From the NCBI RefSeq assembly GCF_964355755.1, contig NC_092671.1, positions 7,079,001 to 7,143,000 on the forward strand: a stretch of DNA of 64,000 nucleotides, read 5' to 3'. The translations under genes were made by a program, and so were the position numbers. Position 1 is the first letter of the stretch. Each line of letters begins with the position of its first letter. The notes under the pieces are model-generated. The model was not told the origin of the DNA. It ran no database searches and saw only the letters and a program-made list of their open reading frames with translations. This stretch comes from Antedon mediterranea. Its lineage: Eukaryota; Echinodermata; Crinoidea; Comatulida; Antedonidae. This document shows positions 1 to 64,000 of the stretch, in pieces.

Positions 1-2280
1 GCCACACTTTAGCAATTCCCTACACATGCCTTGGATGCTTCAGGTAGTATGGTCCAGACTGGTGTCCATGTTCTGGTGATGGAGCATTCTGCTGTGGCTG
101 TAGACTGGTGGTCCAATTGCTTGCTTGGTATATGGATCTGTTGGAATGCTGTAAAAGTGCATCCTGCAATAAACAATTTAAAGATTGGTGTTACCTTTTA
201 ATGAAAGAAAAAAAATGAACCTGATAATAAATTATTAAACCACAATTGCTCCCCTTACCTGTGTAGGAGGAATGTTGTCCATTGTCCGTGCCTTTCTTAA
301 AAAAAGATCTTGTCTTAGCTTTGTAACACTTCTTAAAGTCTTGTAGTATAGATGACATGTAAAATTCCTCTAGCAACTGGAATTGAGATGAGTTGACTCC
401 TAGAGGTTTGAAAGGCTTCTGTGACTGCTGGAAATGAGTTCCACGTCTCCCATGCGGAGTGTTTTGCTTTTCCGAAGAACTGGGAAGTAAATGCATGGAA
501 AACTGGCAGCTCTCTTGACTTATCCTCTCTTAGGTTATGGCAGATGGTATTTATATTAAAATATTGGAAGTGCTTACCCATGCCAAATGCGACCCAGATA
601 CACGTACCAGGATAACAGGCTATTAGATTGCAGAAAATACCAACCAGGATAACAATGACATCAGTATCAACTGTACGCACCAAAATAACCCTGCTACCTT
701 TTAATGCACATCCTGGAGTCGGTCTCTTCATGGTTGCAGATTGACATAGGCTGAGTAGATGTCCGGGATACATCAGACTCGCCTACAGGACATATATCAA
801 GAATTACATACTAATCTAATATGCCTTTTAAATTAATTATTGGTACGAAACTGTATAAGTAAATTAATCGTTTGGTTACAAACAAAATAAATTAGTATGT
901 ATCATAATAAAACTTACCTGATGTAATGTAAACTTCTTTGCAGTCAGAGTAATCATGGGTAGACACCTTCGTAGTTAAAAAGTTAAATAACTCCTCTTTA
1001 TTTACTGGATCTTTCAGAAAGTCTGAAAAATTCCATGGAATCTTTGTTTGTCCCCCAACTTTCCTCCTGACCCCTTTTCCTCTTTTTTTCTCTTGTAGAC
1101 TGCTTAAGACTATCTGTTCTGTAAGTGTCCCACACTATATCAATTCTGTTACTATTCTGCAGCTGCTGTCTGGTCCATGGTAGAAAGACCTGTCATACAA
1201 ATGATACAAGAATAACGATCCGCATATAGAAGTGACCAATTATGTGGTGGTTAAACAATAGATACAATCCTGAATGCAAAGAAATGTACTCACCTTATCA
1301 CCGTAGTCATAACATGTAAATGCATGGTTGCTGGAAAGAGCATGGACAATAGCAGCTCCGTCAAACACCTTTACGTCAAAATATGTAGGAGTTTCAGGCT
1401 GGCCTTCAGTCTCCAAATGCTGTAGCAACTCAGACTTCTTAGTTGGTAGTCGAAGCTTTCCATTTACTGCCAAAGAGGGTGGCCATGGCTGGTTTTAATG
1501 CATGAAGAAGTCTTCCAAATCTCCATCACGAGATTGACTTGCAATATACAGTCGACTGAATAGGCTGCAGTCACTTTTTAAACTCTTAACTTGTTGCTTT
1601 GTTTTGGACACTGATTTTTACCGTGGTGTGTTGAACAACGGCAGCTTATTGTGTTTGATGGCTTGTTGAATTGCAACACTTCTGTCGAGAATAACTTCCT
1701 TGAAATATTTTTGGTACTGAGTAGTACCTACATCCTGAATTGTACGAACTGTCACTACTGGACTTTCATTGTCACAATCTCGAGCATCCAAGACCAGAAG
1801 TTCTGAACAATTATCGAGGAATGGGTTGCCTGCATTTGAAATTGTTTTGTGTAGCCTGTTGACCTGAACTTTATATGTTTCTTGGGTAGAGAGTCCTTGT
1901 TCTCGTTGCTGAAAGTCATTCGGATCATAAACCATGAACTGACTCTCGAACTCTGTAATCAGTCTCGCTTGTTCTGGCTCCGCCACCATCCACCTCTTAA
2001 ACGCTGTTGGATTTTCTGTAAGTCCAACTGCACCCCCAGTTCCTTTTACTAATTCATTGTTCTGCTCATGAGATTGGTCAATGGGCATACAGGAGAACTT
2101 TCTTGTTGTTTTTGAAATAACCCAGAACTTCTTAAAATCTTCTTTGATATTTACAGGTAGTGTATTCATGTCCCTAATGTGGATGGGAATTGCCTTTTTG
2201 CTCAGGGAACTGCAAGTGCCGTTCAGCAGGTCTTTCTTGCACTGGTCTTTGTTACCCATGCCGTGGAACTTGTTCGTCAT
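1..2280 (-). pseudogene. Decayed member of a multi-copy PIN/FEN1-like uncharacterised protein family
   Basis: Four exon remnants can be followed on the minus strand: 2280-1294, 1189-918, 782-259 and 163-1 (running off the left edge), each with GT-AG borders. The protein resembles a family of large uncharacterised proteins that I recall as abundant in invertebrates. Recognisable stretches are FSCMPIDQSHEQNN, GGAVGLTENPTAFKRWMV, KVFDGAAIVHAL, CNHEETDSRM, VRTVDTDVIVIL, WVAFGMGK and LPEASKAC. It is broken. There are two in-frame TAA codons in the first exon (one at 1618-1620), a +1 shift at an A7 run near 1089, a shift between CNHEETDSRM and VRTVDTDV, and a further shift near 280. The residues normally found after VFHAFT (GCDTT) are missing near position 489. 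The N-terminal part of the family is also absent. The function is not known. The spacing of Asp and Glu motifs suggests a 5'-nuclease-like fold, which is inference. A transposon origin is likely but unproved. Confidence 0.75.
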
Positions 2281-3136
2281 CTAGCAACTCTGTACCATTA
2301 TAAGTGTTTGTTTCCAGATAAATAATTTCAAAAAGTAAAGTCGATAATCACCTCCGTGTATTATTATGGATGCTAACGCCATAATTGTCAGTCAAATGGT
2401 CTTTTGCCTGTTTACTTAGTCCAGTGATTATTTAGCCAAGTTTGATACAGTATATGTTTTATATACTTTTTTTCAGTGGTTCCTAATATTATGTTAAAGG
2501 AAAGTAACTGGTACAGGATAAATATATATTAGTAGTTTTATTACAAAAATAATGTTGTGGTTCTTATAACTACTGTACAATGTTCATAACATAGCACAAT
2601 ATTGGCGCGTTTTGATTAAAATCCCCTTCAATATGATAATTACATTATTTGACCTATATATTCCGTCTGAAGAGAAATCATATATTTTGTATGTGTGTAT
2701 TGCAATGTACATTTCATGAGTTTTAATTTGATACCAAACTTGGTATGTATACGAAATTTAAGTTTTCTCCAAATTACGTAATACTAAAAAAAGGGCGTGG
2801 TCCAAATGACGTCCTTAAATTGTTCCGATTTTTGGGCACCCCTTCTAGGATTGTTAGATATACCCTAAAGAAGGTTTGTGCCAAATTTGGTGCTTTTGTC
2901 ACAAAGTGCACAAAAAAAGTGCTAAGTTACCCTGCTACTGTAGTCATTATGCGTATCGTTGTCTTGTAGGCGTTTCTATTTTTAAAATGCAGACGATATT
3001 GCCTACACTTTTGATCTAAGCCCGTTGCGAATCATTCGACAGGGCTAATTTATCACCGTTCTCTATCCGACACAGGTTTGATGGTTTCCAGGTTCAGAAA
3101 ACGACCGACGACACATCAAATTGACCTTACCTTAGT

Positions 3137-3206
3137 TGGTCGTAGGTCGTAGGTTCTCGGTCCTCGGTCGTAGGTTCTCGGTTCTCGGTCGTAGGTCTTC
3201 GGTCAT
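3137..3206. repeat. Short imperfect tandem repeat (GGTCGTAGGTTCTC-like)
   Basis: Variants of ggtcgtaggttctcgg follow one another for about 70 bases with one- to three-base differences between units. No coding frame is supported. Confidence 0.7.
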
Positions 3207-4137
3207 CGTAAATTGAAAGCAATTCGTACTAATACTTAGGAGTCACTTGGGACATTAAGCGCGGCCGTACATTTTGTATCAATTGATAACTACTGAGGTT
3301 TGTTATTCAATTATAGTGGTGATAATGACAATCAGTAAAATACAATGCTTTCTTGAATTGAAAAACCCTTGTTTTAGTCTCCTACATTAAGTGCACCTTC
3401 AGCTGTGTCGAGAATGTAGCAATATAATAAACATAAAATATTGTATACGAACTAGACACAATCTTGATGACGACAAATTCTAGTCGGGTCCAAATTTCGC
3501 GCTTTTTCGCATGCTGATTATCATTTACATAATCAAATTATTTTAATTAATACGTACTCAAAAACGACTACTTAAACACATTAAGGTTGAATATCCAATT
3601 TTATTTGGTTCTCAATATATAATGTCTATATTACGCATAGACGATTTTGTCAAAAATGCTGGCAAATGAAAGACTTTCTATAATTTTGCCAATTTTCTTA
3701 CACGTACAACGAAAATGTGTGCATTTTATCAGGTGTTTGGTTAATTATCTGCTACTAATGGTTAATTTAAAGAACATCTGTAATTATCCATAACAAAACA
3801 CGTGATTTAATCGTGATCAAAGTACAGCAAAACAATAATATTGGTGGCCTACATGAATTATCCATAAGTTGGCCACAGTAAATTATGATTTTCTGACATT
3901 TGTTTGATTCACACTAGTATGCTTTTTCTCCAGATATGCACATCTTAATTTAGCCGTTCGAGTGTCCACACGCTGCCTTTTACAGTTTAGCTCCTTCTCT
4001 AACGACCAGTTATAGTAACACTGTAATTCGGTTTAATCTATCTCAGGGGAGAGGGGTTAGTTCCCAATTCTGGACGTCAACACAAGAACGTACTCCCAAT
4101 TAAGCCCTAATTTATTAAACCCATCATAACGCGATAG

Positions 4138-4203
4138 ATTGTCATTTGTAATTGGTCAATTTCCTTTCGTTGCGCCTACGTCATTGCGTTGCGTTCAACA
4201 AAA
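4138..4203. mobile_element. Fragment of the CACTAG/CGCAACGC miniature element
   Basis: This stretch contains the characteristic inner motifs of the 18729-18896 element (TTGTAATTGGTCAATT, then CGTTGCGCCTACGTC and CATTGCGTTGCGTT). Only one half is present and no terminal CCCACTAG is left. Confidence 0.5.
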
Positions 4204-4630
4204 CAAAGCGCGTAATCAAAATGCTTGTGTACGTGTCCGAACAGTGATATCAGTACCCGATACAAAATAAACAATTATATAACACCTGATGAATGTCGTT
4301 TTAAATAAAGTTAATTTTCAATTTAATTCAGTGTGATTAGTTTCCATCTTTAGAATACAATAGGCCTACAACTGTCATACTCGCATCTACGACGTATCGT
4401 ATAATTAACGACGGCGTATCATAAAAACAGATACACACAGTTTGACATACAATTTTATATAAATGAGCAGCATTCTTCTTCTATCAAACTACTTATAGGT
4501 TTAGCGAAAATGTTAACGGTAGCTCAATTTGTATTGTATTATTTATAGATAGCTATGAAAGTGGTGGAGCGAAGGAAGAACACAAATATGGTGGCCTACA
4601 TATCTTGGTTAACATAGATTATTCTGTATA

Positions 4631-4762
4631 AAGCTCGTCTCACTATCGAACTTTATGCGACAAAAATGTGATGTGCTAATTATATGGACATGATGATATC
4701 ATTACCACTACCATATTTGGGCACATTACACACAAACTAGTTTGATAGTGTAGACATAGCTT
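4631..4762. mobile_element. Miniature inverted-repeat element, CTACACTATCAAACTAG family
   Basis: The left end (aagctcgtctcactatcgaa) and the right end (tttgatagtgtagacatagctt) are imperfect inverted repeats around a roughly 90-bp core, and the left end is preceded by TA. A second copy is at 37987-38112 and an end fragment at about 52420-52457. The element is too short to encode anything. Confidence 0.7.
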
Positions 4763-4883
4763 AAGGCATGGAATGGTTAAGCCTAATATTTGTATTGATA
4801 GAAGTGTCCCATTCCAAATTTAAAAATTGATATGAAAGTAAAAAATTGAATTGTGCGTTTGTATTTGTCCACATTCTCTAGTT

Positions 4884-7800
4884 CTAAGCCAATCCGACCA
4901 GAAAATAAGTTGTAACTGACCCAATACCCTGAAATAAAAATAAAAAAAATAAAAAAACTTAAGTTGATGTGTACGGTACTCTTTTCTATTTCAAACCGTC
5001 GCTTTTTTTTCTTCTTTTATTCATAATTTATCCCTCATTTTGAGGACAATATGATTGATTACGAACACACTAAATTCAGAAATAACAAAATGCATTTTTA
5101 CCAAACTATTGAAGAATATTAGTACTTATATTATATTATTACATAATAATATACCGTACAGTATTATGTACGAAGAACTATTTAAGTATTATTAGTAATA
5201 TCGTATTGTAATATGCGTAAAAACGTTACACAAACCTTAAGATTGACATTTCCTCGTTTTTTAAATGTGAAAACACCAGATTTTGAAGCAATTCGATGAC
5301 ATTCAGAACTAACATGAATTTTGAAAGCTGTAATACAAATTAAAAATTGATTAATTACTTTGTACGGCATCTTCATTTAAATCCAGAGCAATCACAAACA
5401 TCAAGAGAAAACACTGCTACAATTCTTGGAGGTTAAAACCTTAGAATATCACAATATCATTTAATATAAAAAAATGTGATAAAAATGTTATTAAATTTTA
5501 TATTACCTTATCTAAATACAATAAGTAAAACATTAAGTAATACGAAGTGTATTATACGCTGCACTATATGCATTATTATAATAACTTATCTAACTACATT
5601 AAACTAGATCTAATTTAAGTAAACGTGCATAATTCAGTAATATGCCATTTAAGAACCCCAACCTGGGATGATACACAAAATAAACCAGGATGGCTTAACT
5701 AATATAATGCTATGAATATTAAATTAGGAAATTAAGGATATTTCTAGTTGAATTATGAATGTGGTTATACCTGATGTTTTATGTTAAAGACATCAATGCG
5801 CGTTATGGAGGTTTGGGACAGGCGGGTTTGGTAATTAGTGATGTTTTCAGAGGTTTTGGGGAGAAAAATCAGTAATGTTTTCAGGGGTTTTAGGGAGAAA
5901 AACCAGTAATGTTTTCAGGGGTTTTGGGGAGAGAAATCAGTAATGTTTTCAGGGGTTTTGGGGAGAGAAATCAGTAATGTTTTCAGGGGTTTTGGGGAGA
6001 GAAATCAGTAATGTTTTCAGGGGTTTTGGGGAGAGAAATCAGTAATGTTTTCAGAGGTTTTGGGGAGAGAAATCAATAATGTTTTCAGAGATTTTGGGGA
6101 GAGAAATCAGTAATATTTTCAGAGGTTTTGGGGAGAGAAATCAGTAATGTTTTCAGGGGTTTTGGGGAGAGAAATCAGTAATGTTTTCAGAGGTTTTGGG
6201 GAGAGAAATCAGTAATGTTTTCAGGGGTTTTGGGGAGAGAAATCAGTAATGTTTTCAGAGGTTTTTGGGGAGAGAAATCAGTAATGTTTTCAGAGGTTTT
6301 GGAAAGAGAAATCAGTAATGTTTTCAGGATTTTGAGGAGAGAAATCAGTAATGTTTTCAGGATTTTGAGGAGAGAAATCAGTAATGTTTTCAGAGGTTTT
6401 GAGGAGAGAAATCAGTAATGTTTTCAGGGGTTTTGGGGAGAGAAATCAGTAATGTTTTCAGGATTTTGAGGAGAGAAATCAGTAATGTTTTCAGGATTTT
6501 GAGGAGAGAAATCAGTAATGTTTTCAGGGGTTTTGGGGAGAGAAATCAGTAATGTTTTCCGAGGTTTTGAGGAGAGAAATCAGTAATGTTTTCAGGGGTT
6601 TTGGGGAGAGAAATCAGTAATGTTTTCAGAGGTTTTGGGGAGAGAAATCAGTAATGTTTTCAGGATTTTGAGGAGAGAAATCAGTAATGTTTTCAGGATT
6701 TTGAGGAGAGAAACCAGTAATGTTTTCAGGGGTTTTGAGGAGAGAAATCAGTAATGTTATTATTGTTCTCTGTAGTTTAACATAACGTAACTATTTAAAA
6801 AGTGATTTTGATCAAATGAATGAATGTTTGACCGAATTTATGAATCCATTTAAAGGGCCAAAATTTAATACATATGTTAAATACACCCCATGGCTTTCCT
6901 TGAAATATTCTAAAGGAAAAAAGCAAATATATATATATAATGTTATTTATTCAACTTGATTACAACCAAGTTGTTGATGCTGACTTTGTCATTTCCTCCA
7001 ATTTGTTAAATTAATTTGATCTTGATAAATTCAGATTTTTATGTGTTTAAGTAAAATTTTACATCGTTAACCTTCATGTGCCGTTATTACCGATTGGTGA
7101 AAAACAACAAAGATTAACATAGTTGATAAAAATAATGTATTGGAGACTTAGTAAGATTAAACGAACTTAGGTATTCATAAACCCTGAGGACGTGATATAT
7201 TATTGATAATTATAGATAACAGTATACCAAATGAATGTATTTCTCTTTATTACTTACCGTTAATGATACAGTAATCGTTGACAAGTAATTGTATTTAATA
7301 AAGGTCAGTTTTAAAATAAAGAACGTAAATAATTTGAGATATCCGATTGATATTGTACGTAACATAATGATACGCTTCCTCGTTTATTTTATTAAGAACG
7401 GATACTTGATTTGTATATGCCTATTTGTTTAAATGATAATGTCCACCATTTTCAAGTTAACATCATGGTTTTTCCATGCTAAATATTTAATTGATAATAC
7501 CGACATACTATGACTATTGATTTTAATTGAAATCGATATATTTCTCTATGAATAATAATAATAATAATAATATTAATATCCAGGATGTATAAAGCCCCTA
7601 ATGTTGTGAAACCTCTAAGTGCTGTACATAATTATTACCCCGGACATTTATTTAATGTTATCACTTTTTATGTATCTTTTATAATTATTCAAATTCAAAT
7701 TATATTGGTCACCAAAGCTTATTAAAATCTCGAGTTATCGTTATCTTCAATATGGAACGATTAAATAACACGCTCTCTGCTTTCGCTCATTTTTTTGTCA

Positions 7801-10800
7801 TAAGATCCTAACAGTAAAACAGCCAGAAAAGTTAGCAGAGCTTTCGGGCAACACTAGCCCTTTATCAGTGCAAGTGAAGGAATTCCACTTGTGAAGGAAT
7901 TAAAAAAAATATATATTTTTACCAGAATATATTAAAATTGTGGAAGTCATATTTATTATGTTATTGTTTCTAACCATGGTATACAATAACTACCAGTAAC
8001 TCGTACTAATCAATTGTTTTGCTCCTTGATTTCGATCTGAGATGATTTCAATTGTTCAATCCAATTGTCTCAGTTTCTACGAGAACACACACAACCATAA
8101 TTAATATTCAAACTGCATGCACAAACATCACCCACCTAGCATATTATTATTTTGCACTTTTAGTTGAACTTTATAGTCTTACCTTCTCCGGTTGATTCCA
8201 TTCTTGAAGCGTAATTTACCGTGTCCCCGAACAAACAATACCTGGGCATTTTAACGCCAACAATACCTGCAACAACAGGTCCTGAAAATACGTGAAAATA
8301 AATAATAAAATAATGTAACTTAAAGTAAGGTGGTACACACTTAATAGAGAACAGAATACATGTTTAAACCAGTTTAAACCAGTTTCAAAATCTCATCAAA
8401 ATGAGTGATAGAAGAATGTAAGCCATATACTAAATGTAAAGGCCCATTTACACTAGGGCGATAACGATCGACGATAAAAAGATAAAAATGCATTTTTCAT
8501 ACCTAAAACAAAAGAATTTTAAAAAGTTTTCATCCTAGAACTAGAGGATTATCATCTATGTTGCCTTTGATGAAAATAATATTTCCACACGTCCAATCAA
8601 ATGATGTCATGATTATGCTGGCCGCAGTTGCCTTCCATACAATATTTGTGGCGTTTCATATTGTAACTTTTCGCGGCACTGTTTTGCCTGTAGTTAGATA
8701 AATCAATCATAAACTTCAGTCGTACCTTTGTAGGTATTAAAGTTTAACAGTAGAAATTCACAGATGTTTTTCATTGTGCTGCATCCATAGGCTCACAGCT
8801 TTTTACCATACTTACCATACACACATATTCAGTCATTGAATAAAACGGTTATACTTAACGGAGCATTTCTAAGCTGTTTGATTTGTGTCCGTGAAAATGA
8901 TTAGTAAGAGCAATAATATCGTTACAATACAACGATGTTATTGTTTTCATTGATCATGACGTCATTTGATTGGATTTTCAAAAATATATTTTTTATTAAA
9001 TACAGCATATATGATTATCCTATAGTTCTAGAATGAAAAATGTTCTAATTTCTTTCGTTTTATCAAACAAAAATCTATGTTAATCTATTTATCGTTGATC
9101 GTTATCGCCCCAGTGTAAATGGGCCTTTAGTCCCGTATTCATTTCTGAACGTAGTGGAATGAGCTGTTATGAGCTCATTTTACTAAGCCTCGCATTATGA
9201 TGTGGTAGAGCTGCAAGTTCCTTTCCACGCCGCCTTATCCTCTCTATAGTATTTCAACCAGGTACTCACCTACAGCTCAGTAGTTTTTAAATGGTTTTAA
9301 AAATTAAGCCTCATTTTTTCACTTGAGCATTTCTTAACTATTTTGACATAAGCAAAAAGATTTATCATTTTTAACAACCCAAATTTATCTATTTTTACGA
9401 CGCGCAAGAATAGGCGTCTATTTAATTGTCCATTGAAAGTATTTCTACGCATCTCAGAAACTTAAAAGCATGCGCAGAATATAACTATTTTTGTTTTAGT
9501 TTAGTTAGGACTAACTTGTTGAGCTCTTTCGTTCTCTATAAAACACTCCGAAGCTTGACACGCGATTACTATACTTGCATATATCAGTATTTTGTACTCG
9601 TTCAATCAAGCTTTGTGTAACATTGTTGTGTTCTTTAAACAGACAAATATATAATTTATGTATAATAATTTGAATCCAATTAGTAGTGTAATTAAAAGTG
9701 TAGCAAGGAAAAGTATGCAGTTGTGAACAAAAAATTGTTAGTTGTCCCATGACAATAGTGAAATTTAAATATTTTATATATAATAGTTCATTGGACATAA
9801 TAACAAAAGTGCTTCGTTCTCCATTGAAACAAACATTGTGCGAAATTGATAATATTATATATGCATTTGGTAAGGGAAGTATTGTAAGTACCATATTATT
9901 GTATTATTTCCGCCTGATGAAATTGTTTGAACATTATTAACAACCTAATTTTTACCAACCAGTTAGGCCTGCGCTTCTGAAATATAAATTAGTACGGGGC
10001 GCCGTTCGGGACACAAATAATTATATAAACACAATACAGTTATGAGCCCGTAAATGTCATTGAATATTATTTATTCAACATATTATGTTATGTAATGAAA
10101 TATATTATTTGTCATTATGTGAAATTTTGGTTTGGTACTTTCACAGTGAGGGAACTATCACGTTACTAGTTATATAATAATGATGTTGCGTTTGTGGTTT
10201 TACTAAAATGGTACCACAGGTTACCACCTACCTATTTACAACTGACACTACGATATCCTCTCTATATAAAGTTACTAATAATAACAATCCTTAAACTAGA
10301 ATTTAATTCGTCACTTTGACGATCACCTATAATTCGTCACTTTGACGAATTATAGGTGATCATTTTTATCATTTTAATAAAATTAACATTTTTTAAACAT
10401 GCATGTACGTTAACATACGATCGTTAAAAGTTGATGTACGCCATCCTATGACATGATTGCATATACACTATAGTGCTGAGTTCTACCTATGTGTCATACA
10501 ATATGTACAGTATATACTGTATATCTATATACAGTGTAGCATAGGTGAAATTACGGGACTCATATCGTGTTCTAATTTTTTGGTATGATGGAATTTTCGA
10601 AAGATAATGAATTGAGCAAATAAATATAAGGATTGGAAGAAAATTTGACACGTAGAAGCGCAATGCGTGGTCTTTGAAATTTGTATAACTTTGACTAAAG
10701 AAATTTAAAAACTACTTTTTAACTTCAACTGGCCATATGATAACATCCCAACATCTGATAGGCTTAATTTTAATATGAATTCATATCTACATTTCATCAG

Positions 10801-13800
10801 CTTTCATAATAACTTATAATCTTCAAGGTCACCTTTAATTCTGAAGAGCTATAAGATATTCAAATGTATGGTGTAGCTGAAATTACACGACCTAGGTTAT
10901 TCAAGTTTTTACGCGTGATGACGTCATCAAAATAAAAATGTTGACAATTCATTAGAAGAATAATTAATTGAGCAAGCACATACTTAACGTTGTGCGAAAA
11001 TCGGGCTCAAATAACGGAGATGCGCTCTATTGAATGTGATAACCCACACAAAAAGAAAAAAAATCCTAATTTTTAAATTCAAGTGGCCATTTGATGACGT
11101 CATACCATTTTGTACGTCTAATGTGTATATACAGTACATTTGTATCTACAACTTATTGGCTTCCATAATAAGTTAAAAAAATTGGGGGTCATCTGCCATT
11201 CTGAAGAGTTATATTCATTTTAAAGAGTCCTTATTTTTTACCATTTTTAGCACTTTTGTACAATTAGTGTGCGCATTTTGTCATTTTTAACGTGCTCGTA
11301 TAGCGTTATTTTAAGTCGGAATGGACTCAAAATTGGTGAATGTACTAAGGATTGTGAGTAGAATGTGATTTATACATCAAATTTTATTTTTTACGCATTT
11401 TAAGAATCATGCGCACAAAAACGAATTTTTGCGCAGTAATTTTTTTGAAACGCGCAAATGGCCTAATTCATGCTCTAAATTGATCAAAACCTAATTTTGC
11501 GCGTTTTAAATTTTTAACGCGCGATTTCACGTGCATGACCTTGAAACGCGCAACTTTTTATTTGCTAATATTTTTACCCTTGACCTGAAGTTTACCTGTA
11601 GTGAATTTCATTAATATGTCATAATGAATTATGGAGATATGATTGATAATGTGATTTCACAAAATGGCGTATAAATGACGTCACGGATGAGTGATCACGC
11701 TGGAAAGCTGATTAGGATTAAGTTATATTATTTGAAAGATATTCTGAAATTTTGGTAATCATTGAAATTAAACTTTTTGAGATAATTGTTACACAAAATA
11801 GTGTACAGAAACAATAAAAAGAAAAAAAAAAATAATAATAAAGATTTCATACAATAACAATAGGTGATCATTTTATTCTAAATGATCACCTAACTAGAAT
11901 TTAATTCGTCACTTTGACGAATTATAGGTGATCATTTTTATCATTTTAATGAAATTAACACTTTTTAAACATGCACGTACGTTAACATGCGATCGTAAAA
12001 AGCTGATGTACGCCATCCTATGACATGATGCATATACACTTATAGTGCTGAGTTGTACCTATTATGTGTCATATACAATATGTACAGTATCTGTATATCT
12101 ATATACAGTGTAGCAGAGGTGAAATTACGGGACCCACATCATGTTCTATTTTTTTGGTATGATGGAATTATCAAAATAAACTCGAAGATGACAATTTCGA
12201 AAGATAATTAATTGAGCAAATAAATATAAGGATTGGAAGAGAATTTGACACGTAGAAGCGAAATGCGCGCTCTTTGAAATTTGTATAACTTCGACTAAAG
12301 AAATTTAAAAACAACGTTTTAACTTCAACTAGCCATATGATAACATCACAACATTCGATAGGCTTAATTTTTATATGAATTCATATCTAAATTTCATCAG
12401 CTTTCATAATAAATTATAATCATTAAGGTCACATTTAATTCGGAAGAGCTGTAAGATATTCAAATGTATGGTGTAGGTGAAATTACACGACCTACGTTAT
12501 TCAAGTTTTTACGCGTGATGACGTCATCAAAATGAAAATGTTGACAACTCATGAGAAAGATAATTAAATGAGCAATCATATACAAAAAATTTAGCGAAAA
12601 TCGGGCACAAAATAACCGAGATGCGCTCAGTTGAATGTGATAATCTATGACAAAAGAGAAAAAAACCTAATTTTTTAATTTGAGTGGCCATTTGGTGACC
12701 TCACAACATTTTGTACGTCAAATGTGTACATGAATTTATATCTAGAACTCAATGGCTTCCAGAATAATTAAAAAAAATTGGGGGTCATCGTGCATTCTGA
12801 AGAATGATTTTCATTTTTAAAATGCCTTATTTTTCATCATTTTCAGCACTTTTATGCAGTTAATGTGTGCATTTTGTCATTTTTAACATGCTCGTATAGC
12901 GTTATTTTAAGTCGGAACGAACTCAAATTTGGTGAATGTACTAAGGATGGTGAGTAGAATGCGATTTCTACAAAATCGTATTTTGACGCTTTTTAAGAAT
13001 ACGTGCGCGTGCGTTTTTACTTGCTAATATTTTTACCCTTGACCTGAAGTTTACGTGTAATAAATTTCATTAATATGTGATAATGAATTATGGAGATATG
13101 ATTGATAATGTGATTTCACAAAATGGCGTATAAATGACGTCACGGTTGAGTGATCACGCTGAAAAGCTTATTAGAAGTATTTGGAAGATATTGTAAAATT
13201 TTTGTGATCATTGACATTTTACTTTTTGAGATAATTGACACACAAAATCTGTACAGAAAGAAATAAAGCGGAATAAGATTTCATACAATAACAATAGGTG
13301 ATCATTTTATTCTAAATGATCACCTAATTATGTATTATTCTTTGCACAAAATCGATTTACAGTATGTTGACCAGTACTCGTCCCATTGTGCCGAACTTAG
13401 AATTATCGGTTTCTACTGCATTTTCTATAACGGGAAACCGTTCACAATTATAACAAAAAATAAACACAGTACATATTGGACACATTCTATGTTAGTGTAG
13501 GTTGAAACGTTTTGTATACAGTAGGCCTAAACTAATCACAATATGAAATTATTAAATGCACAATCAATAATTGGATTATAACGCGCTGTCCACCTACATC
13601 TGAAGGTAAGTGAAGGTTGACCTACCACTGTGAATACCAATGCGCAGTTGAAGACGTTCTTCGTCACGGTGGCGCACCTTAAAACCAGACATGATGATAC
13701 TAAACAAATTCAACGCCATCGTACAAATATGCGTTGCGTGGCAGTGACCGTTTCGTACCGGTAAGCCACTAACGACCATGTACGCATCGCCTATCGTCTC

Positions 13801-16800
13801 AACCTAAAAATAAAGATGACATTTTTGCATTCAGAAAAAACAATTATTTCATGAAGTGACGTAAGCATTCGCACCTCTTTTTTTCCACTCGTTCAAAATG
13901 ATGTTGCCGGCCTACATTCTTTTGTCATGTAGTTCTCTGTCCAATTTTAATTACTAAGTTACAACACAAGACAATTATCGTACAATAATTAAAGAAATAG
14001 AAAACATGAAGGCGATATAACCATCGTTCCTGATAATAACCAAAAAAATCATGAATTTTCTTTCATTACTGAATTTGAAGATTTATGCTATGTTATCGGA
14101 ATTCTAATCGGTGTTGTTGTTTCAACAATATGCAAATGAAGATCGTGGCATAATATGCAAATGAATATCGTGGCATAATATGCAAATGAAGATCGTGGTA
14201 TAATATGCAAATGAAGATCGTGGCATAATATGCAAATGAAGATCGTGGCATAATATGCAAATGAAGATCGTGGCATAATATGCAAATGAAGATCGTGGCA
14301 TATATACAGATACAGCTAAACGTTATTCCATCATTCACAGGAAATTCACAAGGTCGCAGATAAAGAAAAATAATGATAAAATTGATATAATATATTTACC
14401 TTGTATACTTGGTAATTTTCTATGATTGTATCAAAGCATGTGTATAAATCATTTAAAAGATCTACAACCTATATATAGCAAAATTAAAAAAATGAATAAC
14501 GTCAAGAAGCGCAAATTCATTTGAAAATAATAAACACATTTTATAATCTTAACTTCAGGCCATGGATGTATCTACTTAAAACAATCTCAGTTGAAAAAAT
14601 GAATAAAACAATCAATCTACAAAATACAAGAAATGCTTTAAACATTCTTAAATTTATTCATCAGTTTAATTATAGAAACATTATTTTTGTAAACAAGTTC
14701 CCGTATGAAAAGAGTACTATAATCTCAAAGGTATTGATAATATTAATTATTATTTTAACGGCTTTATAGTATATTTTCTAAAGTTCATGAATCGTACTTA
14801 CGTAAAAACAAGAAAAAAGAATATTAGCATAATAGAATAAGTAGCTAATTTAGAAATCGATTAGGCTACAATAAAAGGTCCAATATGTAACCTACTTAGT
14901 AGTGAAATGTGAAAAGAGAAGGGGAAAATTGATCTTTGGTAACCAACCAAATTAGACTTGCTTATTAAGCTTACATTCAATTTATTTATAGAATTAATTA
15001 AACAAATGCGAGATTAATTTATTATATTACCGTTTATAACTTGAGTTTTAGAATCTATTTATCTTGCGCTTCTTTGACGATTATTTTATGTTATGAAAGG
15101 CTCGAAAAATGAAACTATAATTATATTAGCATATATACAGTTTAGGCCTACAGGTATGAGTAACTAAATAGGCATATTTGATGATGACGTCACGTTATTA
15201 AGGCATACCGCATTGCACGATATCAGAAATGATTTTGTATTGACCTGAAGAGGACTGCTTTCGGATGCTAACTTGGTAAATCCAACGATGTCACTAAAAA
15301 ATATTGTAACTTCTTCAAAGGTCTCCGGCTGAACCACTTTCCCGCGTTTCAGACTATCAGCTACTAACCTGAAAGAAGAAAAAGTCAGCACATACTATGA
15401 ACGAAGGCATGTGTCAAATATGTTATACAATTTATAAGCCTGTTTTCATTAGGCGGTTTAATCCGTTTTGTATGATACTATTTTTTTATGTAAATGAAGA
15501 TCAGAAATACAAATTAAAGACACTGCTAGCTTAACAAACATAACGTTATAAATAATATAAAGATGCAAAGACAACTTACTGATATAATATTACCAACAAT
15601 TAAAAAATTAAGTAATATTTTCAAATGACTGCTGTAGAAATTACTTGCCTATTTTCATTTCCCTTTCATCACAATAACACATTTATTCCCTCCTGACTGC
15701 TAAATGTTCTTTTTAGTATATTAATCTATTATTAGTATTATGCAGTGCAATCATTTATAAAGTGTTTGCAAATGCGAACTTGTATACGTGAGGGTATGAG
15801 GTATTTAAGTATTAAAGTGATTTCAATAATTAAACTTTAGTAAAAATAATAAAAAACAACTAAATATGTTCATATAATTAAGTAAATAATAAAAAAAAAA
15901 ATGACTATGCCACGCGGAGAAACGTCATCAATAGTATAAACGCATGATTGATTGCTAAAATTATCTTTTCTAATTTGATAATATAAATTAAAATAAAAGA
16001 AATGGATGCCGGTGTAACACCAAATTAGGTTCGGTACCTAATTATGGTAATTCTTCAAATACCATTTCTTAAATTGGACAGTAATTCTATTCAAACAATT
16101 ATTAATTTTTGACATTTGTATATTCAAAATAATTTAATATTTATACTAAATAAGGTTAATGTTTATTAATAGCCTTGTCAAATATCTGAATAATCTGTCT
16201 AAATAATATAATTATTACTGTTAATAGATTTTTTTAGCCTATACAAATACAATTATTTTCTTAGCAGTGATAATGAAGGATGTGTATAATATCTATTAAT
16301 AGAGCATTGAGTAGGCCTATTGATAGACAGTTAAAACGCGAATAGAGAAGTCGTAGGCCTAAGCATTTAGTATCACCGTTGTATCCGTGTTACAGCAGGC
16401 CAAACCACATGGTAAACCTTATTAAAGGCCCATTCACACTAGGACGATAACGATCGACGATAATAGACAATAATTTGCATTTTTCATACATAAAATAAAA
16501 GAAATATAAAACCTTTTCATTCTAGAACTATAGAATAACCATCTATGCTGTCTTTGATGAAAATTATATTTTCACACGTCCAATCAAATGACGTCATGAT
16601 TAGTAAGAGCAATAATATCGTGACAATACAACGATTTTATTATTTTTATGTATCATGACGTCATTTTATTGGAATTTTAAAAATATTATTTTTATCAAAG
16701 ACAGCATAAATGATTATCCTATAGTCTTAGAACGAAACCCTTTCTAATTTCCTTTGTTTTATGTTAAAAAAATGCATGCTTATATATTTATCGTCGATCG

Positions 16801-19800
16801 TTATCGTCCTAGTGTGAATGGGCTTTTACACTGTTTCATCTTTGTGTTATTCTTTATCTATAAAAACAATTAAGACGTCAATGAAAAAAAATATTATACT
16901 TAGGTAGCATTTGATAAAGTAACTCATCAGTCTTCTTCTTTTCGTCGGCAAGTTGCTTTGTTCTTTCATCAACAAGTTCTTCAAGATGTACCGCATGTTT
17001 CTCAAGCATCGCTACCATATTATCAATCAGATTTCCACTTCTATTATCATTAAAACAAACACAAATTGTTAGTTTCTATAGATATCACTATAATTTATTA
17101 TATTAGATATGTTAGTTTGTTAACAAACTTTAGAGAAGATTAAAAAAATTAGAAAATAAACAAAATATAAAAAGAAACAAATGTGCAAAAAACAAAAACA
17201 CACCTCCCTGATGATACCTTCTTGAGATAGTTGAGTATGTAGCTAAAAGCTGGTCTGCAAGTGGGATCTTCGTCCCAACAGGTCTTCATCAACCGAATGA
17301 TCTTACTGTACTTTATATCATGTTTGTCTACTTGAGGTCGGAATGGAGGATTTCTGATAGCTTTAACATTACAAATTATTTCTAAGTAGAAATAAATAAG
17401 AAACATAATACTTTATTAATACATTGACTGAATAACCTATTACATCATAATGAATAATGGATAAAATTATTCACTGGAAACCAGTATAAGAATATCTGAC
17501 CTTTAACCTTAATCATATACTTTAATAAAATAATGCCAATATATAAAGTTACCGTCTGCGTCGACTTCCATCATACAATAGGGGGCGTCCCGCAAAATGA
17601 TTTCCTGAAGAATGATACCGTATGAATAGATATCCCCTTGTTTTGTATTGTTACATCTGGGATAGTTGCAGCGAAGAAGCTCTGGAGCTGTCCATAGAAG
17701 TTCTTAGGAAGCAATAAAATGTGTATTTAATTTGCAAATACAAAACAAAAGAAAAACTAGACCATAGATGTAGCCTCATTATGCTAATTAATACTAAAGG
17801 AAGGAACACCAACATTATCTTGATTGCTCTGCAAATCATCATTTACAACTAGCATATAAAATCAGCAAGAGCACCCTAAATAAAACTGTTGTCATTATTT
17901 CAATCTCGCTGATGTCATTTTCATCACCATAATCATCATAATATTCATAATCATTGATACATTTTAATTGTTTATCATAAGCATATTGTCATAAACAACC
18001 ATATTATGGAATAAGTCCGGTCAGAACATTTACTACATACACCAGAAGCCTCACAACAAAACGACGAATTACCATCATACAGCTATATTTACGGTTCAAA
18101 TTAATTAGTACATCACCATCTCTTAATTATTATCATCAGCAGCAACAGATCATTATCAGATAATTATCATAACAATTATACTTAATCGATACTAAAAAGG
18201 TCATTTTCATCGCATCAGTCATGAATAATACTATCTTGTATCTTCACAATAGCACTATTATTACTAATCACCTTTGTTATCATCATCAACGCTAATTTCA
18301 TATTCTGTGCATCTGTCTTACAATAATTATTTCATACACCTCGAAGAGACACTAAAGTTAGCATGTTTAGCTCACTCTACAAAACTGACGCGATCCCAAA
18401 CGTACAAGCGCCGGCGTCAACTTTAGTGTCGCGCCGGCGTCAACTTTAGTGTCTCGCCGTTGTATTTGTGACTGAATTGTATCTTACTTGCGTCACATGT
18501 TGCTTGGTCTAAATTGTAGCCATTTCTTAAGCTACATAGCCCAAAATCGGAAACTTTACAAACCCAGCGACTGTCAACTAAACACTTAGAAGATTTTAAA
18601 CGTCCATGCGTCTCAATGGATGTACCATGCAAATAAGCCATGCCCTATAATTAAAGATGAATGTAATGCGTTTAACGATTTAATAGAAAGTGTTTTCTTA
18701 ACGGATATGTAATGTGTAATAATATATAAAGCTTGGTTCCCACTAGAACGTAACGCAATGACGTAAACGCAACGCAAGCGTTTTAACCAATGACAAGCAA
18801 AGTTATAGACAAGCGAATAAGCCATCGTTTGTGATTGGTCAATTCACCTGCGTTGCGTTACGTCCTTGCGTTGAGTCGCTAGTGGGAAACACGCTTTATG
18901 ATGTTGGTAACAGTGGTTGGAGATACAAACAAGTAAAACGATATTAGATAAGCCAGTGTAAAAGTAAATAGTCAGACTGAAATGAAACACATAATATAAG
19001 CCTACAACACACAATATATTTTTTATTCGGCTAGACGAAAACGATCTATTCTCGCATATCACAACCCTGCATCAATTCGGTTTCATGTTACACACTGTGT
19101 GGTTTGTGTCGATAATGTTAAGTCATTTTTCATCATTATTTCGCCATTTATTCACCTCACTAATGAATTAATATTTAAAAAATTCACACTTATCTTACTT
19201 TTGCGATGTCAGACGCAAATGACAACTTAAAGAGGTTGTCCAGTTTAATGTGGTCGTTCATCAACACATCCTAAAAATATATAATTGTATACATTACTAG
19301 CACTACGTGTAACAATTAACCTGACATTAACTGGTACATTATGAATGAACTACGTACGATTCTGCATGCTCTCATAGTAATCATAAATGGTGATTTTGTT
19401 TTCTCATTATGGTACATAAAGCTTGGTTCCCACTAGAACGTAATGCAATGACGTAAACGCAACGCAAGCGTTTTAACCAATGACAAGCGAAGTTATAGAC
19501 AGTTAGCAATCACAAGCGAATAAGCCATCGCTTGTGATTGGTCAATTCACTTGCGTTGCGTTACGTCCTTGTGTTGCGTCGCTAGTGGGAACCACGCTTA
19601 AGATTTCACACATGTAACATATTATAATTATAATAATAATAATTAATTAATGCTTGGTGCTCAGTAGAGACGCAACGCAAGGACGTAAGTGATTTGACCA
19701 ATCACAAGCGATGGATTATTCAAACTGTCGCTTGGCATTGGTCAACTTGCTTGCGTTGCGTCTACGTCCTTGCGTTGCATCTCGATCTTAACTAACAAGG

Positions 19801-22800
19801 TGCCAAATGCAATGGCCAGTCGTTGTTTCATCAAAAACGACGAATCAGAAGTTATAGATAGGCATACACAAATTATTATGCTCTAATTGCCATATTAATA
19901 TTGAAGGCTTTATGTAAGCGGTTTGCTGTCTCAGACAATCATACCTGTTTCTAGATTATAATATATCATGATAAAACTACATATGTATCTTACCTGTAAG
20001 CTACCACGACTGCAATAGTTTGACAGAATACAGATATTAGGCGATTCAATGCAAGCTCCAACAAGTTGGTTGACGTTCATGTGATTTAGTTCACGTACCT
20101 ACAGAGAAATATATATTCAAAATACGATACAGTACGTTTCTTAACATAATGGTATAATATTATATTATAATATGTATATACTTATTATAAAGTAAACTGT
20201 GTCCAAGCAGTCTACTCTTATTTACAATTATATGGTCTGTACTAGTATTGTTCCAGACGGAGTTAATATTAGTAAAAAGATAAATATTTTGGCACATATA
20301 GTGTTTCATACGTATACTACTGGTAGACCAACACAATACAGACTTGGAGCAAGTCTAGGTCTGCACGTACTTCTTTAAATTCTTTAAGAAGTTGTCGGTT
20401 TAACTGTACGGTTGGACCTTTTCCAAGTTGTTTAATTGCCACACGTGTTCCGAGATAACAGCCAACCTTTGTATACTTCAGTTCGCCTACTAAGGACAGA
20501 GTACTCCCATCAGAGGTCCCTACTCTGTCGTTTACCTGCAATAATAGAAAAGAGCATATAACTAGAAATTATCCAACTTAAAGTTTAATTATTATACAAA
20601 TTATGAATGTTTATGAGTGTAATGGTACAAAATAATAGCACGAGGTGAATGATGAAAGGTTATATTTCAACGACCATTGTTTATATTTTCAACGACCGTT
20701 CCATAGTGTGTACTATTGCACGCCATGTGACCCACAATCGAAATATCAATTTATTTAGGTGAAAAGTGTACCAAGTTCTTTAATGTGCACTATATGTACA
20801 CGGGACCAACGGCTTTACATCCCATCCGAAGGACGATACAATGAGAGTAAATCATCTTGCCTAAGGATGCTATCAGTATGGTACAGATAAGCTCGAACCT
20901 ATGCCTATGACATGCTAGTCCGATATTATCATTATATCATCACTCTCTGGTATATAGGAAAGAAGCTAAGATAATTAAGAAATAATGATATCTTTGTAAT
21001 GTTTGAAAGAAGGAAATAAATATCGGTTGATTGATTGACTATTTTGTAAAGCAATAACATTTACGAACGTCAAATAAAAATATGTGTTTTTGTTTTGTTT
21101 TTTTATGCTGATTCTAAACGGGAAATGAACGACCAAAATCTGTCTTATTAAGTTTTTGATTTGATAAATTTAAGATACTCAACAATACTTAATTTTCATT
21201 CAGTCAATCAGTGAATTTGTTGTCACAATGCGGCATCATTATCACCGATTATATAATAAATACGTTATATTAGGACAAGACAGTAAAGTTTTATTTATAT
21301 CCTTGCTTAAGTACAAATTAATTTCAGTTTGTCCATGCTATACTTTTCTGTTGATCACGGTCATATTTTTAGATGTTATGGTTCACTAGACTGACGTCAA
21401 GGGTAATTGAAATAATGATTTTTTTCATAAATACAAAGTATAAAGCTACGTTTTACTCAAAGTTTTTATAATAAAATACAAATCAATTGACTGATTCCGT
21501 TACTTTGGCAATGCTTGCGTGACTTCTGGGAAATGATGTCGTTCCAAATATCGTCATCTCATCTTCAGTTTCGAACGATATATCCGAGTAATCAACTCGC
21601 CATGACATATTTTCAAGCTCTCGTTCGTAAAGACGATTCCTAGAAAATCAATAATAAATAAAATCGCTCTCCTTGAATTTCTTATGAATGAAAATAGACA
21701 CCCATTTCGATAAATTGATGTATTTGTGTTTTATTTATTTTTTTTGTATAAGGTTTGTCTGACTTTTATTTCAGCACCTATCTAAGAATAATAAATATTA
21801 ATTCGATTAATGTTATGAAATAGTGTTTCAACATTGTTTGCTTGAGTTTATTAGGCCTACGTTTTTGTAATGTTATAGATTACCTGTAGAATATATAAAC
21901 TATGATGCATAAAACACACAGAAGCAAAACAACGGCAGAAATACCAAGAATTACTACTTGATCTGTGTAAAAAAATATTAAAAGAATTCATCAACATATA
22001 AAATATATATAAATATTTCGCAAGCATTGAAATAAACGTCTTCTGGAGGCTTGGAATAGACTTACTGTAACCCCGAATAGTTCGGTGGTCTAATATTTTA
22101 TGGGTTTTATTTTTATTTTCTTATTGGTTATTTTGGTTTTTATTTATTCATAGGGTTCCCTTTCGAAATATCAAACGCTTTATCACAGGTGCTATCGCAA
22201 GCGTGATGCAACGCAAGAACGTAGACGCAACGCAAGCAAATTGGCCAATGGCAACCGACAGTTCGAATAATCCATTGCCTGTGGTTTGTCAAATCACTTA
22301 CGTTGCACTTACGTCCCTAGTCACGTCTCTAGTGGGTAAGCATTAATAAACATTTACCGAGTGATGTTTCTTTACACAGTTCGTTATCCCAACCACACGA
22401 TGGTTCTCCAATAGGCTTTTCATGTCCACCACCAGGCCACACTACTATGCTTGAAATCTCGTTAAAGTAAGCATTTCTAAGATGAATTAAGACATTCATG
22501 TTTAGTTTGTAGATAGCTTCATAAACTTCGTACAATAATATCACGGCAATTTCCAAGCCCATCGCACAGAAATTACGTTCAATGTGTTCCCTCCAGGGAA
22601 TAAGCCGCTTATGAGCTTACTCCAACCAAAATTCCGGCTCAAGTTTACAAACGCCGGGACGTCAATCGATTGGCTCGAAAGTGTTCTGTACTTTATTGGA
22701 CCCTTTCCTCATCTCCAAACCTCAGGCAGGAACCCTTTTCCATCCTTACTTAATCCATTAGCTTTTAAAATCTGAGGTTCCATAATTCATACACAACTCA

Positions 22801-25800
22801 AACAATATCTCACCCCTAGATCAAAAATGGCTAGAGGGTTTCAAAATATTTTCCAATAAAAGGCTTTCTATTAAAATGTTTCAAATTAAATTATATTTGT
22901 AATGCATATTTAGGTATTTAACTATAGGCTTTTTTTTAATAAATATCACTATTCCTTCATTTTTTTTTTACAGAGTGGAGAAAAGCTTGTGGAATTACAT
23001 GAAGAATGTGAAACCATGGTTATTAGTAACATCGACCAGGGATGATTCCGATATTACTCACTCTCATATTGCCTTGACACAATATATATAGAAAATGATT
23101 TATCACCTGAAGTAAATTAAACAAGACAATGCATGACTGTTGAAATAATCCCCAGATATAATAATCTTAATTTTTTTAAAGATTACCTGGTGTTAGTTGT
23201 GTCACTTACGTACCTGCTTTGAAATGATGCTATTGTAACCAAAGTTCCATTCTGATTGTTCTGTAACATGTAATTAGGGCGCCGGTCACCTAGGAGGTCA
23301 ATTGATACCATACCATCAACGCCTACAAGGTGTAAATAAAACATAAACACAATTATTATCAACTTCTTTTACGTGATTTGATTTATTTGCATGAATAAAA
23401 TGACATACAAAATGGAACAGTAAAAACTGGATAACCAAAGAAAGTTTATTAGAAACTTATTTCTATCTGGGTCCTTTAGAATTTACTGATACCTTACTGA
23501 TTAGTCATAGGTAAACTGACAGTTAATTAAGATCATTGTGTATAGATATTGAGGGAATGTGTGTAATTAGTTATGTAAATCGGATCGTGTACGTCACTAA
23601 ATAATAACAATCTTTTAGAAACACAATGGTGAATGAAAAAAGGTATACGTAATTGTTACATAATTTTGAAACCATTCTAAAACCATAGATGCACTTGTAA
23701 AAAGAAGTTCTCCTCGTTGCAAACATGTTAATAGCACTACAATGCTTAGTTAATATCTATTATTATATTATATTTAGATTGCCTTTTGGAATTTTCCTCG
23801 TTCACTGATTTTTCAAAATAATTGTTAGTTAATAGTTGTACAAGTTAAGTAATTTTACCACTGAATTCCCAATCAAACAGATTTTTCCCAATTTCACTTC
23901 TGTCATCCGGGTCAGCTCCTTCCCCTAAACTCTTGTTTAGAGCTAGTGCATAGAGATATACTGAATCGTAGATCAACGCTGCTTCCAGGGATACCTCGTA
24001 ACAAAAACAAATACACACTTTAAAAAATATAAATCTTTAGGATTCTAATAAAGGAAATGGTGAACATACCATCGTGTTTGGGTATAAAATCATATTATAT
24101 TATATATATATTATATCATATTATATTGAGGGCGTTAACTTTTCACTCACTCTCTCTTATACTCTGTGTTTTGTAATGTAATCACGTTTTACCTGTTCAT
24201 CCTCGGGCAACTCATAATTAAATGGTGCTTGGTTAGTTTTCAATCTGACGTCATCTTTGAATTGTTCATACTCCAAAGAAGATGGTTCAAGTAGTTTTAC
24301 ATCCATTAGACCTAAGAAAACAAAGCATAAACTGAAAGATCATAATTATCATCAAGCATATTCGCAAGAGGGCGACAAAGAAGACAACATATTTATCATG
24401 TAATGTTCTTCCATTTCTACGTAAAATTAAACAAAATAAACATTCGATGAAATTGAATATATTAAACAGAAATCAAAATACTATATGAAAACTGATGATT
24501 ACAATAAATTGTAGGTCCGTCAAAAATATTTAGATTTTGTAATAACAGTTCGATGAAAATACCGCTATTTATTAGGCCGGCTAAAAAAGACACATACTTG
24601 AATATTGCTGACAATTCCGTACACTGTATACATAGGTTATAATCGACAACAAGACAACACTATAAAATCTAATTCATTTGGGAAATATGATAGACATGTT
24701 GATTTTAATGTGTCATTGGGGTGGAAAGTACCGTAACAAACCCCGAGAGGAACACCATTTGCTCTTAATATGATTTTACGGTATTTGAAGTAAATGATTT
24801 ATAGTAAACTATTATACAGGGTTAATAATTTCATGAAGATATCTAGTTCATCGCGGTAAACGAATCATCCCTGAGCTACACTGATACTTTGTGATTAGTC
24901 ATGTCTAACGTCAATAACTTTATTTTGAAATCAATCTTTGACGATTTAGGCCTACTGTACTTTGTTTTTTGGACAAAATGTGCAAAATAACTTAATGTAC
25001 AATACCAGAAAGAACGACGTATAATACGTATTCACAGTAAAGCTTGGTTCCCACTAGAGACGCAACATAAACGCAACCTACGCAACGTAAGAAAATGCCC
25101 TCCCAATAATTGTGTTTGCCCCCGCCTGCGAGAAATCAAACCTGCGATTTTTGCAGCACTGTTGAGTCGTCGCTTCACTTGTGATTACGCAATACATCAC
25201 TTTGCGTCAATACGTCGCTTTGCGTTCCGTTCTAGTGGGAAAATGGCAAAATCAGCACTGTGGTCATGTTGCAAGAGTTGTCAAAACAATAATTATCGGA
25301 TGAAACTCTTAGAAAGTAGGAAGCCTCTTGTCATTTTCTCCCTGACTGTTCAATACAATCTATTTGGTCAAATTGGCTTATAGTTTATTTACCTTCAAAT
25401 GCCTCGTTTGCCTCTTCATCCCGTCCATCATTTCCCATCCATCCGTTAGCCCCAAAGCGTGCGTCAAGCGTAACCTCGACGGAGAAGAACGCGTACTCGC
25501 CATTCAGCATGTTGGAACTTTTAGCCAATAGCAACACGTTTCGTACATCGCTTCCATAGGCTAAAATAATGAACACTGTAATGGAAATTAACATTATACA
25601 GTAATTAGTATAAAATCATGATTATAATTTGATTAATATTGTTTAATAATAATATGGATCAACACTAATATGACAACAAAATATCTTATGAAACAAATGA
25701 ATATAATAACTATTTCATATATTAAACAAAGGTGTCTAAAGTATTTTGTAAGTGTTCTTCAAGTATATGTTGTTTAAGGAATCGTAAAGTGGCTGAAGTC

Positions 25801-28800
25801 TACGCCAAGTTGCCTAATCTACTGTACCTGTAAATTCCTGTATCAATGTCCTTTTATATATTTTGATTTACAGTATAGATGTTTCTAATTTATTTCGGTT
25901 TAAACAAATCCGAAGTGGCTACGTGCTATTTTTACATAGGAATGACGCAATCGTATGTAATTGTACTAAAACTTGTACCAAACAATGATGTTTGAGTTCT
26001 ATTCAATCGATTAATTGTAAAGTTCAGCTTCAAAACCAACTTTTTTCTTTAAACTCAGGTGCAATTTTAATTTGTTTATTTTTGTTCAGAAGCTTAATCA
26101 TTGAGACAATTACCATAGATAAATTCGTAAACCTAAAACCTATTTTTTATTGTTTTCATTTAGCTTATCCATTCTACATTTTGCAAGTGATGTTTGACAT
26201 GCTAACGAGAAATAGTATAGGCCTTAGAGACCAGTTGTCTACCGTTCAACTGTATATAAATCCATAAAGAGACAATGATTACCAAATAAATAATATTTGA
26301 TAAATTTCTCTTAATTAAACAATCATCCACCGGTCATCAACTACATTCAGTCTCCTATAAATCTCGGATTTATTGCCTAATGTTGTCAAAAGATTCGATC
26401 TCCGGTAACAAATTTCGCATTAAATAAACTGTTTTGTTAAAACAACGTCAAATTCAATTTGAAAATGTTTGGAATCATTTCATCATTATTGACGGAAGTC
26501 TTGACCATTGTTTATTTACTATGGGATCCAGACTGTCAAGAGAGTATCTTAAATTCATGAGTACTGTAAAAAACACATCAAAGCAACTTATATCACGTCA
26601 TGAGTAAAGAACTATAATATAAACCTATCTTTAAGATTGATTATAGTCGTTGACATTGAAAGAAAAATGAGAACGAAGGTTGTAAAGGTTCTGATATACA
26701 GACTTTTGGAATCACGGTTCCCATACAGACAAATGCTGTCGAGTTTACCCTTCAAAGCTATATAGGCCTACAGTTAGGAAAACCTTGAGTAAAATTTTTA
26801 CTAATAATAAGATCATAAAATATCGTATAAGATAAGGACTATTTTGATCATGTGAACTCTGATATAAATCTCAAACAGATGAACATGGTTATGAATTACA
26901 AACAGAAGTTATTTGCAATTTCATTAAAAATAATAAGAAGGAGCGTCTTAGTGTACTTCAATGTTGTTTGAACTTTGTACCAAGCGTCAAAGATTAAAGA
27001 ATGAGGACCAAATACAATAATATATATTCCAAATAATTTTAATTAAATTAATCATGTAGTTATCATATCGCTAAATTAATATTTTCTCACTACAATACAG
27101 CAGTGAAACAGAATGAAATCATTACTAAATCCTGAATTACTGTATAATGACGCAACAGCACCATCATATTAATCAATTAGATACCAACATTAAATACGTT
27201 GCTAAAACAAATAGATAATAATTATGAATTAGTTAATAATAGTGCTTGGCATCAAGCCTATTAATCACATAGTCACGTGTGAGTTTTAGTTAGCATTATT
27301 CTGTGATTTCCATTATATTTATATTCTATCACCTAGGTCTTGAACTTTACTACAATTAAACGCCAGTAAAAACAGTGCAATGCAGAGGAATTTGCGCGCA
27401 GCACATAAACACATTTGCAGGATATTTTAGAAAGTTAAAATTTGTATTAGTGAATTGGTTGTTGATGGCAAGACAATAATTGTAATTTCGTAAAGGTCAG
27501 ATTGACAGAAGAACTCAGTTATCTAAAACAAGATAATGGTGGGCAATGTTCAATCTTATTAGTTTACTTAATATATAATATTGTTGACACGATTGTGCTC
27601 CTGCTTATTGCAGATGCTTTAATTCTCACGTACCCGATGGTAATGGTCAATGATAATGGCCGAATACTTGACCAATATTAAAAAATAAACAGTAGAGTAT
27701 ATGCACTTAATCTGCACAAGTACAACTAATGAATGTTCAAGATGAAAACAACTTACAGTAAAGAAGGAAAGAAGTCGAACACTACCTTAGATAAAATATT
27801 TTAAATGGAAGATAAATAAATAATAATTAAGATCGACTAAAAACACAAGAAAGAAGGAATGGTACTAGAGATAGAGCAGGCTAGATAACGAACAGTAACG
27901 TAAAGAATGAAGGAAAGAAGATAGAATAATATTAAAAAGTGAGGAAAAAAGAATTGGAGGCGGATTGGAGAGAGAGGAGAAACAGCAGAACTAATGGCAA
28001 CATAGTAAATGAAGCACAGGAAACAAGAAGTAAGAATTAGAAGTGAGGTAGAAATAATTAGAAACAGTAATATAGGGAATGAAGAGGCTGGTAACAGGAT
28101 GGAAGAAATTATTTGAATTAAGGTAGAATGAAGAAGAATAAGAATTAGATGTTAATTGGAGAAAAGGCAAGAATGTTGAAATAACTAATGGAAAATGCAG
28201 TAGACTGGAATAATTAGAAGTGGGAGAGGTTTGGAGAAATGCTAGAATGAAGGGGCTGGAAACAAAACTGAAAAACGAATTAGAAGAATGAAGAAAATAA
28301 GCACAAAAAAAGAATATGTTAGGATAAAGGATTGAAAACAAGTTGGAAGGAAGTAGTGAGATAGAATGGAGAAAATAACGTAGAAGTGAATGGAAACATT
28401 GTAGAATGTAAACAGGACATTAATGTAATGTAACAAGGCCATATAGATAGCTGCAGTCGCGTGCTTAGTGTTTACCGACCAACCGACCAACCTACCAACT
28501 GACCGAAATTACTGAACATGTTTAAAAATGTTAAAATGTTTAAAAACAGTTATATATTTTTAATTTACACGTGCGTAGCCTGTCACTTTTCACGTGCTCG
28601 TATAACGTAATTTCGAGTTGAAAAGTAAGTCAAGAAAACATAAATCGGGCAAAAAGAGTGCGTAATAACATTTAACGCGCAGTGCGCGCGCAAAAATCTG
28701 CGCACTCATGGCAATTTTGTAAACGCTTAAAATTGCCTGAAACGTACTCTTATTTCATCGAAAATTAATTTTGAAAATTTTAAGCGCGCATGCGTTACAT

Positions 28801-31800
28801 GCGCTACGCACGTAATTGTATTGCCATATGATGATTTATGCCCTGAAATTTATGAGTACCAAATTTTATTTAATTGTGATTCATGGTTGTGAAGATATGA
28901 TTACAAACGTGATTTCGTTAAATCGTGCGTAGACCGCGTAATTTTTTATTGCGCACCGTGAAAACATAACCACATCGATTCCTGGCCATAAGGAATATAC
29001 TGTGAAAAATTGACTTAGCTAGATTAAACTGATATCAAGATAAGGTCAGAAAGCGATAAAACGCATAGTGATACCGGACCGACAGACAGACCGACAGACC
29101 GACCGACCGACCGACATAGTGAACTATAGAGTCGCTTCCATGCGACTAAAAAAAGAAGAAGAAAAGGACTAGGCCTAAGGCATACAAGGAAAGACCAAAC
29201 TTGATAATCCATTGAATGAATAGAGGCAGCAAAAGTATCTAAAAGTGCGATAATAAAGACATTTCAAACATCATTCTTTCAAATTATTATTAAACTGACA
29301 ACATCTGTACTACACCAATGTTCTCATTGATTTCGATGACGGGTTTTGGGTGTTATTTTCATACCACATGAACAATTACATACAGTTTAAAATGACAAGA
29401 ATTTATCAAAATATGTAATGAAATAATTCAACTTAAATAACAGTTAGATGAGTGTTCGTTGAATGTTAATCGTGGGCAACAAATCACTTCACACAACAAT
29501 ATATATACACTCTTGTTATTAATTTATTTTAGGTATTGAGAAATTTTAAACCGCCTAGTGATATACTGGAAACTAGTTACATCAATAGGAATAACTTTGA
29601 AACTTAAGAACTCAACACTTGTTGATGTAAATTGATTTATGTAAGGAAGGTTCCTTTTAAATAAACAAACATACTGCAAGTTGCAAGTTGTATTATTAAA
29701 AAAAACGAGTTGAGTTGGCAGGTTTAAAGAAAGTAGAAAATAGAGACTGAATTTATTATAGAAACATATGACGCTAACGACAACTATTAAAAACATTGAT
29801 GATTGTGAACACAACATTGTAAAGAATAACGAATGATACTATTATAGTAGTGTTAATTAATTGAAAATTATGATAATGACAATGAAATTAATGAAAAAAT
29901 ACATAAACATAGGCCTAAATATGTTTAAAAATAATAAATTAATAAAGCATTGTAATTGGGTGTCTATTTTTATATCTTATTTTGGTTTGTTTTCTACAAT
30001 AAAAGTACATGATAGTAGGTCTCTATATGCTATTCTTTCTATGTATCTTTTCTGGTTTGTTTGTAATAAATCTTTCATGAACAACTTAACATGTTTATTG
30101 CACATAGAACACTTACGTCAAGGGTCGCCAATGCGCACCACCCCCAGCTAGGCCAAATAACAATGTCACAACTTTAATGGAATGTAGCATCCATAGTTAT
30201 TCTATGATATTCAGGCCAATTAAAATAATTGTTCTTACGTCTTAATACGGGTATTTATGAGATTTTTACTGTGCATTATGGGAAATTGGAAAAGGATAAT
30301 AAAACTATTGCATGTAATATTATTATGAATAAAACCACTGTTGAGCATAATACCAAAGAAGCGAAGTAAAAACATGTTTCTCTGCGTGATATAAAGACGC
30401 GCTCTGCCATATTATTTGGAACTTTCATTTTAAGTCCCATTTTTTATACATGGACACATTTAACCATTTATATATTATTTTCGAATTGTGTATATTTTGT
30501 TCAGATCATCAACGTACGGTAGTAAAACTTTTAAGGACATCTTATTGTTTCAGGAGGGAAGTGAAACTAATAATTCACCTGGCTATACAATGATGAAAAC
30601 ATCAGACTTTGTATGATTATTATTGAATGTAATTGTAAATTAATAGTTGTCTGATTGCTTTCATTAGCAATTATACTTGAAGCATCTGGGGTTCAAGTAA
30701 TATGAATGTAGAAGGAGTGCATAAGCGGATCGAGAGTTGTGTTTCATAAATGTCTTCCAGTGATAATAAATTGGCTAACCACTTATAAAGTAATTATGTA
30801 GAGTATGGTTGAAAAGGGTATAGCTAATTCTCCGTGGAACTAACTCACCAGTCGGTCGCAGATGATTTGGTATAAATATATTGGTGGATGGATGATGATT
30901 CAAATAAATTTCAAAAAATGGACACCATTTTCTCGTGGGACATCGGCCACAGAGGTTACCGAAATTGAGATTATTTTTTTAGGGGTAATAACTAAAGGGT
31001 GATTAGTTTTTATTTCCAGGTGTTTTTGTTTTGATGGTGATTTGCACAACTAAACAGCACAAACAGCACAAGCGGCGAAGCCATATTTCTAACGAAATGG
31101 TGAAATCAATCTAATTGCATCGTTTCACTAAAGGCGGCTCATTTAAACATGGTCCATGAAGAATTTGGAGAACATGCCAAAAGGCCACTAGTGTCTAAGC
31201 ATAGAATCTTTTTCAATGACTCTCAGAATTACACACATAGTATCATCACATTAAACTATTGGCTTCATATCCGTTTAATGATTTTTGTAATATTAATTTC
31301 ACATTTATCACACCTCAGAGCCTATAGTGGCGCCATTAAGCGGCATTTCAAATGAAATCAAATTTCTATTTCGATGCTAATTTCCGCGAATTATCTTTAT
31401 TCTACTCTTGTGATTTGGGTTTTGAAAATGCTTAGATGGTACCAACAATTTAATTTAAAATAAAACAGGATAATGCCCAAACGAATGTTTTGGACAACTT
31501 ACATTTTATAATTTAAAAAAAAAGTAGATCATATTATTCAACCAAATTATATTATCTTTATAATTGGACAGTTCGAGTAGATCGAGACTTTTAGCCCAAA
31601 CATACAACGATTATTTCGTATTTCAAATCGATGTTAACATGCGTAATCTGGCTTTAATGGGGAACCTATATTAAAAGCATCAGGAAATTATATGTATGTA
31701 CCTTTAGATGACGATTTGGCTTCTTCCAGAGCGTCCCCTTTTATCTGTATTGTACCTGTATCCGATGCCTCGATAGGACTAGCTGGATGTTTTTCATTTT

Positions 31801-32410
31801 TATCACCTGGTTCAAACACTTGATAAATTGCGACCTCTATATCATTGTCTTCGAACGCCGTTTTAAAAGCATCTGCTGTGAGTGACCAGACATGTTGCGA
31901 TGAAAAGAATATTCCTACTCTTGTAAACTTAAAATTCTGCATAATTTCCACAAAGAATGGCGACATTCTTTCATTTGGAGCAGTTGATCTGGCAAAGTTA
32001 GGGTACTGCTCTTTATCAGAAAGTGCGCTGCTTGAACAAGCCCATGATATCATTGGAATCTGCCAGTGTTTTGCGAGGTAACCGCCTGGTTCGCAGACGA
32101 CACTACAACCTGGTCCAATAAATGCGTCAACAGCAAACTGCTCATACATATCCAAGATGCTAGCTAGTCCTTTTGAGGTATCACAATCGGTATCATTCCA
32201 TATGAAAGTAAACGTATGGCCACCTCTATGAATTGCAGTTAAAGTTAAATCATTGTTGACCTTCTCTACAGCCACGGACATGGCTCCTCCAGAGCGCTTC
32301 CCGACAGGCCAAAATCCATCCCATGGAACCAAAAATCCAAGACGAAATATTTTACCTGAGCATGTTGAAAATACAAATAAGAAACTCAATAAAACTGTCA
32401 CAGGAATCAT
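4884..32410 (-). CDS. Receptor-type (natriuretic-peptide-receptor-like) guanylate cyclase, 21 coding exons
   Basis: Membrane receptor that converts GTP to cGMP when ligand binds outside the cell. Exons on the minus strand: 32410-31702, 25575-25393, 24311-24193, 23994-23859, 23322-23214, 22476-22358, 21962-21884, 21639-21504, 20535-20371, 20098-19994, 19270-19199, 18644-18488, 17702-17553, 17381-17204, 17040-16900, 15368-15245, 14468-14400, 13803-13626, 8281-8183, 5327-5236 and 4928-4884. All junctions are GT-AG with matching phases. They sum to 3,165 bases, or 1,054 residues, close to the usual length of about 1,050. Order of parts: signal peptide (1 to about 19), ligand-binding domain (20 to about 455), transmembrane helix (about 460-482), kinase-homology domain (about 535-800), coiled-coil linker (about 810-850) and cyclase (about 865-1035). 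Metal-binding Asp879 and Asp923, guanine-selecting Glu889 and Cys992, and catalytic Asn999 and Arg1003 are all present. The gene looks intact. The ligand cannot be told from the sequence. Confidence 0.97.
5838..6760. repeat. 34-bp minisatellite, about 27 copies, in cyclase intron 19
   Basis: The unit starts taatgttttcaggggttttg and ends gagagaaatcag; it is 34 bases long. A shorter 33-base variant (ttcaggattttgaggaga) is interspersed in the 3' half. Copies differ by single substitutions such as cagggg, cagagg and caggat, giving several subtypes in blocks. The array sits in the intron between exons 19 and 20. Open frames across it are artefacts of the 33-base units. Confidence 0.95.
7550..7573. 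repeat. (AAT)n microsatellite
   Basis: About eight AAT units lie in intron 19 of the cyclase. The rest of 6770-8180 is AT-rich intron in which I see nothing else. Confidence 0.85.
8439..9127. mobile_element. Long-armed inverted-repeat element (AAGGCCCATTTACACTAG), copy 1, with a nested insertion
   Basis: The ends AAGGCCCATTTACACTAGGG and its inverted partner at 9095-9127 are flanked by TA on both sides (8437-8438, 9128-9129). The inverted similarity continues inward for well over 100 bases. Compared with copy 2 at 16425-16826, this copy has about 281 extra bases at 8616-8896, bordered by the direct repeat ATGATTA. It lies in intron 18 of the cyclase and has no coding capacity. Confidence 0.85.
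8616..8896. mobile_element. 281-bp insertion inside the inverted-repeat element
   Basis: This block is absent from the sister element at 16425-16826. It is bordered by a 7-base duplication, ATGATTA, at 8609-8615 and 8897-8903, as expected for a transposition event. I see no terminal inverted repeats or coding sequence in it, so its class is unknown. Confidence 0.6.
10293..11891. mobile_element. About 1.6-kb noncoding repeat, tandem copy A
   Basis: It begins with ctagaatttaattcgtcact and the palindrome AATTCGTCACTTTGACGAATT, followed by ATAGGTGATCATTT. It ends with the hairpin TAGGTGATCATTT / AAATGATCACCTA. Copy B follows directly and is alike over its length apart from indels. A carries an extra roughly 27-base duplication near its start (10315-10350) and a stretch of gcgcg-rich sequence (11400-11560) missing from B. 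No open reading frame is supported. The element lies in cyclase intron 18. Confidence 0.8.
11892..13326. mobile_element. About 1.4-kb noncoding repeat, tandem copy B
   Basis: Head-to-tail partner of copy A with the same 5' cap and the same closing hairpin, ending at gatcaccta. Shared landmarks include atgacgtcatcaaaat, attgggggtcat and cgctcgtatagcgtt-like stretches. A reverse-oriented, diverged fragment of the same family is at about 60090-60300, and a lone 5' cap is at about 62440-62475. Confidence 0.8.
14127..14301. repeat. 25-bp minisatellite, 7 copies, each with an ATGCAAAT octamer
   Basis: Seven head-to-tail units beginning aatatgcaaatgaagatcgt and ending ggcat fill exactly 175 bases. 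Two units carry one substitution each. Every unit has a perfect ATGCAAAT, the binding octamer of POU-domain factors. It sits in the 0.6-kb cyclase intron between exons 17 and 18. There are no unique spacers, so it is not CRISPR-like. Confidence 0.95.
16425..16826. mobile_element. Inverted-repeat element (AAGGCCCATTCACACTAG), copy 2
   Basis: Ends AAGGCCCATTCACACTAGGA and the inverted partner near 16795-16826 are flanked by TA on both sides. The arms are about 180 bases each. This is the uninterrupted version of the 8439-9127 element. It lies in cyclase intron 15. Confidence 0.85.
18729..18896. mobile_element. Miniature element, TTGGTTCCCACTAG family, copy 1
   Basis: 168 bases with inverted ends AAGCTTGGTTCCCACTAG and AAGCGTGTTTCCCACTAG (the latter on the other strand) and TA on both sides. 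Internal palindromic halves carry CGCAACGCAAG and ACCAATGACAAGC. It lies in the intron just upstream of cyclase exon 12. Confidence 0.85.
19418..19599. mobile_element. Miniature element, TTGGTTCCCACTAG family, copy 2
   Basis: Near-identical to the element 0.7 kb away, with ends AAGCTTGGTTCCCACTAG and CTAGTGGGAACCACGCTT. It contains a short block (gttagcaatcacaagc) missing from copy 1. Lies between cyclase exons 10 and 11. Confidence 0.85.
19650..19800. mobile_element. Miniature element, same family, diverged copy 3
   Basis: The ends are weaker (tgcttggtgctcagtagaga) but the inner arms (acgcaacgcaaggacgtaag, and the inverted tgcgttgcgtctacgtcc) are clear. It lies 50 bases from copy 2. Confidence 0.7.
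21884..21962 (-). other. Transmembrane exon (exon 7) of the guanylate cyclase
   Basis: The 79-base exon encodes an uninterrupted hydrophobic helix beginning [20 protein letters not shown], followed by the basic residues expected on the inner side at the next junction (YR|NRLYERE). Acceptor TTACACAG and donor CAG|GTAATC are clear. Confidence 0.93.
22190..22343. mobile_element. Miniature element, same family, diverged copy 4
   Basis: Internal arms tgcaacgcaagaacgtagac and tgcacttacgtccctagtca face each other around the usual centre. The right end (ctctagtgggtaagc) nearly abuts the donor side of cyclase exon 6 at 22358. Confidence 0.65.
25040..25242. mobile_element. Miniature element, same family, copy 5
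   Basis: The left end AAGCTTGGTTCCCACTAGAG follows a TA. The right end is cut short after TTCTAGTGGGA. The core is diverged. It lies in cyclase intron 2, about 150 bases past exon 2. Confidence 0.65.
27720..28420. repeat. Purine-rich, strand-asymmetric tract in cyclase intron 1
   Basis: For about 700 bases the plus strand is dominated by purines (aagaaggaaagaag, gaggaaaaaagaattggagg, agagagaggagaaac). The transcript strand of the cyclase gene is therefore pyrimidine-rich here. Phrases such as gaatga-aga and aattagaa recur, as in a badly decayed tandem repeat. Two long minus-strand frames here encode only low-complexity Ser/Phe/Leu chains and are not genes. Confidence 0.6.
28432..29150. mobile_element. 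CCGA-repeat-ended element, long copy
   Basis: The left end reads aacaaggccatatagatagc then gcagtcgcgtgc, followed by accgaccaaccgaccaac. The right end has a longer (CCGA)n run, then catagtgaactatagagtcg and ccatgcgact. The interior shares cgtgctcgtataacgt with the 1.5-kb repeats at 10.3-13.3 kb. Short copies lacking the interior are at 33131-33232, 35073-35170 and 35762-35882. No coding sequence. Confidence 0.65.
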
Positions 32411-33130
32411 GTCTTTTTTCCCCTCAATTTTTAAACAAACTGCAGATCGATTTTATCCAGTAGATGATGTCCTGTAGTGCTTTTGATTACGCAGATGATG
32501 ATAAACAATATAACTATATAGTTGAAAATACCGGACAACATACTGTAAAGTCGCACGCGTTATCAGTGCGATCATATCACTCACAATGAATGGTACAATT
32601 TAATCTAATGAACAACAGAAATGGATCATCTTGGTAAACACTATTTATCCGAACACCTTACACAGGTAATCAATTAGTAGGAGCGAGAAAACTATAGTGG
32701 AGTAGTTTTCCGTGTATACAGAGGTTTCAAATAACGTTGAATATTTAAATTATTATCTAAATGAGGCTGCATACCGGATATAGAAAGTCTACAAGGAAAA
32801 AATCGAAGTAGGCCGTGCAAATAAAATTACGCACGTTCAGTTTTACAACACAGTAATAAATCATAACTATGTCTCGTCTGCTAATGTTTGCCGTAGGCTT
32901 GTAGCTCGGATAGTAAAACAATCAATCCAGTATTATATAACAAGCAATAAAATATTTGAAAGGTTAAAATCAATTAATAAAAGATAATTACTAACACCAG
33001 TTGTAGTGTGAACAATTGAGTTTTGTGAATAAATAAACGTACTGTGGACTGCCTAGTTACGGTCAATGTATAGATGGCGCTAACCTACAGTATAAGAAAC
33101 GTCTCCAAAACGGTTAATGAAATGACAAAC

Positions 33131-33232
33131 CACAGTTTCACTATGTCGGTCGGTCGGTCTGTCGGTCCGGTATCACTATGCGTTTTAGCACGCGACTTAT
33201 GGCTGTTGGCCTTCTTTGAATTCGAAGTTCGA
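33131..33232. mobile_element. CCGA-repeat element fragment (reverse orientation)
   Basis: Reads tcactatgtcggtcggtcgg, then gtatcactatgcgttttagc, then acgcgacttatggctgttgg; the reverse of the motifs at 28432-29150. Confidence 0.6.
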
Positions 33233-33470
33233 CAGTGGTTCTTGGCGCCCGCTATTCTTATTTCCCAGGTCTAGCCAAACAGATTTATTTACGAAGATTT
33301 TTTCCCGTATCATTTATATACAACAAGGATTTGTTAAATAAATTAGGACAAATGAATAACAAAATCATCAATAAATAGGTTAATGTCCCCATGTATATTG
33401 TGGGCACAAGATATATGTTTACCAGCAAAATTTCCCCAGGTTCAGATTTACAGAGGCAGACAGTAGGTTA

Positions 33471-33851
33471 AAGGTCAATTTACACAGAAGCGGTAACGGT
33501 AAACGGTAACTGGAAAACAGAAATGTAGAAACATGATATTACTTTACACATTTACACAAAACGCGGAGCGGACGGGTGAGCTCAGGATATATATTCTACG
33601 TGGGACACTGCACGCGGTTTTCCGCTTAAGCGTGGTTCCCACTAGCGCCGCAACGCAAGGACGTAACGCAACGCAAGTGAATTGACCAATCACAAGCGAT
33701 GGCTTATTCGCTTGTGATTGCTAACTGTCTATAACTTCGGTTGTCATTGGTTAAAACGCTTGCAAATAACGCTTGTTTACGTCCTTGCGTTACGTTCTAG
33801 TGGGAACCACGCTTTACCGTTACCGCACGTACGTCTGTGTAAATTGGCCTT
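33471..33851. mobile_element. Inverted-repeat element interrupted by a second element
   Basis: Outer ends AAGGTCAATTTACACAGAAG and its inverted partner (ctgtgtaaattggcctt, ending at 33851) surround a full TTGGTTCCCACTAG-family element at 33629-33814. The outer right arm resumes at ccgttaccgc straight after the inner element. The outer family resembles the AAGGCCCATTTACAC elements in its first bases. Confidence 0.75.
33629..33814. mobile_element. Miniature element, TTGGTTCCCACTAG family, copy 6 (inner)
   Basis: Ends agcgtggttcccactagcgc and ctagtgggaaccacgctt; TA on both sides (33627-33628, 33815-33816). It is inverted relative to copies 1 and 2 and inserted within another element, which dates it as the younger of the two. 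Confidence 0.8.
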
Positions 33852-35072
33852 TGGGCTCCGGTAACACTTTTGCTTTTTTATGAAATATAAATCTGTGCAA
33901 GAACATAGTGAAATAACTAGTAAAAAAAGTGGCGATACAGTATTTTTTCCTAATGTTAAAATATAGGAAATTCATGAAAATTTATAAATTGATGTCAATT
34001 TAGGACATTTTTAAAAAGTAAATTTTAGTTACCAACGCACTATTTTATACTCCAAATAGTTATCTGGTTATCAATTGCAAGTCATTGGATATCAGTAAAA
34101 TTCACCTAACTTAATATAAAACATTTTCAAAGGGGAACTTATTTCACGACGCTCGTTCTGCTTCACCGCTGTATAATTGTGGTTATTATCAATGTCCCGG
34201 AGCTATCCTTTAACAATAGAGCCCATCCCCAATTTTATACAGCAGACCTAGATAAAAAGATAAGACTGATTCAGCCAACAATTGAGCGACAAAGCCGGGT
34301 TAAACTTTCAACCTGTACACACACTTACTATACCATTTTGTCTGCGTTGACAATAACACATTTTGTTATTATTCCACATAACAATAAAAGTGTAATGACA
34401 TGGATTACAGCCTCATGGGAAATTTAAGTTCAATAACAAGTTTCGATAGAAATTTAGCGTTTCAATGAAATGCTTGTGTGGGAGAGAGAGTGCTGACGTG
34501 TTTGCAAAACCGCCATAATAATCTTTGTTGTTGTTGATTAGTATTACCTTTATCTATATGCTTGTCTATTTAAAAATACTAACATGTTATTATCCATTCA
34601 ACACTAGAACAGATATAACAATAATCATATTATTCATAACTGGAAGAACGGAAGGGATCACAATCCATGATTAGTTTTATAATATATTAAGATCTGCTAA
34701 CACAGCCTACGCAAATATTGAGGATTTTAATTGTAGTGGGCCTACGAAAGTTGATAAAACTATCTGCGCGCCCCTGGATTTATACTCCCATCATTTAAAA
34801 AAATTATATTTCGGCATGTAAACAATTAGAGTTGAATTACAACAACAAATTTAATAATGTTGAACATAACTATACTGTTATAGCTGTGCTGCAATCTGTG
34901 TTTCAAACATGTTTAATGTTATACAACAAGTTCATCATTACAACTGCTGCTGAGCTACGACGACCGAAAAGTCCATTAACCGAAATGTGAAATAAAGTAA
35001 ACAAAGATCTAACAAAAAATAATGTTCTCTAAATATGTATACAAAAATATGACACACGCAAAAGTACGTGCA

Positions 35073-35170
35073 ACGCGACTCTACAGCTCACCATGTCGGT
35101 CGGTTGGTCGGTTGGTAAACACTAACTCAAATTTGAGCACGCGACTGTAGCCATGTATATGGCCTTGTTA
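35073..35170. mobile_element. CCGA-repeat element, short copy (reverse)
   Basis: acgcgactctacagctcacc, then (GGTC/GGTT)n, aaacactaactcaa, then agcacgcgactgtagcc and atatggccttgtta. It ends about 75 bases before the first esterase-like start codon. Confidence 0.7.
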
Positions 35171-35246
35171 GAAAATAGAATCATTCAACCATGTAGGTTG
35201 TGAATAGAAAAAAAAATAATTCTCGAAAAATTCAGTTGCAGTTTTA

Positions 35247-38200
35247 ATGATCAAGATGAAAGTCCATATATTGTGTCGTTTACTGCTTGCCGTAGTTGGA
35301 GTTATGGGTTTATATGACGAATACCCACAAGTTACAACTACGAATGGTGATATTTTTGGTGAAAGAATATATTATTCTGAAGATAAATATTTAAACTACA
35401 GCGGCTATTTCAACCACTTTAAAGGTATTCCTTATGCTAAGCCTCCAGTTGGTGACCTTCGTTTTCGTCCTCCTGAACCAGCAGAACCATGGTCAGAATC
35501 AACCTACAATGCAACTTACTACAGAAATGCATGTACTCAACGAATAGGGGTGGGTAATGAAGAATCACTAGCTGAAGATTGTTTGTACCTCAATGTACTG
35601 GTACCAGAGAATGTAAGTTTATCAATTGTTCTGAGAATCCAATATAATTTAACTGTAAATTACACTGTTAAGTTAATACTTAGTCTTAGTAAATCATGTA
35701 TTTCTCTATGGTAAATATAGTACGGTATGCACGCTTTCCCCTTATCTCAAGAAAAATAGAAATAAAAAGAGAACAAGGCCATATAAATGGCTGCAGTCGC
35801 GTGCTCAAGTTAGTGTTTACCGACCGACCGACCAACCGACCGACATAGTGAGTTGTAGAGTCGCGTTGCACGTACGCGACCAAAAAAGAGAATGTTTGAT
35901 AGTGCTAATGCTTGGTTCCCACTTCTTGAACGCAACGTAATTACGTAAGCGCGCATAATCACGACGCAATGAATCATTCGAACTGTCGCTTGTGATTTGT
36001 AAAGTCACTTGCGTTATAACCTACGTAGTTGTTGCGTCTAAGAGAACCAAAGCTTAAGAATCTTCGGAAATCTCAATGGTCGTAGAAAAAAAATGATTAT
36101 ACTGCTAGGCCTATTCTGTATATAATTGAGATGTTCAAAAAGGGTAGACCAAAGACATACAAACAATGTCTGATTCATGTTTTGTGTGTGTTTAAAGCTA
36201 ACTGATGCCGCAACAGTCTTGGTTTGGATTCATGGTGGGCAATATAGGTTTGGAACCGGCTCTGATCTTAGGTACTATGGCGTTCCATTAGTAGCAGCGG
36301 CTGGAGGTGACGTCGTCTACGTCACAATGAACTACAGATTAGGTGTTATGGGATTCCAAACTACGGGTATGTATACCATCATAATATGATTCATATCAGG
36401 TAAATTACTCAGACACAACCCAAATCCACTTGTCTATTAGACAAGACCTATATCAATGAGTCGTTGCGAATAGTAATTGTTGATCCTGTTTAAATTATTA
36501 ACATTTTCCAAATAAATAATGTGGAGCTTTAGAGTGTAGGATTTATATTCAAATATACTTCATATTTCTATGCTATAAAGGGGATGATGTGTCTCCAGGT
36601 AACTACGGCCTAATGGACCAACGCATGGCACTGGAATGGATTCAAGAAAATATCAAAGGTATAATATTTATTCGGCAAGTTTAAAATGTACATAACAATT
36701 TTTTCCAACAAAATCGCATTGTAACGGTAAATATTATTATGATTTTAACAACTTTGGAAAAATAAATCCCTGATTTGAAGGCAGCTTAATAGACAATGTA
36801 TACCATAAACAACAACGTCAAAATTATATCGCAATACTTGAGAGTATATTGTTGTGAACACAATGATACAAAAAGTAAAACGCGAAAGAGCGTAACAAGG
36901 TCAAGGACGTCTATGCAAAACTTTAGAAAACCATTATACAGTATGAATTGTCGCATTGAGTAAGATAGAATGGGATGACATTAGTAGACATAATACATAA
37001 TCCGTATTTATTTTCTAAATTCAACACCCACGAGACAACTGTCTTGTTATGAAATACATGCAAACAATCGCCTGGATCTAGAATCCACGAAAAAGGGGTG
37101 CCAAGGAATAAGTGAAGTGAGAATGCACCATGTCCCCGCATGTACAAAATGAATTAAAATGACATAGGCTGTAGGTCCTAGGTTGAGGTAGAGCATCCTA
37201 ATATTTTATCTTACAGCTTTTGGTGGTGACCCTGAGAAAGTAACAATCTTTGGTCTAAGCTCAGGATCAAGCAGTATAACCGCGCAGATATTGAACTCTC
37301 CAGAATCAGATCTCTTTCAAAGAGTAATACTACAGGTAGGCACATGTGGATGATTTTCGTATAAAGTAACTCGCGTAGTAGAATTGTAAAAAACAGTTGA
37401 CCATACTGTAATACATATGCCACACTACCCGAATCGTACTCACATTTAGAGTTTAAAAGATCCATATATCTAGTTGTGCTTCAAACATAAAAAAACATTC
37501 TCCCTGATGACACCTGACATCACATAACATGCACAGCTTTTTTTTGTAAAATCGAAAATGTACATTAGTAGGCATAATGAAGGATTTAAATAACACACAC
37601 GAAATGTTTTGAACGTTTGATCAACATTTTTCATAGAGTGGTTCAGTTTTTGACTCGTCCACACTGATAGAACTCAACATATCACGTGCTATTGACGTTA
37701 ATAAACAAGTAGCTTCCATATTAGGATGTGAGACCGAGTCGTCAACATTGATGGTTGCTTGTATGCGCAGTGCCAGTGTAAACGATATACTAGAAGCAGA
37801 ATATGAGGTGAGCTTTTAGTACAAGGGTAACTACTAGAATATTTCACTGGTGACGTAATTAGATTATGTAAAAACGCACTGACAGTGACATCTAGACGCA
37901 CTTCAACTACATGGTAAAACCCGTTTTCGTATATTCTGCTCTCTTCTGATAGAATCATCTTTTAATTGAGATTTGAAGGGAGTTTTAAGCTCTATCTACA
38001 CTATTAAACTAGAACAAAAATTGTGATGTGCCCAAATATGGTAGTGATAATATGTCATAAATGGGCATATCAATTGTTTTCTGTCACATAAATGTTGATA
38101 GTGTAGAGCATTATACAGTATGTAATATTTTATTTATTTTTAAAGGTTGAGGAACGTTATGCATCCCCTCGGTCAAGCACTATTCTATTTTATCCAGTAA

Positions 38201-39381
38201 TTGACGGGAAGTTTATTCCTGACACACCGGATAATCTCATAAAAAGAGGAGATTTTAAGAAAGTTGACGTGATTCTTGGCGTCAATGAGGATGAAGCTGG
38301 TACATGGTTGTCTCGAGTCTTTGAAGCAGAAACACTATCTATGGAAGAACCGCCACTTTTGAATAAAACTTATTTCACTGATCTATTGAAATATGTCTAT
38401 GGAAATGGAAACATGCTTTATATAGATTCAATTAAACAGGAATACACAGATTGGGAGTATGCGGATGACCCATACTATAATTACATTGACTCTTGGGTAA
38501 GAGTCAATTCCGATGCGTTGTATCATTGTCCAATTGATGTTACAGCTCGGGTGTTTGCTGAAGCTGGACAAAGTGTCTTCCGATATGTAAATACCCATAT
38601 CCCGTCAATATATGTAGGACACAGAATGCCTGCTCCAGAATGGCACGGTGTAACACATTTCCAAGAGGCAGCTTTTGTTTTTGGATTTCATTTTAATTCA
38701 CTAATTGATTTCAACAATACAGAGGAAGAAAGAATAATGTCGGTGAAGGTAATGCGCTACTGGACAAACTTTGCAAAAACAGGGTAATAATTTAATTTCA
38801 TCAGTTTAACCGAAACATCCATAATATTTAGGAGAAAATAAATTAAACATTAATTGATTTATTTTTGTAGTAATCCAAATACGGCAGAACCAAACGTGAC
38901 AAACGTAGCAGAACCATGGCCTCTGTTTACCGTTCCAGGCTTGGAATACAAAGAGTTGTCACCAGAAATGGAGAACAATCGAGCCTATGATGCAAGGGAA
39001 TGCTCCTTCTGGGCCAATTACGTGCCAAAGCTGTTATTTTATACAGGTAATTAATCAAAAGGCACATAGGGCCTACTTGTTTCGCCATTTTCCGCCATGT
39101 AGCAAACGATAGCTATAGGTACAAACACATCTGCCAACTCGGTATGTACACTTAAAGTTCGCAGAATTACATCTAACATCTTGATCTAATAATGATTTTA
39201 TCATTTCACATATCCATATAAAGCAATTACGTGAGTGATAAGGCCTCATATTTTATTTGCAGAGGATCTTTCAGAATTGGAAGAGGACTGGCGAAACAGT
39301 TATTATGACTGGAAGGACGAGTTGGACGAATGGCAGACAGTCTTTGATGAATACAAAGCCGCGACCGAACCATGTAATTAG
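35247..39381 (+). CDS. Cholinesterase-like alpha/beta-hydrolase with C-terminal T (tetramerisation) peptide, paralogue 1
   Basis: Predicted secreted carboxylesterase-family protein of 611 residues. Exons: 35247-35612, 36198-36366, 36581-36658, 37217-37335, 37637-37807, 38146-38783, 38871-39046, 39263-39381; all GT-AG with matching phases. The signal peptide (KVHILCRLLLAVVGVMG) is followed by [21 protein letters not shown] and EDCLYLN. Catalytic triad: Ser219 (GLSSG), Glu351 (VNEDEAG) and His472 (GVTH). The last exon encodes [10 protein letters not shown]...EWQTVFDEYK...C, the Trp/aromatic spacing and final Cys of the cholinesterase tetramerisation tail. Oddities: no Trp in the choline-binding omega loop, which is shortened; HGGQ where HGGG or YGGG is usual; Leu in place of the Glu before the Ser. 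So it is unlikely to be a true acetylcholinesterase. ATG at 35256 is an alternative start. An AATAAA lies at 39463. Confidence 0.94.
35762..35882. mobile_element. CCGA-repeat element, short copy (forward) in esterase intron 1
   Basis: aacaaggccatataaatggc, then gcagtcgcgtgctc, (CCGA)n, catagtgagttgtagagtcg and cgtacgcgac. It mirrors the copy at 35073-35170, so the first coding exon sits between two opposed copies. Confidence 0.75.
35907..36055. mobile_element. Miniature element, TTGGTTCCCACTAG family, copy 7
   Basis: Left end atgcttggttcccacttctt and right end agagaaccaaagctt are inverted; inner arms cgcaacgtaattacgtaa and tgcgttataacctacg. It lies in intron 1 of the first esterase-like gene. 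Confidence 0.7.
37987..38112. mobile_element. Miniature element, CTACACTATCAAACTAG family, copy 2
   Basis: aagctctatctacactatta at the left and gttgatagtgtagagcatt at the right are inverted. It lies in intron 5 of the first esterase-like gene and shares the core phrase gtgatgtgcccaaatatggt with the element at 4631-4762. Confidence 0.75.
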
Positions 39382-41093
39382 GTGTTAATACGAAAGAGCG
39401 AAACTCTAAAAAATTTTTTATCGTGGCATTCTATAATGGTAATGGTTAGAGAGTATCTAAAAAATAAATAATATATAACAATTTATTTAGCAACTTCGAA
39501 TGACGTAAAAATGTAGTGGTACGGTCTGACATCATACCGTAATTAATCTAGTCGTGTTTAACTATTCTAAACACAAACATGTTGTCTTATTAACGGCCGT
39601 ATATAAAGGGTAAAACAACCTAAACTAAACAACTAATTTAAAATAACACAATTAATTTGAGACTGGTGGTAGAAATGACGAGATTTTAAAATAAAAACTA
39701 TTAAAAAGTCAACTTTTGTGAAATTTCCTTTTTTTCCATTTGTTTGTCACATCTGCAGAATAAATGAGCTGTACATTTTTTTTCTAGCATTGATGTTACA
39801 TGCGTATTCATTCTTAATTAAATTAAAAAGTTCTATTCTGTATAGGTTCCATATCGTTTTTTGTACATTTTCGTTTTTCAACGTTATTTTATATACATGA
39901 TTTATATATTGAAAAACAAAAAAACAGAAATTAATTCATAGATGAGTTTGCTATTTTTTCTGGCTGAATTGTATTAAATGTATAAAGCATATGATTTTCG
40001 TTTTCTACTTCTATTATACATTTTTGGCAATTATCACTATCAGCTAATTTCCATAGTTTTAATTTTTCCTACATGCTATAATTCTGTGTAACAATTTAAA
40101 GTTGAATTGGGCAACTTTTACAACATGTTTGGTGTTTATAACTTTGTATTAAACATGATTTTTTGGTATTTGTTTAGTGAGCATTTCTACTTGTTTCAAG
40201 TTCAAACATAGAAACAATTGTTGTAACAATTGAAAGTTTTTACGTGCTTATTAGTAAATTTCAGAATGAAGAGATTAATACATGTTTGTGGAAAACATTT
40301 AAAATACGAACACTCACTATAATTGCAAATTTTTTCGTAATATTTTCGAAGAAACCATTCCCGTCAGTCAGCCAACACCCGCTGAAGACGGAGAATGGTT
40401 TCTCCGAAAATATTACCTTTATTTTAAATAGTAAATTCCACTTTCGTTCTGTTGTTGAAATAATAAATTTCATTTCTGCCCACTTGAATAAAAAAAGTCT
40501 GGGGGTCACTTCATCAAGCCTAGATATCAACGTGATAAATGGTATAAAGGAACATTCAAGTGTGAACAAATTTTATCCTACAAACAAAAACTTATTACTT
40601 ACTCACTATGGACTGTTTTGATCATAATTCAATGATTATCTGACGGCGAATTACAGTATTAAAACATCGGCCGAGATTGACAGTCAAATGGAAGTCATTG
40701 TAAATACCAGCCTATATTGCCAAAATAAAGTTTTGATTATTTGACAGTGATTTATTATAATACCGACCGAGGTTGACAGTAAGAACAACATCATTATTCA
40801 TTAAACAAGATTTTACAGATTACCGTCTATACATGCATCTCAATAATACTGTATTTATCAGGCAATGTTTTCGACTCTCTTCTCCCAGACGTGCTTTGGG
40901 GTTTGTAATTTACAAAATACCAAAAATGTCAGCCTCTAGAACTATCTGGGGATATAGCTGGCTAAAAATATAGATTTACTATTCTAGGTATTCAAGTATA
41001 ACCACGCCACCTAGCTTTTATGGGATTGGTGGTTGTTAAATTTCTTTATTTTAAGCCTATAACAACGCATAACACTGTAATTGACCTCAAATC
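39382..41093. other. 3' flank of the first esterase-like gene
   Basis: It contains a polyadenylation signal AATAAA at 39463-39468, AT-rich sequence, and a strong hairpin at 40338-40415. Two overlapping open frames on opposite strands (about 40244-40621) owe their length to that hairpin and its AT-rich surroundings and are not supported as genes. Confidence 0.55.
40338..40415. repeat. Near-perfect hairpin, about 28-bp stem
   Basis: taatattttcgaagaaacca at the left pairs with tggtttctccgaaaatatta at the right, continuing inward through attcccgtc and gacggagaat. The loop is about 20 bases. There are two or three mismatches or bulges. Confidence 0.85.
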
Positions 41094-42094
41094 CCGTAAG
41101 AAAAAATCTATAGAATTTCTATAAAAAAATTCTATAGAAATTATATACAAATTCTATATATTTTACTATTAGATTTTGTATAGAAACAACTTTAGAAATA
41201 ACTTTAGAAATAGCTTAAGAAATAGCTTTAGAAATTCTTTAGAATATCTTTAGAGTTTCTTTAGAATTTCTTTAGAGTTTCTTTAGAGTTTTGTATAGAA
41301 TTTCTAAAGGTTTATCTATACAGTACAGTTATCTTCTATTCTATTCTAAATGATTCCGATAGTATATAGAGGTTTATATCAATTTTATAGATATATCTTT
41401 ATATCTTTAGAATTTTTAAAGAGCTTACAGACTTTTTATATAATTTCTTATATAGAGTTTCTAAAAGTCTATAAAAACTCTTTAGAGATTCTATAAAAAT
41501 CTATAAAACCCTTATCGATATTTTTTATAAGATATCTCTATACAATCACACATAATTTCGAAATATTACGTAATTTTACAAAATAGACTCTTTTATACAA
41601 CTTTTATTTAACAAGTATACTTATAATATAACTAACACATTGTAGGCCTAAAAATCCCTCCGATAGAATCTTCAGTTAACCATGTCCTTTCTAATTATTA
41701 TTTTCGTTAACATTTATTTTCCCACCGAACCACGGGCAGGTTTGGTATTGCAAGTGTACTATCCAACGAACGACGTATGTCAGCACTGCATAATGTTGCA
41801 TGTTATTCGGAAACTTTCTATGCCTATACCTGAGACAACAATACAAAGGTTCTGAAAAGAAAGAAAAACACACATAGCCTAGTACTAGTAGTTAGTAGGC
41901 CTAAAGGCTGGTTTGATGTATAAGTAACAATTCATAATCATATTCATATTGAGTTAAAATATTACTGTTGTGTAGACTACCCTAGTACTGCCCAGTAGTA
42001 GCCTATCCCTAAACTACTAGCTAGCCTATATAAATAGGCCTAGGCTAAGCTAGGCCTAGCCCTACCTAGCTAGGCTAGGTAGGCCTAGGTCCTA

Positions 42095-45000
42095 GGCGAT
42101 TATTATTCAAAGTGATGTTTTATTGAGGAGGCGTTTATTCAAATAAATACCATCATAATACATTATTTAAATTAAACATCTCTTGAAACTAACTTCCGCG
42201 ACAGTGTAGGCCGTTTAGGCCCAAGAAGGAAGATGTTTTAGACGGCTTGCAATATGGGCCCTAATGGGACACAGATAGCCTACAGTTATTCCTGCCAGCT
42301 TACTCAATAAAACTCGGCTATCGGGATTTTATTTTTTAACTACTGTACCTTCACACGCGCGGTCCGATCCGAAAATAAACAAAAAACGAAAATAGCTATA
42401 GCCACTAACGACCAACTTAACTGAAACCAGGTAGTTGCAAGGTGAACCTGTGAACTCATCGTGAATTACTTTGACCGCGTACAATTGAAATTAAGTTGAA
42501 GATCTACCGATGAATCAGAAATTTTGTTTTAAAACTCTTTATAATATATTCCTAGGATAGAAATATGGAACAATATCGTAATAGTGAAAACTGTTTTACA
42601 TTTTGCGGTACACCTGAGATATTTCAGGTAGGTATCCAAGGCAGAAATTTGTTCCAAAGTTTTTCCATTGTGCTCGCCTATGTCAGAATTAACCATAATT
42701 TATATATAGTTCTAAATTACAGATCTCATTTCTTTTTATCAAACTGAAACTTGACAGGAGACAGGACCACAATATAAAACAAGTGCATTTATACCTTATT
42801 GTGAAATCCTGTATAAATATGGTAAATAATAAATGCGTTATTGCTATGTAATTCAATGTCTGAACCTTCAGGGCCATAGTCACCAGTATGGTTGGTAAGT
42901 TTTCAACCTGTCAACTTTTGACAGAAGCTTGAAGGAAATACAGATACAGCTCTGCCACGCCTATAAATAACCTTGTAAATGAATGAACCTCTACTTCTCA
43001 TCTTCTACAATCTCAACCAGTTTCATTAGATATGTACCCCCTACAGACAGACCAGCAGCATTATACACTGGTTTGATGAGTGCACATGGTTGTGGTATAA
43101 AAACTCATGTACTAGGAAAAGACAAGAATGCCTGGTGATGACTCTTGCCCGAGATGAGTGGAGGTGGACAGAGATGACATCGAAAAGCAATTATTATGTC
43201 GGCCCGGTGAACTATATGGCTTTTGGACATGTAGCACTGTGAAAATAGTTTTGAGGCAAGTGCTTTTGTTGAAACTGAACTTGTATTACCTATACAACCA
43301 GTGACACAAATATCTTAAATGGAAAACATCTCTAAAGGACAAAAGCACACTAATTCTGCTTTCTCTCTACAACTTGCTTCTACAAAGGCAGACAGAGAAA
43401 GAGATTCTAAGTTAAGTATCATTTTGTTTGAAAGAGGCTGATCATAAATATATTAACTTGAATACAGAGAGTCGACGAAATCTAAATGATGTGGTTAAAC
43501 TATATCCCTATATATGTATATGAGAGGACATGTATGTGTGGGACTTGCTGGATTTACATCAATTGATCAGGATCATTGAGCGTGGTATCATTGGAATAAC
43601 ACAAATGAATGATTTCATCAGAGCTGGCAAATCTAGTTAACATTTAAAGAGAGATGATATCCCGATTAATGAAGAATGCTGCAATTCGCACAAAGGTGTT
43701 TGTTGGCCATAGCATGATGAAATTGGACAGAAAATGTTTGAGGCATTGGTAAAAGTCTTGTAGGAGGAAAACTGTCTATATGGGATCCTAAGAAAAAGAC
43801 GAATATTGGCAAAACATATATATGACGGTGAATACAGGTGACAAACTTATCAAAGTAAAAGAAGAGAGATTATTTGCCGGTGAAATGAGGTATTTCAGTT
43901 ATTTTGCCAATTTGTTTCTGAACAAGGTTGTTGGGAACGCATATCAGTCTGTGGAAGTTCGATGGATACAGTAGTAGAGAACGAAGGAAGGTCAACTTAC
44001 TGTATCGCATTCAAGATTAGAAATATTTCATTGAAGGACTTTTGGCAGAGTTAGTTGTCTTTTAACTGAAGAAGTTTATGAGATGTTTTAATATGAAGAA
44101 GTGTACTGTCAGTACTGTAGACCTCCTGATGGTCAACATTTTGTGTTAATCACCATGTTGTTGTCATAAGCATATCATTTTGTATATTTTAATCTAATTC
44201 TATTTAACTTATACAAGTTTTAATAAGAAATTTAACCCATTTTTTAAAAATGGCGGCCATTTTAAAATTCAAAATGGCGGCCATTTTGTGTTAATCACCA
44301 ATGTTGTTGTCATAGGCCTATCATTTTATGTGATTTCAATCAACGTCATAACTTGCACATGTTTTAATAAGATATTTAATCCATTTTTTTAAAATGGCGG
44401 CCATTTTGAAATTCAAAATGTCAGAATACTAATGAATATAGGTTTATAATAATTCTTATATAGCAGAGAACCCATATGAACTTAAAATATTATTCATAAT
44501 GGGTGTTACTTTGTCCAATATGGTACATTTATTGGATATTTTACGTATTGGCGGCCATCTTGGATTTGACATCTTTAAGATTTTTTTTAAAAATGGCAAC
44601 ATATTTTTTTCATTACTTTACATCCTAAAGACACTAAATCAGCTGGAATTTTGCTTTTAACAAAAAAATGACACGAAATTACAAAGTGGCCTACACTATA
44701 GGGTCTGACCACCTCGGTCGGTATGACTACCTGTAGGCTAGGCCTAGTAAAAAAAATATATATCACAAGAATGAGTATTCCGCGATTTTTGCATGAGAAA
44801 TTTGTAACAGAGAGCTCCAGTGAGTGATGCCCGCCCTCATAAGGGCGGATGCATACATACTAAATAAGACTTGATTTAATAGATATTATACATGTCACAT
44901 CTATATATAAATTATGGTTATTTCTGACATAGGCGAGCACAATGCAAAAACTTCGGTACAAATCTCCGCCTTGGATACCTACCTTATCTATCCGAGATGT

Positions 45001-45790
45001 ACCGCGAAACGTAGATTTGATAACATTAGTGTTCACGCCGACGCTATTGTTCCATATTTATATTTTAGGAAGATATTATAAAGAGTTTTTTAACAACATT
45101 TATGATTTCAACATTAGATTTTCCTCTCAATTTCAATTCTTCCCGGTCAAAGTAATTTCCGGGTTTAAGATAAGTTCACCTTGCAACAACTTTAGTTTCA
45201 AATATTTTCTCTCTTTTAAACACAAGGGAGCAGTTAAAATAATAGATTTGACCCTAAAGGTGACTGGAAACAGGCACTTTCCATCAATCAATACAGTGTC
45301 CCTTTGGAAGACGAAAAAAAAAATCAGATAGTAGGAGTGGTTGGCCATTAGTCATAGCCATTTCAGTTTTTTGTTTATTTTAAAACATACCACGCGTGTG
45401 TGAAGGTACAGTAGTTAAATTATACTGCAAATTAATAAAGATAAATTAAATATACGTCATAAAGAATCAGAATATATTGTGGGGAATAGTATTATAAAAT
45501 TACATAGGGAGATTTGATGATAAGACATTTTTCGAGTGAAATCCCGATAGCTGAGTTTTATTGAGTAAGCTTGCAGGAATTACTGTAGGCTATCTTCCTG
45601 TGTCCCGTTAGGACCGAGATGTCTGCCCATGTTGCAAGCCATAATGTCTTCTTTCTTGGGCCCACTCTGTTACGGCAGTTTCAAAAGATGATTAAATTAA
45701 ATAATGTATTAATAATTATTAGGATGGTATTCATTTGAATAAACGCCTCTCCAATAAAACATCACTTTGAATAATAACCCCCCCCCCCCC
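42095..45790. mobile_element. Inner fold-back with 0.6-0.9 kb arms and 2.2-kb centre
   Basis: The left arm (42095-42725) includes ttcaaagtgatgttttattg, tctcttgaaac and gtgctcgcctatgtcag. The right arm (44885-45790) carries the inverted forms (caataaaacatcactttgaa, ctgacataggcgagcac), with about 400 extra bases at 44990-45390. The centre shows exon-like pieces (ATG frame 42565-42627 ending CAG|GTAGGT; 42872-42894 between CAG and GTAAGT; an open frame of about 60 codons at 43062-43241) that do not join into a frame I can defend. The nature of the captured sequence is unknown. Confidence 0.55.
44090..44425. repeat. Two tandem copies of a roughly 170-bp unit with ATGGCGGCCATTTT
   Basis: ttttgtgttaatcaccatgt, then gttgtcataagc, tcattttgta, ttttaataagaaatttaa, and then aaaatggcggccatttt. 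This appears once at 44139-44290 and again, diverged, at 44283-44420. The GGCGGCCATTTT phrase occurs three times. Confidence 0.7.
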
Positions 45791-45793
45791 CCC
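45779..45793. repeat. Poly-C run
   Basis: About 15 consecutive C residues directly after the right arm of the inner fold-back. Run length is prone to sequencing error. Confidence 0.8.
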
Positions 45794-46621
45794 AACCCAA
45801 CTATCTAATAAACGTCCATCCATATTATTTATAATAACAAAATTATACTATTTGTAGTAGAATTCACCGCACTGTTATCTACAATTTACCAAGCATTTGT
45901 TATTCTTTTTTAGCACTTTTCATATCTATTAGAGGATTTCATTTGATTATAAATGTTACCATATTATTAAAACTAAAAAATTTAACATATATCCCTCGAA
46001 TAAGCACCTCCCTCAAATGACCTCCGCCTCCCCAAAGGGCCCTACCAAACAATAAAAACTATACTTTAAAATGTTATTAATCATCTAAAACACTGTGAAA
46101 CAAAGTAGTTTAGTTTTACGAATGTCAAGCATTTTCAATAATGGTAACCGACAGAAAACGTATAAGGAGAACGTTATCATTCCGAGAACCATCGTCTACA
46201 CATCCTAGAGGGGGAGCGAGCGAAGCGAGCTCACCGTACCCTCTAGTTATATAGAATTATGATAATAGTTTTTGCAATTGTAAACTATTTTATAATACAT
46301 ATGTATTAACAAACTAGTGTACATTCACTTTTACAGACAATTATTTACTAACATGCTAAGTTAGTTCACAAAAAAGGCCTAACACAGCAACACCAAAAAT
46401 CAATGAATCGTTACTCAGCACGGCCTATTCTTTACCATTGCCGTGTACTACTAGTCTACGCCCGGTAAATTAAGTATTGCTTTTATGATATAAATTAGTA
46501 TAAAATACATGTTATTAATAGGACAAAATGTTAAATGTCATTAACATTTATTTGTTTTCAAGAAACAAGTTAAATATAGGAATATTATTAATGATCCTTC
46601 GTGAAAACGCGTAAACACTAA

Positions 46622-47535
46622 CACGCCCGGTCGTGATTTTTTTTTTCGTACATAAGTTGGGGACCCCCTCATGAAACGTCACAAAATAAACATGAATAAT
46701 TCATCAGTTAAATTTTCTTGTTCCGTGTGCACCCAAGCGTATAGCAACAAGAAGTGATTGCAGTAGTTTACACAAGTGCGGTACGATTCTAGGCCTATCT
46801 CCGCTGTGGTTGCCGCGTGCGATTTCATAATAGAATAGCGGCGTTTTGTGTGGATTGTCGAAATAATCAGCCTTTAGTTTATGGTGTGTTTAATATAATT
46901 TATTACTAAAGAATTACGTGTTAAAATTATAGTTTCTATTGATACTATTAGGCCTAATTACTATTCTCTAAACCCATGTCTATTCTAGTAGTAGCTGTGT
47001 TGGTGTGTGTGACGTGTGTGTTAGAGTCAGCAAAATTAAACAATAAACATTACACAAAAATACATTTTTTATTCTCGTGGGTCTAACCTTCCCATCTCAT
47101 GTGTTCATATACGCGCAGTTCCTTTGATTACATGCATATTGTTTGATAATAAAATAGCAGAATTAAAAAAATACAGTACACAAATTATACACATTCTTTA
47201 TTCTTGTGGGTCTAAGCTTTCTTTGGGCTATGTCCAATGAATTACTACTTTGTAATGTCTTGCCTAGCTGTCGATTAGCCTCGACTCGACACATTTTGCA
47301 TAGTGGTGTGTGTGTGTGTGAAGAAGAGTGCGCGAAGGCAATCACGTGAATTGACTTAGAATCCTAGGCCTACTGTAAAAGTATCGTATCGCAGTTGTGT
47401 AATCACTTCTTGTTGCCACGGAACAAGAAAATTTAACTGATGAATTATTCATGTTTATTTTGTGACGTTTCATGAGGGGGTCCCCAACTTATGTACGAAA
47501 AAAAAAAATCGCCGCCCGGTCACGCTATCGTAGCG
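46622..47535. mobile_element. Inverted-repeat element with about 140-bp arms inside the composite region
   Basis: The left arm holds cgcccggtcgtgattttttt, acataagttggggacccc and ctcatgaaacgtcacaaaat. The right arm holds the inverted forms (attttgtgacgtttcatgag, ggggtccccaacttatgtac, cgcccggtcac). Both arms include ttaaattttcttgttccgtg or its inverse. The roughly 600-base centre has no supported gene. It repeats ttattctcgtgggtctaa-like sequence twice (about 47069 and 47197). Confidence 0.75.
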
Positions 47536-48926
47536 CCCGGTTGATAAAGCAAACTGTTTATACGGCAGTTTTTACTAAATAAATTGCATAAAACAAACAA
47601 TTAAATATCCAAATAGTATTTAACATGATGTTGGCATGTAGTTGATAACATTTTTTATCATGAAAATACTACCGGTGGTCTAGCCTTTGATTATTGGAAC
47701 CGTCACAAAAAGTTGTATACATCCCAGATACATCCACACTTATGGCGGCGCCCTACCACATGGACAATATTACTGTTACAGGGAAAATCGCGGATTACTC
47801 ATTCTTGTGATATATATTCTTTGGCCTACTAGCCTAGGCCTCCTAAGAGCTAGCTACACACTATTTACAATGAAAATGGCGTGCCAATACTCGAACGTCA
47901 CGAGAAGGGTGCGCGTGTGTGTGTTACAAAAAGCGCGCGGCCCCTTGATTGGCTAAAAAAGTTGTCTGCAAACACATATCATACATATTCATTAACTCGT
48001 TTAATAGATTTATATTCTATAGAATATAAATTAATTGTGTTTTAAGTTGTGTTTTTGATTTTTTTAAAGATTAAAACTTTAACCGTGTAATCATTTTCCC
48101 ACGTGGCCATGCATTTAAAAAACTGGCCACTTTCTAATACAGTTTCTATAGAAGTCTATATACAATGAGTACTTTTTAAGGCTCTATCAGTATCAATTTA
48201 ATCTATAGAAATATAGAAAATCATTTAGAACTGTATATAAAATAAAGAAAATATATATAAAATCTCTATACAAAATCTACAACAACTCTATCAAAAAGTC
48301 TATCAGATGTCATAGAATAAATATAGAATCTGTAATGGCTATCATTATAATTTAATTATGTAATTTTAAAATTTAATTTATAGATAGTTCTATAGACTAA
48401 ATTTATATAATTTATATTGCCGTCAGAATTTCTTAGATTAAACATTTTATAGAAATTCTAGAAATTCTTATAGAGAATTTCTAGATTAAAAAGTTTATAG
48501 AAATTTTATATATTATTCTTTATATAGAATGTATATAGGTTAAAAAGTTTATAAAATTCTATATATTCTCTATATAAAATTTCTATAGATTAAAAAGTTT
48601 ATAGAAATTCTATACATTCTCTATATAGATTCATTTCTTTAGAATTTATTTATATATAAATATCTATATAAAAACATGGTTCTATAAACATTTCTATGAA
48701 CTCTATAAACACTCTATAGAATTTCTATAGAATTCTATCAAGTATTTTCCTACGGGATGGTTTTATATTACAATTTATTCAAGCAGAGACACAATGTTAT
48801 TCACACATATAGACACAATTATTGTAATCTGATTTGCATTGGCCTTACATAACAATAAACTCGACAACACCGTAGCCATTGCTGCAGCACACAGGAGAAG
48901 TATTTACACCAAGCACATTCTGCAAA

Positions 48927-51900
48927 ATGTTTTGTTGGAGAACAAGTAGCTGTATTTTATTTCTTCTTCTGTCAATTATCGTATGTTCCTGTTATGGAGA
49001 AGCTCCTATAGTTTCTACTACATATGGCGACGTGTTGGGTGAAAGAATCTATTTTTCTGAAAATCAATATTTAAACTACAGCGGTAACTTTAGCCATTTC
49101 AAAGGGATTCCTTATGCTAAGCCTCCAGTAGGTGACCTTCGTTTTCGTCCTCCCGAAGCAGTAGAACCATGGTCAGATGTCTACAATGCAACTTATTACA
49201 GGAGTTACTGTCCGCAGAGTGCTGGAGGTTCTGAAGATTGCCTTTATATAAACGTGCTAGTTCCAGACAATAACGTAAGTTGAGATTTAGGTTTGCAATA
49301 CTGTATATGCTATTATAGTAATTTATTGCTGGTATAGGCCCCGATTATAGGGTCGGAGGTTAAGCAAGCAGTAGGATTCATACAAGGCTCCGATCTACAA
49401 AGCCTACAACTAAACTCTATTTTCGTAAGCCGGATACCAAATGTCATTCTCAACACCAATCCCTATTCGAGGGGGAGCTATAGTAGGCCAACTGCCAAAT
49501 TCTAATGTATATATGTTATTTTCTGACTTAACACGTTCGGTAAATCAATCGCATTGCATGTTACGTAATATTATTATTATTATTTACTTTTATATATCAT
49601 TACATATTTACTTATATATCATATATTTAAATTATATTATTAAATATTTACTTATATATATTTTATTGTTCCAGCTGTACACGTATGAAAAAACTTTACT
49701 ATTAAGTGAATGTAAGCATTTATAACAATATTTATCGAGATCGATCACCATTGGTAGGATGAATCTTTGTCTAAGAATAATAAAAAAAACATTAGAAATG
49801 CCTTGCTTATAATTTTTTCAATAATTAAAACATTTTCTACCCCTACAGTTAACCGATGTCGCAGTTTTAGTTTATTTCTATGGCGGACAGTATATCGCAG
49901 GTTCTGGAGCTGAAGCTTATTACTGGGGCGTACCACTGCTAGCAGCTTCTGGCGGTGACGTCATTTACGTCACATTCAACTACAGATTGGGAGTTCTTGG
50001 ATTTCTATCAACAGGTTGGTAATTGCAAGAAATTAGGGAAAACGATCCTTTAAAAGTTTGGTTAGTTTTTACAGCCACGTGTAATAAACTTTTTTGCACA
50101 GTCATCGGGATAAAATTCTTTTACTAATAAAGATATTTTCTTTTTTTGTATTTAGGTGATGACATAGCTCCTGGTAATTATGGGTTGCTAGACCAAAGCA
50201 TGGCGATACAATGGGTATATAACAATATCAAAGGTAAAACCATTGTAAAACATAGAAAAATAGAACAAAAATGATGGATGGTTTAAAATAGGAAACCATT
50301 TGAAAACATTTCTGGTTATAAATAATTAATTAAAAACAGATTTGGTTTTAGCGCCGTTTTTACCTTCATTTCATGTGCTGCGGTGGGATATAAGTAAGGC
50401 AGGGCTTAAATAAAATATTGTTTGATAGCCCTGGGCTAGGTCAGTTTCGTTTTCTATATGACAGACAAATTCTTCTCACAACCTTTTCTATGCTGAATGC
50501 ATTTTGTGCTTAATTTTAAAGCTTTTGGCGGAGATCCATATAAAATAACAATAGGCGGTATAAGTGCTGGCTCTGGTAGCGTCAGTGCTCAACTGTTGGC
50601 GCATTCTGAAGACAATCTTTTCCAGAGAGCAATTATGCAGGTACTGTATAGTAAAAAAAATATATATACAAGCAAAATAAAAATAAATTTTGTAACAAAC
50701 ACATAAACGGAAATTCCACAGAAAGTCTCAAATGATAAATCATAATAATCATCCTAATCAAAATGATATAATTGTCGAAACATTCAAATATATAACTGTT
50801 AACAATGATCTCAGTATATCGTCATTTTATAATTGTGTTGGTGAACCTTCGGAAACTGAGGTTTCTATTCCTATAATGTTAAAGATCATAAAACGTGATT
50901 GAACAAAAGACTTCCATCTCATTCACTTTGATCCTAATAAAAATGCATTCTCTATCATAGTTTTCAAACACTCTTATAAACCCATCTTTTTTCTTTTTTT
51001 CTCTCAGCGCTTTGGGACAATTTTTTGACTGATAAATCGAACAACATTACATTGAACTATAATATCTCAATACTTTGATACATGTTGGATTTAATATGTA
51101 TAACAATTGTATTGCTATTATTACAGAGTGGTTCAATGTTTGAACGTTCTGCCATGATTGAACTCAACATATCACGTGCAGTTGACGCCAATAGGCAAGT
51201 GGCTTCTATATTAGGGTGTGAGACGACGTCATCATCATACATGATCACGTGCATGCGCAACGCTAGTGTAAATGATATTCTAGCAGCCACGGGTGAGGTA
51301 AGTTTGACTAATGACAAACGACTTGTGTTCTACGTAATAAAGTGGTGGTGTAGAAATTTGATATGATTTCATTTCATGCGCGCTTTTTTCGTCTTGCTGA
51401 CAAAAATTAACATAGGTATCGATTCTAATGTACAAAACAGAAAACACAATATTAAAACAAATCGTTTAATTTCAAAGAAAAGTCTATAAAAAATTCATTT
51501 TGCTGTAGTAGGAATTAACAGTTAGATTAAGATTAACTTATTACATTTTTTATCAACATGATTGGGTTTAAAATAGTTAGGCCTACATTTGATAGTGTAG
51601 AAAGAACAATTCATTTTACCAATATACTATTTAACGTAGCCTAAATAAATAATAAATGTAAATTACTAATTTAGAAACATTTAGGTCACTAGCATAGGCC
51701 TACTGTTTGTTTTTAGATGATTAACCAATGTTGTTCTCATGAAGGTGACACAGAGATATAATCTTCCGAGAAGGTCTCCTGTGTTTTATCCAGTTGTAGA
51801 TGGAAAGTTTATTCCAGATCATCCGCAAAATCTCATTAAACGAGGAGAATTTAGCAAAGTTGATGTTATTCTCGGCACAAATCTAGATGAAGGAACATAC

Positions 51901-53778
51901 TGGTTAAACCGAATTTACGATTCAAACCAACTTCTAAATGACGAACCTCCATTCATGAATCGTACCTACTTTCAAGATAATCTTCAGAAAGTTTACCAAA
52001 ATGAAAACATCCTGTTTGTTGAGTCCATTATGCAAGAATATACTGATTGGGAGTTTGCAGATGACTTGGAGTACAACCATATTTACCCCTGGGTTCTAAT
52101 ATCTACAGACGACATATTTCAGTGTCCAACTGACGCTACGGCTAGGACTTACGCAGACGCCGGTAGAGCTGTCTACCGATATGTAAATACGCACATACCG
52201 TCCCGACGCACTTTATCGGACGCATATAGACCCGAATGGATTGGAACATCCCATATTGATGAATTACCGTATGTTTTTGGGTGGTACTTTAATTCAGAAT
52301 TCGAAACCAAGTTTAACCAAACCGAAGAAGAAATTATGATGTCGATTAAAGTTATGCGTTACTGGACAAACTTTGTGAAAACCGGGTAAAAACCTTAACT
52401 TCAATTCCAATACTCCTTAAGGCCTGTCTACACTATCAAACTAGTTTGATAATGTACACCTTTAACTATCATTAATATTAATGTTATACTGTATACATAT
52501 TTCCTTTCTATGCAATCTGGCATTTGCACACGTAGGCCTACTACCACCAATATATATTTTACACGTTTATCACCGTACCTATTTGCCACTCTATTATCGT
52601 CACTTACATTTTTATGAGAATAGGTCTAATCCAACTTTCCAGGTTTTTGTTCTTCAATTTCACGTTCTGTGTAGGCACTGTATACCTTGGAATGTGATTA
52701 GGTTCTTCTTTATTACAGCGATCCGAATATGGCTGACACAGCTGATACGATTGTGGCCGAGAAATGGCCTTTATTCACAATTCCCGGATTAGAATATAAG
52801 AAATTATCACCTGAAATGGAAAATTCCCGAGCAGTCAACGCGAGAGAGTGTTCTTTCTGGGCGAACTATATTCCAAAAGTTTCTCTTTATACAGGTAATA
52901 ATAAATAAATAAAACATATAGCCTATATTCGATCATCCAACACTGAAGACTTGCCCTCGCTCATTGCGCGATATTTGGCCAAATCCAAATTGACCTGACC
53001 TTGACGGATTTCACTAAAAGTGTGTCAATGCTGTCTCATTTAGGCTAATTCCACTACAATCATGTGTATGCGTGTTTGGTGTAAAGGTTATGTAACCAGC
53101 CTATTAACTAACAATAGCTTCAGTCGACAACAATAGAACAGCAACGCAAAAAACACGGGTGAATTTGAAAAAAAAACTTGTATATTAAATCTAATTAAGT
53201 TTTAAAATTAAAAATCACAAATTATAACTCTTGTACAAAAATGAAGTTGTTTGGAGTAGTAGTTTTCGAGAAAATGCAATTTAAATTTACTTGTTTACTT
53301 TAAGACTGCTCACCGGCTTGTAAAAATTCTGTCTTATCTTTTAACACTAGCAGGTCTGAAAATAATTCTAAAAAGTGGTCCAGAATTGGGACCTTGGTCC
53401 GGATTTTCACCAAAATTGGGCAGTGTCGTCCTTGCAACAGGCGACATGTATGGTAGTAATTTGGAGTCATTCGAATCAAAGCGATAGAGTGATGACATTC
53501 AAACACACAAACCGAACAGATCAACATACTTGGCCAATTTTCAATTTGGCCAAGTAAAAATTAATAAAAAAATAAAATAGTTCAGACTAAAATGAATTTT
53601 CTTGAGGTATATTATCTATACGAAATTCCATTTTTTTTTTTTTTTTGCAGATGACCTTTCAGAACTGGAAATAGACTGGCGAAACAGTTATTACGACTGG
53701 AAATATTTTGCATTAAACGATTGGCAAAAGGCATTTGATGAATATAAAAACCAGAAGAAAGAATGCCCTAATCCATAG
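48927..53778 (+). CDS. Cholinesterase-like alpha/beta-hydrolase with C-terminal T (tetramerisation) peptide, paralogue 2
   Basis: 608 residues, with the same eight-exon plan and intron phases as the gene at 35247-39381: 48927-49274, 49849-50014, 50156-50233, 50522-50640, 51127-51297, 51745-52385, 52719-52894, 53651-53778. The start ATG at 48927 gives a signal peptide ([16 protein letters not shown]) and has A at -3; the frame is open a little further upstream without an ATG. Triad: Ser212 (GISAG), Glu343 (TNLDEG), His464 (GTSH). The final exon encodes a full-length T-peptide-like tail: [14 protein letters not shown], then [11 protein letters not shown] and a Cys four residues from the end. 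The loop between the two N-terminal Cys residues ([12 protein letters not shown]) has only nine residues, compared with about 26 in acetylcholinesterase, and no Trp. YGGQ replaces the usual YGGG. An AATAAA lies at 54137. The upstream promoter lies against the right end of the fold-back region. Confidence 0.94.
52420..52457. mobile_element. Fragment of the CTACACTATCAAACTAG element
   Basis: aggcctgtctacactatcaa followed by actagtttgataatgtaca; only one end of the 4631-4762 family is present. It lies in intron 6 of the second esterase-like gene. Confidence 0.55.
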
Positions 53779-54513
53779 ATATCCATTTTTTTAAAAAGTT
53801 GTTGGAATATGATTAATCAATACACAGATGTTTTGTTAATAACTCGATTATTTATTAAGTTATTTAAGAGGTTTAGGTTTAGACATTTTACATCTGGATC
53901 TGGGCAGGAACGCACTGTGTAGTGCATTTATTGTGTAATTGTAATAATGCCCTTACGTAAATTTATATATAGATATCCGTAATTTCAAATAGTAGGCCTA
54001 CATTGTTGTTGTTATGAGCAGTTAAAGTGTGAAAAAGAATTTTAAAAGCACCAACATAAAAAGTAAGTTATATTTTGTATTTTGGTTTTATGTTTTCAAT
54101 TTCGTATTTATTGTGTTGTGTTTTGTGTTTTGAACTAATAAATAAATAATTTTAAAGATTTTCATGTTTCTGGGGGACAATACATCTTTATACATTCAGA
54201 AAAAAATAAACTAGCTAACAGTTGACATACTTTTGAGTGATGGTGGTGGTGAATAAACCATTTAAAATGATTTTCTTGTTAAAGCGCAGGTGGCGCCTCA
54301 TAGTGGACACAGTTATAGGACACTGATGGGGATGACTGGCATCTGGCATTTATGCTAGGCATAATTTTAGGAAATCTGGCATAATCTGGCATAATTTGAA
54401 AAACGCAAACATACAACATATTCACCACGATTTAGCATATTATCTGGCATAATTGCGAAAAAATCTGGCATAATTTGTACACAATCTAGCATAATTTGGC
54501 TGAAAACCCGAAG

Positions 54514-54547
<34 letters not shown>

Positions 54548-56066
54548 GCTTCCCACCTTTGTGGTACATAAAACATACACATAAACCGCCCTCTTATTCA
54601 CTGAATGCGCTCATTCATTTGTTTGCAGAGGGAGGGAATACTTCCCTGGTTTGCAATGCCACGATATCATTGAATTCTGTTACGACGACGAAGAATCCTA
54701 CGATTTAGATTATAAGTTGGTTTTTTATAATCAAATCATTATAATAGACAATTTTACGTAAGTGGTAATATTATTTAAGTATTATAGTATATAGTATATA
54801 TATTTAAGTTATTGAAGTATAGGCACAATAAGGGCGCGTTTATACAACACGCTATTACACGCATATTCAACACGCCTACGAGAAGTGTGTTGTATAAGAA
54901 GAGATTCCGTGTAATGAGATTTTAATTGCAAAAAAGCCTACTTGGCTGAATCCTTAGGATTATGAACTACGGTATAACACGGTATTACGATTTCATGTAT
55001 AACTGCAAGGTTTTTGTGGGGTTGACCTCGGCCCGTGCAACACGCTAAAAATTAAAGACGTGTTTATTTATTTTAGGGTGTTAATAATAAGCCTAGTAGG
55101 CCTATTAGTAGAGGCCACAACTTACTTGGCCTAATATAATAATTATTAACATGTAGTTAGTAGTTATAAAACCGACGTTTCAGCTTGTTTCCAAGAGTGT
55201 GTACAGAGGAATATTACTAAGTCTACACCCTAGAATATAATTATTATGTAATCTCTGCCTACTTATACCAACTATATTTGCCTTGAGCATGAATAAAATA
55301 TATAGGACAGGCATCACTGTCTATGAAAACCTAATCCTGCCACATGAATATAAATAAACCTATGTCGAAATTTCGACCTAAATGAATAGTGGCACTGTAA
55401 TTTTGTTTTTTTTTTCAAAAAGACGGAAAACTTAGGAAACTGTTTCAGGAGAAAGATATTTTAGTACTACGGCTTCGGGAATGGGAAGTTGTAAAATGGG
55501 ACTGGTAATGCTCATGAGTAGGCCTATGTAGGCCTACTAGTTGTTGTTGTGCACTGATTTAGTACGTCTGAGGGAACAGAGAGAAATTGAAATGTTCCAT
55601 TCATCGCTAAGCAATACATTTGTAGAAGCGTATATTAAATCTATTAAAATAGTACTTTTGATAAAGTTGCTGGTTTGTCTTCAACATTATGATGTTGTAC
55701 TCGAGATGTTTAACCGGTTTACAACAATTAAAAATAATTTATGTAGATTACTCACTTTTTATTTAAATAATTTTAGAATACTTTTTACAGTTCTTTTATT
55801 TTTATTTAAACTTAATTGAACCGAGATAAATAATTCAGTTTTGATTTTGGTTTGATTGATAACAAATAATTTATTTGACTTTAGTTATCACTTACTATAA
55901 AATGAGATAAACCAAGTTACAGTAGTAATGAGCTAGCAGTAGGCATATAACTCAATTGCCTGCGTTGCTTCATCGACACAAACAGTAAGTACTTTGTACT
56001 ACATTCTATATAGTCACTAGAATATTAAAATTAATAATACTGTACTATTATTTGTCTATAGAAAGA
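53779..56066. other. Gap between second esterase-like gene and first sulfotransferase-like gene
   Basis: It holds the 3' untranslated region (AATAAA at 54137), an irregular tctggcataattt repeat (54340-54500), a T30 run (54517-54546), and a short inverted repeat around cttatacaacac and gtgttgtataa (about 54838-54898). At its end is the likely 5' noncoding exon of the next gene, with donor ACA|GTAAGT at 55985. No other gene is seen. Confidence 0.6.
54340..54546. repeat. Irregular (TCTGGCATAATTT) repeat followed by T30
   Basis: The phrases atctggcataat and ctagcataatttgg recur about eight times, with spacer bases between copies, before a 30-base T run at 54517-54546. Confidence 0.75.
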
Positions 56067-56951
56067 ATGGCTGATCAAGTTCGTGTAATCCTTTGGTGTA
56101 TACCTCGTACAGTTTCTACTGCCTTTTCAAAATGTATGAGCTACCTTGACAACGCGCAAGTCATAAATGAGCCGTATTTGTCCGCGTACTCCGTTGGACC
56201 TGAACGATTTCCTCCATCAAAAGGTTTGGAAAAAGATGCAGACATGTTCATAAACAAATCAAATGCCGTAGCTTCAGAATACGGTGGTGGTTTTGAAGCA
56301 GACGTGGCAACATACAAGTATGTTAAAGAGAATATTTTGGAGGCTGAATATCCAGGCAAGAATGTGGTATTTGTCAAAGATATGTCGCATAGCATCACAT
56401 GGAAACTCCATATGCTACCTAAAGGCTATCGACATGCATTCTTGATTCGAAATCCTGTCAAAGTGTTTCCTTCTTGGAAGAAAATGCTAAACAATTTTCA
56501 GAAGGCACTTTCTTCAGAGTTCCGCTTGGAGAACAACAATAATAATGTTCCAAAAAGGTATGGCTTTGGAGAAAGTCTCGAATTGTATGAGCATCTTATA
56601 AAGACCGGAATCGAACCAGACCCGATAATCATAGATTCTGATGATCTCTTGGAAAATCCAGAAATGATTTTAAGGGAGTTTTGCAAGCGCACAGGAATTC
56701 AGTATGACGACAAATTATTGAATTGGGATACAGGAGAAGGTGTTCTACAGAAATGGAAGGCTAATAATGTATATTTAAAAGGTCATAAAGTATTTGGTTA
56801 TTATGACAAAGTGCTTGCAAGTGAACGTTTTCACAAACCTGAACCGTCCGCTGATCGTGCGGAACTATCAGAAGATGTGAATACATGTATTGACGCCGCA
56901 TTGCCATACTATGAAAAATTGTATGCTCTACGTCTGTGTGGAGAAACTTGA
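56067..56951 (+). CDS. Sulfotransferase-like P-loop protein, paralogue 1
   Basis: 294 residues, uninterrupted. Members of this family are often named sulfotransferase-like or, misleadingly, branched-chain-aminotransferase-like. The N-terminal ILWCIPRTVSTAF (PRTVSTAF at residues 13-20) matches a 5'-phosphosulfate-binding loop. HAFLIRNPVKVFPSW (Arg128, Ser136) matches the 3'-phosphate-binding segment of PAPS-dependent enzymes. An NEPY motif follows the first helix. There is no signal peptide or membrane helix, so it is probably cytosolic. The ATG follows a 3' splice site (TTTGTCTATAG|AAAGAATGG), and a donor ACA|GTAAGT at 55985 gives a 79-base intron in the 5' leader. AATAAA lies at 56983. The acceptor substrate is unknown. 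It is the founder-like copy: its 3' flank differs from that shared by the other two. Confidence 0.9.
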   Translation: MADQVRVILWCIPRTVSTAFSKCMSYLDNAQVINEPYLSAYSVGPERFPPSKGLEKDADMFINKSNAVASEYGGGFEADVATYKYVKENILEAEYPGKNVVFVKDMSHSITWKLHMLPKGYRHAFLIRNPVKVFPSWKKMLNNFQKALSSEFRLENNNNNVPKRYGFGESLELYEHLIKTGIEPDPIIIDSDDLLENPEMILREFCKRTGIQYDDKLLNWDTGEGVLQKWKANNVYLKGHKVFGYYDKVLASERFHKPEPSADRAELSEDVNTCIDAALPYYEKLYALRLCGET

Positions 56952-58216
56952 ATACTTTTTAGAAAAATAGATAGTGTCGTCCAATAAAGTATAAATAAAG
57001 TGTAATGATTTTTAAAAAGTGAACATCAACAACCTCTCAAATACGATTGACTTGACTTCCGAACCTTGATCCTTCATAATATTCTCTATTCTAATATAAA
57101 TAAGCCCAATAATATATAAGGAAAAGTTAACAAATAATTAAATATTTTATCTAGATAAAGGCTATTTAATATTAATATGCAATTTCGTTTATTGTTTATA
57201 AACAAAACTGAGGTTGAACTACAGTATATTGTATTCAGATTTTAGTTTTAGATTATTAAATAAACATAATAGACTCTTGGTAATGGTGTTCATTTTTCAT
57301 ATTCCGCAAAAGCGCACGCGTACAAAAGCGCACGCGTACAAAATTAAGAGCGATATGAGATTTAACCACCTTACGATGTTTTTATAACCTCAATCATGGA
57401 AAAATAATTTTCCTGTTAATACTGGAAAGATTTAGATACAACTAAAACGATTGGTTTTATTATACAATTTTAAATAATCATTTGTGCTCAGATTCACTTC
57501 ATAGCAGCATCAATCGAATTTAATTCATCATTTTTACAAATTATTTGTGTTTAATTGTGTTTATCTGTAGTTGTTTATGCTTAGTATTTTAATTTTTCAC
57601 GCATGTACAAAACAAATCGTGTTGCAATAACTAATTAGGCCTAATACCCGTTTCAATGGATCTATAGTTTCGGACTTTGTTACTTAGCAAACAGTATTAT
57701 CCCCTAATATGACACTAAATACAGTTACAGTCACCAGGTGCTCCAATAAATCTACTTTACACTACTGCAGGTAAACATTTTATTTGTTAAATTTCAGCAG
57801 ATAATATAAGTTTTAAGTAAGATTACGGCCTTACAGCATGTAGAATTACAGTTAATTGTTTGTAACTACTGTAGAGTAGCTTTACGTCAAGGTGTTGAAG
57901 AAATTTGTCAGATGTTTGCCCTACTCTGACGTAATTTATACTAAGTACATTGAGGATATAGTACTTGCAAAAAAAATTCGCAAGTAATTCTAGGATGGGA
58001 CTCGAACCCACGGCCTCCATCGAGCTTGCGCTGATGGCTAGCGGTTAGATTCGAGCTCAGGTAAGCAGCGGGTACTGCACCAATCGCAAATTTGTTCTCA
58101 AGTATTCTCAATAAACTTAGTAGGCCTATAATGTACAAATTACGTAAGAGTTTAGAGAAAATAGTTGACCAATTAATTTTACCTTCATAGTTATTATTAC
58201 AGATTTGTTAGAAACA
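56952..58216. other. Gap between sulfotransferase-like genes 1 and 2
   Basis: AT-rich, with AATAAA at 56983 and an 18-base motif repeated in tandem (aaaagcgcacgcgtac, about 57306-57341). A tRNA-like stretch near 57990-58075 is described separately. A 3' splice site (TTATTATTACAG at 58191-58202) precedes gene 2. No other gene is seen. Confidence 0.5.
57990..58075 (-). repeat. tRNA-like (possible SINE) fragment
   Basis: On the minus strand the stretch ggaggccgtgggttcgagtc is a good B-box/T-arm of a tRNA gene. The neighbouring tggctagcggttaga looks like an A-box, but on the opposite strand. No complete cloverleaf can be drawn, so this is at most a rearranged tRNA-derived repeat. Confidence 0.35.
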
Positions 58217-59098
58217 ATGACTGAACAAGTTCGTGTAATTCTTTGGTGTATTCCGCGGACAGTTTCTACTGCCTTTGAGAAATGTATGAGCCAGCTTGAC
58301 GACGTGCAGATCATAAATGAGCCGTACGAGTCTGCATTCACCATTGGACCAGAAAAGTTTCCTCCAGAAGAAGGTTTTGAAAGAGAAGCAGATATATTTA
58401 TAGAGAAATCAAATGCCATAGAGTCTGGGTATGATGGCGGCTGGGAGCCAGATGTGGCAACATACAAGTTTATTAAAGAGAATATTTTGGAGGCGGAATA
58501 TCCAGACAAGAATGTAGTGTTTGTCAAAGACATGTCATATGCCATTACATGGAAACTCCATATGCTGCCTAAAGGCTACCGACATGCATTCTTGATTCGT
58601 AATCCCGTCAAAGTTTTTTCTTCTTGGAAGAAAATGGTGACCAAATTTGAGAAAGGGCGTTCTACAAAACTACCTTTAATAAACAATAACTATGTTGTTC
58701 CAAAAAAATATGGTTTTGGAGAAAGTCTCCAACTATACGAGCATCTTGTAAAGACCGGAATCGAACCAGATCCGGTAATTGTAGATTCTGATGACCTTTT
58801 GGAAAATCCGGAATTAATTTTACGAAAATTGTGTAAGCGCACAGGAATTCAATATAATGACGACTTATTGAACTGGGATGCAGGAGAAAGTGTTACACAC
58901 AAATGGAAGGCTTCTAATGTATATATGAAAGGCCACAAAGTATTTGGTTATTATGACAAAGCATTTGCAAGTGAGGGTTTCCAAAAACCCGAAGAACCAC
59001 CCATTGACCGCACGAAATTATCAGAAGATGTGAATGTCTGTATTGACGCCGCATTGCCATACTATGAACAATTATATGCTCTACGTATATGTGCATAA
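58217..59098 (+). CDS. Sulfotransferase-like P-loop protein, paralogue 2
   Basis: 293 residues with the same layout as the copy at 56067-56951: PRTVSTAF near the N-terminus, NEPY, then FLIRNPVKVFSSW with the conserved Arg and Ser, and the C-terminal block NVYMKGHKVFGYYDKAFASE. A short charged stretch (KGRSTKLPLINNN) replaces the Asn-rich one of the first copy. The ATG follows a 3' splice site (TTATTATTACAG|ATTTG), so the leader is probably spliced. AATAAA signals lie only 14 bases after the stop (59112) and again at 59197 within a duplicated phrase (aaaataaacagaatgattta). Its downstream flank is shared with the third copy. Enzymatic function is inferred from motifs only. Confidence 0.9.
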   Translation: MTEQVRVILWCIPRTVSTAFEKCMSQLDDVQIINEPYESAFTIGPEKFPPEEGFEREADIFIEKSNAIESGYDGGWEPDVATYKFIKENILEAEYPDKNVVFVKDMSYAITWKLHMLPKGYRHAFLIRNPVKVFSSWKKMVTKFEKGRSTKLPLINNNYVVPKKYGFGESLQLYEHLVKTGIEPDPVIVDSDDLLENPELILRKLCKRTGIQYNDDLLNWDAGESVTHKWKASNVYMKGHKVFGYYDKAFASEGFQKPEEPPIDRTKLSEDVNVCIDAALPYYEQLYALRICA

Positions 59099-59459
59099 AC
59101 TTGCTTAAGAAAATAAACAGAATGATTTAAGTTTTAAGCTGAGAACAGTAGGTAAAAGTGTCTTCCTAAGTCTGTGTGTCATACAATTTTTAGGAAAATA
59201 AACAGAATGATTTAAGTTTGAGTGTGCCAAAAAGTTGATTCAAATTGTTTTCCATCACAAAATAATTCTAATTTTAATTTGATTCATCTGATTTAATTAA
59301 AAGGTACTCGTACCAAGCAAGATCGGTGCGAGACTAGGTAACAGAAATACAGATTTTATGCTTAAATGTTTTTATGGAATTATTCCAACTTCAACTTTTC
59401 AAACAACCATGTTCACGCTCTTTATGGGATTGCTAAATGTCAAGAATAGAAAAATATTA

Positions 59460-60080
59460 ATTTTCTGCCTTAACACGTTCGGTAAACTTCAATCGATGTT
59501 ACTTTAAAATAAATAGTATTATATATTTACTTATATATTGTATTGATGTTCAGGCTGCACACGTGTGTTAAATATATTACTGAAAATTATAAACTCACCA
59601 TATTAAGTGAATGTAATTGATTACTTTATTGGTCAAGAACATTGTAATTATGAATCTCTGGGCCTAATAATAAACAAAACGCCAAAAAAAAAAAATTTTT
59701 TTTTTTTTGCATTTTCACCCCTACAGTAAACTGCAGTTTATTAGCGGACTGGATCTGAAGCTTTTTACTGCGGCCACATTATTTTTTCTTATAAGGTCAA
59801 GGCAGAAAACATGAATAATTCATGAGCTTGATTAGGCTCGTACATTTTACATGATTTCTGCCTTAATCTCATAGGAGAAAACAAAATTGTATTGTTTTAT
59901 TACTTGATGTCTCAAACCATGTATAATGAACGATTAATTGCTAAAACACGTTTAATATCACCGTTACTTACATTGTTATGAGAATAATCCAGGCTTTCCA
60001 TGTTCTGTGTAGCATGCACATGTATACCGTGGAATGTGATTAGGTCCTTCTTTATTACAGTGATCCGAATATTTACGAAA
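59460..60080 (+). pseudogene. Relic of a cholinesterase-like gene (intron 1/exon 2 and intron 6/exon 7 pieces)
   Basis: 59460-59780 resembles the end of intron 1 and start of exon 2 of the gene at 48927-53778. Shared phrases are cttaacacgttcggtaaa, ttaagtgaatgtaa, acccctacag, then gactggatctgaagctt and tttactg. The exon is riddled with deletions. 59930-60080 resembles the end of intron 6 and start of exon 7 (ttacattgttatgagaata, then tggaatgtgattaggt, cttctttattacag and tgatccgaatat). Exons 3-6 are missing. This is a dead remnant, not a gene. Confidence 0.75.
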
Positions 60081-60089
60081 TATAAAAAT

Positions 60090-60300
60090 ATATTTTTTGT
60101 AAAGTGTTTTATTCCATGCACCTTCCTTTGTATATTTACCAAATTTAAGTTCATTCTGACTTAAAATAGAGCTATACGAGCACGTTAAATATGGCAAAAT
60201 ACGTAATTTAATTGGTAAAATGGTAAAAATGGTTTAAAAAATAAGGCATTTTCAAAATCAAAATAACTCTTTAGAAGTTTTGTCGACCCCCAATTTTTTT
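60090..60300 (-). mobile_element. Reverse fragment of the 1.5-kb repeat family
   Basis: On the minus strand it shows aattgggggtc, aaaatgccttattttt, acgtgctcgtatagc and ttaagtcagaatgaac in the same order as copies A and B at 10.3-13.3 kb. Confidence 0.65.
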
Positions 60301-62440
60301 TTCACGCTGCTGCTCTAGCCAGCTACGTCCCATGAGGACTACTCATTCATAAGCTAAAGCAAGCAGCAGTTATAGTAGGCTAGTATCTAAGGCCGACAGT
60401 TTTGTGACTTTGTAAACTCGACTATAATTTATAGATCCCAGCTGCTGGACCCAAAAAAACGTCTGGGAAAAGAGAGAGAGGGCCCACGGTTGAACGATTT
60501 TGGATTCTCGATTGGTTGACGCGAATCAACAGACTGGAAAGAATTTTCGTGAAGTCACGTTGTCTCTAGAGGGTATTCAGTTGCATGCCAACAGGTTGAG
60601 GTCACACACACACACACACATTAAAGTTAAATCATAATTAAAGAACTATCTTTGATTTGTATGTATTTTTCCAATTAAAGGACATCTTTTTAATAATTAA
60701 TCATAAATATATCTGAAGAAAGAACAATGATTAATTTTAAAATGTCAAGCAGCGTTTTTTGTAAGAAATATAAATTTTCTTGTTTTATTTTCAAGTAGAG
60801 TATAAAGTATAGCTATGATTTCATACATCATTAAGAGCTACAAACCATTGTGACTTCATGATATTGTTATTTATAAATAAAAAACACGATTTTCATATAT
60901 ATTTTAAAATCCCATTATACGATTTCAATCATAAATACACAACCCATATCAACTAAACTCACTCCCATCAATCTCATATCATGGGCTAACATTATAACAT
61001 ATTTATGTTCGCGTGCGCGCCATCGTGTTAGCGTTCGAGCACGTACATTTTACACAGAGAGCTAGAAATGCGATTATAGTAACTCTATGGTGACACTACT
61101 TGTCTCACACACGGATGGAGAATGAAAGCTGATCACGCCCTCATCGCGATAACAGTTATTGAATTGCATGCTGCTCAGATCTTACCTTAGATCTCTTCTC
61201 AGTCAGCAATTCGTATTTTATTGTCATCCCGAACAAACAAGATTTGTTTATTTTATTGTATACGTTCTGTTTGTCATTTAGTATTTGGACAACGACAAGT
61301 TCAGTAATGAGTAAGTCATTTTGTGGTAAATTTGTGGAATAGATTATTTATATAATATTATATTATTTTCATTGAATGTGCCGACGAGTCACTAGCCAGG
61401 AGTGCCACTTTCGGCGACCTTTTAATGTGGCGCAATGGCATTCAGCAGCGACTTTGTCATTGAGCGGCAGCTACACCATCCGGTGACTTGTGCATACGGC
61501 GATTGTATAATTTGGCGACTTTATATTTTTTGAAAACCGGTCAAACGTTCCAAAGTCTAGCAATTTGTCATGTTCTTTGAAGTGTTTATGGGTAATTTTC
61601 AGTAAACGTCTAAAATCGTGTCCCCATACATTAGTTTATAAACTGAAAATTCATCATTGAACAAATACAAATTCTTTATTTGTATCATAATCAACATTAT
61701 TGTTAAAATAATTACATATTAAACTAAAGATAATAACATTGATATTGTTTAATTAGCATAAACATTTTTTAGGCAACCTTCTAAATCCTCATGTCCCGAT
61801 CGTACATTTTCAATTTTATATAATCGCACGTCATGTGTATTGATAACTGGACTTTAGTTGAAATGAAAATATTTTTAAGAGTTATGGCTATTTATGTATT
61901 TTTTAAATTCAAAATATATGGACGTGCACAGTGCATGTTCACCTTGTATACCCTGTCTCTGCGTCAGTGCATCGATAATATTTTTGGAGCATTTAATGAC
62001 ATAAATCATACAATTAATGGGAAAACAAACATATTTTGGTTAGGCCTAGAATTAATAATGAAAATAATTTTATAATTCCGAACTATTTGTTATATCTTTG
62101 TTTAGGCCTATTCCCTAACTGTGACGGATATGACAGAAACATTGAACCATGTATTTATAATTAAATACGAATAAGATACGAAATGTAATACAGATTGCGC
62201 CTACTCTTGCCATGCAATGCATATTCATTTATCTGAAACAGGTTTTAAAATCGATTTTTATCAACCTGAAGAGACTCATAGCGTACATTTAAATGTATTA
62301 CGTCACAAACATTAACCGTGTTAATACTTTTTGGTGTTCTTTAATAATTTGTTATTGTACGTTAAATAGTTTACTATATTAACAGATCAGATTTAATTCA
62401 ACAAAACAATACAGTACTTAAAATACATTACAAATATTCA
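60301..62440. other. Gap between sulfotransferase-like genes 2 and 3
   Basis: It contains a short (CA)n run at 60604-60621 and AT-rich sequence with no recognisable gene. A frame of 80 codons at 61833-62075 resembles nothing I know. Confidence 0.5.
60604..60621. repeat. (CA)9 microsatellite
   Basis: cacacacacacacacaca run; ordinary dinucleotide repeat. Confidence 0.9.
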
Positions 62441-62475
62441 CCTAATTCGTCAAAGTGACGAATTAAATTCTATTT
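62440..62475. mobile_element. Lone 5' cap of the 1.5-kb repeat
   Basis: cacctaattcgtcaaagtga and then cgaattaaattcta form the inverse of the ctagaatttaattcgtcact cap at 10293 and 11892. The palindrome AATTCGTCAAAGTGACGAATT is intact. It stands about 60 bases upstream of the third sulfotransferase-like ATG. Confidence 0.7.
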
Positions 62476-62533
62476 TCATATAGTTATTTAAATAACTTGC
62501 TATGAATTGTCAATTTGTTCTAGTATAGGCAGA

Positions 62534-63409
62534 ATGACTGAACAAGTTCGTGTAATTCTTTGGTGTATTCCTCGTACAGTTTCTACTGCCTTTGAGAAAT
62601 GTATGAGTAACCTTGACGATGTACAGATCATTAATGAGCCGTACGTGTCCGCGTTCACCATTGGGCCAGAAAAGTTTCCTCCACCAGAAGGTTTGGAAAA
62701 AGAAATAGATATATTTATAGAGAAATCAAATGCCATAGTTTCGGGGTATGATGGTGGCTGGGAGCCAGACGTGGCAACCTACAAGTTTATTAAAGAGAAT
62801 ATTTTGGAGGCTGAATATCCAGGCAAGAATGTGGTGTTTGCCAAAGATACGTCATATGCCATCACATGGAAACTCCATATGCTACCTAAAGGCTACCGAC
62901 ATGCATTCTTGATTCGCAATCCTGTCAAAGTGTTTCCCTCTTGGAAGAAAATGTTAAACAATTTTCAGAAGACACTTTCTTCAGAGTGTTTGGAAAACAA
63001 CAATAATTTTGTGCCAAAAAAATATGGTTTTGGAGAAAGTGTTCAATTGTATGAGCATCTTGTAAAGACCGGGATTGAACCAGACCCGGTAATCATAGAT
63101 GCTGATGATCTTTTGGAAAATCCAGAAATGATTTTAAGAGAGTTTTGTAAACGCACAGGAATTCTGTATAGTCACGAATTATTGAATTGGGATGCAGGAG
63201 AAAGTGTTACACACAAATGGAAGGCTTCTAATGTATACATGAAAGGCAACAAAGTATTTGGTTATTATGACAAAGCATTTACAAGTGAACGTTTTCACAA
63301 ACCTGAACCGCCCGCTGATCGTGCAGAACTACCAGAAGATGTGAACGTCTGTATTGACGCCGCATTGCCATACTATGAACAATTGTATGCTCTACGTCTG
63401 TGTACATAA
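62534..63409 (+). CDS. Sulfotransferase-like P-loop protein, paralogue 3
   Basis: 291 residues, uninterrupted. Closest to paralogue 2 in the N-terminal half and to paralogue 1 in the Asn-rich stretch (LNNFQKTLSSECLENNNN), as if gene conversion had mixed the copies. PRTVSTAF, NEPY and FLIRNPVKVFPSW (with Arg and Ser) are retained. The usual FVKDMS before the central Trp reads FAKDTS here. Start at ATG 62534; a possible 3' splice site (TTCTAGTATAG) precedes it. A longer in-frame stretch upstream has no ATG. AATAAA at 63423. Its 3' flank repeats that of paralogue 2. Confidence 0.9.
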   Translation: MTEQVRVILWCIPRTVSTAFEKCMSNLDDVQIINEPYVSAFTIGPEKFPPPEGLEKEIDIFIEKSNAIVSGYDGGWEPDVATYKFIKENILEAEYPGKNVVFAKDTSYAITWKLHMLPKGYRHAFLIRNPVKVFPSWKKMLNNFQKTLSSECLENNNNFVPKKYGFGESVQLYEHLVKTGIEPDPVIIDADDLLENPEMILREFCKRTGILYSHELLNWDAGESVTHKWKASNVYMKGNKVFGYYDKAFTSERFHKPEPPADRAELPEDVNVCIDAALPYYEQLYALRLCT

Positions 63410-63649
63410 ACTTCCTTAAGAAAATAAACAGAATGATTTAAGTTTTAAGTTGAGAACAGTAGATAAAAGTGTCTTCCTATGTGTCATGTCAAATGGTTGA
63501 TTCAAATTGTTTTCCATCACAAAATTAATTATAACTTTAATTTGATTCATCTGAATTAATTATAGGGTACTCGTACCAAGCAAGATCGGTGCGAGACTAT
63601 AGGTAACAAAAATACAGATTTTATGCCAACATTTTTCTAACTTCAACTT

Positions 63650-64000
63650 TACAAACAAACATGTTCACGCCTGTTGCTAAATGTTAAGCATAGACAATTC
63701 TCTGTCTTAACACGTTCGGTAAACTTCAATCGATGTAACTTTTAAAAAATAGTATTATATATTTACTTATATATTTTATTGATGTTCAGGCTGCGTTAAA
63801 TATATTACTGAACCAAGTGAATGTAATGGATTACTTTATTGGTCAAGAACATTGTAATTATGAATCTCTAAGCCTAAGAATAAACAAAACACAATAAAAA
63901 ATGTCTTGTTTGGTTTTTTTTAAATAAAAACTAGTATAGTGTATTTTCCACCCCTACAGTAAACTGATGCCGCAGTTTATTGGCGGACTGGATCTGAAGG
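63650..64000 (+). pseudogene. Second relic of a cholinesterase-like gene, cut by the window end
   Basis: Parallel to 59400-59780: ttaacacgttcggtaaactt, gaatgtaatggattacttta, acccctacag and then aactgatgccgcagtttatt and ggactggatctgaagg. The exon-2 start LTDAA-like is nearer to intact here than in the first relic, but the Tyr-Gly-Gly region is deleted. What follows lies outside the window, so a longer gene copy cannot be excluded. Confidence 0.65.

Follow-up and report, generated by a model that had tools for sequence, protein, structure and literature searches.

The window, a stretch of 64,000 nucleotides of the genome of the crinoid Antedon mediterranea, contains two adjoining genes on the forward strand, each made up of eight exons that are joined across GT-AG introns into a complete spliced reading frame (Table 1). 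Gene 2 was recovered exactly, exon by exon, by spliced alignment from gene 1. The N-termini of both products are hydrophobic and have the appearance of signal peptides. Both proteins belong to the cholinesterase lineage and are probably secreted enzymes of the carboxylesterase type.

Three tandem paralogous open reading frames of about 305-320 aa, intronless in appearance, are also present on the forward strand (55989-56951, 58169-59098, and 62492-63409); two of these were scanned and both match Pfam Sulfotransfer_5. The reverse strand has an exon that encodes a receptor ligand-binding region together with a hydrophobic stretch at the N-terminus (31688-32452; Pfam ANF_receptor, E 9e-38), and an open frame of 220 codons (1618-2280) with no Pfam match at E 0.01.

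Table 1. Positions of the two esterase genes and their features in the window, and of related loci elsewhere in the genome. Residue numbers are those of the encoded proteins.
Feature	Position	Strand	Details
Gene 1, W84-less cholinesterase-lineage esterase	35247..39381	+	611 aa; spliced model; COesterase E 1.2e-134
Gene 1 exons	35247-35612, 36198-36366, 36581-36658, 37217-37335, 37637-37807, 38146-38783, 38871-39046, 39263-39381	+	
Gene 1 Cys96-Cys112 loop	35532..35582	+	short omega loop, W84 absent
Gene 1 catalytic Ser219	37258..37260	+	GLSSG; alignment with Torpedo AChE
Gene 1 catalytic Glu351	38293..38295	+	
Gene 1 catalytic His472	38656..38658	+	
Gene 1 intron 7	39047..39262	+	phase 1; position of the intron before the T exon in the W84-bearing cholinesterases of the genome
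Gene 1 exon 8, T/WAT tail	39263..39381	+	W582, W589, W596, F600, C610; 7-7 spacing
Gene 2, W84-less cholinesterase-lineage esterase	48927..53778	+	608 aa; spliced model; COesterase E 6.3e-134
Gene 2 exons	48927-49274, 49849-50014, 50156-50233, 50522-50640, 51127-51297, 51745-52385, 52719-52894, 53651-53778	+	
Gene 2 Cys95-Cys105 loop	49209..49241	+	equivalent of omega loop C67-C94; shortened, W84 absent
Gene 2 catalytic Ser212	50563..50565	+	GISAG; Ile just before is the cholinesterase E199 position
Gene 2 catalytic Glu343	51889..51891	+	
Gene 2 catalytic His464	52252..52254	+	
Gene 2 intron 7	52895..53650	+	phase 1; position and phase of the intron before the T exon in the W84-bearing cholinesterases of the genome
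Gene 2 exon 8, T/WAT tail	53651..53778	+	W576, W583, W591, F595, C605; 7-8 spacing
W84-less T-tailed genes	window (two genes); C2:38.57-38.59 Mb (three); C2:35.564 Mb (one); C1:36.357-36.397 Mb (six, clustered)		
ColQ-like collagen gene, outside the window	C2:36304384-36310872		14-exon model, 548 aa

Both proteins share the COesterase fold with acetyl- and butyrylcholinesterase and, in alignment with Torpedo AChE, whose numbering is used here, they retain the catalytic triad (Ser200, Glu327, and His440), the oxyanion glycines, and the cysteines of the C67-C94 and C402-C521 pairs. They differ from these enzymes in their short omega loop, in their placement in a separate clade, and in having five extra 5′ introns. 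Residues W84, E199, and W233 were sought in both proteins by the same alignment and are absent, with Leu or Ile in place of E199 and Ser in place of W233. The window proteins should thus be hydrolases or transferases, not cholinesterases. We infer a non-choline ester as the substrate, which would probably be hydrolysed (or used in acyl transfer). The CEST carboxylesterases of nematodes are likewise cholinesterase-related with a non-choline role, and CEST-9.2 has a C-terminal transmembrane helix where the window genes have a T peptide (PMC12931606).

The C-terminal tail

The tails of gene 1 and gene 2 are similar to the T (WAT) peptide of vertebrate AChE and BChE (PF08674, 1VZJ) in being encoded by a separate last exon, in the stripe of three Trp residues, in the Phe and Tyr that follow the third Trp, in the terminal Cys, and in the predicted helix. 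The spacing is W-7-W-7-W in gene 1 and W-7-W-8-W in gene 2, followed by F...Y and the terminal Cys in both. The tails differ from the vertebrate peptide in having W84-less carriers, in the eight rather than seven residues between Trp 2 and Trp 3 of gene 2, and in falling below the Pfam cut-off: the isolated tail of gene 1 scores 22.1 bits and that of gene 2 12.3 bits with AChE_tetra, whose gathering cut-off is 25. The W-7-W-8-W spacing is also that of the three W84-bearing cholinesterases encoded on contig C5 of this genome; the extra residue may alter the packing of the helix round a proline-rich segment.

An independent tail HMM was made from six tails of W84-bearing cholinesterases, those of human AChE, Torpedo AChE, and human BChE (PDB sequences) and of the three C5 genes. 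It scored 17.1 bits with gene 1 and 24.1 bits with gene 2, scores reached by none of 20,000 shuffles of either tail, and the two tails were the top two of 1,499 open reading frame segments in the window (E 4.4e-6 and 5e-4; the third had E 1.5). When full-length proteins were compared using phmmer, the alignment of gene 2 with human BChE (4tpk) covered the T peptide as far as the Cys at its end. For the gene 1 tail alone, the best PDB match was the AChE T peptide 1VZJ, with a weak E of 0.02. In a structure prediction covering the tail exon of gene 2, residues 4-34 are predicted to form one continuous helix (pLDDT about 95). Homology of the tail to the cholinesterase T peptides is supported by the profile match together with the separate last exon and the same intron position and phase.

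These results bear on a preliminary description of this DNA. It placed the gene 2 tail at 53651-53778, exactly where exon 8 of the spliced model lies, and it was correct that the last exon of both genes encodes a T-like tail, that this is a separate 3′ exon (the phase-1 intron in front of it aligns with that of the animal's own W84-bearing cholinesterases), and that the carriers have no choline site. Its statement that the residues are spaced as in the vertebrate T peptide holds for gene 1, while gene 2 is off by one residue. The profile comparison that it proposed likewise gives a divided answer, both tails being found by the cholinesterase-tail HMM and neither reaching the Pfam cut-off. The tail is also found on W84-bearing cholinesterases of this crinoid, which makes the label 'vertebrate-type' misleading. 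The proteins described as 'not acetylcholinesterases' do belong to the cholinesterase lineage, and their triad is intact.

T exons across the genome and selection on the tail

Overlapping searches of the assembly (354 Mb in 18 contigs, labelled C1, C2, C5, etc.) identified 15 T exons, all of which, among those modelled, are on genes of the cholinesterase lineage. Three are on W84-bearing cholinesterases (C5 at 4.07, 8.53, and 15.45 Mb), which have a long omega loop with its Trp (EMWNP) and tails that are over the Pfam AChE_tetra cut-off. The other 12 belong to genes whose loop is short and lacks W84. In models of the W84-bearing genes, raising the minimum intron length removed a false intron of 42-51 bp that skipped the omega loop. 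The spacing of the aromatic residues is conserved over all 15 tails, and in an alignment of 13 of them the three Trp and the Phe are invariant. Outside the Trp stripe, the tails of the W84-less and W84 clades consistently differ; the gene 2 tail has 38-66 % identity to most other W84-less tails, compared with 26-39 % to the tails of the genome's own cholinesterases.

At C2:35.765-35.827 Mb there is a tandem cluster of at least 10 related W84-less genes, the last gene model of which runs up to the limit of the sequence examined. None of the genome searches detected a T exon near this cluster, and its four fully covered models have a different tail.

In the six-gene cluster on C1, dN/dS is about 0.09-0.10 in the T exon versus 0.32-0.33 in the body of the protein. 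Among 480 body segments of the same length, 13 have dN/dS below that of the T exon, the lowest being round the nucleophile elbow. The dS of the tail is not reduced in these genes and recent gene conversion is therefore no explanation. The tail is under selection on these W84-less proteins, which are related to those of the window. The window pair has a dN of 0.23 for the tail and 0.27 for the body, and its dS is saturated, so this comparison is less informative than that of the C1 paralogues. Several paralogue models have uncertain 5′ ends, and these were left out of both the rate tests and the tree.

Origin of the tail

The last two introns have the same alignment positions and phases in the W84-less clade and in the W84-bearing cholinesterases of the genome (phase 2 at ..FAKT/G and phase 1 before the T exon), the T-exon intron being the one placed in the C5 gene at 8.53 Mb. 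The window genes have five 5′ introns that the C5 genes lack. Given the shared positions and phases of the last two introns, the tail would most simply have been inherited from a common ancestor of both clades.

A long-branched row (C5_6.42) blurred the backbone of the first tree; the tree without it resolved into three well-supported groups, one of W84 cholinesterases with Drosophila and mosquito AChE among them (100/99), one formed by the W84-less clade (98/98), and an outgroup of carboxylesterases, neuroligins, and one gene of the same genome (95/98). The analysis covers a single genome and few outgroups, with incomplete neuroligin and insect rows, and the tree uses sequences returned from the database. 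AU tests rejected the nesting of the W84-less clade within deuterostome cholinesterases (p 0.012 and 0.0075) and its grouping with the C5 genes of its own genome (p 0.037). In the tree without C5_6.42, placing the W84-less clade together with the neuroligins was not rejected (p 0.24). The outgroups are without W84, and the W84 clade, to which the insect AChEs belong, does not contain the W84-less clade. The shortest history would therefore be that W84 was gained once, on the cholinesterase branch and after the tail; this is favoured, not proven.

Were the window genes instead ordinary AChE paralogues that lost W84 secondarily, the tail would be a leftover of an acetylcholinesterase past. They do belong to the cholinesterase lineage, and the C402-C521 pair is common to them and the cholinesterases and absent in CES2. 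However, such a loss is at odds with the separation of their clade from the one holding the insect AChEs, with both of the rejected placements, and with a tail that is not decaying, and it is considered unlikely; a deeper loss of W84, before the insect split, is possible. The W84-less esterases could also have acquired the T exon from an ancient cholinesterase through shuffling of 3′ exons, in which case the tail would be silent on its age relative to the choline site. Independent evolution of cholinesterase C-termini, with shuffling of the 3′ exons of the genes, has been proposed (PMC3045457), and the T exon is indeed a terminal exon behind a phase-1 intron. The preceding phase-2 intron is, however, also common to both clades at the same position, and the tails group by clade, that of gene 2 being nearer to most W84-less tails, so any transfer would be old. 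Shuffling is on balance improbable here, but this proposal, together with the use of a single genome, limits what can be said of the age of the tail relative to the choline site.

The function of the tail might also be to form mixed tetramers with true AChE subunits, and not tetramers of its own. Both tail types occur in one genome with matching Trp stripes; their consistent differences outside the stripe speak against this, and it appears quite improbable. Chance resemblance of a Trp-rich C-terminus, for which the Pfam scores below the cut-off could be cited, is refuted by the shuffled tails, the common intron position and phase, and the conservation in 15 genes, and has a negligible probability. 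The best explanation overall is that these are non-choline esterases with a real T (WAT) peptide, most likely assembling in the manner of AChE-T, and this is probable.

A ColQ-like gene and the proposed assembly

A query with the C-terminal domain of human ColQ had two matches genome-wide, both of them adjacent exons of one locus. The encoded protein has, in order, a signal peptide, a VWC-like domain, two tandem PRAD-type motifs, collagen repeats, a globular stretch, and a Cys-rich ColQ-type end; Collagen is over its Pfam cut-off, and VWC and DUF4215 are slightly below theirs. The proline-rich motifs, LPPPPVIPPPPP (residues 115-126) and LPPPPITPPPPP (residues 158-169), are both in one exon. 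The succession of PRAD-type attachment motif, collagen triple helix, and Cys-rich C-terminal domain is that of ColQ. Vertebrate ColQ has one PRAD per chain, and this protein differs from ColQ in its two tandem motifs within a single exon, the preceding VWC-like domain, the lack of a nearby Cys, and later collagen repeats, which resume after the first C-terminal globular stretch. No Cys is present between residues 92 and 206. Since none is close to either motif, a disulfide link is not obvious, and the bond that joins the T-peptide Cys to the anchor in vertebrates may be absent here.

For PRiMA, a genome search with Pfam PRIMA1 gave sub-threshold matches only, the best being a C-rich stretch broken by stops, and this is not evidence of absence. 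The search for an anchor that was suggested in the preliminary description has therefore produced a ColQ-like gene with two PRAD-type motifs and no PRiMA match above threshold.

On the mechanism described for AChE (PMC5943944), the tail would fold as an amphipathic helix with a Trp stripe, as in AChE-T, and four such tails would wrap one polyproline-II segment, the tetramer being taken over from the AChE mechanism. Through its two proline-rich motifs the ColQ-like collagen could then tether tetramers to the extracellular matrix, a pairing that we infer.

Because the tails are on proteins without the choline residues and a ColQ-like gene with PRAD-type motifs is present in the same genome, tail and anchor appear to be separable from the choline site. 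It had been suggested at the outset that the system is older than, or separable from, acetylcholine hydrolysis; separability from the choline site is supported and greater age is favoured, not proven. Tentatively, the T-peptide/PRAD system may have arisen on a general esterase before there was a choline site, and the two-PRAD ColQ may anchor the twelve non-choline T-tailed esterases to the matrix, two tetramers to each collagen chain; this is a possibility, short of being the expected outcome. The T peptide with ColQ or PRiMA is known as a means of placing acetylcholinesterase at synapses. Given constrained T tails on a non-choline clade and a two-motif ColQ-like gene, the idea that synaptic AChE borrowed a pre-existing device for anchoring esterases to the matrix becomes testable. 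The open-access literature yielded no reports of T peptides on W84-less esterases or of invertebrate ColQ, which, with subscription papers outside the scope of the search, is not evidence of absence.

An approximate query resembling another collagen C-terminal motif had no matches in the genome and was without a positive control. A genome scan for PPPP[hydrophobic]xPPPP gave 47 matches, compared with 55 in the reversed control, and is uninformative save for two matches, which are the motifs of the ColQ-like gene. A match to this pattern, coding for PPPPMAPPPP, is located at C2:38620424, about 26 kb beyond the cluster of T-tailed esterases at C2:38.57-38.59 Mb.
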